Assembly: GCA_004138175.2 (NCBI GenBank)
Contig: RYFE02000001.1
Coordinates: 310,001-374,000 of the forward strand
DNA length: 64,000 bases
Direction of reading: 5' to 3'
From: Chloroflexales bacterium ZM16-3
Lineage (GTDB): Bacteria; Chloroflexota; Chloroflexia; Chloroflexales; Chloroflexaceae
Of the stretch, positions 1-64,000 are shown piece by piece (the first letter of the stretch is position 1; the number at the start of each line of letters is the position of its first letter). The translations under genes were made by a program, and so were the position numbers. The notes under the pieces are model-generated. The model saw only the letters and a program-made list of their open reading frames with translations, was not told where the DNA came from and did no database searches.

Positions 1-726
1 ACGCGCAGCGTTGTGGCCGCCCGCTACGCCCTGCTCACCCCCGAGGGTCTTGTCAGCGCGCCGCTGCCCGGCTGGCCTGGCGCGACATGCGTCGTCGTGA
101 TCAGCCCGGCCATGGGCGCCCGTTTTGCCCAGATCTTCGTCACCCTCGGCCCCGACGCCTCGGGCGCGGGCCATCGCCCGGACGAGGAGCTGCTACTCTT
201 TGTGCGCGAGGGTGCCGTCAGCCTGGAGGCCGGTGATCTGCGCGCCCGCCTCGGCCCTGGCGGCTACGCCTACATCCCTCCCGGCTGCGCCTACCGCATT
301 GCGCCGGACGAATCGACGGCCCAGTTGCTGGTCTTCCAGCGGCGCTACCTGCCCCTGCCCGGCGTCGCCACGCCCGCCCCCCTGGCTGGCCACGAGCAGG
401 AGATCGTCGGCGCACCTTTCATGGGCGATGAGGCCGCCGTCCTCAAGAACCTCCTGCCCGACGTGCCCGGCTTCGATATGGCGGTCAATATCTTCACCTT
501 CCAGCCCGGCGCGACCCTGCCCATCGTCGAGACCCACATTATGGAGCACGGCCTCCTGATGATCCAGGGCCAGGGCATCTACCGCCTCGCCGGTGACTAC
601 CACCCTGTTCAGTCAGGCGATGTGATATGGATGGCTCCCTACTGCCCGCAGTGGTTCGTGGCCACCGGCAAGACCCCGGCACGCTACATCTACTATAAGG
701 ATGTCAACCGCGACCCGCTTGTCTGA
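1..726 (+). CDS. allE: (S)-ureidoglycine aminohydrolase, bicupin, probably 5' partial
   Basis: Releases ammonia from (S)-ureidoglycine to give ureidoglycolate, a late step of allantoin breakdown in the cytoplasm. Two cupin halves are visible. The second contains ETHIMEHGLLMIQGQGIYR followed by DVIWMAPYCPQWF and a C-terminal YKDVNRDPL, all close to what I remember of the E. coli enzyme. A GTG at 13 can serve as a start and gives 237 aa, but the frame is open to the window edge and the E. coli protein is about 24 residues longer, so the true start is probably outside. It is followed by an allantoate amidohydrolase and a xanthine dehydrogenase-type subunit, which supports a purine catabolism role. 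Family assignment is firm. Confidence 0.88.
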   Translation, partial: TRSVVAARYALLTPEGLVSAPLPGWPGATCVVVISPAMGARFAQIFVTLGPDASGAGHRPDEELLLFVREGAVSLEAGDLRARLGPGGYAYIPPGCAYRIAPDESTAQLLVFQRRYLPLPGVATPAPLAGHEQEIVGAPFMGDEAAVLKNLLPDVPGFDMAVNIFTFQPGATLPIVETHIMEHGLLMIQGQGIYRLAGDYHPVQSGDVIWMAPYCPQWFVATGKTPARYIYYKDVNRDPLV

Positions 727-757
727 ATAAGGTCGCGCGCATCGCTCGGCACGCCTC

Positions 758-785
758 GTACGGACGCAGCACGCTGCGTCCCTAC
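758..785. repeat. 28-bp palindrome, family E copy 1
   Basis: A near-perfect 14+14 palindrome built around GGACGCAGC/GCTGCGTCC between the ureidoglycine aminohydrolase and the next gene. The same palindrome recurs at 46568-46595 with two base differences. It may act as a hairpin or terminator, but there is no T-run. Confidence 0.6.
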
Positions 786-808
786 AACGGGGATATGTGG
801 GAACACCA

Positions 809-2050
809 ATGGAACTGAGTATTGACACCGCCACCGTCATGGCCGACCTCGACGCGATCGCCGCCTGCTCATCCTCGCCGCCGCCTGGGGTCACGCGCGT
901 CCTCTATAGCGCCGCCGATATGGAGGCGCGGGCCTACCTGCGCGCCCGCTGCGCCGAGGCCGGTCTGGTGCTGCGCGAGGATGGCCTGGGTAATCTCTTC
1001 GCCCGCTGGGTCGGCAGCGCGCCCGACCTGCCCGCCGTCGCCAGCGGCTCCCACATCGACGCCATCCCTGACTCGGGGCGCTACGATGGCACCGTGGGCG
1101 TTGTTGGCGCCCTAGAGGCTATCCGCGCGCTCAAGCGCGCCGGGTTCATGCCCCGACGTAGTATCGAGTTGCTGCTCTTCACCGCCGAGGAGCCAACCCG
1201 CTTCGGTATCGGCTGCCTGGGCAGCCGGGCGCTCTGCGGCGCGCTCACCCCCGCGCAACTGCGTGAGCAGCGCGACGCCGCCGGGCGGGGCCTGGAGGAG
1301 TTGCGTGCCGAGGCCGGCTTCAGCGCGCCCCTGGAGGATGTGCAGCTCCCCGCAGGTCTCTACCACGCCTTTGTCGAGCTCCATATCGAGCAGGGGCCGA
1401 TGCTAGAGACCGAGGGCCTGCCGATCGGGGTCGTGCGCGCCATCGCCGCCCCGGCCAGCCTGCGCGTCAGCCTGCGCGGCGTCGGCGGCCACGCCGGGGC
1501 CGTGCTGATGCCCGGCCGCCGCGACGCGCTGCTGGCCGCCGCAGAGATCGCCCTCGCCGTCGAGCAGGCCGCCCTCAGCACCGGCAGCCCCGACACGGTG
1601 GCAACCACCGGCGTCCTGCGCATTGAGCCCGGCGCCGTCAACTCCATCCCCAGCGCCGCCACCCTGGAGATCGACGTGCGCGATATCGCCGACGAGCCGC
1701 GCGACGCTGCCCTCAGCGCCATCCGCGAGTCGGTCGTCGAGATCTGCGAGCGCCGGATCATCGCCTACACCGTCGCTATGCTCAACGCCGACCCGCCCGC
1801 CACCTGCGCCCCCGCCGTGGTCGAGGCTGTCGTCCGCGCATGCGGCGAGCTGGGCCTGCACTACCAGATGATGGTCAGCCGGGCCTACCACGACAGCCTG
1901 TTTATGGCCCGCATCTGTCCCACGGCGATGATCTTCATCCCGTGCCGGGGCGGGGTCAGCCACCGACCCGACGAGCTCTCCTCCCCTGAGCAGATCGCCG
2001 AAGGGGTCGCCGTCCTCGCCCGCAGCCTGGCGACGCTGTCGCTTGAATAA
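809..2050 (+). CDS. allC: Allantoate amidohydrolase (M20 family)
   Basis: Zn/Mn-dependent M20 amidohydrolase that converts allantoate to ureidoglycine, the substrate of the gene just upstream. Metal ligands are visible in order: GSHIDAIPDSGRYDG (His and Asp), TAEEPTRFG (Glu-Glu), HIEQGPMLE (His) and RAYHDSLFMA (His) near the C terminus. The length of 413 aa is normal. I chose the ATG at 809; a GTG at 797 in the same frame adds four residues. N-carbamoyl-L-amino acid hydrolases and beta-ureidopropionases share this fold, so the substrate rests mainly on the neighbour. Confidence 0.82.
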   Translation: MELSIDTATVMADLDAIAACSSSPPPGVTRVLYSAADMEARAYLRARCAEAGLVLREDGLGNLFARWVGSAPDLPAVASGSHIDAIPDSGRYDGTVGVVGALEAIRALKRAGFMPRRSIELLLFTAEEPTRFGIGCLGSRALCGALTPAQLREQRDAAGRGLEELRAEAGFSAPLEDVQLPAGLYHAFVELHIEQGPMLETEGLPIGVVRAIAAPASLRVSLRGVGGHAGAVLMPGRRDALLAAAEIALAVEQAALSTGSPDTVATTGVLRIEPGAVNSIPSAATLEIDVRDIADEPRDAALSAIRESVVEICERRIIAYTVAMLNADPPATCAPAVVEAVVRACGELGLHYQMMVSRAYHDSLFMARICPTAMIFIPCRGGVSHRPDELSSPEQIAEGVAVLARSLATLSLE

Positions 2051-2062
2051 TGTTGAATTGTG

Positions 2063-2121
2063 AATGTTGAATGTTGAATGATCTGAACTATCGATCTGCG
2101 CAACATTCAACATTCAACATT
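2063..2121. repeat. Heptamer hairpin, unit GAATGTT
   Basis: Two perfect 18-nt arms (2063-2080 and 2104-2121) made of tandem GAATGTT and its complement. The element fills the gap from just after the allC stop to 5 bp before the next ATG. No Shine-Dalgarno sequence is visible between it and that ATG. Confidence 0.85.
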
Positions 2122-2126
2122 ACCTT

Positions 2127-3635
2127 ATGTGGAACACCTACTTCCAGCCCGATAGCCTCGCGTCCGCCCTATCTCTGCTGGCCGCCCACCCCGCAGCCCG
2201 CGTGGTGGCTGGCGGCAGCGATGTGATTGTGGAGCTGAGCCGGGGCGTGCGCCCTGCCGAGACCCTGATCGATATCTCGCGGGTCGCCGGGCTACGCTAC
2301 CTGCGGGCCGAGGGCGACTGGATCGCCATCGGTGCCCTGGCCACCCACAATATGGTCATTGCGTCGGACGCCTGCCTGGTCGGTGCCCTGCCGCTGGCCC
2401 AGGCATGCCTGGAGATCGGCGCGCCGCAGATCCGCGCCCGCGCCACCGTCGCCGGCAACCTGGTCACCGCCTCGCCCGCCAACGATACAATCACCCCGCT
2501 GATCGCCCTCGGCGCCGAGCTGTCTCTGATCAGCGCCGAGGGCGAGCGCAGCCTGCCCCTGAGCGCGTTCTACCTGGGCGTCCGCCGCACCGTCTTGCGC
2601 CCCGGCGAGCTCGTGCGCGAGATCCGCCTGCCCGCCCTCGTCGGCCGCCGCCGAGGCATCTTTCTCAAGCTCGGCCTGCGCCGCGCCCAGGCGATCTCGG
2701 TGATCAACGTGGCCGTCGTTATCGAGCAGGCCGATGACTCCCCGGACTCCCTGATCCTCTCGGCCCGCATCGCCCTCGGCTGCGTCGCGCCCACGATCGT
2801 CCGCGCCCCCGCTGCCGAGGCGTTCTTGATCGGCAGACCCCTCGATTCCGCCATCTGCGCCGAGGTTGGTCGGCTTGCTGTCAATGCCGCCACGCCTATC
2901 GACGACCTGCGTGGCACGGCGGACTACCGCCGCCACGCTGTGGCCGCCCTGGTGACGGATGCCCTGGAGCGTCTGGCCGCCGGCACCGAGCGCCAGGGCT
3001 GGCCCGCCCGCCCCGTGCTGCTGGAGTCGGGAGTCGGGAGTCGGGAGTCGGGAGTCGGGAGTCGAGGCAATGATCAAAGCGCCCCTCTCGTCTCCGCCCT
3101 GGCCACGGTCAACGGCGCTCCCGTCGCCCTCTCGCCCCACAAGACCCTGCTCGACGCGCTGCGCGAGGACGCCGGGCTGACCGGCACCAAGGAGGGCTGC
3201 GCCGAGGGCGAGTGCGGCACCTGCACGGTCTGGCTCGACGGCCAGGCTGTGATGGCATGCCTCGTGCCAGCCGCCCAGGCCCACGGCGCTAGCGTCACCA
3301 CCATCGAGGGCCTCGCCGCTGCCTACGCCCCAACCCCCAACCCCCAACCCCCAACCCCCAACCCTCAACCCCCAACCCCCAACCCCCAACCCCCAGACAG
3401 GCTGCACCCGCTTCAGGCCGCCTTTATCGCCAACGGTGCCGTCCAGTGCGGCTACTGCATCCCTGGCATGCTCATGGCCGGGGCCAAGCTGCTCGACGAG
3501 CGGGCTGACCCCGACACTCCCGCCATCCAGTCCGCCCTGAGCGGCAACATCTGCCGCTGCACCGGCTACCGCAAGATCATCGCGGCGGTGCATGAGGCCG
3601 CCGGGAGCGTTCAAGAGAGGGACACCCTATCTTGA
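2127..3635 (+). CDS. Xanthine dehydrogenase-type subunit: FAD domain fused to 2Fe-2S domains
   Basis: Carries electrons from a molybdopterin subunit (not in the window) through two 2Fe-2S clusters and FAD. Residues about 1-175 form the FAD-binding domain (AGGSDVIVEL, ATVAGNLVTASPANDT) and about 180-285 the CO-dehydrogenase flavoprotein C-terminal domain. About 310-385 is a plant-type ferredoxin domain (CAEGECGTCTVW) and about 420-502 the second 2Fe-2S domain (CGYCIPGMLMAG, NICRCTGYRK). The order FAD then FeS is the reverse of eukaryotic XDH. Both linkers are encoded by in-frame 7-base repeats (3023-3064 and 3328-3390). It overlaps the next gene by 4 bp. Substrate assignment to xanthine depends on the ureide genes upstream. 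Confidence 0.85.
   Translation: MWNTYFQPDSLASALSLLAAHPAARVVAGGSDVIVELSRGVRPAETLIDISRVAGLRYLRAEGDWIAIGALATHNMVIASDACLVGALPLAQACLEIGAPQIRARATVAGNLVTASPANDTITPLIALGAELSLISAEGERSLPLSAFYLGVRRTVLRPGELVREIRLPALVGRRRGIFLKLGLRRAQAISVINVAVVIEQADDSPDSLILSARIALGCVAPTIVRAPAAEAFLIGRPLDSAICAEVGRLAVNAATPIDDLRGTADYRRHAVAALVTDALERLAAGTERQGWPARPVLLESGVGSRESGVGSRGNDQSAPLVSALATVNGAPVALSPHKTLLDALREDAGLTGTKEGCAEGECGTCTVWLDGQAVMACLVPAAQAHGASVTTIEGLAAAYAPTPNPQPPTPNPQPPTPNPQPPDRLHPLQAAFIANGAVQCGYCIPGMLMAGAKLLDERADPDTPAIQSALSGNICRCTGYRKIIAAVHEAAGSVQERDTLS
3023..3064 (+). repeat. Six perfect GGAGTCG heptamers inside a gene
   Basis: Six uninterrupted copies of GGAGTCG (42 bp, 14 codons) lie exactly between the FAD half and the 2Fe-2S half of the fused protein and encode the period-7 peptide ESGVGSR. 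The GGG runs are spaced by 4 nt, so the coding strand can in principle form a G-quadruplex. Confidence 0.95.
3328..3390 (+). repeat. Nine CCCCAAC heptamers inside a gene
   Basis: Nine tandem units of CCCCAAC (one with a T change) encode a TPNPQPP repeat between the two 2Fe-2S domains. The template strand reads GGGGTTG, again a possible G-quadruplex. The same unit occurs outside genes at 52801-52886. Confidence 0.95.
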
Positions 3636-4480
3636 ATGCTCTTCCCCGGCGCGTCGTCGCCTTCTACCGCGAGACCGACTGGATGTTCCGCACCCTGGAG
3701 ATCTGGCGGCGCTCGCCCGCCATGCACGCCGGGCTCTGGCCAGCGGGCACGCGCAGCCACCATAAGGCGCTCGATACCATTAATCGCGAGCTGCTTGAGC
3801 GGGCCAACATCCAGCCAGGGGAGACCGTGCTCGACGCAGGGTGCGGCGCGGGCAGCAGCGTCGTATGGCTCACCAACAGGATGGCCGTCAGCGCCATCGG
3901 CATGACCATCGTTCCCGATCAGGCCCGCCGCGCCGCTACCTTAGCCCGGCGCGGGGCTGTCCCCGGCCGGGCCGCCTTCCTCTGCGGCGACTACGCCCGC
4001 TCGGCCATCGCTGACTCCTCGGTGGATGTCGTTTGGGCGCTAGAGAGCATCTGCCACGCACCCGATAAGCCCGCCATGCTCGCCGAGGCCCGCCGCGCCA
4101 TGCGCCCCGGCGGCCGCCTGATCATCGCCGACCGCATGCGCCGCCGCCGCGATGAGACGCCGTCTGGCAACGCGCTGCTGCGCCGCTGGCTCGACGGCTG
4201 GGCCATGCCCGACCTCTTCACGCCCGCCGAGTTGGCCGCTGCCGCCGAGTCTGCCGGCTTCGTTGATGTGCAGGTGGAGGATGTGACCACGCTGGCCTGG
4301 CCGTCGCTGCGCTTCCTCGGGCTCTTCGCCGGCACGAGCCTGCCCGCCGCGCTCGCCCTGCGCGCCATTGGTCTCCAGAGCGCGGTGCAGATCGCCGGCA
4401 TCCGCGGCTGCGTGGATCAGTACCGCAGCCTGCGGCGGGGTCTCTGGGGCTACCACATTCTCACCGCGCGGGCGGGGTAG
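3632..4480 (+). CDS. Class I SAM-dependent methyltransferase
   Basis: The Rossmann-type SAM site is visible as VLDAGCGAGSSVVWL (about residue 66), with GDYARSAIADSSVDVVWALES as motif II and RPGGRLIIAD as motif III. The pattern resembles the UbiE/tocopherol/sterol methyltransferase group, and the 282-aa length is usual for it. The proposed TTG start overlaps the upstream stop codon (TTGA), which suggests translational coupling to the xdh fusion; the first ATG in frame comes 17 codons later. The substrate is unknown, and the purine genes upstream give no clear hint. Confidence 0.7.
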   Translation: MNALPRRVVAFYRETDWMFRTLEIWRRSPAMHAGLWPAGTRSHHKALDTINRELLERANIQPGETVLDAGCGAGSSVVWLTNRMAVSAIGMTIVPDQARRAATLARRGAVPGRAAFLCGDYARSAIADSSVDVVWALESICHAPDKPAMLAEARRAMRPGGRLIIADRMRRRRDETPSGNALLRRWLDGWAMPDLFTPAELAAAAESAGFVDVQVEDVTTLAWPSLRFLGLFAGTSLPAALALRAIGLQSAVQIAGIRGCVDQYRSLRRGLWGYHILTARAG

Positions 4481-4568
4481 GGGCACGTCACCGGGGTGTC
4501 TCTTACCCGACCATCTGTAGCTTGTGTGCAACCTCTGGTATGCTGGATGCAAACACAATACGGTTTTG

Positions 4569-4679
4569 CTATAGCGGCGGGCAGAGGGATTGAGCCTGTC
4601 ATTCATAAGGAAGGCGCGAGCGCAGCGAGCCACCAGATTCAGTGCCTCAGTGGCTCAAGCATGCTGCTCAGTGCTATAG
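4569..4679. repeat. CTATAG-ended dispersed element, family A copy 1
   Basis: An element of about 110 bp starting CTATAGCGGCGGGCAGAGG and ending CAGTGCTATAG. It shares blocks TTGAGCCTGTCA, GGCGCGAGCGCAGCGAGCC and CAGTGCCTCAGTGGCTCAAG with the copies at 38600, 43057 and 48506. It ends 11 bp before the ATG at 4691, and the GGAGGG that follows it forms the ribosome binding site. The rest of the 4481-4690 gap shows nothing else. Confidence 0.85.
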
Positions 4680-4690
4680 GAGGGCACCCT

Positions 4691-5716
4691 ATGAAGGTCC
4701 TCTTTATTGGCGGGACGGGCCTGATCAGCACGGCGTGTACGCGGCTGGCGGTGGAGCGCGGGGATGAGCTGTTCCTGCTCAACCGGGGGAACCACGCCGA
4801 CATCCCGGCGGGGGCGACGTCAATTATTGCCGACATCAACGACCGGGCGGCGGTGGAGGCGGCGCTGGCCGGGCGGCGCTTCGACGTGGTGGTGAACTGG
4901 ATCGCCTTCACGCCCGAGCAGGTCGAGCGCGACATCGCGCTGTTCACAGGGCGGACGGGACAGTACATCTTTATCAGCTCGGCGAGCGCCTACCAGCGCC
5001 CAGTGGGCCACTACCTTGTCACCGAGAGCACGCCCCTGGTCAACCCATTCTGGGAGTACTCGCGCAACAAGATCGCCTGCGAGGAGCGCCTCATGCGCGC
5101 CCTGCGCGAGGAGGGCTTCCCCGTCACGATCGTGCGGCCCTCGCTCACCTACGGCGACACCCAGATCCCCCTGGTGATGAACAGCTGGCAGATGCCCTAC
5201 ACGATCATCGCCCGCATGCGGGCTGGCCGCCCGGTGATCGTCCCCGGCGACGGCTCCTCGTTCTGGCCGGTGACTCACAATAGCGACTTTGCGAAGGGCT
5301 TCGTCGGGCTGATCGGCCACCAGCAGGCGATCGGCCACGCCTTCCATATCACCTCGGACGAGGCGCTGACCTGGGATCAGCTCTATGCGGCCACGGCGGC
5401 GGCGGCGGGCACCGAGGCGCGGATCGTCCACATCGCCTCGGACTTTATCTGCGCCTGCTTCCCCGAGATGACCGGCAGCCTGATCGGCGACAAGTGCTCC
5501 AGCGTGATCTTCGACAACAGGAAGATCCGCCGCTTCGTGCCCGGCTACGTGGCCACGACACCCTTTGCAGTCGGCATCGCCCGGACGGTCGCCTGGTTTG
5601 ACGCCGACCCGGCGCGCCAGCAGGTTGACACGGCGATGGATGCGCGGCTGGATGGGCTGATCGCGGCCTATGAACAGGGGCTTCAGGGCGCGGTGCAGAT
5701 GCTGCGGGGGATGTAA
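4691..5716 (+). CDS. NAD-dependent epimerase/dehydratase (SDR family)
   Basis: Extended SDR protein of 341 aa. The N-terminal MKVLFIGGTGLIS is a Rossmann dinucleotide motif, and FISSASAYQRP precedes a likely catalytic Tyr/Lys pair YSRNKIACEERL (YxxxK). The C-terminal half resembles NAD-dependent epimerases acting on sugar nucleotides and the chloroplast CSP41-type group. I chose the ATG at 4691 because AGGAGGG lies 7-8 nt upstream and the Rossmann motif starts at once; the frame stays open upstream through the repeat, but that part looks non-coding. Substrate unknown. Confidence 0.75.
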   Translation: MKVLFIGGTGLISTACTRLAVERGDELFLLNRGNHADIPAGATSIIADINDRAAVEAALAGRRFDVVVNWIAFTPEQVERDIALFTGRTGQYIFISSASAYQRPVGHYLVTESTPLVNPFWEYSRNKIACEERLMRALREEGFPVTIVRPSLTYGDTQIPLVMNSWQMPYTIIARMRAGRPVIVPGDGSSFWPVTHNSDFAKGFVGLIGHQQAIGHAFHITSDEALTWDQLYAATAAAAGTEARIVHIASDFICACFPEMTGSLIGDKCSSVIFDNRKIRRFVPGYVATTPFAVGIARTVAWFDADPARQQVDTAMDARLDGLIAAYEQGLQGAVQMLRGM

Positions 5717-5764
5717 TATGTTGGTAGCAATGGGCGGATTCGCCGCCCATTGCTACCAACATAT
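5716..5764. terminator. Bidirectional hairpin terminator
   Basis: Perfect 22-nt inverted repeat (5716-5737 and 5743-5764) with a 5-nt loop between two convergent genes. The left arm starts at the last base of the upstream stop codon. Confidence 0.8.
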
Positions 5765-5795
5765 ACACTCGGCGGCGCGGGCGCTGCGCGGCTGA

Positions 5796-6218
5796 TCAAT
5801 CATCCTCGGCGCGAGCCTTCAGCCCGGCCGCGAAGTCGGCGAAGGGCTGGGTCATATCGGGCAGCGAGCTGGCGAATAGGGGCAGCAGCGGGCCGCTGAA
5901 CACCTCGCTGACCGTGAACTCAACCGCGCCGTTGTCCTGCGGGGCGAGCACGAAGCGGCGCACCCCGGTGAACAGGCCGAACGGCATCCCCCCCCTCCAG
6001 ACCATCAGCCGCTCCGGCAGAAACTCCGTCACCTTCACGGGGAATGCGCGGTTCGGGCTGATCTTTGTGTAGGTGGTGATCGTTGCGTTGGCCACAATTG
6101 CGCCCTCGATCTTGATCGCCCACGGATCCCATCGGGGGTAGCTCTGCGCATCTGTGAGGATCTGCCAGATCCGCTCCGCCGAAGCCGTGATCGTCGTCGT
6201 GGCGCTATAGATCTTCAT
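5796..6218 (-). CDS. SRPBCC-domain protein
   Basis: A 140-aa single-domain protein. The N-terminal ITASAERIWQILTDAQSYPRW is the typical opening of the START/Bet v1-like SRPBCC fold (polyketide cyclase/dehydrase or CoxG-like), and the rest alternates beta strands before a final helix. Such proteins bind hydrophobic ligands. The ATG at 6218 gives the family start; a TTG at 6233 is possible but has an unsuitable spacing from GAAAGG. It stands alone, convergent with the SDR gene. Confidence 0.7.
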   Translation of the reverse strand: MKIYSATTTITASAERIWQILTDAQSYPRWDPWAIKIEGAIVANATITTYTKISPNRAFPVKVTEFLPERLMVWRGGMPFGLFTGVRRFVLAPQDNGAVEFTVSEVFSGPLLPLFASSLPDMTQPFADFAAGLKARAEDD

Positions 6219-6343
6219 CGCTGATGAACGCAACCTTTCGTGGTCGCCAATAAGGGAGGGGCATTATAGCATGCGCGCCGTCATTACATGCAGTGCCCTC
6301 ACCTCGATCACTACTCAGTTGGGCAGTTTCATCTCGACAGCCA

Positions 6344-7756
6344 TTATAGTTCCGGCCGCCGCCGCCAGAACTGCGTCGCCTGCTCATAGGCGTGGGCCAG
6401 GCGTAGCACGCTCAGCTCGTCGCGGTAGCGACCAATAATCTGGATGCCTACCGGCAGCCCCTCCGGCGTGAAGCCGGCGGGCACGGCGATCGACGGCAGC
6501 CCAGTGAGAGTGATGTAGTAGCACGAGCGCATCCACTCGATATAGTTGCCCATGTGTACGCCATCGATCTCGGTGACGTAGGGCTGATTGATCGGGAAGG
6601 GCGGCACCTGGCTCACCGGCGTCACCAGGAAGTCGTACTGCTCCATAAAGCCACGCACGCGCTGGAAGAGCTCGCTGTGCAGCCGCATTGCCCGGCCCAC
6701 CTGCGGCCCAGTCAGCCTGCGGCCCTCCTCGATATTCCAGATGATCGTGTCCTTCAGCAGCTCACGGTGGGCATCCAGGTGCGCGCCGAGGCTCAGCTCA
6801 AAGCGGAATGCCCGCAGTACCTGGAAGATCTCGTCGGCGTCGCGGAAATTGGGGGAGGCATCCTCAACCGCGCAGCCCAAATCTTCAAAGGTAGACCGCT
6901 GGGACTCGAAGGTTGCCCGTGTGCGCGGGTCGAGCGGCAGGCCACCCAGATCCGCGCTCCATGCCACCCGCAGGCCACGCGTCTCCGCCTCTAGCGACTG
7001 CGTAAATAGCCCGCCATCCTCACCGAACGAGAGCGGCGCGCGCGGGTCGGGGCCGACGAGCGCCTGGAGCATGAGGGCTACATCGCCCACCGTGCGCGCC
7101 ATCGGGCCGTCCACGCTCAATGGCAGCCACATGGTGCTGTCGGGCCAGGAGGGCACACGTCCGGGCGAGGTGCGGAAGCCGACTACATTGCAGTAGCCTG
7201 CGGGGTTGCGCAGGCTGCCGCCCATATCGCTGCCGTCGGCGATCGGGATCATGCCCGCCGCCAGGGCCACAGCGGCCCCGCCGCTGCTGCCGCCGCAGGT
7301 CTTGTTCTGATCGTAGGGGTTGCGGGTGGCCCCGAAGACCTGGTTGAAGGTCTGCGATCCCGCACCGAACTCGGGGGTGTTCGTCTTGCCGATGGTGATC
7401 GCGCCAGCGGCCTTGAGCCGCGCGACGATTGGGGCGTCGAAGTCAGGCACATGGTCGCGGAAGATCGGCGAGCCGAAGGTGGTGCGGATGCCCTTCGTCT
7501 CGGCTAGATCCTTGTGGGCTACGGGCAGCCCAAAGAGCGGCCCTGCCGGCGCACCGCTTTCCAGGGCGGCATCGGCGGCCCTCGCGGCAGCCATGGCCTG
7601 CTCCGGCAGCAGCGTGATGATTGCGTTCAGGGTGGGGTTCACCCGCTCGATGCGGGCCAGGTGGGCGGCCATCACCTCAGCGACCGACAGGCTGCGCCCC
7701 CTGATGCGCGCCGCCAGTTCTACCGCCGTCATCGCCCAGATCTCGGTTTCGCTCAC
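6344..7756 (-). CDS. Amidase (amidase signature family)
   Basis: Hydrolyses an amide bond with a Ser-cisSer-Lys triad. The Lys is in LPVAHKDLAETKG, the cis-Ser in CGGSSGGAAVALAAG and the nucleophile Ser in DMGGSLRNPAG. At 470 aa it matches stand-alone amidases such as aryl or aliphatic amidases. No GatB or GatC is next to it, so it is probably not the GatA of the tRNA amidotransferase. GTG at 7756 is the longest start; ATG at 7732 (MTAVELAARIRG) is an equally good choice for this family. Substrate unknown. Confidence 0.85.
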   Translation of the reverse strand: MSETEIWAMTAVELAARIRGRSLSVAEVMAAHLARIERVNPTLNAIITLLPEQAMAAARAADAALESGAPAGPLFGLPVAHKDLAETKGIRTTFGSPIFRDHVPDFDAPIVARLKAAGAITIGKTNTPEFGAGSQTFNQVFGATRNPYDQNKTCGGSSGGAAVALAAGMIPIADGSDMGGSLRNPAGYCNVVGFRTSPGRVPSWPDSTMWLPLSVDGPMARTVGDVALMLQALVGPDPRAPLSFGEDGGLFTQSLEAETRGLRVAWSADLGGLPLDPRTRATFESQRSTFEDLGCAVEDASPNFRDADEIFQVLRAFRFELSLGAHLDAHRELLKDTIIWNIEEGRRLTGPQVGRAMRLHSELFQRVRGFMEQYDFLVTPVSQVPPFPINQPYVTEIDGVHMGNYIEWMRSCYYITLTGLPSIAVPAGFTPEGLPVGIQIIGRYRDELSVLRLAHAYEQATQFWRRRPEL

Positions 7757-7783
7757 GGGGTTGTCTTTCTAGCAAATCCGTTC

Positions 7784-7812
7784 TTGACGGATGCGGGAGC
7801 CTTTGGTATAAT
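7784..7812 (+). promoter_or_regulatory. Sigma-70-type promoter
   Basis: TTGACG at 7784-7789 and TATAAT at 7807-7812, separated by exactly 17 bp. It points toward the gene at 8067 and implies a leader of about 250 nt that contains palindrome family B copy 1. Confidence 0.75.
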
Positions 7813-7900
7813 CCAGAACAAATAAGCGCAAGAACAAACGAGCGCGTTCCCTGTAGAACTCATTCATCCACAGCGACGGAACCTCCCGCATTCGTTTATT

Positions 7901-8016
7901 CGCAATACCGCAGAAGTAACGCTGTGAGGCGTCCTGTCATTCTGAGCGAAGCGAAGAATCCCGGCCGGGACCCTTCGCTTCGCTCAGGGTGACAGCGTTA
8001 CTTATGCTCTATTGCG
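7901..8016. repeat. Large palindrome, family B copy 1
   Basis: About 115 bp with nested inverted parts: CGCAATA...TATTGCG at the outside, GTAACGCTGT...ACAGCGTTAC inside and GAGCGAAGCGAAG...CTTCGCTTCGCTC at the core. Related copies are at 9680, 51790 and 54400. It lies in the leader of the gene at 8067. Confidence 0.85.
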
Positions 8017-8066
8017 TTTATTCGCTCCTATTCGATGTCGTTCATTGTCTCAAGGAGGGATCTGTC

Positions 8067-8591
8067 ATGGCCGTCACCAGTCGCGATCTTCGGAACGAGC
8101 GCCGCCCTGCAATCAGCATCCCTCGTGGCAACGTCGGCTCGATTGCCTATATCGTTACCGGGATCCTCGCCTTGCTGGCGGTCTACGTGCTGCTGAGCAG
8201 CGTGATCGGCTGGGGCCGAATCGTACTTGATGATATGCGCTACGGGCGCCCACGCACCTTCCACCTGTCCGAAAACGTCGGGCGACCGGAGGAGGCTAAT
8301 GCGCCTACGCACATGATCGCGATGAACCTTGATCGTCAGGTCGTGATCCTGGAGATCCCCGGCGGCGACGCGACAAAAACCCGCGCGCTCCCAGGGCCAT
8401 ATCTCTTCGGAGCCGGCGAGGATCTGACCCCAGTCACGATGCGCCTATCCGATATGAATGGCGATGGCACCCCCGACCTGATCGTCCGTGTGAAGGACGA
8501 AGAGATGGTCTATATAAACCGGGATGGCAACTTCAGCCTGATTACCGCCGAGGAGCGCCAGCGGCTTGTGCAGCATGGGGCGGGCAACTGA
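8067..8591 (+). CDS. Membrane-anchored protein with FG-GAP-like motif
   Basis: I do not recognise a named family for this 174-aa protein. A short basic N terminus is followed by one transmembrane helix (about residues 24-50, IAYIVTGILALLAVYVLLSS). An outside domain follows in which LSDMNGDGTPDLIVRV resembles the calcium-binding repeat of FG-GAP/VCBS proteins; only one such repeat is present. I chose the ATG at 8067 because CAAGGAGGGA lies just upstream, although the frame opens earlier at 7989. A consensus promoter lies about 250 bp upstream. Confidence 0.6.
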   Translation: MAVTSRDLRNERRPAISIPRGNVGSIAYIVTGILALLAVYVLLSSVIGWGRIVLDDMRYGRPRTFHLSENVGRPEEANAPTHMIAMNLDRQVVILEIPGGDATKTRALPGPYLFGAGEDLTPVTMRLSDMNGDGTPDLIVRVKDEEMVYINRDGNFSLITAEERQRLVQHGAGN

Positions 8592-8592
8592 G

Positions 8593-8724
8593 GATTGTCG
8601 ATTGCAGATTGTCCATTGCAGATTGGACAAGACTCGTAGGTACATTTCAGATTGGGTACGCATAAGCCGCTCTGATGCGCTGCGTCTGAAACCTGAAACC
8701 TTGTCCTGAGCGTAATCGACAATC
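8593..8724. repeat. Heptamer repeat, unit GATTGTC/GATTGCA
   Basis: Five tandem 7-mers (8593-8627) start one base after the stop codon. Their first 11 bases pair perfectly with 8714-8724. The space between contains TGAAACC twice in tandem, also a 7-base period. This fills the whole 8592-8727 gap. Confidence 0.8.
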
Positions 8725-8727
8725 GTA

Positions 8728-9642
8728 TTAGGTTGGCGTGAAGAGGTGCGGGATGCGTGCGGCCAGGCGCAGGTTGCCCCGGATGCGCAGGCGTCGCGTC
8801 AGAACGCTCCGCACAAGCTTTGCCTGAAGGGTAACCACCTGGCAGAGCAGGTCGGCGCTGGCGAAACTCAGCGTCACATCAGCAGTTCGCACCGTGCCGA
8901 TCCGCCCCTCGCCACCAGATGGGTCAACCCGAATGTGCCAACTGCCGCCGCCCTGGCCTTCGACGTTGAAGGCTAATGCGGCGTGCAGGCTGCCTCCGCG
9001 CTCCGGCCAGTAGGCGAGGCCCATGGTGTGGAAGGCGCGGGTGATCTGGCGACGCATTACACTGGGGCTGTAGAAGCTCCAGATTGTCTGCGCGCGTGCG
9101 CCTACAGCCACCTGGGCACCATGAATCATCCCTGCGTGGGTCAGCGAAGCGCCGAACAGCTCCGCGATAGTTGGGTGCCCGCCATAATAGGGGGTCTCAA
9201 CCTGTATTGCTAGCTGCTCTGGGCTCAGCCCCGAGGCGATCCGTGCGGCATGGATGAGCGACTCCAGCAGCGCGGCGGTGAGCGCGGCGGGGCCGAGCGG
9301 CAGGCGCTCATTGATCGCGGCCCGGTTGGCGGCGGGCAGTTCGGTGCGCCGGGCAATGCCTGGGATGCTGATCGGCTTGCCCGCCAGGCTTTGCTCCACG
9401 CTGATGTTGAAGATCTCGGCCGCCGCTCCGAGGTGGGCCAGCGTCTCCAGCAGCGTCCACCCCGAGGGGCGGCGCTCGGTGCGGCGGGACCAGGCATCCT
9501 CGGGGATGCGCCGCAGGTAGCCAGCATAGATCTCGCGCAGATCCAGCAGGTCTGCGGCGAGGGTGTAGGCGGCAAAGGCACCGATCCGGTCATCGATACC
9601 GGGCGGCTGGTTGGCCTCAGCCTGCTGATCTTCGGTGATCAT
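8728..9642 (-). CDS. DinB/maleylpyruvate isomerase-like protein with SCP2-like C-terminal domain
   Basis: A 304-aa protein. The N-terminal half (about 1-165) looks like the DinB/MDMPI four-helix fold, with WTLLETLAHLGAAAEIF and a second conserved His stretch SLTHAGMIHGAQ as likely metal ligands. The C-terminal half (about 205-300) resembles an SCP2 sterol-carrier domain (VRTADVTLSFASADLLCQVV). Such pairs are common in actinobacteria and Chloroflexota and are thought to be thiol-dependent transferases or isomerases. The ATG at 9642 has GAGGGAGA upstream; longer starts run into repeat DNA. Confidence 0.65.
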   Translation of the reverse strand: MITEDQQAEANQPPGIDDRIGAFAAYTLAADLLDLREIYAGYLRRIPEDAWSRRTERRPSGWTLLETLAHLGAAAEIFNISVEQSLAGKPISIPGIARRTELPAANRAAINERLPLGPAALTAALLESLIHAARIASGLSPEQLAIQVETPYYGGHPTIAELFGASLTHAGMIHGAQVAVGARAQTIWSFYSPSVMRRQITRAFHTMGLAYWPERGGSLHAALAFNVEGQGGGSWHIRVDPSGGEGRIGTVRTADVTLSFASADLLCQVVTLQAKLVRSVLTRRLRIRGNLRLAARIPHLFTPT

Positions 9643-9679
9643 GATCTGCTCTCCCTCTCGATCACTGAGCAAAATATGG

Positions 9680-9793
9680 TAATACCGTAGAAGTAACGCT
9701 GTGCGGCGTCCTGTCATTCTGAGCGCAGCGAAGAATCCCGACCTGGACCCTTCGCTATGCTCAGGGTGACAGCGTTATGTATGCGCTACTGCG
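9680..9793. repeat. Large palindrome, family B copy 2
   Basis: Same layout as copy 1: GTAACGCTGTGCGGCGTCCTG, then GAGCGCAGCGAAGAATCC, then CTTCGCTATGCTCAGGGTGA and CAGCGTTATG. It lies directly upstream of the DinB-like gene on the minus strand. Confidence 0.85.
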
Positions 9794-9870
9794 AAATATG
9801 GGATTGTGGTGCGTGGCGTCAGTATAGCACCCTAGTACAGCGCTCCAGAAGTTCATTGTCCGTTGGTTTC

Positions 9871-9931
9871 GACGAACGACGAACGACGAAGTCCGGGGCG
9901 TGATTGGTCATTGGTCGTTGGTCGTTCGTCA
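9871..9931. repeat. Heptamer hairpin, units GACGAAC and TTGGTCG
   Basis: Left arm GACGAAC x3 (9871-9891), right arm TTGGTCA/TTGGTCG/TTGGTCG/TTCGTC (9904-9931). The two arms are partly complementary. Confidence 0.8.
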
Positions 9932-10202
9932 GCGGAACTCGGCAGGGATTTCTGAAACCTTGTACTAGATTAGATCCCATTCTATATCAAACTCATATTG
10001 CTCAAGCGCACCTACGCACGCGTATCGTGGCTGCTCATAACCAAAAGATTGCCTGAAATAGCGACTTTTTGCTCGACGCTCGCATAAGCGTACGATTTTA
10101 CACCATTCTTGTGGCTATAGTAAAGCCGGTTTTTAGCTTCTGTGATGCGGAATAATCGCCCCTGCACAAGCTTTGTCCAATATTTGCATTTATTCACGCC
10201 TA

Positions 10203-10221
10203 TTGACTATCATGTTATAAT
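10203..10221 (+). promoter_or_regulatory. Extended -10 promoter candidate for bchM
   Basis: TATAAT at 10216-10221 is preceded by TG one base away (extended -10). TTGACT at 10203 is too close to be a -35. Transcription would start near 10228 and leave a leader of about 120 nt. Confidence 0.5.
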
Positions 10222-10347
10222 CGTGCTGCACAAACGTAGTTTTAACTCCGCACTACCACGCTGTACTCACTCCCCGACGACGTGTGATTGATCGGGCGCG
10301 TCGTGTGGATGCGTGCTGGCTGTCGATGCTGATCAATTAAGGGTACC

Positions 10348-11043
10348 GTGTTGGATACTGCACAGCATAAGGCGCGTCTCCGCTCTTACTTCGACGGCGT
10401 TGGGTTCTCGCGTTGGTCCGCGATCTACGGTGACGCTAATCTCTCGGCGGTGCGGAAGACGATTCGTGCCGGGCATGCGGTGATGCTGAGCACGGCGGAG
10501 GCATGGGCGGGCGCGGCATTCCCCCAGGCCGATGATGCTACGGCGCTTGACGCGGGCTGTGGGACTGGTCTCTTCAGCCTGGCCCTGGCGCGGCACGGCT
10601 TCAATGTGTCAGCGGTTGATCTTGCTCCGCAGATGGCCGTCGCTACCGCCGCTAACGCCGAGGCCGCTGGCCTTGGGTCGAAGGTGGCTGCGCGAGCTGC
10701 CGACCTTGATGAGATCACGGGGAGCTACGACCTTGTCAGTTGCTTCGATGTGCTCATCCATTACCCATCTGAGCTCTTCGGGGGGATGCTCTCGCATCTG
10801 GCTAGCCTCAGCCGGGGCACACTGCTCTTCACTTATGCACCCTACAGCCCGATCCTCGCAGCTATGCACCGTGTCGGCGGCTACTTCCCCCACAGCCAGC
10901 GCCGCACCGATATCAAGATGATCCGTGAGACGCAGGTGCGCCAGGCTCTTGCCGATTCTGGTATGCATCTTCGCCGATCTGCGCGCGTTGGTAAGGGCTT
11001 CTACCATGTGATGCTGGTGGAGGCGAGTAGGACTACAGCATAA
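10348..11043 (+). CDS. bchM: Magnesium-protoporphyrin IX O-methyltransferase
   Basis: Transfers a methyl group from SAM to the C13 propionate of Mg-protoporphyrin IX, the step just before ring closure by AcsF. The SAM site ATALDAGCGTGLFSLALARHG is at about residue 65, and SCFDVLIHYP (about 132) and LFTYAPYSPILAAMH are typical of BchM/ChlM. The 231-aa length is right. GTG at 10348 and TTG at 10351 are both possible starts, with AAGGG just upstream. It is the first gene of a plus-strand run: bchM, a small unknown gene, acsF, bchH. Confidence 0.9.
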   Translation: MLDTAQHKARLRSYFDGVGFSRWSAIYGDANLSAVRKTIRAGHAVMLSTAEAWAGAAFPQADDATALDAGCGTGLFSLALARHGFNVSAVDLAPQMAVATAANAEAAGLGSKVAARAADLDEITGSYDLVSCFDVLIHYPSELFGGMLSHLASLSRGTLLFTYAPYSPILAAMHRVGGYFPHSQRRTDIKMIRETQVRQALADSGMHLRRSARVGKGFYHVMLVEASRTTA

Positions 11044-11152
11044 CCAATGGTGTGTGTTGATGTGCTCGGTTCCTCAGCATTCACCATTTACATTCTATGG
11101 TTGTCCCGGTAGTTCGTAGTCTGTACTACGGTTCACGAGGAATGGAGGCGGT

Positions 11153-11485
11153 ATGAAGAAGCTGTCTGCCCTGGCGCTGGCGGCGGCGGCGGGGGTGTCG
11201 CTCTGGCAATGGTTCGAGCGCGAGACGCTGCGCGAGGGCGAGGCAACGGTACACCTGCAGAGCGAGCACGAGCACTTCCATCTGCATGTCGATCTGCCGC
11301 CTGGGATGGAGATTGAGCCCGGCGACACCCTGGAGATCGTTGATATGCCGCAGGTACACGGGCAGACCCATGGCGAGATGAGCTATCGTAGCCCGGTCAA
11401 GTTGTTTAAGGCGAGCTGGTTACGTCGCACCCTAATCAAGCGCAGCAGCCTGGTTGAAGTGAACGAACTGGTGGAACACCCCTAG
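11153..11485 (+). CDS. Small His-rich protein of unknown function between bchM and acsF
   Basis: I do not recognise this 110-aa protein. The N terminus (KKLSALALAAAAGVSLWQWF) is hydrophobic and could be a membrane anchor or signal. The middle has an acidic and His-rich stretch SEHEHFHLHVDLPPG followed by DMPQVHGQTHGEMSY, which could bind metal. The basic end reads KASWLRRTLIKRS. GGAGG lies 6 nt before the ATG, so it is likely translated. Its stop codon comes 62 bp before acsF. It is not Ycf54 or BciE by anything I can see, but the position suggests a helper of AcsF or BchM. Confidence 0.6.
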   Translation: MKKLSALALAAAAGVSLWQWFERETLREGEATVHLQSEHEHFHLHVDLPPGMEIEPGDTLEIVDMPQVHGQTHGEMSYRSPVKLFKASWLRRTLIKRSSLVEVNELVEHP

Positions 11486-11486
11486 T

Positions 11487-11530
11487 GAGTGCTAGGTGTT
11501 GCGTGTCATATGCAACACACAGTGCTCAAC
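11487..11530. repeat. Imperfect hairpin between the small gene and acsF
   Basis: GAGTGCTAGGTGTTGCGTG and CACACAGTGCTCAACACTC form an imperfect inverted repeat that ends just before the acsF ribosome binding site. It resembles the heptamer hairpins, but the 7-base period is degraded. Confidence 0.5.
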
Positions 11531-11547
11531 ACTCGCCGGAGGCGACA

Positions 11548-12654
11548 ATGGAAGCGATGCCCGATCTGAGTGTGACTACCCGCCACGCCCTTCAGGAGGC
11601 GGTGCTGACCCCGCGCTTTTACACCACGGACTTTAAGGCGATCGATGCGCTCGACATCGATAAGAATGGCCTGCGCGATGAGTTTGAGTGGATTAAGGCT
11701 GAGTTCGAGTACGATTATAATAAGGGGCACTTTAAGCGGAACGAGGAGTTCCTAGCCGACTTCGACGATATGCCGGTGCGTCAGCTCTTCGTTGAGTTTC
11801 TTGAGCGATCTTGCACGGCTGAGTTTAGCGGCTGCGTCCTCTACGCCGAGATGGTCAAGCATCTGAAAGATCCGACCATGCGGCAGATCTTCCAGCTGAT
11901 GAGCCGCGATGAGGGTCGCCACGCTGGATTCATCAACCGCACCATGGCCGACCTGAATGTGGCTCTCGACCTGAGCGTGCTCCAGAAGCGCAAGAAGTAC
12001 ACTTTCTTCCAGCCGAAGTTTATCTTCTACACCGTCTACCTCTCTGAGAAGATTGGCTATTCACGCTACATTAATATCTATCGCCATCTTGAGAAGACCC
12101 CGCAGCATATCATCCACCCGATCTTCAAGTGGTTCGAGGAGTGGTGCAACGACGAGTACCGCCACGGCGAGTTCTTCTCGATGCTGATGCGCTCGCAGCC
12201 CGATCTGCTGGATAAGCCCAGCAACCGGCGCTGGATCCGCTTCTTCTTGCTGGCTGTCTATGTGACGATGTATATCAACGATGCTCGCCGCGAGAGCTTC
12301 TACAAAGCCCTCGGCCTCGATTGGCGCGCCTACGACCAGGATGTTATCCGGCTCTGCAACAACATCTCCACCCAGGTCTATCCGGTGACGCTGCCGGTGG
12401 ACGACCCGCGCTTCTTCGCGCATATGGATGCGATGGTGGCCTACGACCGCCAGGCTGAGGCGCTCGCCACCCGTAACGACCCGCTGGCCCAGGCCCAGAA
12501 AGCCCGTCTGCGCGCCGCTATCGGCATGCGTATGTTTGCGCTCTTCCGTATGGAGCCCCGTATCACCACGCCGGAGAATAAGTGGAAGGGTCTCCAGGGC
12601 TTCCCGAACTATCCCGGCCCGGATCGCCCGCTGCGTGTCGCTGCCGCTGATTAA
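11548..12654 (+). CDS. acsF: Mg-protoporphyrin IX monomethyl ester oxidative (aerobic) cyclase
   Basis: Di-iron enzyme that uses oxygen to form ring E, giving divinyl protochlorophyllide. The iron ligands are visible: RSCTAEFSGCVLYAEM, then SRDEGRHAGF and CNDEYRHGEFFS (two ExxH pairs). The length of 368 aa suits the bacterial type. The ATG at 11548 is preceded by CCGGAGG at a normal distance. An earlier in-frame start at 11485 would overlap the upstream stop and run through the hairpin, so I reject it. The presence of AcsF means ring closure can occur with oxygen. Confidence 0.95.
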   Translation: MEAMPDLSVTTRHALQEAVLTPRFYTTDFKAIDALDIDKNGLRDEFEWIKAEFEYDYNKGHFKRNEEFLADFDDMPVRQLFVEFLERSCTAEFSGCVLYAEMVKHLKDPTMRQIFQLMSRDEGRHAGFINRTMADLNVALDLSVLQKRKKYTFFQPKFIFYTVYLSEKIGYSRYINIYRHLEKTPQHIIHPIFKWFEEWCNDEYRHGEFFSMLMRSQPDLLDKPSNRRWIRFFLLAVYVTMYINDARRESFYKALGLDWRAYDQDVIRLCNNISTQVYPVTLPVDDPRFFAHMDAMVAYDRQAEALATRNDPLAQAQKARLRAAIGMRMFALFRMEPRITTPENKWKGLQGFPNYPGPDRPLRVAAAD

Positions 12655-12659
12655 TCTGC

Positions 12660-12710
12660 TATGTGGCCGAAGTATTCGCTCCTGAGTGGCGAATGCTTCG
12701 GCCCTACATA
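12660..12710. terminator. Hairpin between acsF and bchH
   Basis: GGCCGAAGTATTCGCTCC and GGCGAATGCTTCGGCCC form an imperfect stem of about 18 bp just after the acsF stop and about 20 bp before bchH. There is no T-run, so attenuation or mRNA processing is as likely as termination. Confidence 0.55.
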
Positions 12711-12729
12711 CCTCAACCATTTACATATC

Positions 12730-15700
12730 ATGCGCTTTGTATTTCTCACCATAGATGGAAACCACGCCGCCGCTCTGCGGCTGGCCGCCGACCGCGTGCG
12801 CCGCGAGCACGGAGTGGCCCTCACCGTAGCGTTTCACGATGCGTCCTCGCTGCGCGATGCGGCGGGCTGGCGTCGCCTTGAGAGCGACTTGGCCGGGGCT
12901 GCGTTTGTGTTTGGCGCTCGCCTCTTCGGTGAGGAGTACGTGCGCCCTCTGGAGCAGCTGCTCAAGAACGTCGCCTGCCCGGTGCTGGTGATCACCTCGA
13001 ACCCGGCCCTGATCCGCTGCACGCGGATCGGTAAGTTCGACATGCACGCCCGCAATGATGGTGAGAAGCCGGGGATTATCCAGCAGTGGATGAAGAAGCT
13101 ACAGCCCCAGGGCGGTGCCGGTGAGGCCCGCCGCCAGATGGCGGTGCTGCGCAACCTTAGCAAGGTGCTCAAGCTCATCCCTGGTAAGGCCCACGATATC
13201 TATGTCTTCGCCGCCGCCCACCAGTTTTGGCTTAACCCTTCGCCCGAGAACCTCTATCGTATGCTCTGCATGCTGGCCTCGGCCTATGTCCCTGAGGCCC
13301 ACGGCAAGCTGCCTCAGGCTGACCCGCTGAGCTATCCCGAGACGGCGATCTTCCACCCCGATGCGCCCGCGCCCTTCGAGCGCTTGTCTGACTATGAGAA
13401 GTGGCGTCGCAATCGGAAGCATGGTGCCAAGAAAATGGACGCTGGCACTGTCGGCGTCCTGGCCCTGCGCGGGGTGGTGCTGAGCGGGAACACGGCGCAC
13501 CTGAAGGCGCTGACCGTAGCTCTAGAGGCGCGCGGGTTGGCTGTGCGTATGGCCTATGCCTCTGGCCTCGACCAGCGCCCAGCGGTTGAGCAGTTCTTCG
13601 CCGGGGACAAGAAGATCCCTGGCGTCGATCTGTTGATCAACGCCACCGGCTTCGCCCTGGTGGGCGGGCCGGCCGAGAGCCGCCCGGTCGAGGCGCGGGC
13701 TACCCTCCAGGCTCTTGATGTGGGCTACCTTGGCCTTGTGCCCCTGGCCTTCCAGCGGGTTGAGGACTGGCGCGCCGACTCGACTGGTCTGGCGCCTGTC
13801 CAGGCGGCCCTGAGCATTGCCGTGCCCGAGCTTGAGGGTGCCGCTGAGCCGATGGTCTTCTGTGGGCCGAGCAATGCTGGCGATGGTATGGCCCCCCTCG
13901 ACCCTGAGATCACGCAGGTTGCCCAGCGGGCAGCCCACCGGGTCGCCCTGCGCCATAAGCCCAACGCCGAGAAGAAGCTGGCCCTGGTGATCTTCAACTA
14001 CCCGCCGAACCTGGGGAATGTGGGCACCGCCGCCTATCTGGATGTCTTCCAGAGTCTCTATGGGCTGCTGGGCTCCCTGCGCGCCGATGGCTACACGGTC
14101 GATCTGCCCGCCAGCGCCGATGACCTGCGGCGTATGGTGGTGGAGGGCAACGCCCTGGCGAATGGCACCGATGCGAGCGTGGGTGCTCGCCTGTCCGTGT
14201 CCGACTACCGCCGGCTCTTCCCTGCCGAGACGGAGATCGAGCCATTCTGGGGCAAGGCTCCCGGCGAGCTGCTCAACGATGGCAAGAACTTCCTGATCCT
14301 GGGCGTGCAATTGGGCAATGTGTTTATTGGTGTGCAGCCGACCTTCGGCTATGAGCGCGACCCGATGCGCCTGCTGATGGCGAAGGACGCTGCGCCTAAC
14401 CACGCCTTCGCTGCCTTCTACGCATGGCTGCGCTATGTGTATCGGGCCGATGCGGTGGTTCACTTTGGCACCCACGGCGCGCTGGAGTTTATGCCCGGCA
14501 AGCAGGCCGGCTTGGGCGCGAGCTGCTGGCCCACCCGTCTGATCGGCGAGCTGCCTAACTTCTACTACTATAGCGTTAACAACCCCAGCGAGGCGGCGAT
14601 CGCCAAGCGCCGTGGCCTGGCTACGCTGGTCAGCTATCTTGTGCCGCCGCTCCAGCAGGCCGGGCTCTACAAGGGTCTGCGTGTCCTCAAGGATACCCTC
14701 GACCGCTACCGCGCCGCGCCAAACGTCGAGCTGCTTGAGGATGTCCGGATGCAGGCCGAGAAGCTGGGCCTGGCGGTAGAGATGCAGAGCGATAACACCG
14801 ACGCCTATGTGGGGGCGATTGGCCACGAGCTGCTCAAGATCGAGGAGCGCATGATCCCGTCCGGCCTGCACGTGCTGGGTAAGTCGCCCGCGCCTGCTGA
14901 ACTGGTGGATTTCCTGGCCCTCACGGCGAGCTTCCGGCCTGCCGGACGACACAGCTCCGCGAGCTTCCCGGCGATTGTCGCCGTTGGCATGGGATTTGAT
15001 TACGCCTCCCTGCGTGATCGGCTCTCCATCGACACCACTGCTCAGGAGCAGTGGCGTCAGGTTGAGCTGACCTGCAAAGAGGCGATCCACCGGTTTGTGG
15101 TTGGCTCTCCCGCCGAGCGCCAGCGCAGCGCAGATATGTATCTCCGCGAGGCGGCCGGCATTCACCCCGGCTCGTTTGATGAGCTCTGGGTCTTCCTGGG
15201 CGACCTGCTGGCGAAGCTGCTGGCCCCCCAGGAGGTGCAGGGTCTGCTCCACGGCCTGCGCGGTGGCTTCATCCAGCCCTCGCCGAGCAACGATGTTGTC
15301 CGCGACCCAGGCGTGCTGCCCACTGGCCGGAATGTCTACAGCCTCGACCCCTACCGGGTGCCTTCGCCGGCGGCGATGGAGCGCGGCGGGCGTCTGGTGT
15401 CTGAGCTGCTGGGCAACCTGGAGGCCGATCAGGGTGCGCTGCCGCAGACGGTGGCGATCGTACTCTGGGGGAGCGATAACCTCAAGTCTGAATGCGAGGG
15501 TGTGGCTCAGGTGCTGTCCCTGTTCGGCGCACGGCCGCTGATCGATGAGCTGGGCAGTGTGAGCGATGTCGAGCTCATTCCGCTGGAGGAGCTAGGCCGC
15601 CCGCGTGTGGATGTGGTGGCGACGGTGAGCGGTATCTTCCGCGACCTGCTCGGCAACCAGATGCAGCTGATCGACCGGGCCGCCCGTCTGGCCGCCGCCG

Positions 15701-16512
15701 CCGATGAGCCCGCTGAGCTGAACTTTGTGCGCGCCCACGCTCTCTCCCAGTCCGCTGAACTGGGCATCTCCCTCGATGATGCCGCCGCCCGCGTCTTCTC
15801 AAATGCGCCGGGCAGCTATGGTGCCAACGTCAACAACCTGGTGGATAGCGGCACTTGGGACGATGAGGGCCAGCTCGGCGAGGCGTTCCTCAGCCGCAAG
15901 AGCTTCAGCCTGGGGCCGAACGGCCAGTGGCGCGAGTCTCGCGCCGTACTGGAGAAGGCGCTGGGCACGGTGGACGCGAGCTTCCAGAACATCGACAGCT
16001 TCGAGGTGGGTCTCTCGGACATCGACAACTACTATGACAACCTGGGCGGGATCACCAAGAGCGTTGAGCTGCTGCGCGGCAGCCGCCCGAAGACCTTGGT
16101 GGCCGATGCGCTTGGCAGCGGCAACCGGGTCAGTTCGCTGGATCAGGCGGTGCGCCTGGAGACCCGCGCCAAGCTGCTGAACCCCAAGTGGTACGAGGCG
16201 ATGCTGAGCCATGGCTACGAGGGCGCCCGCGAGATCGAGGCCCGCGTCAACAACACCTATGGCTGGAGCGCCACCGCTGGCGCGGTGGACGGCTGGGTCT
16301 ACCAGAGCGTGGCCGAGACCTTTGTGCTCGACGAGGCCATGCGTGAGCGGCTGGCCGCCCTCAACCCGACTGCGGCTGTGGGCGTGGTGCGTCGCCTGCT
16401 CGAGTCGAGCGGGCGTGGCTTCTGGGACGCCGACCCGGAGACGCTGGATCGGCTGCGTGAGATCTACGCTGACCTTGAGGATCGGCTTGAGGGTATTACG
16501 CTCGACAGATAA
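12730..16512 (+). CDS. bchH: Magnesium chelatase subunit H
   Basis: Large porphyrin-binding subunit of the Mg-chelatase, which with BchI and BchD (not in the window) inserts Mg into protoporphyrin IX using ATP. The 1,260-aa length fits BchH. The cobaltochelatase/Mg-chelatase core is recognisable from IFNYPPNLGNVGTAAYLDVF and FGTHGALEFMPGKQAGLGAS through NNLVDSGTWDDE and the C-terminal NNTYGWSATAGAVDGWVYQ. The ATG at 12730 begins MRFVFLTIDGNH, the usual BchH start; an in-frame ATG at 12661 lies inside the hairpin. Probably co-transcribed with acsF. Confidence 0.95.
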   Translation: MRFVFLTIDGNHAAALRLAADRVRREHGVALTVAFHDASSLRDAAGWRRLESDLAGAAFVFGARLFGEEYVRPLEQLLKNVACPVLVITSNPALIRCTRIGKFDMHARNDGEKPGIIQQWMKKLQPQGGAGEARRQMAVLRNLSKVLKLIPGKAHDIYVFAAAHQFWLNPSPENLYRMLCMLASAYVPEAHGKLPQADPLSYPETAIFHPDAPAPFERLSDYEKWRRNRKHGAKKMDAGTVGVLALRGVVLSGNTAHLKALTVALEARGLAVRMAYASGLDQRPAVEQFFAGDKKIPGVDLLINATGFALVGGPAESRPVEARATLQALDVGYLGLVPLAFQRVEDWRADSTGLAPVQAALSIAVPELEGAAEPMVFCGPSNAGDGMAPLDPEITQVAQRAAHRVALRHKPNAEKKLALVIFNYPPNLGNVGTAAYLDVFQSLYGLLGSLRADGYTVDLPASADDLRRMVVEGNALANGTDASVGARLSVSDYRRLFPAETEIEPFWGKAPGELLNDGKNFLILGVQLGNVFIGVQPTFGYERDPMRLLMAKDAAPNHAFAAFYAWLRYVYRADAVVHFGTHGALEFMPGKQAGLGASCWPTRLIGELPNFYYYSVNNPSEAAIAKRRGLATLVSYLVPPLQQAGLYKGLRVLKDTLDRYRAAPNVELLEDVRMQAEKLGLAVEMQSDNTDAYVGAIGHELLKIEERMIPSGLHVLGKSPAPAELVDFLALTASFRPAGRHSSASFPAIVAVGMGFDYASLRDRLSIDTTAQEQWRQVELTCKEAIHRFVVGSPAERQRSADMYLREAAGIHPGSFDELWVFLGDLLAKLLAPQEVQGLLHGLRGGFIQPSPSNDVVRDPGVLPTGRNVYSLDPYRVPSPAAMERGGRLVSELLGNLEADQGALPQTVAIVLWGSDNLKSECEGVAQVLSLFGARPLIDELGSVSDVELIPLEELGRPRVDVVATVSGIFRDLLGNQMQLIDRAARLAAAADEPAELNFVRAHALSQSAELGISLDDAAARVFSNAPGSYGANVNNLVDSGTWDDEGQLGEAFLSRKSFSLGPNGQWRESRAVLEKALGTVDASFQNIDSFEVGLSDIDNYYDNLGGITKSVELLRGSRPKTLVADALGSGNRVSSLDQAVRLETRAKLLNPKWYEAMLSHGYEGAREIEARVNNTYGWSATAGAVDGWVYQSVAETFVLDEAMRERLAALNPTAAVGVVRRLLESSGRGFWDADPETLDRLREIYADLEDRLEGITLDR

Positions 16513-16618
16513 GCACGGTATGGCGTGCGGGACTCTGTGAGGCTCTCTCGCCCAATCAGCATTATCGCGATTTCATCTTGCGTTGCGGGTGGTCTTGCAG
16601 CGTAAGAGGAGCAGATCG

Positions 16619-18043
16619 ATGAACAGCTACGACATTGTGGTGGTCGGCGGTGGGATCAGCGGGCTCAGTGCTGCGTACACGCTCTTCAAGCGTGGGCTTG
16701 ATGTGCTGGTGATCGAGGCGGGTGATGAGGTTGGCGGGGCGATGCGCAGTATCACGACGCCCGAGGGCTACGTGCTTGACTGCGGCCCCAACACGCTGGC
16801 GACAAAAGATCCACGCATGTGGGCCGAGTTCGCCGACCTGGGCATGACGGATCGGCTGGTGGTTTCTGGCCGGGCTGGCAAGCGCCGCTACTTCCTGAAG
16901 GACGGCAAGCCGCTAGAGATCCCGAATGATCCGATTGGCATGGCGCGTATGGAGCACGTCTCGCTGAAGGGGAAGCTGCGCATTCTGCGCGAGCCCTTTG
17001 TGCCGCGCGGCACCAGCCCCGATGAGAGCGTGAAGAGCTTCTTTAGCCGACGCATTGGCCCCGAGGTGATGGAGCGCATGGTGGACCCTTTCGTCTCTGG
17101 GGTCTACTCGGGCGACCCGTCGAAGATGTCGATCAAGGCGGTCTTCCCCTCGCTCTGGGAGGCTGAGCAGCGCGCTGGCAGCATCATCAAGGGCTTCCTG
17201 GGCGCGGGCAAGGGCAAGAAGGCGAAGGGCGCGGAGAAGTCGACCCCGGCTCCGAAGATGCGCAGCGTGACCTTCAACTTCAAGGGCGGTGTCTCCGAGT
17301 GGCCCAAGACGATCTCCCGTGTACTTGGCCCGCAGCGCGTCTGGAAGGGTGCTCGCGCCACCAGCCTGCACGCTGCTGGCGATGGCTGGGCGCTGGTCGT
17401 TGATCGTGGCGGTCAGATCGAGACAGTAGAGGCAGCGAGCGTGATCATCGCGGCACCTGCCTATGCCGCCGCTGACCTTGTGGCTGATCTCGATGCCGCT
17501 GCGTCCAAGGCCCTGAGTGAAATTCGCTACTCGTCGATGGCAGTGGTGAACCTGGGCTATCGGCGCAGCCAGGTATCCCACCCGGTCGATGGCTTCGGCG
17601 TGCTGTCACCCTCTTGCGAGCGGCGCAGCTTCTTGGGCATCCTGTGGGCATCGACGCTCTTCCCTCCCTTCGCGCCCGAGAACCGCGTGCTCACGATCAA
17701 CCTGATGGGCGGCGAGCTCAACCCCATCCGCCCCGAGCAGACCAACGAGGAGCTGATCGCGCAGGCGATCGCCGACAACCAAGCGGTGATCGGCGCGAGC
17801 AGCGAGCCCGAGGTGGTCAATATTACCCGCTGGCCGAAGGCGGTTGCCCAGTACACCTTTGGCCACGTCGAGCGCATGGCCGCTCTGGAGCGTCTGGAAA
17901 AGGCCCGCCCCGGCCTCTACTTTGTCGGCAGCTACCGTGGCGGCGTCGGTATGCCGAAGTGCTGGCGCAATGGTGTGAACACGGCGGATCAGGCGGCCGC
18001 CTTCCTGGCCTCACGAACCGCCTTGACCACGCTCACCGATTGA
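16619..18043 (+). CDS. hemY: Oxygen-dependent protoporphyrinogen IX oxidase (HemY/HemG type)
   Basis: FAD enzyme that oxidises protoporphyrinogen IX to protoporphyrin IX, the branch point between haem and bacteriochlorophyll. DIVVVGGGISGLSAAYTL near the N terminus is the FAD dinucleotide site, followed by VIEAGDEVGGAMRS. The C terminus YFVGSYRGGVGMPKCWRNG is the second FAD motif. The 474-aa length fits the monomeric oxygen-using type. AAGAGGAGC precedes the ATG at 16619, 106 bp after bchH, so it is likely in the same transcript. The substrate is supported by the neighbours; coproporphyrinogen oxidation is possible in some bacteria. Confidence 0.88.
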   Translation: MNSYDIVVVGGGISGLSAAYTLFKRGLDVLVIEAGDEVGGAMRSITTPEGYVLDCGPNTLATKDPRMWAEFADLGMTDRLVVSGRAGKRRYFLKDGKPLEIPNDPIGMARMEHVSLKGKLRILREPFVPRGTSPDESVKSFFSRRIGPEVMERMVDPFVSGVYSGDPSKMSIKAVFPSLWEAEQRAGSIIKGFLGAGKGKKAKGAEKSTPAPKMRSVTFNFKGGVSEWPKTISRVLGPQRVWKGARATSLHAAGDGWALVVDRGGQIETVEAASVIIAAPAYAAADLVADLDAAASKALSEIRYSSMAVVNLGYRRSQVSHPVDGFGVLSPSCERRSFLGILWASTLFPPFAPENRVLTINLMGGELNPIRPEQTNEELIAQAIADNQAVIGASSEPEVVNITRWPKAVAQYTFGHVERMAALERLEKARPGLYFVGSYRGGVGMPKCWRNGVNTADQAAAFLASRTALTTLTD

Positions 18044-18053
18044 GAGAGGGTTC

Positions 18054-19352
18054 ATGACGATCTTTAAAAACATCAGGCTGGGGCTACTGCACGTTGCAGT
18101 GGCGGTAAGCCTGGTGCCGATCACCGGCGTTCTAAACCGGATCATGATCCATGAGTTGGGCATCCTGGCCAGCCTCGTAGCTGCCCTGATCGTGCTGCCC
18201 TACCTACTCTCGCCCGCCCAAGTCTGGCTCGGCCAGTACTCGGATAACCATCCGCTGTGGGGCTACCGGCGCACGCCCTACATCGCCGCCGGGATCATGC
18301 TATGCGCCGGTGGGGCTACCCTAACGCCCTGGGCAGCCCTGATGATGGCCGAGAGTTTCTGGCTCGGCCTGATCGTCTCCGTGCTGGTCTTCCTTACCTG
18401 GGGCGTCGGTTTCAACCTCGCCGTCGTGTCCTACCTCTCGCTGGCCAGTGACCTCTCGGAGGAACACCAGCGCTCGCGGACGATTGCGGTCATGTGGTTC
18501 ATGATGATTACTTCGGTGATCGTCACGGCGATCCTGACCGGGAACGCCCTAGAGGACTACAACGCTGCGAAGCTGATGCAGGTCTTCCTTGCCTGCGGTG
18601 GGGTTTCGCTGGGTCTTGGCGCGGTGGGACTGATCGGCCTTGAGCCGCGCAATGTGTGGGTCGCTACCGAGGAGCGGCACAGCGCGGGGCAGGCCGTGCG
18701 CGCTGTGCTGGCTAATCCGCATGCCCGTCGCTTCTTTGTGTACCTGATGCTCCTGCTGGCCGCCATCCTTGGTCAGGATGTGCTGCTGGAGCCCTTCGGC
18801 GCTCAGGCATTCGGTATGAATGTGCGCCAGACAACACAGCTCACCGCTACCTGGGGCGGGGCGACCCTGCTGTCCCTGCTGCTCCAGGGCCTTGTGCTGA
18901 GCCGCTTTATGAGTAAGAAGGCTGGCGCTCAACTTGGCGGTGTTTTGGCCGCCATCGGGCTCTTCCTGATTGCGCTGAGTGGGGTGATCAGCAGTCAGAC
19001 TCTCTTTGTGTTGGCTATCGCACTGCTTGGCTTTGGCACGGGCATCGCCACAGCAACCAACCTCGCCCTTATGCTCGATATGACGACGCCCGAGCAGGTC
19101 GGCCTCTTCATCGGCGCATGGGGCGTGGCCGACTCGTCTGCCCGTGGGCTCGGCAACCTGCTCGCCGGAGGGGTGCGCGATCTGGTTGGGCTCGTCATCC
19201 AGCATCCTGCCGGCGGCTATGTGACAGTCTTTATCCTTGAGGGGCTGATGCTCTGCGTGGCACTCGCTCTGCTACGCCGGATAGATGTCTCAGCCTTCCG
19301 CAGCGAGCAGCCCTCGCTGACCCAGCTGATCGCAGTGGTTGGGGACGCCTGA
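18054..19352 (+). CDS. PucC/LhaA-family MFS protein (BCD family)
   Basis: A 432-aa, 12-helix membrane protein. The start NIRLGLLHVAVAVSLVPI, the GQYSDNHPLWGYRRTPYI block and the later EQVGLFIGAWGVADSSARG are typical of the bacteriochlorophyll delivery (BCD) branch of the major facilitator family, which includes PucC and LhaA. These proteins help insert pigment into antenna complexes, probably by moving or handing over bacteriochlorophyll. GAGAGGG lies before the ATG, 10 bp after the hemY stop, so the two genes are co-transcribed. I leave the symbol empty because PucC and LhaA cannot be told apart here. Confidence 0.88.
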   Translation: MTIFKNIRLGLLHVAVAVSLVPITGVLNRIMIHELGILASLVAALIVLPYLLSPAQVWLGQYSDNHPLWGYRRTPYIAAGIMLCAGGATLTPWAALMMAESFWLGLIVSVLVFLTWGVGFNLAVVSYLSLASDLSEEHQRSRTIAVMWFMMITSVIVTAILTGNALEDYNAAKLMQVFLACGGVSLGLGAVGLIGLEPRNVWVATEERHSAGQAVRAVLANPHARRFFVYLMLLLAAILGQDVLLEPFGAQAFGMNVRQTTQLTATWGGATLLSLLLQGLVLSRFMSKKAGAQLGGVLAAIGLFLIALSGVISSQTLFVLAIALLGFGTGIATATNLALMLDMTTPEQVGLFIGAWGVADSSARGLGNLLAGGVRDLVGLVIQHPAGGYVTVFILEGLMLCVALALLRRIDVSAFRSEQPSLTQLIAVVGDA

Positions 19353-19354
19353 TG

Positions 19355-19383
19355 TTGACGGTATTGCACTCTTGTGATACCTT
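19355..19383 (+). promoter_or_regulatory. Promoter candidate for the hem operon
   Basis: TTGACG at 19355-19360, 17 bp, then TACCTT at 19378-19383 with TG one base before it (extended -10). It starts just after the PucC-type stop codon and would give hemA a leader of about 55 nt. Confidence 0.55.
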
Positions 19384-19445
19384 CCTTTGTCGCTGAGATT
19401 TACTTAGGTTTAGTACTAATTGCAGATACTCCAGAGGGTCGCGCA

Positions 19446-20789
19446 ATGAACCTCCTGCTTGCTGGCCTCGATCACACAACCGCACCGGTGGAGATCCGCG
19501 AGCGCCTGGCTTTTAATGCCACCGACATCCCCGCAGCGCTCTTGCAGCTCACGATGCCCCGCGGACAGCGCCCGCCGCTGTTCAGCGAGGCTGTGATCCT
19601 TTCGACGTGCAACCGGGTGGAGCTTTACGGAGTGGCCTCGGACACGAGCACCGCTCAGAGTCTGGCCAGCTTCCTGGCCGAGTTCCACGGGCTCGATGAG
19701 AAACACTTTGTCCACACGCTCTTCTTTCTTAGCGGCGAGCAGGTGGCCCACCATCTGTGTGCCACGTCGTCGGGGCTGCGCTCGCTCGTGCTGGGCGAGG
19801 CGCAGATCCAGGGCCAGGTGCGCACCGCCTTTGAGCTGGCCCAGCAGGCTGGCACCGCCGGGCCGGTGCTCCACCGCCTCTTCCAGCACGCTCTGAGTGC
19901 TGGTAAGCGTGTTCGTCACGAGACGAGCCTGGGACAGGGGGCGGCTAGCGTCTCGCAGGCTGGGGTTGAGCTGGCCCGCCAGCGCCTCGGCCACCTGAAT
20001 GGTCGCTCGGTGCTGCTGGTGGGCGGCGGCGAGGTGAGCGAACTGGCCGCCCAGAACCTGCTGGCGAACGGCGCCGACCGGCTGACAATCGTCAACCGCA
20101 CCCTCGCTCGCGGGCGCGAGCTGGCTGAGCGCTACGGTGCCGATGCGCTCACCTTCGAGGAGTTGCCCGATGCCCTGAGCCGCGCCGACATTGTGATCAG
20201 CTCCACCTCGGCCCCGGTGCCGATCATCTACCGCCAGCATGTGGCCGACGCGATGCACGCGAAGGCGCAGTCTCGACACAATGATGGCGCACCGCCCTCA
20301 ATGCTGCTGATCGACCTGGCGGTGCCACGTGACATCGCCACCGATGTCGCCCAGATTCACGGCGTCCACGTCTGTACGGTGGACGATCTGCACGAAGTTG
20401 TGAACCGCACCCTCGACAACCGGGCTGGCGTGGCCAAGGTGGCCGAGGCGATCGCCAACGCGGAGGTGGAGGCATTTATTGGCTGGATGCGCAGCCAGGA
20501 AGCGGTGCCGACCCTGACGAGCCTTCGTGATTACGCCGAGAGCTTGCGCTCCAGCGAGCTCGACCGGGCGCTACGTCGGCTCCATACGCTCTCGCCCGAG
20601 CAGCGTACGGTGGTGGAGGCGCTGAGCCGCAGCATTGTCAACAAGCTGCTTCACTCGCCCACCCGCCGCTTGCGTGACGCTGCCGCCCAGGGCGATGGCC
20701 ATCGCTATGCCTCTATGCTGAGCGAATTGTTCAACCTTGAACACGCGAATGCGGTAGGCGAGGCGGGGTTGGTAGCGAGTAACAGGTAA
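19446..20789 (+). CDS. hemA: Glutamyl-tRNA reductase
   Basis: First committed enzyme of the C5 route: reduces glutamyl-tRNA to glutamate-1-semialdehyde with NADPH. The catalytic Cys lies in [12 protein letters not shown] (about residue 57), [16 protein letters not shown] is the family signature and [18 protein letters not shown] is the NADPH site. The 447-aa length is right. The ATG at 19446 starts [19 protein letters not shown], the standard start. It leads a run with hemC, D, B, E and L; HemL, which uses its product, is at the far end of the run. Confidence 0.96.
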
Positions 20790-20832
20790 CAGGCCCAGGC
20801 GACCGGAAGCTAAACTGGATAAGGCAGATGTA

Positions 20833-21870
20833 ATGGAAAACGCAACACTCAATCCGCAGCGCTCAACGCTGATCCTGGGCACACGTGGCTCGAAGTTGGC
20901 CCTGACCCAGTCCGAGATGATGGCCGCTGCCCTGCGCGCGGCCAACCCTGGCCTCGCCGTCGAGCTGAAGATTATCTCCACCAAGGGCGACCGCATCCTA
21001 GATGTGGCGCTCTCGGCGGTGGGTGATAAGGGTCTCTTTGTGAAGGAGTTGGAGCAGGCGCTCCTCGACCGCGAGGTTGACCTGTGTGTCCACAGCTGCA
21101 AGGATCTTCCCTCTGTGGTGCCCGATGGCCTGACCCTGGCGGCCTTCCCCCAGCGGGCTGATCCGCGCGACACGCTGGTGATGCCAGCAGTGAACAAGGC
21201 AGGTGAGGCTGCTGATGTCGCTCACTGCTCACTGCTCACGCTGCCGATGGGCGCTATCGTTGGCACGAGCTCGCTGCGAAGGGCCAGCCAGATCCGCGCT
21301 GTCCGGCCCGATCTCCAACTGCGCGATGTGCGCGGCAATGTGGACACCCGCCTGCGCAAGCTGGCCGAGGGCCAGTACGATGCGATTATCCTCGCCTCGG
21401 CAGGGCTGGATCGCCTGGGCTTCACCGATGCGACGCTGGACGGGCCGCGGCCCATCGATGCTGTGGATTCCCGCTTCATCTCACTGCCTATCGCTACCGA
21501 GCAGATGCTTCCCGCCGTGGCCCAGGGGATCCTCGCCATCGAGTGCCGCGCCGACGATGATCAGACGATTGGCGCACTGGCAGCGCTTGACCACGCGACC
21601 TCGCGGGCTGCCGCACTGGCCGAGCGGGCCTTCCTCGGGCGTCTTGAGGGCGGCTGCCAGGTGCCGATCGCCTCGTATGCCACCTTGGAGGGCAATACGC
21701 TCCGCCTGAGCGGCCTGGTCAGCTCTCTGGATGGCACGATCATGATCACCGGAGAGCTTGTTGGCGACCTGGCTGATCCCGCTGCCATCGGCACGGCCCT
21801 GGCCCAGGATCTCCTGGATCGCGGTGCCGCCGAGGTTCTAGCCGATATTGCGGTGCAGGCAGGAAAATGA
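20833..21870 (+). CDS. hemC: Hydroxymethylbilane synthase (porphobilinogen deaminase)
   Basis: Joins four porphobilinogen molecules into hydroxymethylbilane. LGTRGSKLALTQSEMM at the start, GTSSLRRASQIRAVRPDL in the middle and the cofactor-binding Cys in LEGGCQVPIASYA are all clear. At 345 aa it is longer than the usual 305-315. Part of the excess is an insert before GAIVGTSSLRR coded by a tandem CACTGCT stretch near 21223-21239. The last four bases overlap hemD (ATGA). Confidence 0.95.
   Translation: MENATLNPQRSTLILGTRGSKLALTQSEMMAAALRAANPGLAVELKIISTKGDRILDVALSAVGDKGLFVKELEQALLDREVDLCVHSCKDLPSVVPDGLTLAAFPQRADPRDTLVMPAVNKAGEAADVAHCSLLTLPMGAIVGTSSLRRASQIRAVRPDLQLRDVRGNVDTRLRKLAEGQYDAIILASAGLDRLGFTDATLDGPRPIDAVDSRFISLPIATEQMLPAVAQGILAIECRADDDQTIGALAALDHATSRAAALAERAFLGRLEGGCQVPIASYATLEGNTLRLSGLVSSLDGTIMITGELVGDLADPAAIGTALAQDLLDRGAAEVLADIAVQAGK
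21223..21239 (+). repeat. Short CACTGCT heptamer repeat inside hemC
   Basis: Two copies of CACTGCT plus CAC in tandem. They encode AHCSLLT in a loop just before the conserved GTSSLRR block, where hemC is longer than in relatives. Confidence 0.6.
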
Positions 21871-22730
21871 CCACCAACCATCGACCACCGACCTCCCATC
21901 CGGAGTCGAGCGCCACTGGCCAGCACTCAGCTGCCATCGGTGGTCGGTCGTCAATTGATGGTCTGCGCATCGTGATCACCCGCTCGGCGGGCAAGGCCGA
22001 CGGTATGGCCTCACGTCTGCGCGAGTTAGGTGCCGAGCCGGTGATCTTCCCGACGATTGCGTATGCCCCTCCCGATGACATCGCAGCCCTTGATGCTGCT
22101 CTGTCCCGCCTCGTAGACGGGCAGTACGACTGGCTGGTGATTACGAGCGGCCAGGTTGTGAAGGCTCTTGCCGAGCGTAGCAGCGACCTCGGGATGGATC
22201 TGCCCTCTGTAGTTTGCCACCTGCAAGTAGCAGCGGTTGGCCCGGCAACCGCCGCCACGTGCCAAAGGCTGCTCGGCGTACAGCCCGCCGCTGTGCCCGA
22301 GCAGTTCATCGCTGAGGGGCTGGCCGCAACCCTGGGCGATCTGACCGGCAAGCATGTGCTGCTGCCTAAAGCCGACATCGGCCGCCCAACCCTAGAGAAT
22401 CTCCTGCGCGCTGCCGGCGCGCAGGTGGATCGCGTGGTGGCCTACCGCAACGTCCCTTCGCCCGACAACGGCATGGATATGGCTGGCATGCTGGCAGCCG
22501 GGCAGATCAGCGCGGTTACTTTCACTAGCGGCTCGACAGCCCGCGCCTTTGTACAGAAGGTTGGCCCAGAGGCACAGGAACTGCTTCGGCGAACCGTGGT
22601 CGCCTGCATTGGCCCGGCCGCCGATGTCGCTTGCCGCTCGATTGGCCTCGTGCCCCAGGTGGTAGCTGAGGTCTTTACCGAGGAGGGCCTGGTGGATGCC
22701 CTGATTGCCTATATGGAGGTTCGCCAATGA
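21867..22730 (+). CDS. hemD: Uroporphyrinogen-III synthase
   Basis: Closes hydroxymethylbilane with inversion of ring D to give uroporphyrinogen III. HemD is poorly conserved, but [20 protein letters not shown] at the start of the fold, [12 protein letters not shown] and [17 protein letters not shown] fit, as does the position between hemC and hemB. About 30 extra residues at the N terminus ([14 protein letters not shown] to IGGRSSID) are coded by a heptamer hairpin at 21872-21953 and probably are not part of the fold. Starts with a 4-bp overlap on hemC and overlaps hemB by 4 bp. Confidence 0.9.
21872..21953. repeat. Heptamer hairpin inside the hemD 5' end
   Basis: ACCATCG/ACCACCG/ACCTCCC (7-base period) on the left and CGGTGGT/CGGTCGT on the right. 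CGACCACCGA (21882-21891) pairs exactly with TCGGTGGTCG (21937-21946). It is translated as the odd N terminus of HemD. Confidence 0.75.
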
Positions 22731-23755
22731 CCGGATACCCTGCTAGCCGCCCGCGCCGCCTGCGCCTCAATGAGAACATGCGTCGCCTGGTGCGCGAGAC
22801 ATCGCTTAGCGCCGATAACCTGATCGCCCCGTTGTTTATCCGCCACGGCAAGGGCGTGAATAAGCCGATTAGTTCGATGCCCGGCCACGTCCAGTTCTCG
22901 GTGGACACTGCCGTGCGTGAGGCCGAGACCTTGGCCGAGTTGGGCATCCCCGCCGTGCTGCTGTTCGGCATCCCCGACCATAAGGACGCTGTGGGCAGCG
23001 AGAACTTTGATCCCGAGGGGATCGTGCCCCAGGCCGCCTATGCGATCAAAAAGGCTGTGCCCGAGATGCTGGTGATCTCGGACATGTGCTGCTGCGAGTA
23101 TACCGACCACGGCCACTGCGGGATCCTGAACTTCGCTGGGGTCGAGGGTTACGACGAGCGGATCGCTGAGGGCTACCTGCTGAACGACCCGACCCTGAGC
23201 ATCCTCGGCAAGGCGTCGGTGGTACACGCCCAGGCCGGTGCCGATATTATCGCCCCCTCGGGCATGATCGACGGTATGGTCGGCACCATTCGCGGTGCCC
23301 TCGACAAGGCTGGCTTTGAGAATACGGTGGTGATGAGCTACGCCGCTAAGTATTCGTCGGCCTTCTACGGGCCGTTCCGGGATGCCGCCGAGAGCCCGCC
23401 TAGCTTCGGCGACCGTAGCCAGTACCAGATGGATCCCGCCAATAGCCGCGAGGCGCTGCGCGAGGTTGACCTGGACGTGGCCGAGGGTGCCGATATGCTC
23501 ATGGTCAAGCCGGCCCTGGCCTACCTCGACATCATCCGTCAGGTGAAGGATCGCCACAATCTGCCTCTGGCTGCCTACCAGGTCAGCGGCGAGTACAGCA
23601 TCGTCAAGGCGGCCGCCGAGAAGGGCTGGATCGATGAGCGCCGGGTGGCCCTGGAGACCCTGATGAGCATCCGCCGGGCCGGGGCCGATATGATCATTAC
23701 GTATTGGGCGAAGGACGCCGTGCGCTGGCTAAAGTCGTCAGTAACCCACGGCTAA
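22727..23755 (+). CDS. hemB: Porphobilinogen synthase (5-aminolevulinate dehydratase)
   Basis: Joins two 5-aminolevulinate molecules to porphobilinogen. The Cys-rich [16 protein letters not shown] block suggests a zinc-dependent enzyme. The active-site lysines are in [19 protein letters not shown] and [15 protein letters not shown]. The 342-aa length is slightly above the usual. The start overlaps the hemD stop (ATGA). The stop codon and last residues (VTHG) lie inside a hairpin that looks like the right end of an IS200/IS605 element. Confidence 0.96.
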
Positions 23756-24060
23756 AGGCTCGTGGGCTTGTGGAGCAATCGACAAGCCGATACTGACCAG
23801 TCTCAGCCACCAACCCTCGGGTTGACGGGGCTACGCTATCGGTAAGTGTTCACGACCTACCGGCGGGTGCGTTTGCCAGCCTGCTGCTCTAGAACCTGGA
23901 CATCAACAAACGGTGCGGGAAGCCGTGCAGGTGTTCTTGGGATAGTACCGACCGATAGCTTTGACGAGGCGAACATCACCCGCGCGAGCGGTGTGCCCTT
24001 ACGGGCAACAGGTCTGGCGGTCTCCCTGAGCCTTACGGCTAAAAGATCGCTCCTTCCATA
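23740..24060 (-). mobile_element. Probable decayed IS200/IS605-type right end between hemB and hemE
   Basis: Read on the minus strand, the region ends in the stem CCCACG/CGTGGG (23745-23766) with an AGCCTTTAGC loop. This is the kind of subterminal hairpin seen at right ends of IS200/IS605 elements that carry TnpB. Upstream of it on that strand are further compact hairpins (TTGCCCGTAAGGGCA near 24000, CACCGCTCGCGCGGGTG near 23980). I find no tnpB reading frame and no left end. The rest of the 23756-24148 gap contains no gene. This is an inference from shape and sequence, not from a match I could run. Confidence 0.45.
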
Positions 24061-24148
24061 TTCATTCCATGCGAGCATTGCTCCGCTCAAGCGCGCGCTC
24101 ATCCCAGCGCTCAAGCTGCTGGGTTTCCGCACCTGAAGGACTTTTTCT

Positions 24149-25195
24149 ATGAACGACCGAATCCTCCGTGCCGCCCGCAGCCTGCCGGTGGACCGCACTC
24201 CGATCTGGCTGATGCGCCAGGCTGGCCGCTACATGTCGGTGTACCGCTCCGTGCGCGAGCGCTACGGCTTCCTCCAGATGGTTAAGATCCCTGAGGTGGC
24301 CGCCGAGGTCACGCTCCAGCCGGCCAATGCCTTTGATATCGACGCGGCGATTATTTTCGCTGACATCCTGCCGCCCCTGGAGGGACTGGGCATCCAGCTG
24401 ACCTTCGAGAAGGGTGAGGGGCCGGTTATCCACAACCCCGTCCGCAGCCCGGCCGATATCGCCGCCCTGAAGGCATGCGACCCGCGCGAGACGACGAGCT
24501 ACACGCTGGACGCCATCCGCATTGTGCAGCGTGAGCTGGACGGGCGCATCCCGCTCTTCGGCTTCAGCGGCGCGCCCTTCACCCTGGCCAGCTATGCGGT
24601 TGAGGGCGGCGGCAGCCGCGAGTACCGCCGCACCAAGCAGCTGATGTACCGCGACCCGGCCAGTTGGCATACTCTGATGGAGAAGCTGACCACACTGGTC
24701 AGCGACTATCTGATCGCCCAGGTTGAGGCCGGCTGCGACATCGTGCAGATCTTCGACTCCTGGGCCGGTGCGCTTGCGCCCAACGACTTTGCCGAGTATG
24801 TCATGCCCCATGTGAAGACCGCCATCGCTGCGGTGCGCGCCGCCACCGATGTGCCGATTATCTACTTCGGCACTGAGATGCACGGCATGGCCCCACTGCT
24901 GAGCGATCTGGGCTCCGACGTGATCGGCCTTGACTGGCGCGTGCCCCTTGATCAGGGCTGGGCCGCCCTCGATCACAAGGTCGCCGTCCAGGGCAACCTC
25001 GACCCGATGGTGCTCCACGCCCCCTGGCCCGAGATCGAGCGCCGCGCCGCCGACATCCTGCGTCGCGCCGGCGGTCGGCCTGGCCATATCTTCAATGTCG
25101 GCCACGGTATTCTCACCGAGACGCCTGAGGAGAATGTTGGCCGCCTGGTGGACTTTGTCCATACCTATGTCGCCGAGCCGATAATCGCCGAATGA
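24149..25195 (+). CDS. hemE: Uroporphyrinogen decarboxylase
   Basis: Removes four carboxyl groups from uroporphyrinogen III to give coproporphyrinogen III. The family start [18 protein letters not shown], the catalytic Asp region [15 protein letters not shown] and [16 protein letters not shown] are present. The 348-aa length is right. GAAGGA lies before the ATG. A 393-bp gap separates it from hemB, and its last four bases overlap the longest hemL start, so hemE-hemL is coupled. Confidence 0.96.
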
Positions 25196-26544
25196 TTGGG
25201 AAGCCACCCATGACTGTGACCCTAACTGACCGATACGCCCGCTCGAAAGAGCTCTTCGCCGCAGCTAGTGCTGTGATCCCCGGCGGGGTGAACTCGCCGG
25301 TGCGCGCCTTCCGTGGCGTTGGCGGCACACCCATCTTCTTTGCCCGCGGCTCAGGTGCCCACGTCGAGGATGTAGATGGCAACAGCTATATCGACTATGT
25401 CCTCTCGTGGGGGCCGCTGCTTCTCGGCCACGCCCACCCTGCCGTCGTGCAGGCGATTACTGAGCAGGCCGCCCTGGGCTCCAGCTTCGGCGCACCGACC
25501 GAGCTGGAGACCGAGCTGGCCGAGCTGGTGATCAAGCTCATGCCCACGGTGGAACAGGTGCGCTTTGTGAATAGCGGCACCGAGGCCACCATGAGCGCCC
25601 TGCGTCTGGCCCGCGCCTACACCGGGCGCGAGAAGATCGTCAAGTTTATCGGGTGCTACCACGGCCACGCCGATATGCTGCTGGTGCAGGCCGGCAGTGG
25701 CGTGGCGACCCTTGGCCTGCCCGATAGCCCCGGCGTGCCGGCTGCTACCACGGCTGATACGCTCACCGTCGAGTACAACGACGTGGAGGCCGTCACCGAG
25801 CTGTTCCGGCAGCACGGTGACTCGATTGCTGCGGTGATCGTCGAGCCGATCGCTGCCAACATGGGCTTCGTCCTGCCCGAGCCGGGCTTCCTCCAGAGCC
25901 TGCGTGAGCTGACTCGCACCTATGGCAGCCTGCTGATCATGGACGAGGTGATGACCGGCTTCCGTGCCGCCCCCGCTGGTGCTCAGAGTGTCTGGGGGAT
26001 CGACCCAGATCTCACCTGCCTGGGCAAGGTGATCGGCGGCGGGCTGCCCGTGGGTGCCTACGCGGGCAAGCGGGCGATCATGCAGACGGTGGCCCCGGCT
26101 GGCCCGATGTACCAGGCCGGTACGCTCTCGGGCAACCCGCTGGCCATGGCCGCTGGCCTGGCCACGTTGCGCACGGCCTTTGAGGCGCCCGAGGGTGAGA
26201 CCAGCCTCTTCCAGCGCGCTGTCGGGCGCGCCCAGACCCTCGCCGACGGCATACGCTCGCTCAGCGAGCAGACCGGCGTGCCGTTGCAGGTAGGCAATGT
26301 CGGCACCATGTTCGGCTTCTACTTCCTGAAAGAAGCAGGGTCGAAGGTGCATAGCTACGCCGAGGCCAAGCAGCGGGTAGACGCAGCCCGCTACGCGAAG
26401 TTCTTCTGGGCGATGTGTGAGCGCGGGGTCTACCTGGCACCTTCGCAGTTCGAGGCGGGGTTCCTCAGCGCCGCTCACGACACCGTCGACGTGGCCGTCA
26501 CCCTCACCGCCGCCCGTGAGGCACTGCTCGCCGCCCGAGGGTAG
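25192..26544 (+). CDS. hemL: Glutamate-1-semialdehyde 2,1-aminomutase
   Basis: PLP enzyme that turns glutamate-1-semialdehyde into 5-aminolevulinate, directly after HemA in the pathway. [18 protein letters not shown] at the start, [17 protein letters not shown] and the PLP lysine in [18 protein letters not shown] identify it. ATG at 25192 overlaps the hemE stop and gives 450 aa; ATG at 25210 ([15 protein letters not shown]) is the more usual start. It ends the hem run and is followed by a hairpin. Confidence 0.96.
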
Positions 26545-26550
26545 GATACG

Positions 26551-26593
26551 CTATGGCGATGGTTGGCAGCTTTGCCGCCAACCATCGTCATAG
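26551..26593. terminator. Hairpin terminator between hemL and the SulP gene
   Basis: 17-nt arms (26551-26567 and 26577-26593) with one mismatch between two convergent genes. It can serve both strands. Confidence 0.7.
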
Positions 26594-26600
26594 ATTCATG

Positions 26601-28352
26601 TCATGCCGTAGGCGGCGGGTTCAATCCGCGTCGGGCGATCGCCGCCCGCAGCACCGCGCAGCTATCACCCTGGGCATCGCAGTGGGGACACCCGTGGATC
26701 TCACGCCGCTCGTGCAGTTGAATAATCGCCTCGACCGAGCTCCAATAGATCTGCTCCTCACCGACCAGGGCGGTCAGACCGGCGCGCACGAACATCTCGC
26801 GCACCGTCGGCTGCAGCCCGGTGAAGGCAACCACCCCGCCGCGATCGTGGTGCTCCTCGACCAACTCGCTCAGCGCCTTCACGCCCATCGCATCTACCAG
26901 CGGCACGCCGCGCATACTGATCACCAGGGTGTGATACTGCTGGGCGCTCGTGAATGCCTCAAGCACTGCGTGAACGCTGCCGAAGAAGACCGGGCCGGTG
27001 AGGTAGTAGACGTGGATCGAGGGGCAGGACTCCTCGATATTGTAGCCCTGGGCGCGCATCCTGGCCGCGTCAACTGGCTCGTTGGCTACTGCTGTGCTCT
27101 GCGCCGACTGGCGGATGTAGATCACCGCCGAGATCGTCAGGCCGATCAGGATGGCCTGGGTCAGGTCGAGGGCTGCTGTGGCAACCATCGTCACCGCAAT
27201 CCCGGCCAGCGCCTGCTTGATCTTGGTGTTCCAGTAGAAGTGGATGCTCTCCCACTCGTTCATTCGCCAGGCCGTCACCATCAGCACGCCGCCCAGTGCC
27301 GCCAGGGGCACTTGTCCGATCAGTGGGGCCAGCAGCAGGGCGCTCAGCAGCAGGGCGAAGGCGTGGACGAAGCTAGTGATGCGGGTCGCGCCATTGCTCT
27401 TGATCGCCACGCTCGTGCGGGCAATTGCCGCCGTGGCTGGCACGCCGCCGAAGAAGGGGATGATCATATTGCCGATGCCCTGTGCGATCAGCTCGGTGTT
27501 GCTGTCGAAGGGTTTGCCGGTCATTGTAGCCCCCACCGAGCCACAGAGCAGGCTCTCGATCGCGCCGAGGGCGGCGATCGAGATCGCTGGGGTCAGCAGG
27601 TCGCCGATGTGAGTCCAGGGGACACCCGCCAGGCTCAGGCGGTTGTCCAGGATGATCGTCTGCGGGATGCTGCCGATCGTCGCCACCTGCCAGCCCAGGC
27701 CGGTGGCTATCAGGCTCGCCATGATCAGCCCGACCAGCGAGGCCGGGATGCTTTTTGTGATGCGCGGCAGCAGGATCATGGTCGCCATGACGATTGCGGC
27801 CACGGCCATGCTCTGCCAGTTTGGCACTGGTGGGTGCGCAATATAGCCCCACAGCTTGGCCACGGTATTCTCCGCGCCCTCGGTCTTTACGCCCAGCACA
27901 TTGTCGATCTGGCCCACCGCAATGATCAGGGCGATGCCGCTGGTGAAGCCGGTGATCACCGGCGATGGGATGAAGGCGATATAGCGTCCCAGGCGCAGCA
28001 GCCCCAGCAGCAGCATGATAGCACCGGCCATGACACAGGCCAGCCAGACGCCGTTCAGCCCGTAGCTCTGGGCGATCACGATCAGGATCGCCGACATGGC
28101 CCCGGTCGGGCCGGAAATCTGGTAGGAGCCGCCGCCCAGCCCGCCGATGATCAGCCCGGCCAGGATGGCTGTCACCAGTCCGGCCGCTGCGTCGGCCCCC
28201 GAAGCTACGCCAAAGGCCAGGGCCAGCGGCAGCGCCACTGCGCCGACCGTCAGCCCGGCCAGCAGATCTCGTTGGAGCAGTCTACGATTGTAACCTGCAA
28301 ACTCGCGTCGCAACATCCCTGGCAACCCAAGACGGCCTAGCACCGCATCCAT
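26601..28352 (-). CDS. SulP-family anion transporter with STAS domain
   Basis: A 583-aa membrane protein. About 12 helices span residues 1-420, beginning LLQRDLLAGLTVGAVALPLALAFG and ISGPTGAMSAILIV, typical of SulP carriers (sulfate, bicarbonate or dicarboxylate). A STAS domain follows at about 445-545 (VISMRGVPLVDAMGVKALSEL). The C terminus adds GCPHCDAQGDSC, a Cys/His cluster not usual in the family, which may bind metal. ATG at 28352 is the likely start. It sits on the opposite strand within the haem block. A bicarbonate role would suit a phototroph but is not shown. Confidence 0.85.
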   Translation of the reverse strand: MDAVLGRLGLPGMLRREFAGYNRRLLQRDLLAGLTVGAVALPLALAFGVASGADAAAGLVTAILAGLIIGGLGGGSYQISGPTGAMSAILIVIAQSYGLNGVWLACVMAGAIMLLLGLLRLGRYIAFIPSPVITGFTSGIALIIAVGQIDNVLGVKTEGAENTVAKLWGYIAHPPVPNWQSMAVAAIVMATMILLPRITKSIPASLVGLIMASLIATGLGWQVATIGSIPQTIILDNRLSLAGVPWTHIGDLLTPAISIAALGAIESLLCGSVGATMTGKPFDSNTELIAQGIGNMIIPFFGGVPATAAIARTSVAIKSNGATRITSFVHAFALLLSALLLAPLIGQVPLAALGGVLMVTAWRMNEWESIHFYWNTKIKQALAGIAVTMVATAALDLTQAILIGLTISAVIYIRQSAQSTAVANEPVDAARMRAQGYNIEESCPSIHVYYLTGPVFFGSVHAVLEAFTSAQQYHTLVISMRGVPLVDAMGVKALSELVEEHHDRGGVVAFTGLQPTVREMFVRAGLTALVGEEQIYWSSVEAIIQLHERREIHGCPHCDAQGDSCAVLRAAIARRGLNPPPTA

Positions 28353-28373
28353 ATGACTCCCTATGATCACGCA

Positions 28374-28441
28374 CGACCAATGACCAAGAACCAGCGGCTT
28401 CAGCGGCGTGCGCTGCGTCGCTCGTTGTTCGTCATTGGTCG
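28374..28441. repeat. Inverted repeat of the TTGGTCG type upstream of hemF
   Basis: CGACCAATGAC (28374-28384) and GTCATTGGTCG (28431-28441) are perfect inverted copies using the same words as the repeat at 9904. The 28353-28545 gap separates the divergent SulP and hemF genes. I see no convincing promoter in it. Confidence 0.65.
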
Positions 28442-28545
28442 CGAGTCATTCATCGACACATAAGAGGTAACGCTTGATCGTAGCTCCGATACCTATGTGC
28501 TGTCAATAGTGCGGCGCTGAGAAGCCCGACAGGAGGGGTTAAGAG

Positions 28546-29481
28546 ATGACAACGGTTTCTATGTCTCGTGAGCAGGTGGTGGAACTGATGCGCGCCGGCC
28601 AGACGCTGCTGATTGCTGGCTTTGAGGAGGTTGAAGCCGAGGGGGTAGCCCTCGTCGGACAGTCCGCCGTCAGCTTCGCCACCTCAAGCTGGGAGCGCCC
28701 CGGCGGCGGTGGCGGCACCGCCCGCGTGCTCACCGAGGGTGTTGTCTTCGAGCGGGCCGGTGTGAATGTCTCTGCTGTCCACGGCGATGCGGTGCCGCCC
28801 AGCCTCTACCATGATCGGCCTCACCTCAAGGGCGCACCCTACTTTGCCACTGGCGTGAGCATGGTGCTCCATCCGCGCAACCCGTACGTGCCGGCCTTTC
28901 ACGCCAACTACCGCTATTTCGAGGCCGGTGACGACCGCTGGTTTGGTGGCGGTATGGATATGACACCGGCCTATGGCTTCGATGAGGACGCCCGCCACTT
29001 CCATACGACGCTCAAGGCATATTGTGCTCGCCACGCTATTGCCAATTATCAGACCTTAAAGGAGACGTGCGACCGCTACTTTACTATCAATCACCGTCAA
29101 GAGATGCGTGGTATCGGTGGGATCTTCTTCGATATGCTTGAGCCTCAGGGCGATGATGGCTTTGAGCGTGGACTGGCCTTCGCCAAGGATGGCATTGAGA
29201 CGATTCTGGCCGCGTACCTGCCGGTCGTTCGTCGGCGGATGGCTATGCCCTACGGCGAGCGCGAGCGCCAGTGGCAGCTCTATCGCCGTGGCCGCTACGC
29301 CGAGTTTAACCTAGTGTATGATAAGGGAACCGTCTTTGGCCTCCAGACTAACGGGAACATTGAGGCTATTCTCATGTCGATGCCGCCCCTGGCCCGTTGG
29401 GAGTTCCAGATCGCGCTGGAGCCCGGCAGCCCCGAGGCTGATGTTTCCCGCTTTCTCCAGCCACAGGATTGGGCGGCGTAA
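28546..29481 (+). CDS. hemF: Oxygen-dependent coproporphyrinogen III oxidase
   Basis: Uses oxygen to decarboxylate coproporphyrinogen III to protoporphyrinogen IX. WERPGGGGGTARVLTEG, HPRNPYVPAFHANYRYFEAG and WFGGGMDMTPAYGFDEDA are the classic HemF blocks. The 311-aa length is normal. AGGAGGGG precedes the ATG. No oxygen-independent HemN is in the window. With HemY and AcsF this is a third oxygen-using enzyme in the block. Confidence 0.96.
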   Translation: MTTVSMSREQVVELMRAGQTLLIAGFEEVEAEGVALVGQSAVSFATSSWERPGGGGGTARVLTEGVVFERAGVNVSAVHGDAVPPSLYHDRPHLKGAPYFATGVSMVLHPRNPYVPAFHANYRYFEAGDDRWFGGGMDMTPAYGFDEDARHFHTTLKAYCARHAIANYQTLKETCDRYFTINHRQEMRGIGGIFFDMLEPQGDDGFERGLAFAKDGIETILAAYLPVVRRRMAMPYGERERQWQLYRRGRYAEFNLVYDKGTVFGLQTNGNIEAILMSMPPLARWEFQIALEPGSPEADVSRFLQPQDWAA

Positions 29482-29558
29482 GGGTGGGAAGGGAGGGAAT
29501 GCTCTCTCTGAAAAACATCTGCACACCCTTTGCATATATCTCACATTCTTGCATTAGA

Positions 29559-29567
29559 TGCTATAAT
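29559..29567 (+). promoter_or_regulatory. Extended -10 promoter candidate for bchN
   Basis: TGCTATAAT, an extended -10 with a perfect TATAAT hexamer, in an AT-rich stretch between hemF and bchN. No clear -35 is seen. The leader would be about 150 nt. Confidence 0.5.
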
Positions 29568-29723
29568 ACTGTCGAAATCCCACGGCTCTTCTTGTGTAAC
29601 ACGAACGTCTCTGGGGATGCACCCCATGCTCGCTCTTGTTTCTGTTGGCGCTGAATTCGCCAATAGCGACAGCAAATATCGTGGGCGCGGACTCGCCGCA
29701 CCCACCCCCATTGGGAGGTCTGT

Positions 29724-31007
29724 ATGCCGCCTAAGGTCCAGTTTATCCGTGAAGATGGCCTCTATCACTCATTCTGTGGGCTGGTTAGCGTGGGCTGGCT
29801 CTACCAGAAGATCAAGGATAGCTTCTTCCTGATCCTCGGTACCCACACCTGCGCACATCTGCTCCAGAACACCCTCGGGGTGATGATCTTTGCCCGCCCG
29901 CGCTTCGCCGTCTCGTTGCTTGAGGAGGGCGACCTGTCATCCTCACAGCCAAATATCGCCGACCAGATCGCCGAGATCAAGCGCGAGCATAATCCCTCGG
30001 TAATCTTCCTGCTCTCCTCCTGCACCCCCGAGGTGATGAAGGTTGAGTTCGAGGGGCTTGCCCACGCGCTGAGCACGCCTGAGCTGCCGGTGCTGTTCGT
30101 TCCGGCTTCTGGGCTCGACTATACCTTCGCCCAGAGCGAGGACTCGGTGCTTCAGGCGCTGCTGCCCTTCTGCCCGGTGGCCCCACCTGAAGATAAGCGC
30201 GTGGTCTTCCTGGGCTCGGTGAATGATGTCGTTGCCGACGACTTCGCCATGGAGGCGGCCCGCCTCGGCATCCCGGTGGCTGGCTTCCTGCCCGCCCCGC
30301 ACTTCTCTGATCTGCCGCCGATTGGCCCCGGTACGATCATCGCGCCGCTTCAGCCCTTCCTGCCTAAGGTGGCCTCGCAGCTGAAGAACGAGCGCGACGC
30401 CACTGTGCTCTCGTCGCTCTTCCCCTTCGGCCCCGATGGCTGCCGGGCCTTCTGGGAGGATCTGGCTGCCGAGTTTGACATAAAGGTTGACCTCTCGGAG
30501 CGCGAGGCTGCGGCCTGGGAGCGGATCAAGGATCACACCGACCTGCTGCGCGGCAAGAAGGTCTTCTTCGCCAGCGACATCCTGATGGAGCTTCCCCTGG
30601 CCCGCTTCCTGCGCGCCGCAGGCGCCGAGATTATCGAGTGCAGCACCCCGGCGATCAACCGGCGCTTCCACGCCCGCGAGCTGGCTGCCCTCGATGGCGT
30701 GCGCTTGGTGGAGCAGGCCAACTTCGACCGCCAGCTGCGTGATATCGCTACCTATCAGCCCGACCTGATCATCTCGAATATGATCACCACCAACCCACTG
30801 GTTGGCCGGGGCCTAGTGGCCAAGTGGGGCACTGAGTTCGCCTTCATGCCCATCCACGGATGGTCTGGCGTGAATGTCTTGGCCAGCACCTTCACCAAGG
30901 CCATGCGCCGCCACGCACTCCTCGACCCACTCAGCCTGGATCCGGTATGGACCACCGGCCTGATGCCGTCCGCGCCCGGCGATGTGATCCCGTTACAGGA
31001 ATTGTAG
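29724..31007 (+). CDS. bchN: Dark-operative protochlorophyllide reductase subunit N
   Basis: One of the two nitrogenase-like catalytic subunits that reduce ring D of protochlorophyllide without light. Cysteines for the NB 4Fe-4S cluster are at residues 18 (YHSFCGL), 43 (THTCAHLL) and 100 (LLSSCTPEV). The 427-aa length fits. GGGAGG lies shortly before the ATG. Its stop codon (31005-31007) lies within the heptamer hairpin that separates it from bchB. Confidence 0.96.
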
Positions 31008-31069
31008 ATTGCAGATTGTCGATTGTAGATTTGGTGACGCCCAATCTACAATCTGCAATCTACAATCTG
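31001..31069. repeat. Heptamer hairpin between bchN and bchB, unit ATTGTAG
   Basis: Left arm ATTGTAG/ATTGCAG/ATTGTCG/ATTGTAG (31001-31028), right arm CAATCTA/CAATCTG twice (31042-31069). The arms are complementary with few mismatches. The bchN stop codon TAG is part of the first unit, and the hairpin ends 14 bp before the bchB start. Confidence 0.9.
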
Positions 31070-31083
31070 AAATGGATAATGAT

Positions 31084-32685
31084 ATGCGCCTTGCCTACTG
31101 GATGTATGAGGGCACCGCTCACCACGGCGTCGGTCGGGTGATGAACAGCATGCGGAATGTCCACGCGGTCTTCCACGCGCCTCAGGGCGATGACTACGTG
31201 AACACGATCTTCACCATGCTGGAGCGCACGCCCTCCTTCCCATCTATGACCACCTCGGTGGTGAGCGGCACCGACCTGGCCCGTGGCACCATCCGTCTGC
31301 CCGAGACGCTGCGCCAGGTCGAGGAGAAGCTGCACCCCGAGCTGATCGTTGTCATCGCCTCGTGCAGCACGATTCTGCTCCAGGAGAACCTGGAGGTCGC
31401 CGCAGCATCGGCCCACCTCGACGCCGATGTGCTGGTGTACGACGCGAACCCCTACCGCATGCAGGAGAACGGGGCCGCTGAGGGCCTGTTCAGCGAGCTG
31501 GTGCGGCGCTATGCCGCGCCTCAGCCGCTCACTGAGCAGCCTAGCGTCAACATCCTCGGCCCGGCCTCGCTGGGCTTCCACGTGCGCCACGACCTGACCA
31601 GCCTGCGGCGTATGCTTAACACCCTGGGTGTGCGGGTGAATGTGGTGGCCCCCTGGGGTGCCACGGTGGACGACCTCCGTCGCCTACCAGCCGCATGGCT
31701 GAATATCGCACCCTACCGCGAGCTTGGCGCCCGCGCCGCCGACTACCTTGAGGAGCAGTTCGGCACCCCGGCCCTGCGCGAGGCTCCGCTGGGCGTCCAG
31801 CCCACCCTGCGCTGGCTGAATGCCCTGGTGGACACACTCAACGAGATCGGCGTCCGCCGGAACGGCCCGGTCATCCGCATGCCGCACCTCACGGCCTTCT
31901 CGCTTGATGGCATGTCGGCGCCCTCGTCGGTGCCGTGGTTCGCCCGCACCGCCGATATGGAGAGCTACGCCGGGAAGAGCGCCTTCATCTTCGGCGACGC
32001 TACCCACACCGTGGGTATGACCAAGTTCCTGCGCGATGAGCTGGGTATGCCGATCGCCGGCGCGGGCACCTACCTGCTCAAAGAGGCCAACTGGGTGCGC
32101 GAGCAGCTCAAGGGCTACGTGAGCGATGATCAGTTCCTGTCCACCGATGAGTTCCAGGTCACGGCGGCACGTATCGCCGAGCTGACCCCCGAGCTGATCT
32201 GCGGCACCCAGATGGAGCGCCACACCGCCCGCAAGTACGACCTGAACTGCATGGTGATCGCGCCGCCCACCCACATCGAGAACCACCTGCTCTCGTACCG
32301 GCCCTTCCTCGGCTTCGACGGTGCCGATACGATCGCCGACGAGGTCTATACCACCTGCACCCTGGGCATGGAGAAGCACCTGATCGACCTGTTTGGGGAC
32401 GCGGGCCTGGAGCACGACGACGGACTAGCGCCGACTGCTGACCGCCAGATCGCAGTGGCAGCAGACGCTGAGGTTGCTGTGTCTGTCGCCGAGGCCGTGG
32501 TTGATGGCCAGTCATCGACGGTCGATCCGACCTGGTCACAGGAGGCCGAGTCGATGCTAAAGAAGGTGCCCTTCTTTGTGCGCGGTAAGGCGAAGGGCAA
32601 TGTGGAGAAGTACGCCCGCGATCATGGCATTGCGCTGATCACCGCCGATGTGCTGCTGACGGCCAAAGAGAACATCGGTGCGTGA
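31084..32685 (+). CDS. bchB: Dark-operative protochlorophyllide reductase subunit B
   Basis: Partner of Bch[20 protein letters not shown] is the standard start, with the Asp cluster ligand at about residue 36 (APQGDDYVN) and [14 protein letters not shown] supplying a Cys. After about residue 440 there is a linker and then the small C-terminal domain ([28 protein letters not shown]), as in other BchB proteins. I chose the ATG at 31084 (533 aa); ATG at 31072 is possible, and the longer frame runs into the repeat. Confidence 0.95.
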
Positions 32686-32696
32686 GCGTGTTACGT

Positions 32697-32741
32697 GCTG
32701 AGTGTTGAGTGCTGAGTGAACTCCGCTTGACTCAGCACTCA
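32697..32741. repeat. Heptamer hairpin between bchB and bciB, unit TGCTGAG
   Basis: TGCTGAG/TGTTGAG/TGCTGAG on the left. Bases 32706-32716 pair perfectly with 32731-32741. It fills the gap between the two genes and ends 15 bp before the bciB start. Confidence 0.85.
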
Positions 32742-32756
32742 TGGGGATTTCAAGGC

Positions 32757-34082
32757 ATGAGCATGATCGATAACGCAAAACCCAAAGCTCAAAAATCAAA
32801 ACAGGACGCGCCACGGGCGCACAGCCTGTCTGAGATTACCCTGCTCAGCGCGGCCGAGCGCCTGAAGGGCCGGCCTAAGCTCTGTAGCGACTGCGGGATC
32901 TGCTCTAGCAGCTACCGCCCGCTGCTGCCGCAGGTCTGTGTCTTTGTCGATAACAAGAGTGAGGAGATCGAGCGCAGGCTCCATGGCCGCAACCGCAAGG
33001 ACGGCGATGAGCTGCTCTTCGGGATCTACCGCTCGATCCACGTCATCCGTATGGCCAAGCCGAACCCCGAAGCCCAGTGGAGCGGGATCGTCACTGGCCT
33101 GGGTGCCCTGCTCCTAGAGCGCGGCATCGTCGATGGGGTGATCACCACAATGGCAGTACCGGGGACGCACCACGCGCCGCTGCCCATCCTGGCCCGCACG
33201 CCCGAGGAGGTGCTTGCCAGCGCCCGCAACAAGCCCTGCCTCTCGCCCAACCTTGATGTGCTCGACCAGGTGCGCGAGAGCGGCGTGCGGCGGTTGGCCT
33301 TCATCGGCACCGGCTGCCAGGTTCACGCCTTGCGCGCCGCGCAGGATGAGCTCGGCCTAGAGAAGCTCTACATCATCGGCATCCCCTGCACCGACAACGT
33401 CGCCTACCCCGATATGATGCGCTTCTTGAGCGTCGCCTCAGCGTCGCCCGAGACGGTTGTCCACCACGAGTTCATGCAGGACTTTCGGGTCTGGATGCGC
33501 CACGAGGACGGCCACATCGAGAAGGTGAACTACGTAGACCTGGATGTCTCGGCGCTTGGCGGGGAGCGCGGGATCTTCCCGGCGGCATGCCTCTCCTGTT
33601 TCGATTACCAGAACACCCTGTCGGATCTGACGATCGGCTACCTGGCAGCGCCGCTGCCGCCCACCGAGCGCTGGCAGTGGACGATGGTGCGCACAGAGGC
33701 TGGCGAGGAGCTGTTCAACTTGATCCGGCCCTTCCTGGAGCTCGGTGCCTTCACCCAGCGTGGCAATCGCCAGGTTGGCGTGAGCGAGTACGTGCGGATG
33801 CTGAAAACCCCACGTGGGCGACCGCCCCTCCCCATCCGCAAACTGATCGCCTGGATGCAGCGCAATAAAGGTCCGCGCGGCATGGAGTTCGCCCGCTCGG
33901 TGATCGAGATGAAGCTGCTGCGTAACCTCCAGTATGTCCGCGATGCCCATAGCCGTATGGAGCGCCGCATCGTACCCGGTCACGTCTACCGCGCTCTCGC
34001 TCAGTACGCCCAGGTCTATGAGGAAGAGTTCGGGCGGTCATTGGTGAATGACGAACGCCCAACGACCAATCCGTTGGCTTAA
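32757..34082 (+). CDS. bciB: Ferredoxin-dependent divinyl (proto)chlorophyllide 8-vinyl reductase
   Basis: Reduces the C8 vinyl group to ethyl, using FAD and 4Fe-4S clusters, in the F420H2-dehydrogenase beta-subunit superfamily. [23 protein letters not shown] is the N-terminal FeS region; [24 protein letters not shown] and [22 protein letters not shown] supply further Cys ligands. The 441-aa length is normal or slightly long. The last 15 or so residues ([11 protein letters not shown]) come from repeat DNA. Its place between bchB and bchL supports the role. Confidence 0.9.
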
Positions 34083-34118
34083 TGCAGCTATTGCTGTTCG
34101 TCGTTCATCATTCGTCTT
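34042..34118. repeat. Repeat hairpin between bciB and bchL, overlapping the bciB end
   Basis: Words GAATGACGAACG and CGTCGTTCATCATTCGTC are partly complementary and match the ACGAAC/TTGGTCG type seen at 9871. The bciB stop lies inside it, and it ends before the AAGGAGAG of bchL. Confidence 0.65.
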
Positions 34119-34131
34119 CAAGGAGAGAATC

Positions 34132-34953
34132 ATGTCCCTTATTGTCGCAATATATGGCAAAGGCGGTATCGGCAAGTCCACCACATCGGCGAACCTGTCG
34201 GCGGCGATGGCCCTCAGGGGCGCGAAGGTGCTCCAGATTGGCTGCGACCCCAAGCACGACAGCACCTTCCCGCTCACCGGCATGCTTCAGCCGACGGTGA
34301 TCGATGTGCTCGACGAGGTTGACTTTCATGTCGAGGATATCTCGCGCGAGGATGTGATCGTCACCGGTTTCGCTGGTGTTGATGCGCTGGAGTCGGGCGG
34401 GCCGCCGGCGGGTAGCGGCTGCGGCGGCTATGTCGTCGGCGAGACGGTTAAGCTGCTCAAGGAGTTCGGCCTCTTCCATAAGTACGATGTGATCGTCTTC
34501 GATGTGCTGGGCGACGTGGTCTGTGGCGGCTTCTCGGCGCCCCTGAACTATGCCGACTATGGCCTGATCGTGGCCTGCAATGACTTCGACAGCATCTTCG
34601 CGGCCAACCGGCTCTGCCTGGCGATCGCCCAGAAGAGCCAGCGCCACAAGGTGCAGATGGCCGGTGTGATCGCTAACCGTGTCGATTACGAGAACGGCGG
34701 CGGCACCAACCTGCTTGAGCAGTTTGCCGAGACGGTGGGCACGCGCCTCATTGGTAAGGTTCCCTACCACGACCTGATCCGCCGCTCGCGCCTGGCCGGC
34801 AAGACGCTCTTCGAGATGGAGGGCGAGGGCAAGGACATCTGCGTCCAACCCTTCTACGACATGGCCGATGAGATCCTCGGCACGCCGGTGTCCACCATCC
34901 CGACCCCGCTGAACGACCGGGATATTTTCGATGTGATCGGCGGCTGGAAGTAG
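34132..34953 (+). CDS. bchL: Dark-operative protochlorophyllide reductase ATPase subunit L
   Basis: Nitrogenase iron-protein homologue that passes electrons to BchNB with ATP hydrolysis. The P-loop [16 protein letters not shown] is at residues 8-23, and the two cysteines that hold the shared 4Fe-4S cluster are at 97 (AGSGCGGY) and 131 (DVVCGGF). The 273-aa length is right. AAGGAGAG lies 6 nt before the ATG at 34132. It ends the pigment block and is followed by strong hairpins. Confidence 0.97.
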
Positions 34954-34955
34954 AT

Positions 34956-35132
34956 CACTGAGGCACTGAGGTGTTGAGACACTGAGGGGGGGGCGGGCTT
35001 TGCCCGCCGCCCCTCCTTTTTGTGCTGAGGGGTGCGGTGCGAGTCCGCACAGACACAAACAGGGGAGGCGAGCGAAGCTCGCCTCCCCTGTGCAATTCTC
35101 AGTGCCTCACAACCTCAGTGCCTCAGTGATTA
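34956..35132. terminator. Nested hairpin terminator between bchL and the radical SAM pair
   Basis: Outer arms of about 33 nt (34956-34988 and 35098-35130; CACTGAGG repeats) are nearly complementary. Inside are GGGGCGGGC/GCCCGCCGCCCC followed by TTTTT (34990-35021) and a 14-bp perfect stem (35060-35073 and 35077-35090). The T-run makes the first inner stem a good terminator for bchL. Confidence 0.8.
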
Positions 35133-36518
35133 TCACATGAGCATATCGAGCGTGAGCCGCTGCGTGAAGTTGTGCATGGCGATATTGACCAGCCAGACCC
35201 AGTCAAGCTTCCGGCCTGCCATACGCTTGTAGATCCCCGGCCAGGAGTAGACCGCGCGCTGCACCTTGATGAAGTTTTTCAGGAACTGCTCGCGCTCGAT
35301 CTTGGCTGGCTCATACATATAGTGGAAGGTGTCGTACTTGTCCCAGTCGAAGTGGGCGATCCGCGGCTTCATCTCCTCGTACCAGGGGGTGCCGGGGAAG
35401 GGCGTGGCGATGGTGAAGACCGGGAACTCGATCCGGTTCTTCATAATGAAGTCGAAGGTGTGCTGGAAGCTGCTGTTCGTGTCGGTGTCGAAGCCGAAGA
35501 TAAAGTAGCCCTGGATGGCGATGCCCTGCTTATGGACATTGGCCACGACTTCCTCATAGTTCGCCACCCGGTTCGATCCCTTGTGGACGTACTTGATCGT
35601 CTCGGGCGAGACCGACTCGAAGCCGACATTGAACATCTCGCAGCCAGCCGCCGCCGCCAGCTCGACAAACTCCTTCTTCTCAAGGAAGTTCATCGAGATG
35701 TTGGCGTTCCACTTCGTGCCCATGCCCACCATAGCCTTGAAGAGCTCTTCGGCATAGGCTGGCTTGAAGCAGATATTGTCGTCCATGAACGAGAAGCGGA
35801 CATCCGCCTTACCCGCGTAGTTCTGGTGCGCCTTGATCTCCGTGATCATGTGGTCGGAATCACGGGTGCGGAAAGTCTTGCCGTAGATGCGCGGGGTGCA
35901 GCAGAAGTTGCAGCCGACCGGGCAGCCCTTGGTGGCAAGCAGGGGTAGCCGCTCCGAGTAGTTCTTCGCGTACTTGGAGACACGGCTGAACCGGAAGTCG
36001 GTGCGCGGCATCTCGGTCAGCGGCTTCCAGCCCATATCTGCGCCGGGCTTATAGAGCGGCTGGAGGGTATCTTCATAGATATCCTGGGTCAGCTGGTCAT
36101 AGATCGACTCGATCTCGCCGAAGACCACCGTGCTGGAGTGCTGGAGCGCCTCATCGGGGAGCATCGTCGGGTGGACGCCGCCGAGGATGACCTTCTTCTT
36201 CTGGGCGAGCGCCCGGTCGCCGATTCCATACACGCGCTTCGCGTTGAGCGTGCGCGAGGTCATGGCGATCACATCGTACTCAGAGAAATCCTCGGGGATC
36301 TCATCGCCGATCCGCTCGTCGAGGAAGTCGATATCGAAGTGGGTATTCGCCATTGTGGCGACCATCAGCAGGTTGAGCGGCATGCTCACCTTGCCCGAGT
36401 CGACCATGAGAGGCGTGTTGCTCTTCGGCTGGATGACGAGCCACTTCTTGCGCTTCGTCGGCGCGACAAAAGGCTTGCGCGTCAGCTCAACCCCCTCAGG
36501 CGCAATCACAGTGCTCAT
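35133..36518 (-). CDS. B12-binding radical SAM protein (BchE/BchQ/BchR-like), second gene of a pair
   Basis: A 461-aa protein. Residues about 25-165 look like a cobalamin-binding domain (VIAMTSRTLNAKRVYGIG, KVILGGVHPTMLPDEA). A radical SAM domain follows, with the CxxxCxxC cluster site in KGCPVGCNFCCTPRIYG (about residue 200). The family includes the anaerobic ring cyclase BchE, the bacteriochlorophyll methylases BchQ and BchR, and hopanoid methylases. I cannot choose among them, but the position beside bchL favours pigment synthesis. AAGAGG precedes the ATG. 15 bp separate it from the upstream paralogue, so they form one operon. Confidence 0.8.
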   Translation of the reverse strand: MSTVIAPEGVELTRKPFVAPTKRKKWLVIQPKSNTPLMVDSGKVSMPLNLLMVATMANTHFDIDFLDERIGDEIPEDFSEYDVIAMTSRTLNAKRVYGIGDRALAQKKKVILGGVHPTMLPDEALQHSSTVVFGEIESIYDQLTQDIYEDTLQPLYKPGADMGWKPLTEMPRTDFRFSRVSKYAKNYSERLPLLATKGCPVGCNFCCTPRIYGKTFRTRDSDHMITEIKAHQNYAGKADVRFSFMDDNICFKPAYAEELFKAMVGMGTKWNANISMNFLEKKEFVELAAAAGCEMFNVGFESVSPETIKYVHKGSNRVANYEEVVANVHKQGIAIQGYFIFGFDTDTNSSFQHTFDFIMKNRIEFPVFTIATPFPGTPWYEEMKPRIAHFDWDKYDTFHYMYEPAKIEREQFLKNFIKVQRAVYSWPGIYKRMAGRKLDWVWLVNIAMHNFTQRLTLDMLM

Positions 36519-36533
36519 ACTAAACCTCTTCCA

Positions 36534-38090
36534 TCAATGGGCTTCCACAACCGTCTCGGTAGGCTCGCTCGAAACCACAACCGGCGGTGGTGGCAGGTTA
36601 TTCTGAGCCAGCGGGCGGCGCGTGCCATGCTTGCAATTTTCAAGCTGATCCTGCAGGTTGCGGCGGAAGAGCAGGCTCGTCACTGTGGTGATCAGCTTAT
36701 TATTATTCATGCGCACGCGGCGGATGTTTGCCCGCCAGGTGAACATGCCCAGGAAGTGCTCCATATACTTGACCTGGTAGTCATAGGGGTCGTAGCGGTC
36801 ACAGCGCACCACCAGATTATGTGCGGTGTACTTGTCCCAGTCCTCATCGACCACCAGACCCTGGGCCTTATAGTCTATATACAGCTGCGTGCCGGGGTAG
36901 GGCGTCAGGATGGAGTAGATCGGCATGACCAGAGCATTCTCGACCACAAACTCCATCGTGGCCTTCATATCCTCGTAGGTGTCGATCGCCGGGTTGACGA
37001 GGAAGTTGCACTGGATCGGCAGACCTGCCTTGCGGCAGTCGGCGATGATCCGCGAGTAGTCGGCGGCCGTGTTGATCCGGCCCTTGTTATATGCTTTGAG
37101 CGTCTCCTGGTTGATCGACTCAAAGCCGACCAGCGCCATCGCGCAGCCCGCCTTCACCAGCAGCTCAACCGTCTTCGGGTCATCGAGGAATTTTAGGCTG
37201 ATGAAGCTGCTAAAGCGGATGTTGCACTCGGCCAGAACCTCCATAACATCCCACATACGCTGCTTGTTCACGCCCAGGTTCTCGTCGGTGAACATAAACC
37301 ATGGCCGCTTGCCGTAGCGCGTCTCGCGGAACCAGACTCGCTTGGCCGTGGCGATCTGCTCGTGGATGGCCTCGGGGGTCTGCATGCGATAGAGCCGACC
37401 GGTGAAGTTCGGGGTGACGCAGAACGAGCAGGTGAAGGGGCAGCCACGGGTGATGTAGATCGGGATCGACTTGCGCGAGTCAACCTTGCCGCGCTTGCTG
37501 GAGAGGAAGATTCGCTCATAGTCGATCATCGGCACATCGTTGACCGGCGGGAAGTTCTTGGACTCATAGCGGCGCTGGAGCTTGCCGTCAGCCAGATCCT
37601 GGAGCAAGGTCGCCCAGAGATTCTCAGCCTCGCCGCTGACCACGCAGTCGCCGTGGGCGAGCGCCTCGTCGTAGTTGAACGAGACGTGGACGCCGCCGAG
37701 TACCACGGTGGTGCCCCGGGCGCGGAACGTGTCGGCGATCTCGTAGGCCCGGTTTACATTCAGCGAGCGTGTGGTGATGCCGACTAGGTCATAGTCGCCA
37801 TCGTAGTTGATCACGTCGCCGAAGAGTTCATCGGCAAGCTCGATCTGATGCTGCGCGGGGGTGATGCTCACGAGCACGCCGACCGCCATCGAGAAGAGCG
37901 CCTTCTGGCTCGTATCCTCCTCCTTCTTCCCTTTTGGGGTGATGAGGAGGATCTTCAGCGGGCGAATCGAATCGACTGGGCGGAGTGGCGCATGGATCGA
38001 GGCTGGGGTTAGCTCGATCACCGAACTACTTGCTGGCGTACCATCAGTTCGCCGGTCTGCGACGTCTGGGGTTGTACCGGCACTGGTCAT
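36534..38090 (-). CDS. B12-binding radical SAM protein (BchE/BchQ/BchR-like), first gene of a pair
   Basis: A 518-aa protein related to its downstream neighbour. After a Thr/Ser-rich N-terminal tail of about 45 residues come a cobalamin-binding domain (YDLVGITTRSLNVNRAYEIAD, TVVLGGVHVSFNYDEA) and the radical SAM motif TRGCPFTCSFCVTPNFTGR. The last 40 residues are a Pro-rich tail. The start is the ATG at 38090, because GGGAGGT lies 6 nt upstream; an ATG at 38108 is less well placed. A TGGACA-17-TATAAT promoter lies about 180 bp upstream. Exact reaction unknown. Confidence 0.8.
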   Translation of the reverse strand: MTSAGTTPDVADRRTDGTPASSSVIELTPASIHAPLRPVDSIRPLKILLITPKGKKEEDTSQKALFSMAVGVLVSITPAQHQIELADELFGDVINYDGDYDLVGITTRSLNVNRAYEIADTFRARGTTVVLGGVHVSFNYDEALAHGDCVVSGEAENLWATLLQDLADGKLQRRYESKNFPPVNDVPMIDYERIFLSSKRGKVDSRKSIPIYITRGCPFTCSFCVTPNFTGRLYRMQTPEAIHEQIATAKRVWFRETRYGKRPWFMFTDENLGVNKQRMWDVMEVLAECNIRFSSFISLKFLDDPKTVELLVKAGCAMALVGFESINQETLKAYNKGRINTAADYSRIIADCRKAGLPIQCNFLVNPAIDTYEDMKATMEFVVENALVMPIYSILTPYPGTQLYIDYKAQGLVVDEDWDKYTAHNLVVRCDRYDPYDYQVKYMEHFLGMFTWRANIRRVRMNNNKLITTVTSLLFRRNLQDQLENCKHGTRRPLAQNNLPPPPVVVSSEPTETVVEAH

Positions 38091-38264
38091 CGTGACCTCC
38101 CTGGGCATCCTGGTGAGTGGTGAGGCTCATTCACCTGCCGTTATGTACACTACAAAAAGGGAATGCGCAGCGGCTAGATTGCCAAGTAAAGCCCCAGATC
38201 AGGCTGTGCTACCCGGATTCTTGACCCGCTGCTGCGTATTGAAGGTGATGAGCAATCTTTGCCG

Positions 38265-38293
38265 ATTATACAACAGAGTGCTCTATATGTCCA
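38265..38293 (-). promoter_or_regulatory. Sigma-70-type promoter for the radical SAM pair
   Basis: On the minus strand TGGACA (38293-38288), 17 bp, TATAAT (38270-38265). The predicted transcript starts near 38258 and has a leader of about 165 nt. Confidence 0.65.
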
Positions 38294-38599
38294 AGGGTTT
38301 TGTTAGTAAATCAGCTTCTTTATTTACGAAGATCGGCGCAGTTTGTGGTTAGGCTGTACCTAGCCGGTACTGTGGGCGGCGACCCAGGCAACCCAAATCG
38401 CCCATGCACACCTTCGGGGTATCCATAGGGCGACACGAACGGAATGTGCGCTTATAGAGTGCGGACTCCGATGAACGTATTATCGCGCCGGTGTTATAAA
38501 AGCACAAGCTGTGCATGATTTGGACAAAGTAGGGATGCTTGCGTCTGTCGCAGGTAAACATGGTTTGACCCCCGCCCCCCGCCCCGCTATAATGCCTCT
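38294..38599. other. Intergenic region without a supported gene
   Basis: Rather AT-rich for this genome. A 70-codon minus-strand frame (38349-38561) has no recognisable domain or good ribosome site. A CGCTATAATGCC box is at 38586-38597, close to the following element, but I see no matching -35. Confidence 0.5.
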
Positions 38600-38693
38600 G
38601 CTATAGCACTGAGCAGCATGCTTGAGCCACTGAGGCACTGAACCGGGTGGCTCGCTGCGCTTGCGCCTTTCTATGACAGGCTCAGCCGCTATA
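38600..38693. repeat. CTATAG-ended dispersed element, family A copy 2
   Basis: Starts CTATAGCACTGAGCAGCATG, continues CTTGAGCCACTGAGGCACTG and GGTGGCTCGCTGCGC, and ends GCCGCTATAATT. It is opposite in orientation to copy 1 relative to the plus strand, with a shortened right side. It ends 36 bp before the DsbA-like ATG. Its right end reads TATAAT and could act as a -10 box. Confidence 0.85.
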
Positions 38694-38729
38694 ATTAAGA
38701 TTGATCACGCGGAGTTACAGGAGCGACCA

Positions 38730-39440
38730 ATGAGTATACAGGGCCAGCGCGGCCGGAAGGTTGCGCGCAAAAGTCGTAATTCGCTGACCACCTTCTATCT
38801 TCTGGTCGGCGGCGTGCTCGTGCTTGTCCTCGGGTTTGTTGGGGTCTTCGCGCTGCGCGCGGGGGGGGCCAGCGATGTCACCCCTGTCACCGCAACAGTG
38901 GGGCGCACCGACGACGGGTACTACTATAAGGGGAACCCTGCTGCCTCGGTGAAGGTGACTGAGTATGGCGACTATCAGTGCCCCTCATGCGCGTTCTACG
39001 ACAAGAGCCTGGCCCCGATCATCGACCGCGACTATGTGAACACGGGTAAGGTTCAGTTCATTTACCACGAGCTGCCGCTGACCTCTATCCACCCGAATGC
39101 TCAGGCATCTGCCGAGGCCGCCCGTTGCGCTGGCGACCAGGATGTGGCGAAGTTCTGGCAGATGCATGATATGCTCTATCTCAATCAAGATCAGTGGGCC
39201 GGCCTGAGCACGCCGCAGAACACCTTCAGCAGCTATGCCGGGCAGCTAGGATTGAACCGCAGCACCTTTGATAGCTGTTTGAGTAGCGGTGCGAACACTG
39301 CCGTGATCCAGGCCGCTGAGCAGGCTGGAGTCACTGCCGGTATTCAGGCTACGCCTACATTCGATGTGAATGGCACTAGGGTAAACGCTGACGGGGTGGC
39401 TGCGGCGATTGACGCTGCACTGCGCGCTGTCGGGCAGTAG
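38730..39440 (+). CDS. Membrane-anchored DsbA-like thioredoxin-fold protein
   Basis: A 236-aa protein with a basic N terminus, one membrane helix (about 21-44, TTFYLLVGGVLVLVLGFVGV) and a thioredoxin_4/DsbA-like domain outside. The active site is CPSC in TEYGDYQCPSCAFYDKS, and the cis-Pro loop is GIQATPTFDVNGTR. Probably makes or moves disulfides in proteins outside the membrane. CAGGAG lies before the ATG at 38730. It sits upstream of secDF, so it may serve newly secreted proteins, although secD has its own promoter. Confidence 0.85.
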   Translation: MSIQGQRGRKVARKSRNSLTTFYLLVGGVLVLVLGFVGVFALRAGGASDVTPVTATVGRTDDGYYYKGNPAASVKVTEYGDYQCPSCAFYDKSLAPIIDRDYVNTGKVQFIYHELPLTSIHPNAQASAEAARCAGDQDVAKFWQMHDMLYLNQDQWAGLSTPQNTFSSYAGQLGLNRSTFDSCLSSGANTAVIQAAEQAGVTAGIQATPTFDVNGTRVNADGVAAAIDAALRAVGQ

Positions 39441-39524
39441 GTTTTGGCCGGGGCTGTGACCCAGATCTGCGTCTTCCTGGGGCATGCGGCGCGGTCGCTT
39501 TCCCCTTCTGGCGGGCATCATTGA

Positions 39525-39553
39525 TTGACACCCGCTAGTGCCGCGACTATAAT
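39525..39553 (+). promoter_or_regulatory. Full-consensus sigma-70 promoter for secDF
   Basis: TTGACA (39525-39530), exactly 17 bp, TATAAT (39548-39553). Transcription should begin near 39560, which makes the GTG at 39598 the sensible secD start rather than a TTG at 39562. Confidence 0.85.
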
Positions 39554-39597
39554 GGCGCGGTTTGCAATCAGATCACAACGAAATCGGGTGGTTTATT

Positions 39598-41016
39598 GTG
39601 CGTATTCGAGATCTCTACTCCCTGCTGCTGATCGTGATTGTCGCTGGTGTGGCGCTGTTCATCAACTTTGCCCCTAGCCAGAACTTCCTCGGGCGCGATG
39701 TGCGGTTCCGGCTCGGCCTTGACCTCCAGGGTGGCATCCAGGTGCTGCTGCGGACAACGAGCGCCACTGCGACGAAGGACGAGGTAGAGACGGCTGCTGG
39801 CGTGATCGAGCGCCGTGTCAACGGCCTCGGCGTCGGCGAGACGGTTGTGCAGCTCGCTGGCAGCGACCGCATTATTGTGGAGTTGCCTGGCGTCGATAAC
39901 CCTGAGCAGGCCGTCGAGACGCTTCGTGGCACTGGGCGCCTGGAGTTTATCGACTCTCAGGGACAGTACATCCCCGACGGTACGGTCGTGCGTACCACGG
40001 GCGACCCAAACCCTGCGAAGTTGACAAGCACAAACCCGATCACGGGCACCAATACGGTCACGAACACTGCCGCTAGCGGGCCGATCTACCAGAGCATCAC
40101 CGACGGCAAGGATCTTGACACGAGCGCGGTGCAGCCCTCCTTCTCGCAGGGCGGCACCCTCGGCAGCCGCCCGGCTGTCTCCTTCTCCTTCAAGGGGAAC
40201 TCGGCCACAAGCCTTGCGCAGTTCACTGCGGCGAACGTGGGCAAGCCGATGTGTATCATCCTCGATAGCGAGGTGGTGAGCTGCCCGGTGATCAACGCTG
40301 CCCTGACCGATGGCTCTGGGGTGATCGAGACGAACAGCAATACCGACCGCGACCGCATCCTCAACCAGCTGAAGTATGGCGCTCTGCCCATCCCGCTGGA
40401 GGTGGAGACGAGCCGCACTGTCACGGCGACACTTGGCCAGGCGTCGGTACGCACCAGCATCGTGGCGGGCTTCGCTGGCTTGATCGTGGTCGCCCTCTTT
40501 ATGGTGCTGTTCTACCGACTGCCAGGCTTCCTGGCTGCTCTGGCTCTGATGATCTACGCTGCGATCAGCTTCGCTATCTATCGGCTGATCCCGATCACGC
40601 TGACGCTGCCAGGGATCGCTGGCTTTATCCTTTCGATTGGCCTCGCCGTAGACGCCAACGTGCTGATCTTCGCTCGCCTGCGCGAGGAGTACCGCCGCGG
40701 CCGCGACATCCGCACATCTCTGGAGCTCGGCTTCCAGGAGTCTTGGCCAGCCATCCGCGACTCGAGCGCGTCGACCCTGATTACGAGCATTGTGCTGTTC
40801 CTGTTCGGCAATAGCTTTGGGGTAAGCATCATCAAGGGCTTCGCGATCACGCTCGGCCTCGGCATTGTGATCAGCCTATTCACCGCCATTGTCGTCACCC
40901 GTACCTTCTTGCGCTTGGCCGCGCCGGTGTTCAGCGAGCAGAACGCCTGGCTCTTCGGGATTGACCGCCGCACCCCGCCATCGACCGAGCCCCCCACCAC
41001 CGCTGAGGCGATGTAG
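39598..41016 (+). CDS. secD: Protein translocase subunit SecD
   Basis: Membrane subunit that helps SecYEG release proteins on the outer face, using the proton gradient. The first helix (LLLIVIVAGVALFINF) is followed by the conserved FRLGLDLQGGIQVLL, a P1 domain to about residue 280, and five helices including AGFILSIGLAVDANVLIFARLREE. The 472-aa length suits the Gram-positive/Chloroflexota type. GTG start chosen from the promoter position and GGGTGG upstream. 18 bp before secF. Confidence 0.93.
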   Translation: MRIRDLYSLLLIVIVAGVALFINFAPSQNFLGRDVRFRLGLDLQGGIQVLLRTTSATATKDEVETAAGVIERRVNGLGVGETVVQLAGSDRIIVELPGVDNPEQAVETLRGTGRLEFIDSQGQYIPDGTVVRTTGDPNPAKLTSTNPITGTNTVTNTAASGPIYQSITDGKDLDTSAVQPSFSQGGTLGSRPAVSFSFKGNSATSLAQFTAANVGKPMCIILDSEVVSCPVINAALTDGSGVIETNSNTDRDRILNQLKYGALPIPLEVETSRTVTATLGQASVRTSIVAGFAGLIVVALFMVLFYRLPGFLAALALMIYAAISFAIYRLIPITLTLPGIAGFILSIGLAVDANVLIFARLREEYRRGRDIRTSLELGFQESWPAIRDSSASTLITSIVLFLFGNSFGVSIIKGFAITLGLGIVISLFTAIVVTRTFLRLAAPVFSEQNAWLFGIDRRTPPSTEPPTTAEAM

Positions 41017-41034
41017 TAGAGGATAGAGACTGCT

Positions 41035-42033
41035 ATGGAAAATCTTGTTCGCCATCGCTACTGGTGGTTCACCATATCTATGATTATCATCCTTCCGGGG
41101 CTCTACTTTCTGCTACTGAACCCGCTGATCACGACGGGCAGCTTTGGGATCGGCCTGCGACCGAGCATCGACTTTAGCGGTGGTGCGATGTGGGAGCTTC
41201 GCTTTCCCGGCAAGGCTCCCGCCGATGTGTCCACCAGCGCGATCAGCGATGTCTTTACCCAGAACGGCTTTCCGGGCGCTCAGGTGCAGATGAGCTCGGT
41301 CGATCTTAACGGCACGCTCACCGCTTCGGCGCTGGTACGTACCGCCTCCCTTAGCCCCACCGACCCGAACAGCCAGATCGACGCCGTTGCTCGTGGGCTG
41401 AATGCGGCCTTCGGCGAGGTGACTCGCGAGCGGCTGGAGAGTGTCGGCCCAACGGTGAGCCAGGAGAGTACCCGCAGCGCGGTGTTTGCCGTCTTCGGTG
41501 CCTCGCTGGTTATTCTGCTGTACCTGACCTGGGCCTTTCGTCAGGCGCCCCACCCGTTGCGCTACGGCGTCTGTGCGCTTATCGCGATGCTGCACGATGT
41601 GCTGGTGGTGCTGGGTGTGGCCGCGATCCTCGGCGCGTTCTTCGGCCTTGAAGTCGATGCGCTCTTCCTCACCGCCCTGCTCACCATCCTCAGCTTCTCG
41701 GTTCACGATACGATCGTGGTTTTCGACCGCATCCGCGAGAACCTGATCAACCGGCGATCAAGCGAGAACTTCGACGATATTGTCAACCATAGCGTCGTGC
41801 AGACCCTGCCGCGCTCGATCAATACGCAGCTCACTACGCTGTTTACCCTCACCGCGCTGCTGCTCTTCGGCGGCGAGAGCATCCGCAACTTTATCGCCAT
41901 CCTGCTGATCGGCCTGATCAGCGGCACCTACTCCTCGATCTTTAATGCTGCCCAGCTTCTGGTTGTCTGGGAGCATCGCGAGTGGCAGCACTGGTTTCGC
42001 CGGGGCGATGATCAGACTGTCGCGGCGAGTTAG
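41035..42033 (+). CDS. secF: Protein translocase subunit SecF
   Basis: Partner of SecD, 332 aa with six membrane helices. IDFSGGAMWELRFPG is the SecF version of the D1 motif, TRERLESVGPTVSQESTRSA leads into the membrane part, and SVHDTIVVFDRIRENL is the typical helix-4 block. It follows secD by 18 bp in one transcript. GGATAGAGA lies before the ATG. The 42034-42121 gap holds a short GGGGAGGGCCAAAGCCCTCCCC hairpin. Confidence 0.94.
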   Translation: MENLVRHRYWWFTISMIIILPGLYFLLLNPLITTGSFGIGLRPSIDFSGGAMWELRFPGKAPADVSTSAISDVFTQNGFPGAQVQMSSVDLNGTLTASALVRTASLSPTDPNSQIDAVARGLNAAFGEVTRERLESVGPTVSQESTRSAVFAVFGASLVILLYLTWAFRQAPHPLRYGVCALIAMLHDVLVVLGVAAILGAFFGLEVDALFLTALLTILSFSVHDTIVVFDRIRENLINRRSSENFDDIVNHSVVQTLPRSINTQLTTLFTLTALLLFGGESIRNFIAILLIGLISGTYSSIFNAAQLLVVWEHREWQHWFRRGDDQTVAAS

Positions 42034-42073
42034 TCCTGTGCCTTACTAGGCGAGACGGGTTGGGTGAAGATCT

Positions 42074-42099
42074 TACGGGGAGGGCCAAAGCCCTCCCCG
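42074..42099. terminator. Hairpin terminator after secF
   Basis: CGGGGAGGG and CCCTCCCCG form a strong stem with a short loop, followed by TTTGG. It lies between the convergent secF and ketopantoate reductase genes. Confidence 0.6.
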
Positions 42100-42121
42100 T
42101 TTGGCATCTCAACCATCTAGG

Positions 42122-43045
42122 CTACGCGTCTTGGGCCGCCACCTGAGCCAGCAGGCTTGCGTAGATGAAGCTGTGGAGCGGGGTTGGCACACCGGACTCG
42201 CCAGCGAGGCGCACCACCGCGCCGCTCTGCGAATCGAGCTCCGAGGGTCGGCCCTCCAGGATGTCGCGCTGGATCGAGGTGGTGCCAGCGGCGGGTGCCT
42301 CGTCGGTGAAGGCCATTATTGCGGCGACCCGGCTCTCGTCCACATGGACGCCTCGGGCGTGGGCGAGGGCCAGCACCTCGCGTAGCGACTGCTCGGCCAT
42401 GGCGCGGGTGCCGGGCATGCTGCGCCACACTCCGATAGGCGCGCGGGTGATCGACCCGATGCCACCCCAGGTGGCGATCAGCATGAACTTCTCCCAGAGG
42501 GCCACGCTAATGTCTGGCGCGATTGTCGCTCGCACCCCCGATTCGGCCAGGGCATCCCGGAGCGCCTCGACACGCTGGCTTTGTGCGCCATCGAGCTCGC
42601 CGAGCTCGATCAAGGGCTCGATGCCGGTGTGCCGGATATGGCCCGGCCCGGCGATGAAGGCGATGATCCGGCAGAGTCCGCCGAGGGCGTGGCCGGGGCC
42701 GAGCTCGGCGGTAATCTGGTCGGCCGCCTCTACCCCGTTGAGCAGGGGCAGCACGGTTGTCTGCGGGTCGATCAGCGGGCGCATGGCGCGGGCGGCCTCG
42801 GGTAGCTGCCAGCTCTTCACCCCCACGATCACTGCGTCCACCGGCCCAACGCCCGCTGGGTCGTCGGTGGCCAGCGCGGGGGCGACGACAAAGTCCCCGG
42901 CGATGCTGTCGACCCGCAGGCCCCCCGTGCGTATGGCCTCTAGGTGCGCGCCTCGGGCGATGAAGTACACCTCGTGGCCGGCCATCGCCAGCCGCCCGCC
43001 AAAGTAGCCGCCCACGCCTCCAACTCCCACAACTGCGATTCGCAT
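42122..43045 (-). CDS. panE: 2-dehydropantoate 2-reductase (ketopantoate reductase)
   Basis: NADPH-dependent reduction of ketopantoate to pantoate in coenzyme A synthesis. RIAVVGVGGVGGYFGGRLA is the Rossmann site and LWEKFMLIATWGGIGS carries the catalytic Lys. The C-terminal helical domain ends about residue 300. The 307-aa length is normal. ATG at 43045 chosen because the Rossmann motif follows at once. A family A element ends 11 bp upstream, and GGGGG between them may be the ribosome site. Related enzymes act on other 2-oxo acids. Confidence 0.85.
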   Translation of the reverse strand: MRIAVVGVGGVGGYFGGRLAMAGHEVYFIARGAHLEAIRTGGLRVDSIAGDFVVAPALATDDPAGVGPVDAVIVGVKSWQLPEAARAMRPLIDPQTTVLPLLNGVEAADQITAELGPGHALGGLCRIIAFIAGPGHIRHTGIEPLIELGELDGAQSQRVEALRDALAESGVRATIAPDISVALWEKFMLIATWGGIGSITRAPIGVWRSMPGTRAMAEQSLREVLALAHARGVHVDESRVAAIMAFTDEAPAAGTTSIQRDILEGRPSELDSQSGAVVRLAGESGVPTPLHSFIYASLLAQVAAQDA

Positions 43046-43056
43046 GAGGCAACCCC

Positions 43057-43163
43057 CTATAGCACTGAGCAGCATACTTGAGCCACTGAGGCACTGAACC
43101 TGGTGGCTCGCTGCGCTCGCGCCTTTCTATTGACAGGCTCAATCCCTCTGCCCGCCGCTATAG
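43057..43163. repeat. CTATAG-ended dispersed element, family A copy 3
   Basis: CTATAGCACTGAGCAGCATA to CCGCCGCTATAG, about 107 bp and nearly complete. Its CAGTGCTATAG end (minus strand) is 11 bp from the panE ATG, the same end and spacing as in copy 1. Confidence 0.9.
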
Positions 43164-43164
43164 T

Positions 43165-43200
43165 GTGTTGAGTGTTGAGTGTCTGCTCAACACTCAACAC
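43165..43200. repeat. Heptamer hairpin, unit GTGTTGA
   Basis: Perfect 15-nt arms (43165-43179 and 43186-43200) with a 6-nt loop, running right up to the last codon of the FHA gene and touching family A copy 3 on the other side. Confidence 0.85.
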
Positions 43201-43968
43201 TCACATTGTTACTTTTACTGTCAGCGTGCCGAGGCGTAGTTCGTCGCCGGCCCGCAGCGTCTGTGGCTGGCGCGGGCGGAGGCGGGCGGCGTTGAGGAAG
43301 GTGCCGTTGGTGCTGTCGAGATCCTCCACGAGTACCTGGCCGCCCTGGAGGAAGATGCGGGCGTGGCGGCGACCGACCCCGCGCTCTAGTGCACCGTGGC
43401 TTGTCATGTCGATGTCGGGGAAGACATTGCTCACCGGGTCGGCCCGGCCGATCACGGCCTCGCCTGTGGCGGGCAGGGCGATGGCCGACCCGGCAGGCTG
43501 GACGGACAGGCCGATACCGGCTAGGCTGGGCCGACCCTGGGCCGGCGGGGGGGCGACGGGCGGGGTGACGATTGGCGGTGCTGAGATCGGTGGGGTGACG
43601 ATTGGCGGCGGCGAGATCGGCGGCGGCGGGGACACCGGCTGGGGGGCGGGGTAGCTCGGCTGGGGCGGCACCCCGGCATATGGCAGGCTGGGGGCCACCG
43701 CCGCCGGGGCCGTCGGCCCGCTCAGCAGCGACGCGCCGCAGGTGTCGCAGAATGCCTCGCCGGGGATTACGGCGGTGCCGCACTGCGGGCATACGCTCGG
43801 CCCGGCGGCGATCGTCGCGCCAGCAGCCGCCGGGGCCGGGGCCGGGATCGCCGCCGGGGCTGGGATCGCCGCCGGGGCCTCCGGGACGGCAATGAGCTGG
43901 GCGCCGCACTGGTCGCAGAAGCTGGCCGCCGCCGGGTTGTCGACTCCGCACTGGGGGCAAAACGGCAT
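43201..43968 (-). CDS. Zinc-ribbon and FHA domain protein
   Basis: A 255-aa protein. Two zinc ribbons (CPQCGVDNPAAASFCDQCG at residues 4-22 and CPQCGTAVIPGEAFCDTCG at about 60-78) are joined by an Ala/Pro-rich linker. A Pro-rich repeat (PPIVTPPISAPPIVTPP) follows at about 105-140, and an FHA domain at about 160-250 (VIGRADP, GRRHARI, DLDSTNGTFLN). FHA domains bind phosphothreonine, so it is probably a target of a Ser/Thr kinase, none of which is in the window. It sits next to DUF58 and MoxR genes. Confidence 0.85.
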   Translation of the reverse strand: MPFCPQCGVDNPAAASFCDQCGAQLIAVPEAPAAIPAPAAIPAPAPAAAGATIAAGPSVCPQCGTAVIPGEAFCDTCGASLLSGPTAPAAVAPSLPYAGVPPQPSYPAPQPVSPPPPISPPPIVTPPISAPPIVTPPVAPPPAQGRPSLAGIGLSVQPAGSAIALPATGEAVIGRADPVSNVFPDIDMTSHGALERGVGRRHARIFLQGGQVLVEDLDSTNGTFLNAARLRPRQPQTLRAGDELRLGTLTVKVTM

Positions 43969-44080
43969 GGGTTCGTAGACCTTTCGTTCAGAGGCTGGAG
44001 CCAGAGTGTTGCCTGAATTATACGCCAGAACGAATGGCTTTGCCCTGCATCCAGGGCTGTTGCAACATCCTGAGCGCCCC

Positions 44081-44180
44081 CCGGCTGGCGACTGAAGTCG
44101 CGCCGGAGGGGCGCTCCGCGCCGGGCGTCGGCGCAGGCCGACGCCGGAACCGCCCGCACAGGCGGGATTCGCAGACCCTA
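44081..44180. repeat. GC-rich palindrome cluster, family D copy 1
   Basis: Contains CCGGCTGGCGACTGAAGTCG, GGCGCTCCGCGCC, CGTCGGCGCAGGCCGACG and CCGCCCGCACAGGCGGG. The same words in the opposite order occur at 62232-62371. It fills most of the gap between the FHA and DUF58 genes. Confidence 0.75.
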
Positions 44181-44190
44181 CTATCGGCTA

Positions 44191-45501
44191 TCACAGCCGC
44201 CCCTGGGCCTTCAGCCTGAGGTAGGTGTTGACGACGGAGATAGTAAGCTTATCGGCGGGGACATCGACGGGGATCACGCCGCTGCGGCTGAGGGTGTCGA
44301 GGATGGCCTGGCGCTCATCGCGCAGCTGTTCGGCCACGGCGCGGGTGTAGGCCGCCCGAGCGTCGCGGGGGGGCGCGCCGATCGCCGCGCTGACATTCGG
44401 GTCGCTGATCGTCACACAGACGATTAGGTGCTGGCGGCTAAGGCGGGCCATGTGGGCGATAAGTGGTCTGACCGCGTCGGGGGTGACCAGATCTGTGAAG
44501 AGTACCACCAGCGAGCGGCGGCGCACCTTGCGCTGGAGGTAGCTCAGGGCGGCGGCGTGGTCAGACTCCACCGCCTCGGCCTGCACGTTGTAGAGCGCCT
44601 CGATCATGCGCTGGAACTGCGCCCGCCCGCGCTGCGGGGACAGGAAGACACCCACCTCGTCGGCGAAACTCAGCAGGCCGACGTGGTCGCCCTTGAGCGC
44701 GGCCACATAGCCAAGCAGCAGAGCTGTGTTGATCACATAGTCGAGCTTAGCGATATCGCCGAGCGGCGGGGCCATCAGGCGGCCGGTGTCGATCAGGCAG
44801 ATCACATGCTGGCTGCGCTCAGTCTCCACCTCGGCGACAATCGGCTTGCCCCGGCGGGCCGTGGCCTTCCAGCTGACCCGGCGGAACTCGTCGTCGGGGC
44901 TATACTCACGCAGGCGGGCGAACTCGCCGCCCTGGCCGTAGACCCGCGCCGGGCGCAGCCCCTGCTCGTAGAGCAGCCCCTTGCGGGCCAGCAGGTCGTA
45001 CTTGCGCAGCTCCAGCACATTCGGGTAGACCTGCACCGCTGCGGCGGTCGGGTAGCGGGCCTGGCGCACGAAGGTGCCGAGCATGCCTCGGTAGCGCAGC
45101 ACCACATCGCCGAACGCATAGTCGCCCCGCTTAAGCGGTCGCAGGTGGTACTGGGCGCTAAACACCTCATAGGCCGACAGCTCGCCGCTGATGAAGGGCG
45201 CGTCGCAGGGGAAGGCGTCGGGGTACTCATCGCGCATCGTGAAGCGCAGGGGGCGCGGGCTCGCGTTGGAGATCAGCACCGTGACCAAGTTCTCGGCGCC
45301 CAGCGAGAGCTTGCCATCGTTGATCCGCTCGACCTCGATCTGGCCCGGCCCCGGCGTGAGCAGCAGGTCGCTGATCAGCACGCCGGCCACCACCACGAGG
45401 TAGAACAGGGCCAGCCAGATCAGCGGGCGCGCGATGGCCGCCCCGGCGACGAGCGGCGCGGCGAGCAGCAGGAGGAGCAGGAGGCGAGGGGTGGGGAGCA
45501 T
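44191..45501 (-). CDS. DUF58-domain membrane protein
   Basis: A 436-aa protein. Two N-terminal helices (about 1-45), a beta domain, then the DUF58 core LREYSPDDEFRRVSWKATARRGKPIV at about 225-250 and a VWA-like fold (HVICLIDTGRLM, SLVVLFTDLV). Such proteins pair with MoxR ATPases, probably as chaperone targets in cell envelope or metal insertion functions. The MoxR gene is next to it but on the other strand, an unusual divergent arrangement with a heptamer hairpin in between. Confidence 0.85.
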   Translation of the reverse strand: MLPTPRLLLLLLLAAPLVAGAAIARPLIWLALFYLVVVAGVLISDLLLTPGPGQIEVERINDGKLSLGAENLVTVLISNASPRPLRFTMRDEYPDAFPCDAPFISGELSAYEVFSAQYHLRPLKRGDYAFGDVVLRYRGMLGTFVRQARYPTAAAVQVYPNVLELRKYDLLARKGLLYEQGLRPARVYGQGGEFARLREYSPDDEFRRVSWKATARRGKPIVAEVETERSQHVICLIDTGRLMAPPLGDIAKLDYVINTALLLGYVAALKGDHVGLLSFADEVGVFLSPQRGRAQFQRMIEALYNVQAEAVESDHAAALSYLQRKVRRRSLVVLFTDLVTPDAVRPLIAHMARLSRQHLIVCVTISDPNVSAAIGAPPRDARAAYTRAVAEQLRDERQAILDTLSRSGVIPVDVPADKLTISVVNTYLRLKAQGRL

Positions 45502-45505
45502 GAGA

Positions 45506-45584
45506 ATTGCAGATTGCAGATTGCAGATTGTAGATTACCGCTCTATGATAGATTGAAATCTGCAATCTGCAATCTGCAATCTGC
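45506..45584. repeat. Heptamer hairpin between DUF58 and MoxR genes, unit ATTGCAG
   Basis: ATTGCAG x3 and ATTGTAG (45506-45533) on the left; AATCTGC x3 plus AATCTG on the right (45557-45584). It spans the whole divergent control region, ending about 12 bp before the MoxR start. Confidence 0.9.
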
Positions 45585-45596
45585 CATGACGACGAG

Positions 45597-46550
<954 letters not shown>

Positions 46551-46567
46551 TATCGCGTAGGGGCTCC

Positions 46568-46595
46568 GTAGGGACGCAGCGCGCTGCGTCCCTAC
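46568..46595. terminator. 28-bp perfect palindrome, family E copy 2
   Basis: 14+14 perfect palindrome around GGACGCAGCGCGCTGCGTCC between two convergent genes. Nearly identical to 758-785. Confidence 0.7.
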
Positions 46596-46957
46596 TACCC
46601 GTCCGGGTTCAAGAGAAACTGCATCGTGTCGGCGAGGACGGCGGCCTGAACCGGCTCCTCGACGATAGCGATCGTCCAGTCGCTGGCGTAGGGGACGGAC
46701 TGGAGATGCACCATAGGCAGCGCGCTGACGATGATGATCGGGATAGCCTCCGTCGCGCCGTCGGCGCGCAGCCGCTCGATTACCTGCTCCTCAGGTGTCT
46801 CCAGGCCGGGCAGGGCGATCACAAAGATATTCGGCATCTCGGCGGGAAGGCTATCAGGGGCGGCTGTCGTTGTCACAACCGAGTCACCCGGCATGAGGGC
46901 CGCCAGCCGCGACCGCGTATCTGCGTCGCTGGCTACCACCAAAACAGATGTAGGCAT
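46595..46957 (-). CDS. Degenerate response-regulator receiver-like protein
   Basis: A 120-aa single domain with the alternating pattern of a CheY-like receiver: VLVVASDADTRSRLAALM at the start, IFVIALPGLETPEEQVIERL and IPIIIVSALPM later. The usual phosphate-accepting Asp at the end of the third strand is absent (IALPG), so it is probably not phosphorylated in the normal way. GGAAGGG lies before the ATG at 46957; the longer frame upstream is repeat DNA. It lies downstream of a sensor kinase on the same strand, separated by a palindrome. Confidence 0.6.
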   Translation of the reverse strand: MPTSVLVVASDADTRSRLAALMPGDSVVTTTAAPDSLPAEMPNIFVIALPGLETPEEQVIERLRADGATEAIPIIIVSALPMVHLQSVPYASDWTIAIVEEPVQAAVLADTMQFLLNPDG

Positions 46958-47029
46958 CGTGTGATCCCTTCCTAGTCGCTCACTCCGGGCGCATTGTAGC
47001 ATACAGCCGCGCGCCGTGCCAATGCGGCA

Positions 47030-47182
47030 TCGCCCGGCGGCTGAAGCCGCGGGCTCTGCTCTGCAAAGGCCGCCTGTGCGGCCTGCATGAGGCCGCGCAG
47101 GCGGCCTTTGTCTATCCGTAGCCCGCCCGTTTACGGGCCGGGCGATCAGGGTGACAGGGTGCGTTTTGCGGTAGTGCAAAAC
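47030..47182. repeat. GC-rich palindrome cluster, family C copy 1
   Basis: About 150 bp: GCCCGGCGGCTGAAGCCGCG, a GGCCGCCTGTGCGG/CCGCGCAGGCGGCC pair, AGCCCGCCCG, ACGGGCCGGGC and GGTTTTGCGG-like tail. A second copy at 53379-53528 shares nearly all blocks. No gene is seen in the 46958-47242 gap. Confidence 0.85.
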
Positions 47183-47242
47183 GAGCCTTGCCTAGATGGC
47201 AAGGCTCGTAGCGGTTTTGTTGTTCGACGCCATACCGTGCGA

Positions 47243-48493
47243 TCAGGCATGGACGAGCAGCTGCTGCCTACTCCCTGGGGCCATATCGTAGCGCTCGCTG
47301 GGCGTATCCTGGGGCCAGATGCGGGGGAGGCGCATGGTGAACGTGCTGCCCGCCCCCACCGCGCTCTCTACCTCGATGTCGCCCCCGTGAAGATCCATGA
47401 TCGCCTTCGAGATATACAGCCCGAGCCCCAGACCTGTTGTGGCGTACTCATCTGCTGCTCGGAAGAATCGCTGGAAGAGCGAGGGCCGAGCGCTCGCGGC
47501 GATCCCGCTGCCGTAGTCACGGATAGCGATCCGCACCTGATGCTCCTGGGGCGCAACCTCGATCACGATCTCGCTGCCCGCCGGGCTGTACTTCACCGCG
47601 TTCTGGAGCAGATTCTGGAGCACCTGCTCCAGGCGGAGCGCGTCGCCCACCACCCAGAGGGGCTCTCCCACCACATTCAGCCGTAGGGTGTGGGTGGACA
47701 GCACTGGCTGAAGGTTCAGCACGACCCGATCCACCAAGGCGCTGAGGTCAAGCATCGTCGTGCTGACGCGGAGTTGGCCATGCTCGATAGCGGTCGCGTC
47801 GAGCAGCGCGCTAACCAGCTGTGCGAGCCGAAGCGACTGATCAACCAGCATATCAACAGAGCGTCGGTCGCGGGGGTCAACATCCTCGCGGGCGTTGAAC
47901 CGCCGCTGAAGCAGCTGCGCCTGGCCCAAGAGTACCGTCAGCGGCGCGCGCAGCTCGTGGGCCGCGATGGCGATCACGCCATTGTGCTTGTCGAGCGTCA
48001 GCTCTGCGCTGTGACGCAACGCACGCTCTGCCTCCGCCTGGCGCTCGATCTCGATAGGCGTGACAATACCTGCCCAGCGCGTGATCACGCCTATCATATG
48101 GCGCTGCGGCGCGCACTGCATACGGAACCAGCGGTAGGTGCCATCGGCACCGCGCAGCCGGTGCTCGATCATAAGCGGCATGCCGCTCCGCACGGCAGAC
48201 TGCCATCGGGCGAGGCTGTCGGCCCGATCCTCGTCGTGGAGTACGGCGGCCCAGCCCAGGCCCATGAGCGCGTCCTCCGGGTATCCGGCGTAGTCGCAGA
48301 GCAGCGGGCTGACATAGTCCCAGGCTCCATCCGAGCGGCTGGTGAAGAGCATAGCGGGGATCACCGCAAGCAGATGGCTCTCGTGTGCTGGATCTGCCTC
48401 GCGCTGCGCGCTGGCCTCCTCATGACGTGGCCTCACGTGCCGGGGATAAAACGGGTACGTCTTGCCTCGGCGCACACGACTCTTGATCAGCAT
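47243..48493 (-). CDS. PAS-domain sensor histidine kinase
   Basis: A 416-aa soluble kinase without membrane helices. A PAS domain lies at about residues 40-150 (YVSPLLCDYAGYPEDALMG, HRLRGADGTYRWFRMQC). The phosphorylated His is in IAIAAHELRAPLTVLLG (about 180), and the ATP-binding domain shows NLLQNAVKYSPAGSEI (N box), DYGSGI and GLGLGLYISKAI. The cognate regulator is unclear; the nearest receiver lacks its Asp. A family A element ends about 12 bp upstream of the ATG, with AGGA between. Confidence 0.88.
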   Translation of the reverse strand: MLIKSRVRRGKTYPFYPRHVRPRHEEASAQREADPAHESHLLAVIPAMLFTSRSDGAWDYVSPLLCDYAGYPEDALMGLGWAAVLHDEDRADSLARWQSAVRSGMPLMIEHRLRGADGTYRWFRMQCAPQRHMIGVITRWAGIVTPIEIERQAEAERALRHSAELTLDKHNGVIAIAAHELRAPLTVLLGQAQLLQRRFNAREDVDPRDRRSVDMLVDQSLRLAQLVSALLDATAIEHGQLRVSTTMLDLSALVDRVVLNLQPVLSTHTLRLNVVGEPLWVVGDALRLEQVLQNLLQNAVKYSPAGSEIVIEVAPQEHQVRIAIRDYGSGIAASARPSLFQRFFRAADEYATTGLGLGLYISKAIMDLHGGDIEVESAVGAGSTFTMRLPRIWPQDTPSERYDMAPGSRQQLLVHA

Positions 48494-48505
48494 AGTTGCA
48501 GTCCT

Positions 48506-48585
48506 TATAGCGGAGGGCGGAGCGATTGAGCTTGTTTGAGAAAGGCACGAGCGAAGCGAGTCACCAGGTTCAGTGCCTCAGATGA
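48506..48585. repeat. CTATAG-type dispersed element, family A copy 4 (truncated)
   Basis: TATAGCGGAGGGCGGAGCG, ATTGAGCTTGTTTGAGAAAGGC, CGAGCGAAGCGAGTCACC and TTCAGTGCCTCAG match the other copies. The far end with GCTGCTCAGTGCTATAG is missing. It lies 12 bp upstream of the kinase start on the minus strand. Confidence 0.8.
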
Positions 48586-48746
48586 GATGCCCGTATGACA
48601 CTACAGGTTGCGCGTCGTTTTAGTATAGCGGTTGCCGACAGGTGCATGTAGCAGGAAAGATTTGACTGTAAGGTAGGGGAAAACCTGACGAGGTAGGGCA
48701 TAGCTGCGGGGATTCTCCAATATTCCGCTCGGGCAAGGTGTGTATT

Positions 48747-48817
48747 GATCCGTGATGCGTGACGCGTGATTCGCCGCATGCAGGTCACGGATCACGGATC
48801 ACGGATCACGGATCACG
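48747..48817. repeat. Heptamer hairpin, units GATCCGT and GGATCAC
   Basis: GATCCGT/GATGCGT/GACGCGT/GATTCG on the left and TCACGGA x4 on the right (48785-48817). The arms are complementary with mismatches. Confidence 0.85.
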
Positions 48818-48849
48818 AACAAACGGTCAAGCTGGATTGAAACATGCCG

Positions 48850-48973
48850 TTAGCGCGAATAACTGCTGGGTTAACCTGGGAGCGCGGGCGGCTCGCCCGC
48901 AAGGATCTCGGCGGGCGAGCCGCCCGCGCTCCCAGCGCCATTAAGGACTTGACCCAGGGCTTATTCGCGCTAA
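48850..48973. repeat. Nested perfect palindromes
   Basis: Inner perfect arms of 25 nt (48876-48900 and 48911-48935, core GCGGGCGGCTCGCCCGC) are enclosed by outer perfect 13-nt arms (48850-48862 and 48961-48973, TTAGCGCGAATAA). Confidence 0.85.
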
Positions 48974-49005
48974 GAACATGCCTAAGATACATACAGCGCC
49001 CCGCA

Positions 49006-49014
49006 TGCTACAAT
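49006..49014 (+). promoter_or_regulatory. Extended -10 promoter candidate
   Basis: TGCTACAAT, an extended -10 box 47 bp before the start of the hybrid kinase. No good -35. Confidence 0.4.
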
Positions 49015-49060
49015 AGTAGCTGTACCCACGTGCATCTGGATCGCGCCTCGGAGGTCTGCG

Positions 49061-51121
49061 ATGACTGACGACGCTCGTTCAGGGCCACCTTATGACTATT
49101 CGACCGGGCTGCGCCCACAGATTGTCGGGATCGGTGCGTCGGCCGGCGGACTACAGGCATTCATCGACTTTCTTCGCCGCATGCCGCCCGATAGCGGGAT
49201 GGCCTTCGTCCTCATCCAGAACCTCGCCCCCCAGCAGCCCAATCTTCTGCCCAAGCTGCTCGCCGCCCACACCGTCATGCCAGTGCATCCTGTCATCGAC
49301 CAGACCCCGGCTGCGCCGAACCATGTCTACGTCATCCCGCCCAATACCGCGCTGACCATCGCCCAAGGCGTGCTGCATCCGACACCGCTGGAGGAGGGCC
49401 GCGCACAGCACCTGCGGATCGACCGCTTCTTCCGCTCGCTTGCGGCAGATCAGGGTGAGCGAGCGGTGGGAATCGTGCTCTCGGGAACCGGGGCCGACGG
49501 CAGCCTGGGACTCGCGGCGATCAAGCAGCGCGGTGGCCTGACCCTGGCCCAAACACCGAACTCCGCGCCATACCCCTCAATGCCGCAGCAGGCCATCGCC
49601 CATGGCGTGGTCGACCACGTCCTGGAGATCGCCATTATGCCGGCGCTTCTGCTCGCCAGATGTGCCCCCTTCCTCGCGACCCAGGCGCTGCCGATGCCCG
49701 CGCCGGATGCCGCCGAGCGGCGACGGGACACGCTGGCCCAGGATCTCCAGTGCACGCCCGCCGCACCTGAGGAGGAAGACTTCGACCTGATCGCGACCAA
49801 CGAGGAGCTGCGCTTGCTCAACGAGGAGCTCCAGGCCACCAACGAGGAGCTCCAGACCTCGAAGGAGGAGATCCAGTCGATCAACGAGGAGCTCCAGACC
49901 GTCAACGCCGAGCTCAGCCGCAAGATCGAGGATCTCGACCGGGCTAACGCCGACATCGCCAACTTCTTCGCCAGCACCCAGATCCCGGCGATCTTTCTCC
50001 GCGCCGATGGGCGGATCGCCCGCTTCACACCCCAGGCGACCGAGCTCTTCGCGCTGATCGACAGCGATGTGGGACGCCCGATCAGCGACCTGAAGGCCCA
50101 CTTCAGCAATGACGACCTGCGCCCACTGATCGCCCAGGCGCTCCAGACCCTCGCCTCCGCCGAGGCAACGGTACACCAGCCAGCCAACCAGCGCTGGTGG
50201 AATCTACAGGTGCGGCCGTACCGCACGCTCGCGAACCAGATCGACGGCGTGGTGATCACCTTCGTCGATATCACTGCCCTCAAACAGGCCGAGGCCATGC
50301 TCCAGAGGGAGAAAGACGCCCTTGAGCTGCGGGTGGCGGCGCGCACCCAGGATCTGGCTGCGGCGAACGCGGAGCTTCAGACCCAGATCGCCGAGCGGGA
50401 GCGCAGTGAGCATGCCCGCCAGCAGCTGCTTCATCAGCTCATCACCGCCCAGGAAGAGGAGCGCCGCCACATCGCCCGCGAGCTACACGACCAGCTCGGA
50501 CAAGATCTCACCGCACTGATCCTGGGCCTCAAGGCGCTCCAGGAGAAAGCGGTGACCAACCGAAGCATCAAAGCGCGCGCGGCCCAGCTCCAGGCGATGG
50601 CGATACAGATGAGCAAGGAGGTGCGCAGCCTGGCGGTGCAGCTGCGCCCCTCGGCGCTAGACGACCTGGGGCTAGAACTGGCGCTGAGCAACTACATCGA
50701 GCAGTGGTCGGCGCGCGCCCACGTCGGGGCCGATCTCCACAGCAGCGGACTTGCCAAGGAGCGTATGCCCCTGGCCGTCGAGACGACGATCTACCGGATC
50801 GTGCAGGAGTCACTCACCAACGTGCTCAAACACGCCAAGGCCACCGAGGTCAGCGTGATCATCGAGCGAAAAACCAACGAGGTGCAGCTGATCATCGAGG
50901 ATGACGGCGTGGGATTCACCACCCCGTCGGCGCCAACTGCGCCGGGCGCGGTGCCACAGCTCGGGCTGATCGGGATGCAGGAGCGGGTCGTGCTGCTGGA
51001 TGGGAGCCTGATGATCGAGTCGGCGCCGGGCAGCGGCACCACGATCTTCGCCCACATCCCGCTGCCGCATACTATAAGGGAAGACGTTAATGGCGAACGT
51101 GAGGGTGTTCCTCGTCGATGA
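49061..51121 (+). CDS. CheB-like/PAS/NarX-type hybrid sensor histidine kinase
   Basis: A 686-aa cytoplasmic protein. Residues about 20-200 are a CheB methylesterase-like domain with the Ser in VGIGASAGGL and the Asp in LSGTGADGSLG, but the region that normally reads VQHL is IQNL, so the catalytic His appears to be Asn. A coiled coil with repeated NEELQ heptads lies at about 247-295, a PAS domain at about 305-415, a second coiled coil, then a HisKA_3 domain (RRHIARELHDQLGQDLTALIL) and HATPase (ESLTNVLKHAKA, DDGVGF). The CheR domain usual in such hybrids is absent. It overlaps the regulator gene by 32 bp. Confidence 0.88.
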   Translation: MTDDARSGPPYDYSTGLRPQIVGIGASAGGLQAFIDFLRRMPPDSGMAFVLIQNLAPQQPNLLPKLLAAHTVMPVHPVIDQTPAAPNHVYVIPPNTALTIAQGVLHPTPLEEGRAQHLRIDRFFRSLAADQGERAVGIVLSGTGADGSLGLAAIKQRGGLTLAQTPNSAPYPSMPQQAIAHGVVDHVLEIAIMPALLLARCAPFLATQALPMPAPDAAERRRDTLAQDLQCTPAAPEEEDFDLIATNEELRLLNEELQATNEELQTSKEEIQSINEELQTVNAELSRKIEDLDRANADIANFFASTQIPAIFLRADGRIARFTPQATELFALIDSDVGRPISDLKAHFSNDDLRPLIAQALQTLASAEATVHQPANQRWWNLQVRPYRTLANQIDGVVITFVDITALKQAEAMLQREKDALELRVAARTQDLAAANAELQTQIAERERSEHARQQLLHQLITAQEEERRHIARELHDQLGQDLTALILGLKALQEKAVTNRSIKARAAQLQAMAIQMSKEVRSLAVQLRPSALDDLGLELALSNYIEQWSARAHVGADLHSSGLAKERMPLAVETTIYRIVQESLTNVLKHAKATEVSVIIERKTNEVQLIIEDDGVGFTTPSAPTAPGAVPQLGLIGMQERVVLLDGSLMIESAPGSGTTIFAHIPLPHTIREDVNGEREGVPRR

Positions 51122-51743
51122 CCACATGGTCGTGCGCGCCGGGCTGAGGGCGCTGATCGCGGCGCAGGCGGATATGCTGGTGGTCGGCGAGGCCGGGGAT
51201 GGCGAGACGGCCTGGCAGCAGATCCAAGAATGCCAGCCCGACGTGGTGATTATGGACATCTCGATGCCGGGGATAAGCGGCATCCAGACAACCGAGCGGC
51301 TGCGGCAGACCAACCCCGAGGTGAAGGTGCTCATCCTGAGCGTCCACGATGACACCAGCTACCTGCGGCAGCTGCTCGCAGTGGGAGCCGCTGGCTACAT
51401 CCTCAAGCATACGGCGGCCGACGCACTGATCCAGGCGATCCGCATCGTCGCGGGGGGCGGCCTCTACCTAGAGCCGACGCTCGCCGACCACGTGGTGAAC
51501 CGCTATGTGCGCAGGCCCGCCGCAATCACCGAGCTGCTCGGCACCGCGCTCAGCGAGCGCGAGCGCGAGGTGGTGCTGCGGGTGGTGCAGGGCTACAGCA
51601 ACAAGGATATCGCTCTCCAGCTGAGCCTGAGCGTAAAGACCGTCGAGACCTACCGCGCCCGGGCGATGGAGAAGCTCGGGCTGACCAGCCGGGCTGCCCT
51701 GGTGCGCTACGCCCTAGAGCACGGCTGGCTCAACAGCATCTGA
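51090..51743 (+). CDS. NarL/LuxR-family response regulator
   Basis: A 217-aa regulator. The receiver domain has the Asp in DVVIMDISMPGISGI (about residue 54) and the Lys in AAGYILKHTAADALI. A LuxR-type helix-turn-helix follows at about 150-210 (LSEREREVVLRVVQGYSNKDIA, LSVKTVETYRARAMEKLGL). The 32-bp overlap with the upstream NarX-type kinase makes the two a pair. The stop codon is followed directly by GTCAGGG heptamers. Confidence 0.93.
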   Translation: MANVRVFLVDDHMVVRAGLRALIAAQADMLVVGEAGDGETAWQQIQECQPDVVIMDISMPGISGIQTTERLRQTNPEVKVLILSVHDDTSYLRQLLAVGAAGYILKHTAADALIQAIRIVAGGGLYLEPTLADHVVNRYVRRPAAITELLGTALSEREREVVLRVVQGYSNKDIALQLSLSVKTVETYRARAMEKLGLTSRAALVRYALEHGWLNSI

Positions 51744-51777
51744 GTCAGGGGTCAGGGGTCAGGGGTCAGGGGTCAGG
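51744..51777 (+). repeat. GTCAGGG heptamer array
   Basis: Five tandem GTCAGGG-type units begin at the base after the regulator stop codon. GGGG runs are 3 nt apart, which could form a G-quadruplex. No complementary arm is present. Confidence 0.9.
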
Positions 51778-51789
51778 CGTATCACGACC

Positions 51790-51898
51790 ACAAAACTCGC
51801 CCTGTCACGCTGAGCGAAGCGAAGCGTCCCGGTGGCTCTATGGCCCGCCGGGACGCTTCGCTTCGCTCAGCGTGACAGTGTTACGTATGCGCTATTGC
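51790..51898. repeat. Large palindrome, family B copy 3
   Basis: CTGTCACGCTGAGCGAAGCG, AAGCGTCCCGG...CCGGGACGCTT, CGCTTCGCTCAGCGTGACAG and GTTACGTATGCGCTATTGCC. It lies between the convergent regulator and fabI genes and may terminate both. Confidence 0.85.
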
Positions 51899-51913
51899 CT
51901 ATATAGATTCCAG

Positions 51914-52696
51914 CTACGCCTCGGAAGAGGGCGCGCCCATCACATTAAAGCCAGCATCAACATACATAATCTCGCCGGTGATGCTGCTGGCCAGGTCGGA
52001 GCAGAGGAATACCGCAGCGTTGCCCACATCGTCGATAGTGACATTGCGGCGCAGAGGGGCGACCTCGGCAAATGCCCGGTGGAGGGTGCGGAAGCCGGCG
52101 ATGCCATTGGCGGCGAGGGTGCGGATGGGGCCGGCGCTGATCGCATTGATCCGGATGCCGCGCGGGCCAAGGTCGTCCGCCAGGTAGTAGACGCTGGCCT
52201 CCAGAGCCGCCTTAGCCACGCCCATAACATTGTAGTTGGCCATCACCTTGCGGGCGCCGTGATACGTCATGGTAAGGATCGAGGCATTCGGCGCGAACAG
52301 CTCATCTGCGGCCTTGACGAGGGCGGTGAGCGAGTAGACGCTGACCTCCATCGCCGTCAGGAAACCGGCGCGAGTGGTGCGCGTGTAGAGGCCGTTCAGC
52401 TCGTCTTTTTTGGCGTAGGCGACCGCGTGGACGAGGAAGTCGATCTGGCCGAAGGTCTCGCGGGCGCGCTCCATAAGGGCGGCGATCTGCTCGTCACTGT
52501 TCACATCGCAGGGCTCGATAAGCTTCGCACCGAGACTCTCGGCCAGCGGCCGCACCCGCTTCTCCAGGATCTCGCCCACATAGGTGAAGCCGATCTCGGC
52601 GCCCTCGCGGTGCATCGCCTGCGCGACCCCCCAGGCGATCGAGTGATCATTGGCTAATCCGAGGATCAGCCCTTTTTTGCCGTCCATAAGGCCCAT
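51914..52696 (-). CDS. fabI: Enoyl-ACP reductase (NADH), FabI type
   Basis: Last reduction of each round of fatty-acid elongation. [20 protein letters not shown] is the FabI NAD site, the active-site Tyr/Lys are in [13 protein letters not shown], and [14 protein letters not shown] is the substrate loop. The 260-aa length is right. AAGGAG lies before the ATG, and TGGTAAGAT further up could be an extended -10. It stands alone. Confidence 0.94.
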
Positions 52697-52759
52697 CGCC
52701 GCAACTCCTTGTATCTAACTGCCAGGTCTCGAATGCTGCGGCGTATCTTACCATATCGT

Positions 52760-52886
52760 GGGAGTCGGGGGTTGGGAGTCAGGAGTCAGGAGTCGGGAGC
52801 GCCCCAACCCCCAACCCCTAACCCCCAACCCCCAACCTCCAACCCCCAACCCCCAACCCCCAACCCCCAACCCCCACCCTACCCCC
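52760..52886. repeat. Heptamer arrays GGGAGTC and CCCCAAC
   Basis: GGGAGTC-type units (52760-52800) followed by about 12 CCCCAAC units with three variants (52801-52886). Both unit types are those inside the xdh fusion. The arms can pair in part. It fills the gap between fabI and the YccF gene and overlaps the last codons of the latter. Confidence 0.9.
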
Positions 52887-53292
52887 GACCTAGCGTGATC
52901 ACCGCAGGCACCCGGTTGAACATCCAGAAGCCGAAGGGCATGCCGATGATCACACTGCACAACGCCCATGCCGCCGCCATCCAGAGCGCGCTGAACCACC
53001 AGCCCACCAACAGGAAGTAGATTGCCCGCAGCAGGAAAGGCGTCTGGCGCATTGACCGCTGGTAGACCCGCCCGTCGTTGCTGATCACTAGGTCGGCGCG
53101 CTGCGGCTGGAGGGTGGACACCTGGGGCAGCCGGTTCAGCATCCACAGGCCAAGCGGCAGCCCGATGATCGTCACGCAGAAGACCCAGGCGATAGCTGCC
53201 CAGACCCCGCTGAACCACAGGCCAAAGAGAATAAAGTAGATCGCGCGGATGATCAGGTTGGTGCCGCGCTCCTGGACGATGACGGTATTCAT
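52879..53292 (-). CDS. YccF-domain membrane protein
   Basis: A 137-aa protein with two copies of the YccF domain (residues about 14-60 and 85-130), each with two helices and the pattern RAIYFxLxGxWFSxxW followed by IIGxPxGxWMxNRxP. Found in many bacteria; function unknown. The C terminus (LGRG) runs into a heptamer array. It stands alone on the minus strand. Confidence 0.85.
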   Translation of the reverse strand: MNTVIVQERGTNLIIRAIYFILFGLWFSGVWAAIAWVFCVTIIGLPLGLWMLNRLPQVSTLQPQRADLVISNDGRVYQRSMRQTPFLLRAIYFLLVGWWFSALWMAAAWALCSVIIGMPFGFWMFNRVPAVITLGRG

Positions 53293-53378
53293 AGGCTCCT
53301 CACTATAGACACGCTGGGGGTCGCCGCCCCCGCTGGAGCTATGACGCCGACCGTGCGGCGTCTGTTGCGGGTTCCGGC

Positions 53379-53528
53379 GACGCCCGGCGGCTGAAGCCGC
53401 GGGCTAGCGTCTGCGAAGCCCGCCTGCGCGGGCTGGCCGAGGCCGCGCAGGCGGCCTTTGCAAACCCATAGCCCGCCCGTTCACGGGCCGGGCACGCGCA
53501 GGGTGGCAGGGCGGGTTTTGCGGTAGTG
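53379..53528. repeat. GC-rich palindrome cluster, family C copy 2
   Basis: Same blocks and order as 47030-47182: CGGCGGCTGAAGCCGCGGGC, the GCCGCGCAGGCGGCCTTTG arm, ATAGCCCGCCCGTTCACGGG and GGTTTTGCGGTAGTGC. It lies downstream of the lipoate ligase-like gene. Confidence 0.85.
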
Positions 53529-53566
53529 CCTCTCGACAATCCCAGCGCACAATCTGCAATCGACAA

Positions 53567-54382
53567 TCAGATCGGGGCGTAGCGCTGTAGGGCGGCATGG
53601 AGGGCGGACAGCTCCTCGTCGCGCCAGCTGTCGGCCTCCAGAGCTACGCCGTGGCGCTCGGCGAGGGACTGGGCGAAGGCTTCCATAATGACCGACGGCG
53701 AGGGCAGGATCGGCAGCAGCTCGCCAAGGCCAGCCACGCGCTCAGCCAGCCCTTCGGCCAGAGGCAATGCCTCGCCAGGGGCTAGGCGCAGCAGGCTGGA
53801 CAGCTCGGCGCCCGGCCAGCGCATGTACAGCCCCACTTGGAAGAGCGTGCCATGGCGGCGGCGCACCTGCGAGAAGCCCACTAGCTTGCGCCCGTCGGCT
53901 AGGATCTCGTAGGGCGAGCGCCCGGCGAAGCATGCCCGGCGAAGCAGCGGAGCCAGTGCGCGGGTGTCCTCGCGAGCGTCCGCCACCGCAATCGGCGCGG
54001 CGGGCACCCCCAGGCGGCCCAGAGTGTCGGCCCAGACCTCGCCCAGCCAGCGGTAGGACTCACTCACGTCGGAGAGCGCCAGGGGGTGGTTAGGCGGCAA
54101 GACAATGTCCTGCATCAGCAGGCCGGGGACAAACATCACGGCGGTGCCGCCGCTGGCCCGCCGGTGCAGACGCACCCCTGCGGCGGCGCAGGCATCCTGG
54201 TCAACCTCGGCGATCTTCTGGCCCGAGCCGATCACCAGAGCGAGCTCAGGCGACTCGTACCAGCGCAGGGCCGCCGCCGGTACCATATGCAGCCCAGCCA
54301 GCAGCGCCTCAGCGGCGGCCAGCTCGTGCTGCGCGTCGCCGGAGCTGTGGGGGAGCAGACGCCATGTGTGCTTGTGGGGCAA
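53567..54382 (-). CDS. Lipoate-protein ligase A-like protein
   Basis: A 271-aa protein of the biotin/lipoate ligase fold. RRASGGTAVMFVPGLLMQDI is the lipoyl-binding signature, and AGRSPYEILADGRKLVGFSQVRRRHGTLFQVGLYM carries the conserved Lys. It may attach or transfer lipoate or octanoate to E2 or GcvH proteins; no substrate gene is nearby. The LplA C-terminal domain is not obvious, so it may be a LipM/LplJ-like transferase. Family B palindrome copy 4 lies 18 bp upstream. Confidence 0.78.
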   Translation of the reverse strand: MPHKHTWRLLPHSSGDAQHELAAAEALLAGLHMVPAAALRWYESPELALVIGSGQKIAEVDQDACAAAGVRLHRRASGGTAVMFVPGLLMQDIVLPPNHPLALSDVSESYRWLGEVWADTLGRLGVPAAPIAVADAREDTRALAPLLRRACFAGRSPYEILADGRKLVGFSQVRRRHGTLFQVGLYMRWPGAELSSLLRLAPGEALPLAEGLAERVAGLGELLPILPSPSVIMEAFAQSLAERHGVALEADSWRDEELSALHAALQRYAPI

Positions 54383-54399
54383 GGTGTCCTTTAGTCCAA

Positions 54400-54516
54400 A
54401 CCGCAGTAGAGCATACGTAACGCTGTCACCCTGAGCGAAGCGAAGGGTCCCGGCCGGGATTCTTCGCTTCGCTCAGAATGACAGGATACTTCACAGCGTT
54501 CCTTCTGCGGTATTGC
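54400..54516. repeat. Large palindrome, family B copy 4
   Basis: ACCGCAGTAGAGCATACGTAACGCTGT, then GAGCGAAGCGAAGGGTCCCGG, CTTCGCTTCGCTCAGAATGACAGG and CGGTATTGC: the full family B pattern, between two minus-strand genes. Confidence 0.85.
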
Positions 54517-54523
54517 TCGAAAC

Positions 54524-54910
54524 CTAGAAAAGCTCAAGCTGCTCGGGCGCATCGTCGTGGGGTGGCGGTGGGCCAAAGCGATGCGCGGCGGCGAACTCCG
54601 CGCCAGGGCCGCCCCAGCGGTGGTAAAGCATCAGCACGCGGGCGCGCCGGTCGAAGGCCACGCCCTCAGACTCCAGCAGGCGGCGCTGCTCAAGGCCGCG
54701 CGTGCTGATCACGCCATCCTGGCTGACGATCCGCTGCCAGGGAACATCCGGCGCGTGCTCGCCGATCGCCCGCAGAGCCTCGCCGACAGTGCGGGCGTCG
54801 CAGCCGCCGCCGACCATGGCCGCCACGTCGCCATAGCTCGTCACCATGCCCGATGGGATCTGCCCGCATAGGAGATAGATCCGCGCGTAGAGCGGCGGTG
54901 TCACATCCAT
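54524..54910 (-). CDS. Alkyltransferase-like (ATL) protein
   Basis: A 128-aa protein with the DNA-binding domain of O6-alkylguanine-DNA alkyltransferases: IPSGMVTSYGDVAAMVGGG and ARTVGEALRAIG. Where the enzyme has PCHRV, this reads PWQRIVSQDG, so the reactive Cys is replaced by Trp and the protein should bind damaged bases and flag them for nucleotide excision repair rather than repair them itself. ATG at 54910 is the likely start. Confidence 0.85.
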   Translation of the reverse strand: MDVTPPLYARIYLLCGQIPSGMVTSYGDVAAMVGGGCDARTVGEALRAIGEHAPDVPWQRIVSQDGVISTRGLEQRRLLESEGVAFDRRARVLMLYHRWGGPGAEFAAAHRFGPPPPHDDAPEQLELF

Positions 54911-54973
54911 ACAGATGCCCTCCTCGATAGAGAGTTTCAGGGAGGGCAAAGTCCCGCCTCAAACCCTGATTTC

Positions 54974-57541
54974 TCACGGCCAAAGCTCGGTCGCCAGCCG
55001 CGCGGCCGCCTCGCCCCGGCCAAAGGCGATGATGATCGGATCGCGCGTGCCAGGCTTATACGGCACATGATCCAGGGCCGCCGCGCCGGGGCCGAGCGCG
55101 GCCAGAGCCGTGGCCTGAGCAGCCGGTGAGGCATCGGCGGGCAGCAGCAGCAGGGCAGAGCCATCGGCGGGCAGCGGGTCGCCCGTGTAGCCGTAGGTCG
55201 CCACGCCATAGGCCAGAAAGCGCACCGTGTCCGTGCCGCGCAGCCTGTCCGGCATATAGACCCGCAGCGCATGGATTTCCGGGTCGGCGCTGAGCGCGGG
55301 AGCCTGGGCCGCCCGGCCAAGCGCCGTCTCCAGCAGATCAAACTCACCGTACACCCGCGGCTCCACCCGCATCACCCCGAAGTAGAGCCATGTGTTGAAG
55401 CCCAGGCTGAAGACCAGCAGGCCGACGGCGATGATCTGGCGGGCCCGCCCGCCGGGGCGCAGCAGCAGCGACTCGACCGCAAGGGCGGCCAGCATACAGG
55501 CCGGGGCAAGCATGCCGAGGGCACGCATGGCATGAGGCGCATCGCTGCTGAAGATGGCTGGAACGAGATAGACAGCTGGGATTGCCAGGATTGCCATGCG
55601 GCCGGGGCTGCGCGGCGCGCGCAGGGCCAGGGCTAGGCCGAGCAGCAGCAGCAGGCCCGTGGCCGGGTCGAGCATCGGCGCATCGGGCATATGGTGGCGG
55701 CCGTTGGGCTCACCCTGAACATGCCACATCAGCAGGTAGCGCGTGCCGTTGTCTAGGAGCAGGCCCAGGGGCGTATGGGTGTCCAGGTAGTTCGAGCTGA
55801 GCACCGAGACCTGGCTGACCCTGCGGTTGTAGTTCCCATAGTTCTGAGCAATATAGCTTAGCAGGGGGGCCATCGTCAGCAGGCCCACTGTGGCAGCTAT
55901 GACGAGGCCGGGCAGAGCGCGGCGCCATGCCGAGGGCGAGAGCCGCAGGCGCACCAGCACCACCAGGGCCAGGGCGATCGGCGACACCCGACCAGTGTGG
56001 TAGGCGTAGGTGGCCAGTCCGGCGAGGAGGCCCGCGAGCCCCAATTGCAGATGGCAGATGGCAGATGGCAGCCGACCAATTTGCCATCTGCCATCTGCCA
56101 TCTGCAATCCTCTCCAGGCCAGCCCCACGGCGGTAAGTGTGAGCAGATGGTCGAGGGTGGCCGGGAAGGCCCAGCGGCTCATGCTCAGGCCCCAGGAGGC
56201 CCACGCCAACAGGGCGGCGGCGATCAAGGCCGGGCGCCTGCCGATCAGGGGCGAGGCTGCCCAGAAGAGTGCCAGCGGGGTCAGCCCGCCGACCACCGCC
56301 GAGACCAGCCGGTCGCTCCAGACTTGCGGGCCGAGCAGACCGACCACCGGCGCCATCAGGTAGAACAGAAGCGCAGGCAGATCGGCGCCCGCGGCCACAT
56401 ACACCGGCCGATAGGTCGGGTCATTCCAGATCATCAGAGCCTGGAGGCCATGGCGCGACTCATCACGCCAGAGCCCGGCGGGCTGCCCGCCCAGATTGTA
56501 AAGCCGCAGGAAGAGGGCCATGCCGAGGATGACCATGATGGGCCACCAGGGTACTATCGGCGCTGAGGCATCCTCTCCCCTCTCCTGCCGCAGCGGGAGA
56601 GGGGCTGGGGGTGAGGGTAAAGGTGACTCCAGAGTCAGAGCGGCCCAGGCACCCACCAGCAGCCCAGTCAGGCCAAGCGAGGCTGGCAGACCGGCGCGGA
56701 TCGCGAACAGGCTGGCCAGGGCCAGCGCCAGTCCAGCCCATCCTACGACGGGTCGGGCAATCGCCCATCCCCATGCCCAGCGCAGACCAACGCCGATCTG
56801 CGAGGAGAAGATCAGGGCGGCCAGGGGAAGCGTGGGCCACCAGGGCCAGCCCAGCGTGGGGAGCAGGAAGCCTGAGTCGGTTGGCCGTGCGGTGGCCCAG
56901 CCCATCACCAGCGCCATGGTGAGGCCCGCCCCAAAGGCGAGCGCCGGGCGAGAGTGCAGGCGCAGCAGCAGCAGCCAAACAATCAGCGGCAGCGAGAGCA
57001 GAAACAGGCTGCGCACCGGCGGCGGCAGGAGCGGCCTTCCGGCCAGCGGCGCCGCCGCCGCGTTAGTCAGAGCCACCCCCAGATCGCGCGGGTCGCCCGC
57101 TGGCACATAGGCATCGGTGCGGAAGGACAGGGCCGTCTCGCCGACTGCGCTGGTGGGAGAGAGGATGTGATAACGGCGGAAGCCCGACCCGACCGTGATC
57201 TGGCCGAGGTCGTGTCCCACCGAGGCTACGCTGAGGATGGGTGCGGCCACGCCCGTGGGACGCGAGGAGGCCATACGCAAGGTGACGATGGCTGGCCGGC
57301 CATCGAACCCGTAGAGGTAGACCCCGAACAGCGGCTGTGACCAGCGGTAGGTACCGTCAGTGTTCTCCTCAACCTCAAAGAAGCGCACGAGGTAGCGCCG
57401 GTCGCCCGCATCACCGGCCCGGATCGTGTAGCCAGGGGTGGCCTGCGTCGCCCCCAAGAGCATAGCCGCAAGGGTGATCAACAGGAGCAGGGCCGGGGCG
57501 GCGAGGGCTGACGCCCGACGGGGGGCAAAGATCGGTGACAT
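54974..57541 (-). CDS. Large membrane glycosyltransferase-like protein (GT39/ArnT-like) with in-frame repeats
   Basis: About 855 aa with some 15-18 membrane helices. The middle has LYNLGGQPAGLWRDESRHGLQALMIW, the DE-containing loop typical of PMT/ArnT-type GT-C glycosyltransferases that use a lipid-linked sugar. An N-terminal extension (about 40-190) looks like a beta-rich outside domain. Two stretches come from repeat DNA: about 305-325 (PLPSPPAPLPLRQERGED) from a GGGAGAGG palindrome, and about 478-500 (MADGRWQ...LPSAICH) from a perfect 27-nt inverted repeat. The start at 57541 (MSPIFAPRRAS) is my choice; the frame runs to 57658. Acceptor unknown. Confidence 0.7.
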   Translation of the reverse strand: MSPIFAPRRASALAAPALLLLITLAAMLLGATQATPGYTIRAGDAGDRRYLVRFFEVEENTDGTYRWSQPLFGVYLYGFDGRPAIVTLRMASSRPTGVAAPILSVASVGHDLGQITVGSGFRRYHILSPTSAVGETALSFRTDAYVPAGDPRDLGVALTNAAAAPLAGRPLLPPPVRSLFLLSLPLIVWLLLLRLHSRPALAFGAGLTMALVMGWATARPTDSGFLLPTLGWPWWPTLPLAALIFSSQIGVGLRWAWGWAIARPVVGWAGLALALASLFAIRAGLPASLGLTGLLVGAWAALTLESPLPSPPAPLPLRQERGEDASAPIVPWWPIMVILGMALFLRLYNLGGQPAGLWRDESRHGLQALMIWNDPTYRPVYVAAGADLPALLFYLMAPVVGLLGPQVWSDRLVSAVVGGLTPLALFWAASPLIGRRPALIAAALLAWASWGLSMSRWAFPATLDHLLTLTAVGLAWRGLQMADGRWQIGRLPSAICHLQLGLAGLLAGLATYAYHTGRVSPIALALVVLVRLRLSPSAWRRALPGLVIAATVGLLTMAPLLSYIAQNYGNYNRRVSQVSVLSSNYLDTHTPLGLLLDNGTRYLLMWHVQGEPNGRHHMPDAPMLDPATGLLLLLGLALALRAPRSPGRMAILAIPAVYLVPAIFSSDAPHAMRALGMLAPACMLAALAVESLLLRPGGRARQIIAVGLLVFSLGFNTWLYFGVMRVEPRVYGEFDLLETALGRAAQAPALSADPEIHALRVYMPDRLRGTDTVRFLAYGVATYGYTGDPLPADGSALLLLPADASPAAQATALAALGPGAAALDHVPYKPGTRDPIIIAFGRGEAAARLATELWP
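56044..56108. repeat. Perfect heptamer hairpin inside a gene, unit CAGATGG
   Basis: Perfect 27-nt arms (56044-56070 and 56082-56108) with an 11-nt loop. Tandem CAGATGG units; 65 bp lie within the membrane glycosyltransferase gene without breaking the frame. Confidence 0.95.
56573..56622. repeat. GGGAGAGG palindrome inside a gene
   Basis: CCCCTCTCCTG and GGGAGAGGGG flank a short loop, followed by GGGGGTGAGGGT. It resembles a palindrome often seen between genes in other bacteria, but here it is translated in the same membrane protein. Confidence 0.75.
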
Positions 57542-57708
57542 TCCGTATCCCAGGTGCAACGGCAACAGGCAACAGGCAGCCATCGAACAAACCACAGCGG
57601 AGCGGCCATCAGTTGCGAGAGCATTATACCCGAGGAGCGCGGAGCATCGCCGGGGCACACAAAAGCCCGCGCCAAGATTGCGCGGGCCTGTCCCCTGTCC
57701 CCTGTCCC

Positions 57709-57906
57709 CTACTTGGTATTGATCTTAAACAGCATATACAGCGGGCAGACCCCGATGGTGCCGGTAGCCAGGGCGATTACCCCGAGCAAGCCCACGATAA
57801 TTTGCAAGGCACCGCCAAGGAAGATGAACGCCATGCCCAGGAGCAGCACCCCCACCGCAAGCCGCACGACCCGGTCGATCGAGCCCTCGTTAAACAGCCC
57901 TTCCAT
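57709..57906 (-). CDS. DUF2892 (YgaP-like) small membrane protein
   Basis: A 65-aa protein with NEGSIDRVVRLAVGVLLL, a second helix and TGTIGVCPLYMLFKINTK, the complete DUF2892 pattern of two helices with a conserved Cys-Pro-Leu-Tyr. Function unknown; in some proteins the domain is joined to rhodanese. ATG at 57906 chosen from the family start MEGLFNEGS. Confidence 0.85.
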   Translation of the reverse strand: MEGLFNEGSIDRVVRLAVGVLLLGMAFIFLGGALQIIVGLLGVIALATGTIGVCPLYMLFKINTK

Positions 57907-57982
57907 AATCCGCCTCCTGCTCGCTTGTGGTGCCACAGCGGCACCGTTCCCCACCCATATGATGCGGCGGCATCTAGGGAAG

Positions 57983-58900
57983 TTACGCCGCCGTCGCCCC
58001 TGCCATCGTGCGGAGACCGCGCATAAGGCGCTCAGTCAGTGCAGCCAGGCTGCGCTTACCGAAGAGCCGCACATAGTCGGCAACCGCCACCAGCGGGCCG
58101 GGGTCGGCCCCACCGTTGCGCTCGCGCAGGTACCAACGGTGCTCCATAATCCAGCGGTAGAGGTCAGCCTCGGTGCGCCCCGGGAAGAAGTCCAGCGCCT
58201 GCTGCTCGCGCAGCACCTCGATAACCGGCAGGTAGACCTCATTGTACCAGTTTACCACAGCATCATCGCGATCAACGGGGCGGCCAAGCTCAATCCCCAT
58301 ATAGTAGCGGTGAGCGTTAATATGCTGCACAAGGTCGAGGTAGCCGCCCGGCTCGCTAAACTCGATCAGCTGGCCGGGGCAGATCTCGGCGAAGTTCGTC
58401 CAGCCCAGAAAGTCGCTGTACTCCTCTTTGAGCAGCAGGCTGCGCATATTCAGGTCTGCCGTCAGCGGCACATCTACCGTCAGCTCGGTGACGATGGCGT
58501 CGATCTCTAGCTGTCCGCGCTGGTGGGCAACCGAGATGCGGTGGTGCCCATCCTTCACAAAGTAGATATCGCCCAGCTTGTAGAGGTCTACCGCCGGTAG
58601 ACCGACATCCTCGTAGTGGGCGCGGTCGATGCTCATCCAGCGAAAGCGAGTGGCTTCGGTGCGCGGCGCGAAGCTGCGGTCGAAGTCCACATAGCGGCCC
58701 TCGCTGCCGATGATATGCGCTATCTCAACTGTCTGGTGACCGAGGTAGTGCTGTCCACGCACATTTAGGCGGGTGCGCACCTCCTCAAAGGGGAGCAGAT
58801 CGTTCGAGCTGCGGGTGATGATCGTAAGCAGCTGCGCGATGAAGGCTGATCGCCTAGCCCGGCTAAAGTCCTCGCGCGTGGTGTTGGTGATCCAGGACAT
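57983..58900 (-). CDS. ParB-like nuclease-fold protein
   Basis: A 305-aa protein. Residues about 95-145 contain GDIYFVKDGHHRISVAHQRG, close to the ParB/sulfiredoxin-like motif DGHHR. The C-terminal part (EADLYRWIMEHRWYLRERNGG, about 245-275) recalls DUF4032-type proteins. No parA and no obvious DNA site are nearby, so it is not a partition protein by context. GGAGG lies 8 nt before the ATG at 58900. Role unknown. Confidence 0.6.
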   Translation of the reverse strand: MSWITNTTREDFSRARRSAFIAQLLTIITRSSNDLLPFEEVRTRLNVRGQHYLGHQTVEIAHIIGSEGRYVDFDRSFAPRTEATRFRWMSIDRAHYEDVGLPAVDLYKLGDIYFVKDGHHRISVAHQRGQLEIDAIVTELTVDVPLTADLNMRSLLLKEEYSDFLGWTNFAEICPGQLIEFSEPGGYLDLVQHINAHRYYMGIELGRPVDRDDAVVNWYNEVYLPVIEVLREQQALDFFPGRTEADLYRWIMEHRWYLRERNGGADPGPLVAVADYVRLFGKRSLAALTERLMRGLRTMAGATAA

Positions 58901-59035
58901 ATGCGTATCCTCCATGTCGCGTCGCACTCCTTCGTGGAAGGCCTGTCTGACGGTGACGGGACGTACGCGTAGCCTGTGTACTCTTCGTTTCCAATCGTGT
59001 GGAGCGTATCACGATGACGGGATCATTGCAAGTCG

Positions 59036-59044
59036 TGATATACT
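59036..59044 (+). promoter_or_regulatory. Extended -10 promoter candidate
   Basis: TGATATACT about 100 bp before the small gene at 59146. No clear -35. Confidence 0.35.
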
Positions 59045-59145
59045 TAGCTACAAAGATTGCGGCTCGGAAGCCGCATCGCCGGACAGACATCCCGGCCCCA
59101 TCCCGCAGCGCGTGGTGGGGTTCAGTTTTGGAGAAAGAATTCCCG

Positions 59146-59397
59146 ATGGATCATTCTTACTATACCAGCCGTCTGGAGGCTCTGGCCGCACGGCTCGCGG
59201 CGCTCGATCCGCGCATCGAGCGCGCCCGCCAGGCGGTGCGCCGCCTGGAGACGGAGCAGGTGCCCGCCGGGGCCACCGCCGCAGCCCGCGCCACACAGCT
59301 CTCGGCCGCGCGCACGATGGCCGCGACCCTTGAGAACCGCAACCGCCAGCTGCGGATCGCGGAGGCCGCCCTTCGCGCCGAGCTGGCCGCCTCCTGA
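59146..59397 (+). CDS. Small helical protein, unknown
   Basis: I do not recognise this 83-aa protein. It is almost wholly helical and rich in Ala, Arg and Leu (LEALAARLAALDPRIERARQ, ENRNRQLRIAEAALRAEL), so a coiled coil is likely. GGAGAAAG lies 8 nt before the ATG and supports translation. It is divergent from the ParB-like gene. The 220-bp gap after it shows only a GGGATAATG box near 59489. Confidence 0.5.
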   Translation: MDHSYYTSRLEALAARLAALDPRIERARQAVRRLETEQVPAGATAAARATQLSAARTMAATLENRNRQLRIAEAALRAELAAS

Positions 59398-59618
59398 CAC
59401 CCCCTTGCGTCCGCCCGCCTCTTCAGGTCTGTGCTGGGTAGCGCGCCCGGCACAGGCTTTCGTATAGCTCCCTTTTTCGCCTCGTTCTGTGGGATAATGT
59501 ATGAACCACAGACCAAAGGTTCTCCATCGTTCGTTACCCGTCGGTCAGCTATACCCTAGCAATCCCCCGTTGATATGGTTGATATGGTTGATACCACCTG
59601 CATGCCACTGAGAAGCCG

Positions 59619-62243
59619 ATGATCCCGCCCGACCCACATGACGTGCGCCGCCCGCCCGAGGGCCACGCGGCGCAGCCGCCGATCTCTACGCCGGGGGGCA
59701 TCGCGGGCGTCACTGCAACAATGGTCGGGCGCGACAGTGCGCTCCAGCAGCTGCTTGCCCGTCTCTACGAGCTGCTCGACGGCGGTAACGCTCAGCTGAT
59801 CACGATCCTTGGCGACCCAGGGATCGGCAAGACACGCCTGGCCTTCGAGTTCTACCAGCAGGTGGCGCGGCTGCCCGAGTCGCTACGCTTCTACCGCTTC
59901 AAGGGCGACCTTCAGCACATCACACAGCCCTACAGCCTGGTGCGCCAGCTGATCGCGGCTCTCTTCGAGTTCAACGAGGGTGATCCCCGTGAGGTCATGA
60001 TCGCCCAGCTAGAGCAGGGCGTGACCGCAATGCTCGGCGAGGATCGGCTTGAAGAGGCCCACATCCTCGGCTACCTCGCTGGCCTCGACCTTGACGAGAG
60101 CCCTCACCTGAGCGGCCTGCGCCAGGATATGCGCCAGATCCGCGACCGCGCCCTCCAGACGGCGATGCAGCTGATCGTACGAATCACCGCTCACGCGCCC
60201 ATGGTCGTGGTGATCGATGATGTACAGGATATCGACGACAGCTCGCTGGAGATGATCGAGCAGACCGCCCAGGCTGGCCTCGGCACAAGCCTGATGATCA
60301 TCTGCCTGGCCCAGCGCCGCCTGATCGAGCGGCGACCGCGCTGGGGCGAGTCGGTGCCAGACGCGACGATCATCGATCTCCAGCCCCTCGACAGTCACCA
60401 GAGCCGTCGGCTGGTCGGCGAGATTCTGCGCAAGGCAGGCAAGCTCCCGCCCGACCTGCGGAACCTGATCGTCAGCCGCGCCGAGGGCAACCCGCTCTAT
60501 ATCGAGGAGCTGATCAAGATGCTGGTCGCCGACGGGGTGATCATCCTTGGGCAAGACAAGTGGCAGATTCAGGTCGGTCGCCTGCCGCGCCTGCGCATCC
60601 CGGCGACCCTGACTGAGCTGCTGAGGGCGCGGCTTCTGCCGCTGAGCATGGCTGAGCGCAGCTTCCTGGCCGCCGCCTCGGTGTCGGGCGGAACCTTCTG
60701 GGCCGACGCGGCCGCCGCCATCGCCGGACAAGGTGATGGTGATGAAGCCGCCCTCGCGGCCACCCTGCGCGCCCTTGAGGCGCACACGCTGATCACCCCC
60801 CAGCCCGAGCCGGTGCCCCACGGTGAGCACGAGTATCGATTCTGCCACGACCTGCTGCGTGAGGTGATCTACGAGCAGATCGCCCCCGATCAGCGCGCCA
60901 TCTATCACAGCCGCATGGCAGCCTGGCTGATCGATCACAGCGGCGAGTATACCGTGAGCTACGCCGGTCTGATCGCTGAGCACTATGAGCGCAGCAGTGA
61001 CATCTCCCAGGCCGGGATCTGGCACATCCGCGCCGCGGCCCAGGCCCGCGCCGCCTACGCGCTCGACACGGTGATCGCGCACTACCAGCACGCCATTACG
61101 TTCCTGGCACAGATCCCGGAGGCGTCCGCCGACCTCATCGCCACCTACGCTGAGCTCGGCCAGGCTCAGTTTGAGGCTGCGCGCTTCGCCGATGCCGCCG
61201 CCAGCTTCCGCCAGACGCGCGAACTGGCCCACCAGGATGGCGACCGGCAGACAGAGGCTCGCGCCCTAGAGCGACTCGCGGCCATCGCCGATGATATGTC
61301 CGACCTGAACGCGATGCTCGACTACGCCCAGCAGGCGCTCGACCTTGCCCGCGAGGCCGGCGATCCGGCCCAGATTGTGCTGAGCATGGCCGACCTAAGC
61401 ATAGCGAAACTCCGGCTCGGCAACACGCAGAACGGGATCGAACTGGCCCAGGAGGCGCTGGCAATTGCGCAACAGGCCGACTACGGGGCGGGCATCGCCA
61501 AGTGTCTCGGCCACATCGCCCTCGCCTACGAACAGCTCGGCGATATGATGACCGCGCTACGCTATACCCACGAGGCGGTCGCCCGCTTCCGCGATCTGGG
61601 CGACCTGGCCGAGATGAGCATGCAGATCAATAACCTGGGCTATATCGCCAACGCCCAGGGCGACTTCGCCAGCGCCCGAGCTTTCCTTGAGGATGGCCTA
61701 CAGGTTGTCCGCGAGGCAGGTATTCGCAGCATGGAGATCTACCTGCTCAGCAACATCGGCACGAGCCTGGTGGGGCTCGGGCGCTACGCCGAGGCCGAGG
61801 AAGCGGTGCGGCGGGGCATCCAGATCTGCGAGCAGAGCAGGATCAAGCCCTTCCCCGACTTCTACCGCGATCTTTCGGCGGTCTACCTGAGCCATGGGCG
61901 GGTGATCGAGGCGGTCGAGGCAGCCCAGCGCGGGCTCAACCTGGCCCGCGAGGCGGCCGACCCGCGTGAGGTCGGGGTCGCCTGGCGCGCGCTCGGCGCG
62001 GCGATGGCCGAGCTCGCCGAGCCCCTCGGGGCCGCGCTCTGCTTTGCCGAGAGTGCGCGGCTGCTGGATACGCCTGGGCTGATCGCCGACAAGGGTCGTA
62101 CCCTGCGGGCATGGGCCGCCCACGAGCTACGCAGCGGCGACCGGGAGCGCGGCCACGATCTGCTTGTGCAGTCTCGCACGCTTTTCGCACAGGCCGGGCT
62201 GGCCCACGAGCTTGAGCGGACGAAAGATTCCGTTGGCGGCTGA
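59619..62243 (+). CDS. AAA ATPase with tetratricopeptide repeats
   Basis: An 874-aa protein. The ATPase part has Walker A in ITILGDPGIGKTRLAFEFY (about residue 65) and Walker B in PMVVVIDDVQDIDDSSLEM, with LRNLIVSRAEGNPLYIEELIKML as in MalT/LuxR-type and cyclase-linked STAND ATPases. From about 440 to 860 it is TPR-like helices (repeats of LAxxxGDxxQ). No DNA-binding, kinase or cyclase domain is seen at either end, so the output must come through a partner. A STAND-type signalling switch is the best description. Confidence 0.8.
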   Translation: MIPPDPHDVRRPPEGHAAQPPISTPGGIAGVTATMVGRDSALQQLLARLYELLDGGNAQLITILGDPGIGKTRLAFEFYQQVARLPESLRFYRFKGDLQHITQPYSLVRQLIAALFEFNEGDPREVMIAQLEQGVTAMLGEDRLEEAHILGYLAGLDLDESPHLSGLRQDMRQIRDRALQTAMQLIVRITAHAPMVVVIDDVQDIDDSSLEMIEQTAQAGLGTSLMIICLAQRRLIERRPRWGESVPDATIIDLQPLDSHQSRRLVGEILRKAGKLPPDLRNLIVSRAEGNPLYIEELIKMLVADGVIILGQDKWQIQVGRLPRLRIPATLTELLRARLLPLSMAERSFLAAASVSGGTFWADAAAAIAGQGDGDEAALAATLRALEAHTLITPQPEPVPHGEHEYRFCHDLLREVIYEQIAPDQRAIYHSRMAAWLIDHSGEYTVSYAGLIAEHYERSSDISQAGIWHIRAAAQARAAYALDTVIAHYQHAITFLAQIPEASADLIATYAELGQAQFEAARFADAAASFRQTRELAHQDGDRQTEARALERLAAIADDMSDLNAMLDYAQQALDLAREAGDPAQIVLSMADLSIAKLRLGNTQNGIELAQEALAIAQQADYGAGIAKCLGHIALAYEQLGDMMTALRYTHEAVARFRDLGDLAEMSMQINNLGYIANAQGDFASARAFLEDGLQVVREAGIRSMEIYLLSNIGTSLVGLGRYAEAEEAVRRGIQICEQSRIKPFPDFYRDLSAVYLSHGRVIEAVEAAQRGLNLAREAADPREVGVAWRALGAAMAELAEPLGAALCFAESARLLDTPGLIADKGRTLRAWAAHELRSGDRERGHDLLVQSRTLFAQAGLAHELERTKDSVGG

Positions 62244-62371
62244 AGCCGCGTCACGGGGGCCTGCGGCCAGCCGCCCGCCGACGCGGGCGGCTCCAGCGTC
62301 GGCGCAGGCCGACGCCCGGCGCAACGCGCCCCGTCGGCGCGACTTCCAGTCGCCAGCCGGGGCTGCCCCAG
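62232..62371. repeat. GC-rich palindrome cluster, family D copy 2
   Basis: GGCGGCTGAAGCCGCG, GCCGCCCGCCGACGCGGGCGGC, GTCGGCGCAGGCCGAC and GGCGCGACTTCCAGTCGCC, the words of 44081-44180 in reverse order. It overlaps the last codons of the ATPase. A CTGTAGCA...TGCTACAG hairpin follows at 62393-62423. Confidence 0.75.
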
Positions 62372-62431
62372 GACGTCGCAATCGCCCATCTACTGTAGCA
62401 GCGAGCGATAATCGGTGCTACAGTATGAGCT

Positions 62432-64000
62432 ATGACGCTCTCGTTCATCTCCCCCGCCGCCCTCTGGGCGCTGCTGCTGCTGCCGCTGATCTGGCTGCTC
62501 GCCTGGCTCACCCGCGCGGTTAACATCGGTCGGATCGGCCGGGCGCGCTACATCGCCCTGCTGGCCCTGCGCACGCTCATGCTGGCCTCCCTTGTGCTGG
62601 CCCTGGCCGGTGCCCAGGTGGTGCGCGCCGTGAGCGACACCGCTGTGGTCTTCCTGATCGACGGCAGCGACTCGCTGGCCCCGGCCCTGCGCGAGCGCGC
62701 CCTGGCCTATGTGAATGAGGCGGTCGCCGCCGCCGGCCCGCGCGACCAGGCCGCCGTGGTCGTCTTCGGCGGCTCGGCGGCGGTCGAGCGGGCGCCCGCG
62801 CCCCCCGCGCCGCTGCGCCGCCTCAGCTCGGCGGTGATCGGCAGCCGCACAAATATCGCCGACGCCATCCAGCTCGGCATGGCCCTGCTGCCCGCCGACG
62901 CCCAGAAGCGTCTGGTGCTGATCTCGGACGGCGGCGAGAACACGGGCCACGCCGCCGAGGCCGCCCGACTGGCCGCCCTGCGCGGCATCCCGATTGAGGT
63001 GGTGCCCCTGACTGGGCTCAGCGGCGACGATGTGCTGATCTCGGCCCTTGTCGCCCCCGCCAATGCCCGCGAGGGCCAGGATCTGCCGGTGCGCGTCCGC
63101 GTGCAGAGCAGCGTCGAGGGCCCGGCCCGCATCGAGATTTTTACCGACGGCCAGCTGATCGCCTCCCAGGATGTGCGCCTGCCCGTTGGGCCAAGCGAGT
63201 TCAGCCTGAGCCTGCCCGCCGGACAGGCCGGATTCCGCCGCATCGAGGCGCGCATCGAGGCACCCGCCGACACCCAGCCGCTAAACAACCGGGCCGCTGC
63301 CTTCACCCAGGTGGAAGGCCCGCCGCGCATCCTGCTCGTCGCCTCTGCCGCCGACCGCGCCGCGCCGCTCCAAGGCGCTCTCGCCGCCGCCGGCCTGCGC
63401 GTCGAGATCGTCCCTCCCGCCCAGATCCCCGCCGACCCGGCTCGCCTGCGCGACTACGCTGCCGTCATCCTGATCGACCTACCCGCCTCGACGATGCCCA
63501 GCGCCGCCCAGGCGGCGCTCGTCTCCTATGTGCGCAACCAGGGCGGCGGACTGGCCATGGTCGGCGGGACGGAGTCCTTCGGGGCCGGCGGATGGCGGCG
63601 CACCCCCATCGCCGACGCCCTGCCCGTCGATCTCGACCCGCCAGCCAAGCAAGATCGCCCCGGCCTCGGGCTGGCCCTGGTGATCGACCGCAGCGGCAGC
63701 ATGGGCGAGCCGGTCGATGGCGCGCGCACCAAGCTCGACCTGGCCAAGGACGCGGTCTACCAGGCCACCCTCGGCCTCGCCCAGAGCGACCAGATCGGGG
63801 TCTTTGTCTTCGACGACCTGGCCCAGGCCGTGCTGCCCATCCAGCCGCTGCCCAACCTGCTCGCCATCGAGGACGCCCTGGCCGGGGTCAGCGAGGGCGG
63901 CGGCACCGATATTCGCTCGGGGATCGACCTGGCCGCCCGCGCGATCAGCCAGACCGACGCCCGGATCAAGCACGTCATCCTGCTCACCGACGGCCAGGCC
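62432..64000 (+). CDS. Membrane VWA-domain protein, 3' partial
   Basis: Open from ATG 62432 to the window end (523 codons so far). Two N-terminal helices (about 8-25 and 38-60) precede a first VWA domain (VVFLIDGSDSLAPALRERAL, LVLISDGGENTGHA). A beta domain and a class I glutamine-amidotransferase-like fold (ILLVASAADR...AVILIDLPAS, GGGLAMVGGTESFGAGGW) follow, then a second VWA with a full metal site (LALVIDRSGSMGEP). This layout is typical of BatA/YfbK-like membrane proteins that work with MoxR ATPases. The MoxR and DUF58 genes are 16 kb away. Confidence 0.85.
   Translation, partial: MTLSFISPAALWALLLLPLIWLLAWLTRAVNIGRIGRARYIALLALRTLMLASLVLALAGAQVVRAVSDTAVVFLIDGSDSLAPALRERALAYVNEAVAAAGPRDQAAVVVFGGSAAVERAPAPPAPLRRLSSAVIGSRTNIADAIQLGMALLPADAQKRLVLISDGGENTGHAAEAARLAALRGIPIEVVPLTGLSGDDVLISALVAPANAREGQDLPVRVRVQSSVEGPARIEIFTDGQLIASQDVRLPVGPSEFSLSLPAGQAGFRRIEARIEAPADTQPLNNRAAAFTQVEGPPRILLVASAADRAAPLQGALAAAGLRVEIVPPAQIPADPARLRDYAAVILIDLPASTMPSAAQAALVSYVRNQGGGLAMVGGTESFGAGGWRRTPIADALPVDLDPPAKQDRPGLGLALVIDRSGSMGEPVDGARTKLDLAKDAVYQATLGLAQSDQIGVFVFDDLAQAVLPIQPLPNLLAIEDALAGVSEGGGTDIRSGIDLAARAISQTDARIKHVILLTDGQA

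Follow-up and report, generated by a model that had tools for sequence, protein, structure and literature searches.

Both flexible linkers of a fused FAD and [2Fe-2S] subunit in Chloroflexales bacterium ZM16-3 are occupied by tandem arrays of a seven-base word, and these arrays are best read as tolerated passengers in slots that are tolerant of both length and sequence. Probably, the arrays are maintained by slippage, their words drift by mutation and homogenisation within such slots, and they were not the cause of the fusion in which they lie. More tentatively, fixed slots of the Oscillochloris lineage may be rewritten in place with words particular to each species, the linkers changing in blocks at a kept length and frame.

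The fused subunit and its two linkers

The gene lies within the window, the 64,000-nucleotide stretch of ZM16-3 DNA that was analysed (Table 1). The encoded protein contains FAD_binding_5, CO_deh_flav_C, Fer2 and Fer2_2 domains, the broad hallmark of a molybdenum hydroxylase FAD-FeS subunit, and residues Cys358, Cys363, Cys366, Cys378, Cys441, Cys444, Cys476 and Cys478 are invariant in the alignment. Sequence and fold searches matched the protein to the medium and small chains of CO dehydrogenase and to chain A of Rhodobacter XDH (1jro_A). Its sequence identifies the gene as encoding the small (FAD/FeS) subunit of a molybdenum hydroxylase of the xanthine dehydrogenase family. The score against TIGR02963 (xanthine_xdhA, NCBIfam) was 303.6 bits, under the curated cut-off of 467.

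Upstream, the gene is neighboured by ureidoglycine aminohydrolase and allantoate amidohydrolase-like genes. Of 72 relative loci, 62 contain a Mo-subunit-like gene, which in most cases immediately follows the fusion. Such a gene adjoining the fusion was looked for in ZM16-3 and not found; the ortholog resides on contig C51 (290974-293127, strand -; L169:10977-13127). Given the homology, the upstream purine genes and the Mo partner, the predicted role is likely that of a xanthine dehydrogenase. Rhodobacter capsulatus XdhA (1jro chain A; TIGR02963) likewise combines FAD and two [2Fe-2S] domains in one chain, with all domains homologous, and purine-degradation neighbours are common to XdhA and the fusion gene. 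The domain order is FAD-FeS in the fusion protein and FeS-FAD in Rhodobacter XdhA, however, and unlike in the XdhA system the partner Mo subunit of ZM16-3 lies at a distant locus.

Table 1. Features discussed in the text; positions are those of the window unless a contig is given
Feature	Position	Strand	Basis
(S)-ureidoglycine aminohydrolase (purine degradation context)	13..726	+	TIGR03214, 285 bits, cut-off 200
Allantoate amidohydrolase / hydantoinase-carbamoylase family amidase	797..2050	+	TIGR01879, 364 bits, cut-off 204
Heptamer hairpin directly upstream of the fusion gene (AATGTTG arm 2049-2080, CAACATT arm 2101-2121)	2049..2121	.	TRF
FAD + two [2Fe-2S] fusion gene	2127..3635	+	ORF, 502 aa; Pfam, NCBIfam and PDB matches
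FAD_binding_5 domain, residues 5-170	2139..2636	+	Pfam E 2e-45; pLDDT mostly ~90 or more
CO_deh_flav_C domain, residues 182-282	2670..2972	+	Pfam E 7.5e-22
Linker 1 array (GGAGTCG)6, encodes ESGVGSRESGVGSR	3023..3064	+	TRF x6.0, 100%
Fer2 [2Fe-2S] domain, residues 328-374	3108..3248	+	Pfam E 3.7e-7; cluster cysteines conserved in alignment
Linker 2 array (CCCCAAC)9.7, encodes TPNPQPP repeats	3328..3395	+	TRF x9.7, 96%
Fer2_2 [2Fe-2S] binding domain, residues 424-489	3396..3593	+	Pfam E 5.9e-27
Intergenic mixed array: GGAGTCA/GGAGTCG units, then CCCCAAC x10.7	52759..52876	.	TRF and sequence
ZM17-4 palindrome GTAAGGGCGCAGCAG...CTGCTGCGCCCTTAC sites	C1 orthologs of G000:C1 152849, 196709, 207706, 208753; C106 ortholog of G000:C51 236175		

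The linker 1 array lies between the CO_deh_flav_C and Fer2 domains and the linker 2 array between Fer2 and Fer2_2. Both are wholly within the open reading frame and in frame, the GGAGTCG array encoding LESGVGSRESGVGSR and the CCCCAAC array APTPNPQPPTPNPQPPTPNPQPP. An earlier, sequence-only reading of this DNA had described six perfect GGAGTCG units at the FAD/FeS junction, a CCCCAAC array between the 2Fe-2S domains, and the preservation of frame as seven-residue repeats, all of which was confirmed by TRF, Pfam and the reading frame. Chance is excluded, as 100 shuffles of the window yielded perfect period-7 runs of at most 20 bases. In the AlphaFold2 model of the fusion most domain blocks had a pLDDT of 82-98 and the linker blocks 53-61 (53 for block 301-310; 61 and 56 for the blocks in 401-420), with no secondary structure in the linkers. 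The linker 2 region is 41 aa in ZM16-3 versus 16-25 aa in most relatives. A role for the linker arrays as plain flexible spacers is likely, and a specific function of the linker peptides is not indicated.

The linker words are also found as dispersed elements between genes, as the sequence-only reading had noted. In the intergenic array that it held to combine both words, flanked by called genes at 51914-52696 and 52879-53292, one word is exact and the other approximate, being present as mixtures of GGAGTCA and GGAGTCG. The hairpin directly upstream of the fusion gene has an identical word and site in Oscillochloris sp. ZM17-4.

Age of the fusion

The sequence-only reading had further proposed that the fusion arose when a heptamer array lying between two separate genes abolished the stop codon. 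This is highly improbable. Array 1 does sit exactly at the FAD/FeS junction, and unfused FAD/FeS pairs in that order do exist in related genomes. However, approximately 70 fused homologs with the FAD part preceding the FeS part were identified in three phyla, among the Chloroflexota, Eremiobacterota and Acidimicrobiia, and nearly all have ordinary linkers; those without heptamers share 41-78% identity. A scan of species genomes for fusion homologs returned 72 loci, nearly all with one uninterrupted frame across both halves. Fused relatives free of any repeat were the observation that the reading itself had named as counting against its proposal, which was rejected.

Tabulation of the linkers and a periodicity scan of the homologs located heptamer arrays only in ZM16-3, ZM17-4 and the Chloroflexales MAG L048. 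The L048 linkers use other words: linker 2 contains CAGCCTT units, and linker 1 has a degenerate array resembling ACCGCCG. Other periodic linkers among the homologs were a hexamer (L086) and an irregular 15-base period (L087). The reading had also suggested that relatives with separate FAD and FeS genes be checked for a repeat between them. In the more distant unfused paralogs (L023 and L024) the two parts share the same frame and are separated by one TAA and a short spacer with no heptamers at the junction; loss of the stop codon therefore required no repeat. The GGAGTCG array word is confined to ZM16-3 among the 61 genomes searched and is therefore much more recent than the fusion. On the distribution of its homologs, the fusion is judged to be ancient, the FAD and FeS parts having been joined long before the diversification of the Chloroflexales.

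Heptamer arrays in ZM16-3 and its sister species

Perfect arrays of at least three copies were surveyed in 1.25 Mb of the ZM16-3 genome. Period 7 dominated with 167 arrays, followed by period 8 with 18, none of the latter lying wholly within a gene. Three-unit runs of GGAGTCG number 284 in the ZM16-3 genome, and no such run was seen in any of 60 relatives, which include five congeneric genomes; those of CCCCAAC number 128 in ZM16-3 and 46 in ZM17-4, and those of ACAGGGG 49 and 152. Other Chloroflexales species, genome comparison suggests, may have dominant heptamers of their own. The reversed-pattern control (three GCTGAGG units) was abundant in several relatives (G005, G015, G034 and G004, the last being ZM17-4). 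A GGAGTCG array is also borne by a contig of a viral collection (IMGVR_UViG_3300031471_000034; L224:4536-4591).

The arrays are depleted in genes, as called with our own simple codon-model caller, by which some in-gene arrays lie near uncertain starts: 49 of 167 (29%) are genic compared to 87% of the sequence being coding (p ~1e-65), leaving 118 of 167 outside genes. An inverted partner lies no more than 300 bp away for 55 of the 167. Within genes, 13 of 20 arrays fell outside Pfam domains where 7.3 would be expected (p=0.004; some domain boundaries approximated), and about a third were inside Pfam envelopes, so the preference for linkers is not absolute. Inter-domain or terminal segments are favoured, as in PriA, FtsK, pyruvate dehydrogenase E2, Era, LeuA and a MiaB-like enzyme. 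The arrays in the core genes priA, ftsK, pyruvate dehydrogenase E2 and era are in frame and between or beside domains (L198:15599-18310, L197:12359-14935, L109:8832-10106, L187:34-1506). Arrays in genes occur in both orientations, and words with a GGG or CCC tract are more often genic (31/76) than other words (18/91, p=0.004). One reading frame of 3114 residues (L183-L184; G000:C13:91086-100430) carries seven heptamer arrays, at least three of them at a 330 bp spacing within a longer repeat.

ZM17-4 is syntenic with the ZM16-3 contig at approximately 83% DNA identity. Orthologous sites were compared over ~0.69 Mb versus 0.75 Mb, with words taken from perfect runs and both flanks mapped. An array was present at the orthologous ZM17-4 site for 30 of 49 mapped sites (61%); the corresponding figures were 5 of 119 for random sites and 12 of 82 for intergenic sites that lack their own array. 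The word was the same at 20 of the 30 shared sites, differed by one mismatch at four and by two or more at six. Linker 1 is among those six, with (GGAGTCG)6 in ZM16-3 and an imperfect (GGGGACA)n in ZM17-4, both in frame and within orthologous intervals of 76 bp each; the encoded peptide changes from ESGVGSR to DRGQGTG at unchanged length. Linker 2 of ZM17-4 keeps the CCCCAAC word in a degenerate form. Another of the six is a length-variable loop of the Mo subunit, with AGCCCTC units in ZM16-3 and AATCTGC arms in ZM17-4. Arrays are borne by both subunits of one enzyme, and in each of them the word at one site is not the same in ZM17-4.

At C1:366047-366105 one and the same base distinguishes the species in practically all units of the two arms, and the loop is alike. 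At C1:355504 the loop has opposite orientations in the two species, which points to exchange between the arms. Lengths are equal at several word-swapped sites (76/76 and 59/59 bp), and at in-gene sites the length differences between the sisters are mostly multiples of three (0, 6, 27, 75 and 261 bases). Words differ by 2-4 bases at sites 202841 and 264563, where the loops are not clearly homologous. The heptamer-free ZM17-4 slots are rich in unrelated palindromes, with a stem of at least 12 in 9 of 15 compared to 19 of 71 ZM16-3 intergenic spacers that lack arrays (p=0.004), and such palindromes replace arrays inside genes as well (68941 and 283453). Other elements can therefore also take over the slots.

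A palindrome of ZM17-4, GTAAGGGCGCAGCAG...CTGCTGCGCCCTTAC, occupies sites of ZM16-3 heptamer arrays, its 11-base core having 35 matches in 400 kb of ZM17-4 and 4 in the 374 kb counterpart. The core of a second palindromic repeat, TTCGCTTCGCTCAG, lies in the loop between heptamer arms at G000:C1 ~50560 and in the ZM17-4 counterpart of C1 200690, with 56 matches in 1.25 Mb of ZM16-3 and 2 in 400 kb of ZM17-4.

Origin of the word changes and known heptamer systems

The 30 words of ZM16-3 form 30 pairs that differ by one substitution, compared to 9.1 expected, and at most 20 in any of 300 trials, with random words of matched composition, and the largest connected group holds 21 words versus 4.9 expected. 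The network includes GGAGTCG-GGAGTCA-GGGGTCA-GGGGACA, and the path ACTCCCG-ACTCCTG-ACCCCTG-ACAGGGG, whose words occur as ZM16-3 arrays, joins both linker 1 words. The network supports a course of stepwise mutation, probably followed by homogenisation. In the Oscillochloris lineage, both unstructured and freely varying linkers would have been occupied by the heptamer arrays found genome-wide. Arrays would grow and shrink by replication slippage, and those free of stop codons would be retained in genes as long as their net length preserves the reading frame and the segment is flexible. Point mutations in a unit would spread across the array and both inverted arms through slippage, template switching or arm recombination. 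As a result of this spread, the word at a fixed site would drift stepwise between species with the slot, the frame and often the hairpin staying in place. Alongside the observed positions, counts, fusion distribution and word differences, slippage and homogenisation are processes that we infer from two species, and the passive role as spacer is likewise a deduction. Small in-frame repeats are also tolerated within protein-coding genes of Rickettsia, where the palindromic elements are palindromes of roughly 100-150 bp, unlike the tandem heptamers of ZM16-3.

The words could instead differ because distinct mobile elements, whether heptamers or other hairpins, inserted independently into the same permissive slots, a possible but rather doubtful origin. 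The unrelated palindromes at heptamer-free ZM17-4 sites, genes included, are consistent with it, and at 202841 and 264563 loss followed by re-insertion at one spot is possible, the homology of the loops being unclear there. It is opposed by the one-substitution network, by the equal lengths at several swapped sites and by the unit-by-unit change of a single base in both arms around a conserved loop at 366047. It is improbable that the arrays are selected for a function, be it control of expression by G-quadruplexes or hairpins, or linker peptides that tune electron transfer or assembly. The excess of G-tract words in genes and the keeping of hairpins of some kind at intergenic slots would fit such selection, as would G4 formation in vitro by GGGNATC heptamers, described in the available text of PMC4692102. 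However, the linker 1 peptide is wholly different between the sisters at constant length, most relatives have ordinary linkers, and arrays lie in genes in both orientations. An assembly artefact is barely credible. The genome is a draft of 127 contigs and tandem repeats are prone to mis-assembly, but the frame is intact across both arrays, ZM17-4 too carries arrays in these two places, and hundreds of arrays occur genome-wide.

Drift of words in tolerant slots, the preferred reading, offers a simple route to the block-wise rewriting of protein linkers. With approximately 60% of slots shared and words linked by single substitutions, the sister pair makes the origin, persistence and change of the arrays directly testable.

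A search of the accessible literature for heptamers in Chloroflexota found none, and in the available text of a 2014 survey Chloroflexus and Roseiflexus are mentioned only for oligopurine and mirror repeats. Heptamer repeats themselves are already known from Nostoc and Xanthomonas, and ZM16-3 shows the features of dispersed heptamer repeats, namely exact 7-base units in many copies, an intergenic excess and inverted pairs. According to the available text of Rehm et al. 2015 (PMC4692102), the GGGNATC heptamers of Xanthomonas and Nostoc are likewise dispersed tandem 7-mers, mostly intergenic and often in inverted pairs at conserved positions, and close relatives frequently share their sites. GGGAGTC of ZM16-3 fits the relaxed pattern GGGANTN given there; the strict GGGNATC / GGGGA(C/T)T pattern is not matched, and CCCCAAC and most ZM16-3 words fit neither. 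Compared to those heptamers, ZM16-3 belongs to another phylum and has many unlike words, some AT-richer, and an in-gene share of 29% versus 7-11%. ZM16-3 and ZM17-4 carry different words at some orthologous sites, a protein linker included, an exchange that the available text of PMC4692102 does not report. The STRR heptanucleotides of heterocystous cyanobacteria (Calothrix), as cited in that text, likewise comprise several words dispersed in one genome; they are cyanobacterial, use other words and are set beside ZM16-3 by description.

The SPADE survey ranks heptamers as the most abundant intergenic tandem repeats over a wide range of prokaryotes and states their function to be unknown (PMC6344855); its available text reports no comparison of orthologous sites, as was made here between ZM16-3 and ZM17-4. 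In the P6b stem-loop of the Nostoc trnL intron, Class I and Class II 7-nt motifs replace each other (Kaasalainen et al. 2015, PMC4476775), likewise a fixed slot with either of two words on both arms and repeated independent replacement. P6b is a single RNA locus, whereas ZM16-3 presents many genome-wide sites, coding linkers and connecting intermediate words. To the known systems are added a member of the Chloroflexota, word changes that intermediates connect at several orthologous slots, and occurrence in protein linkers.
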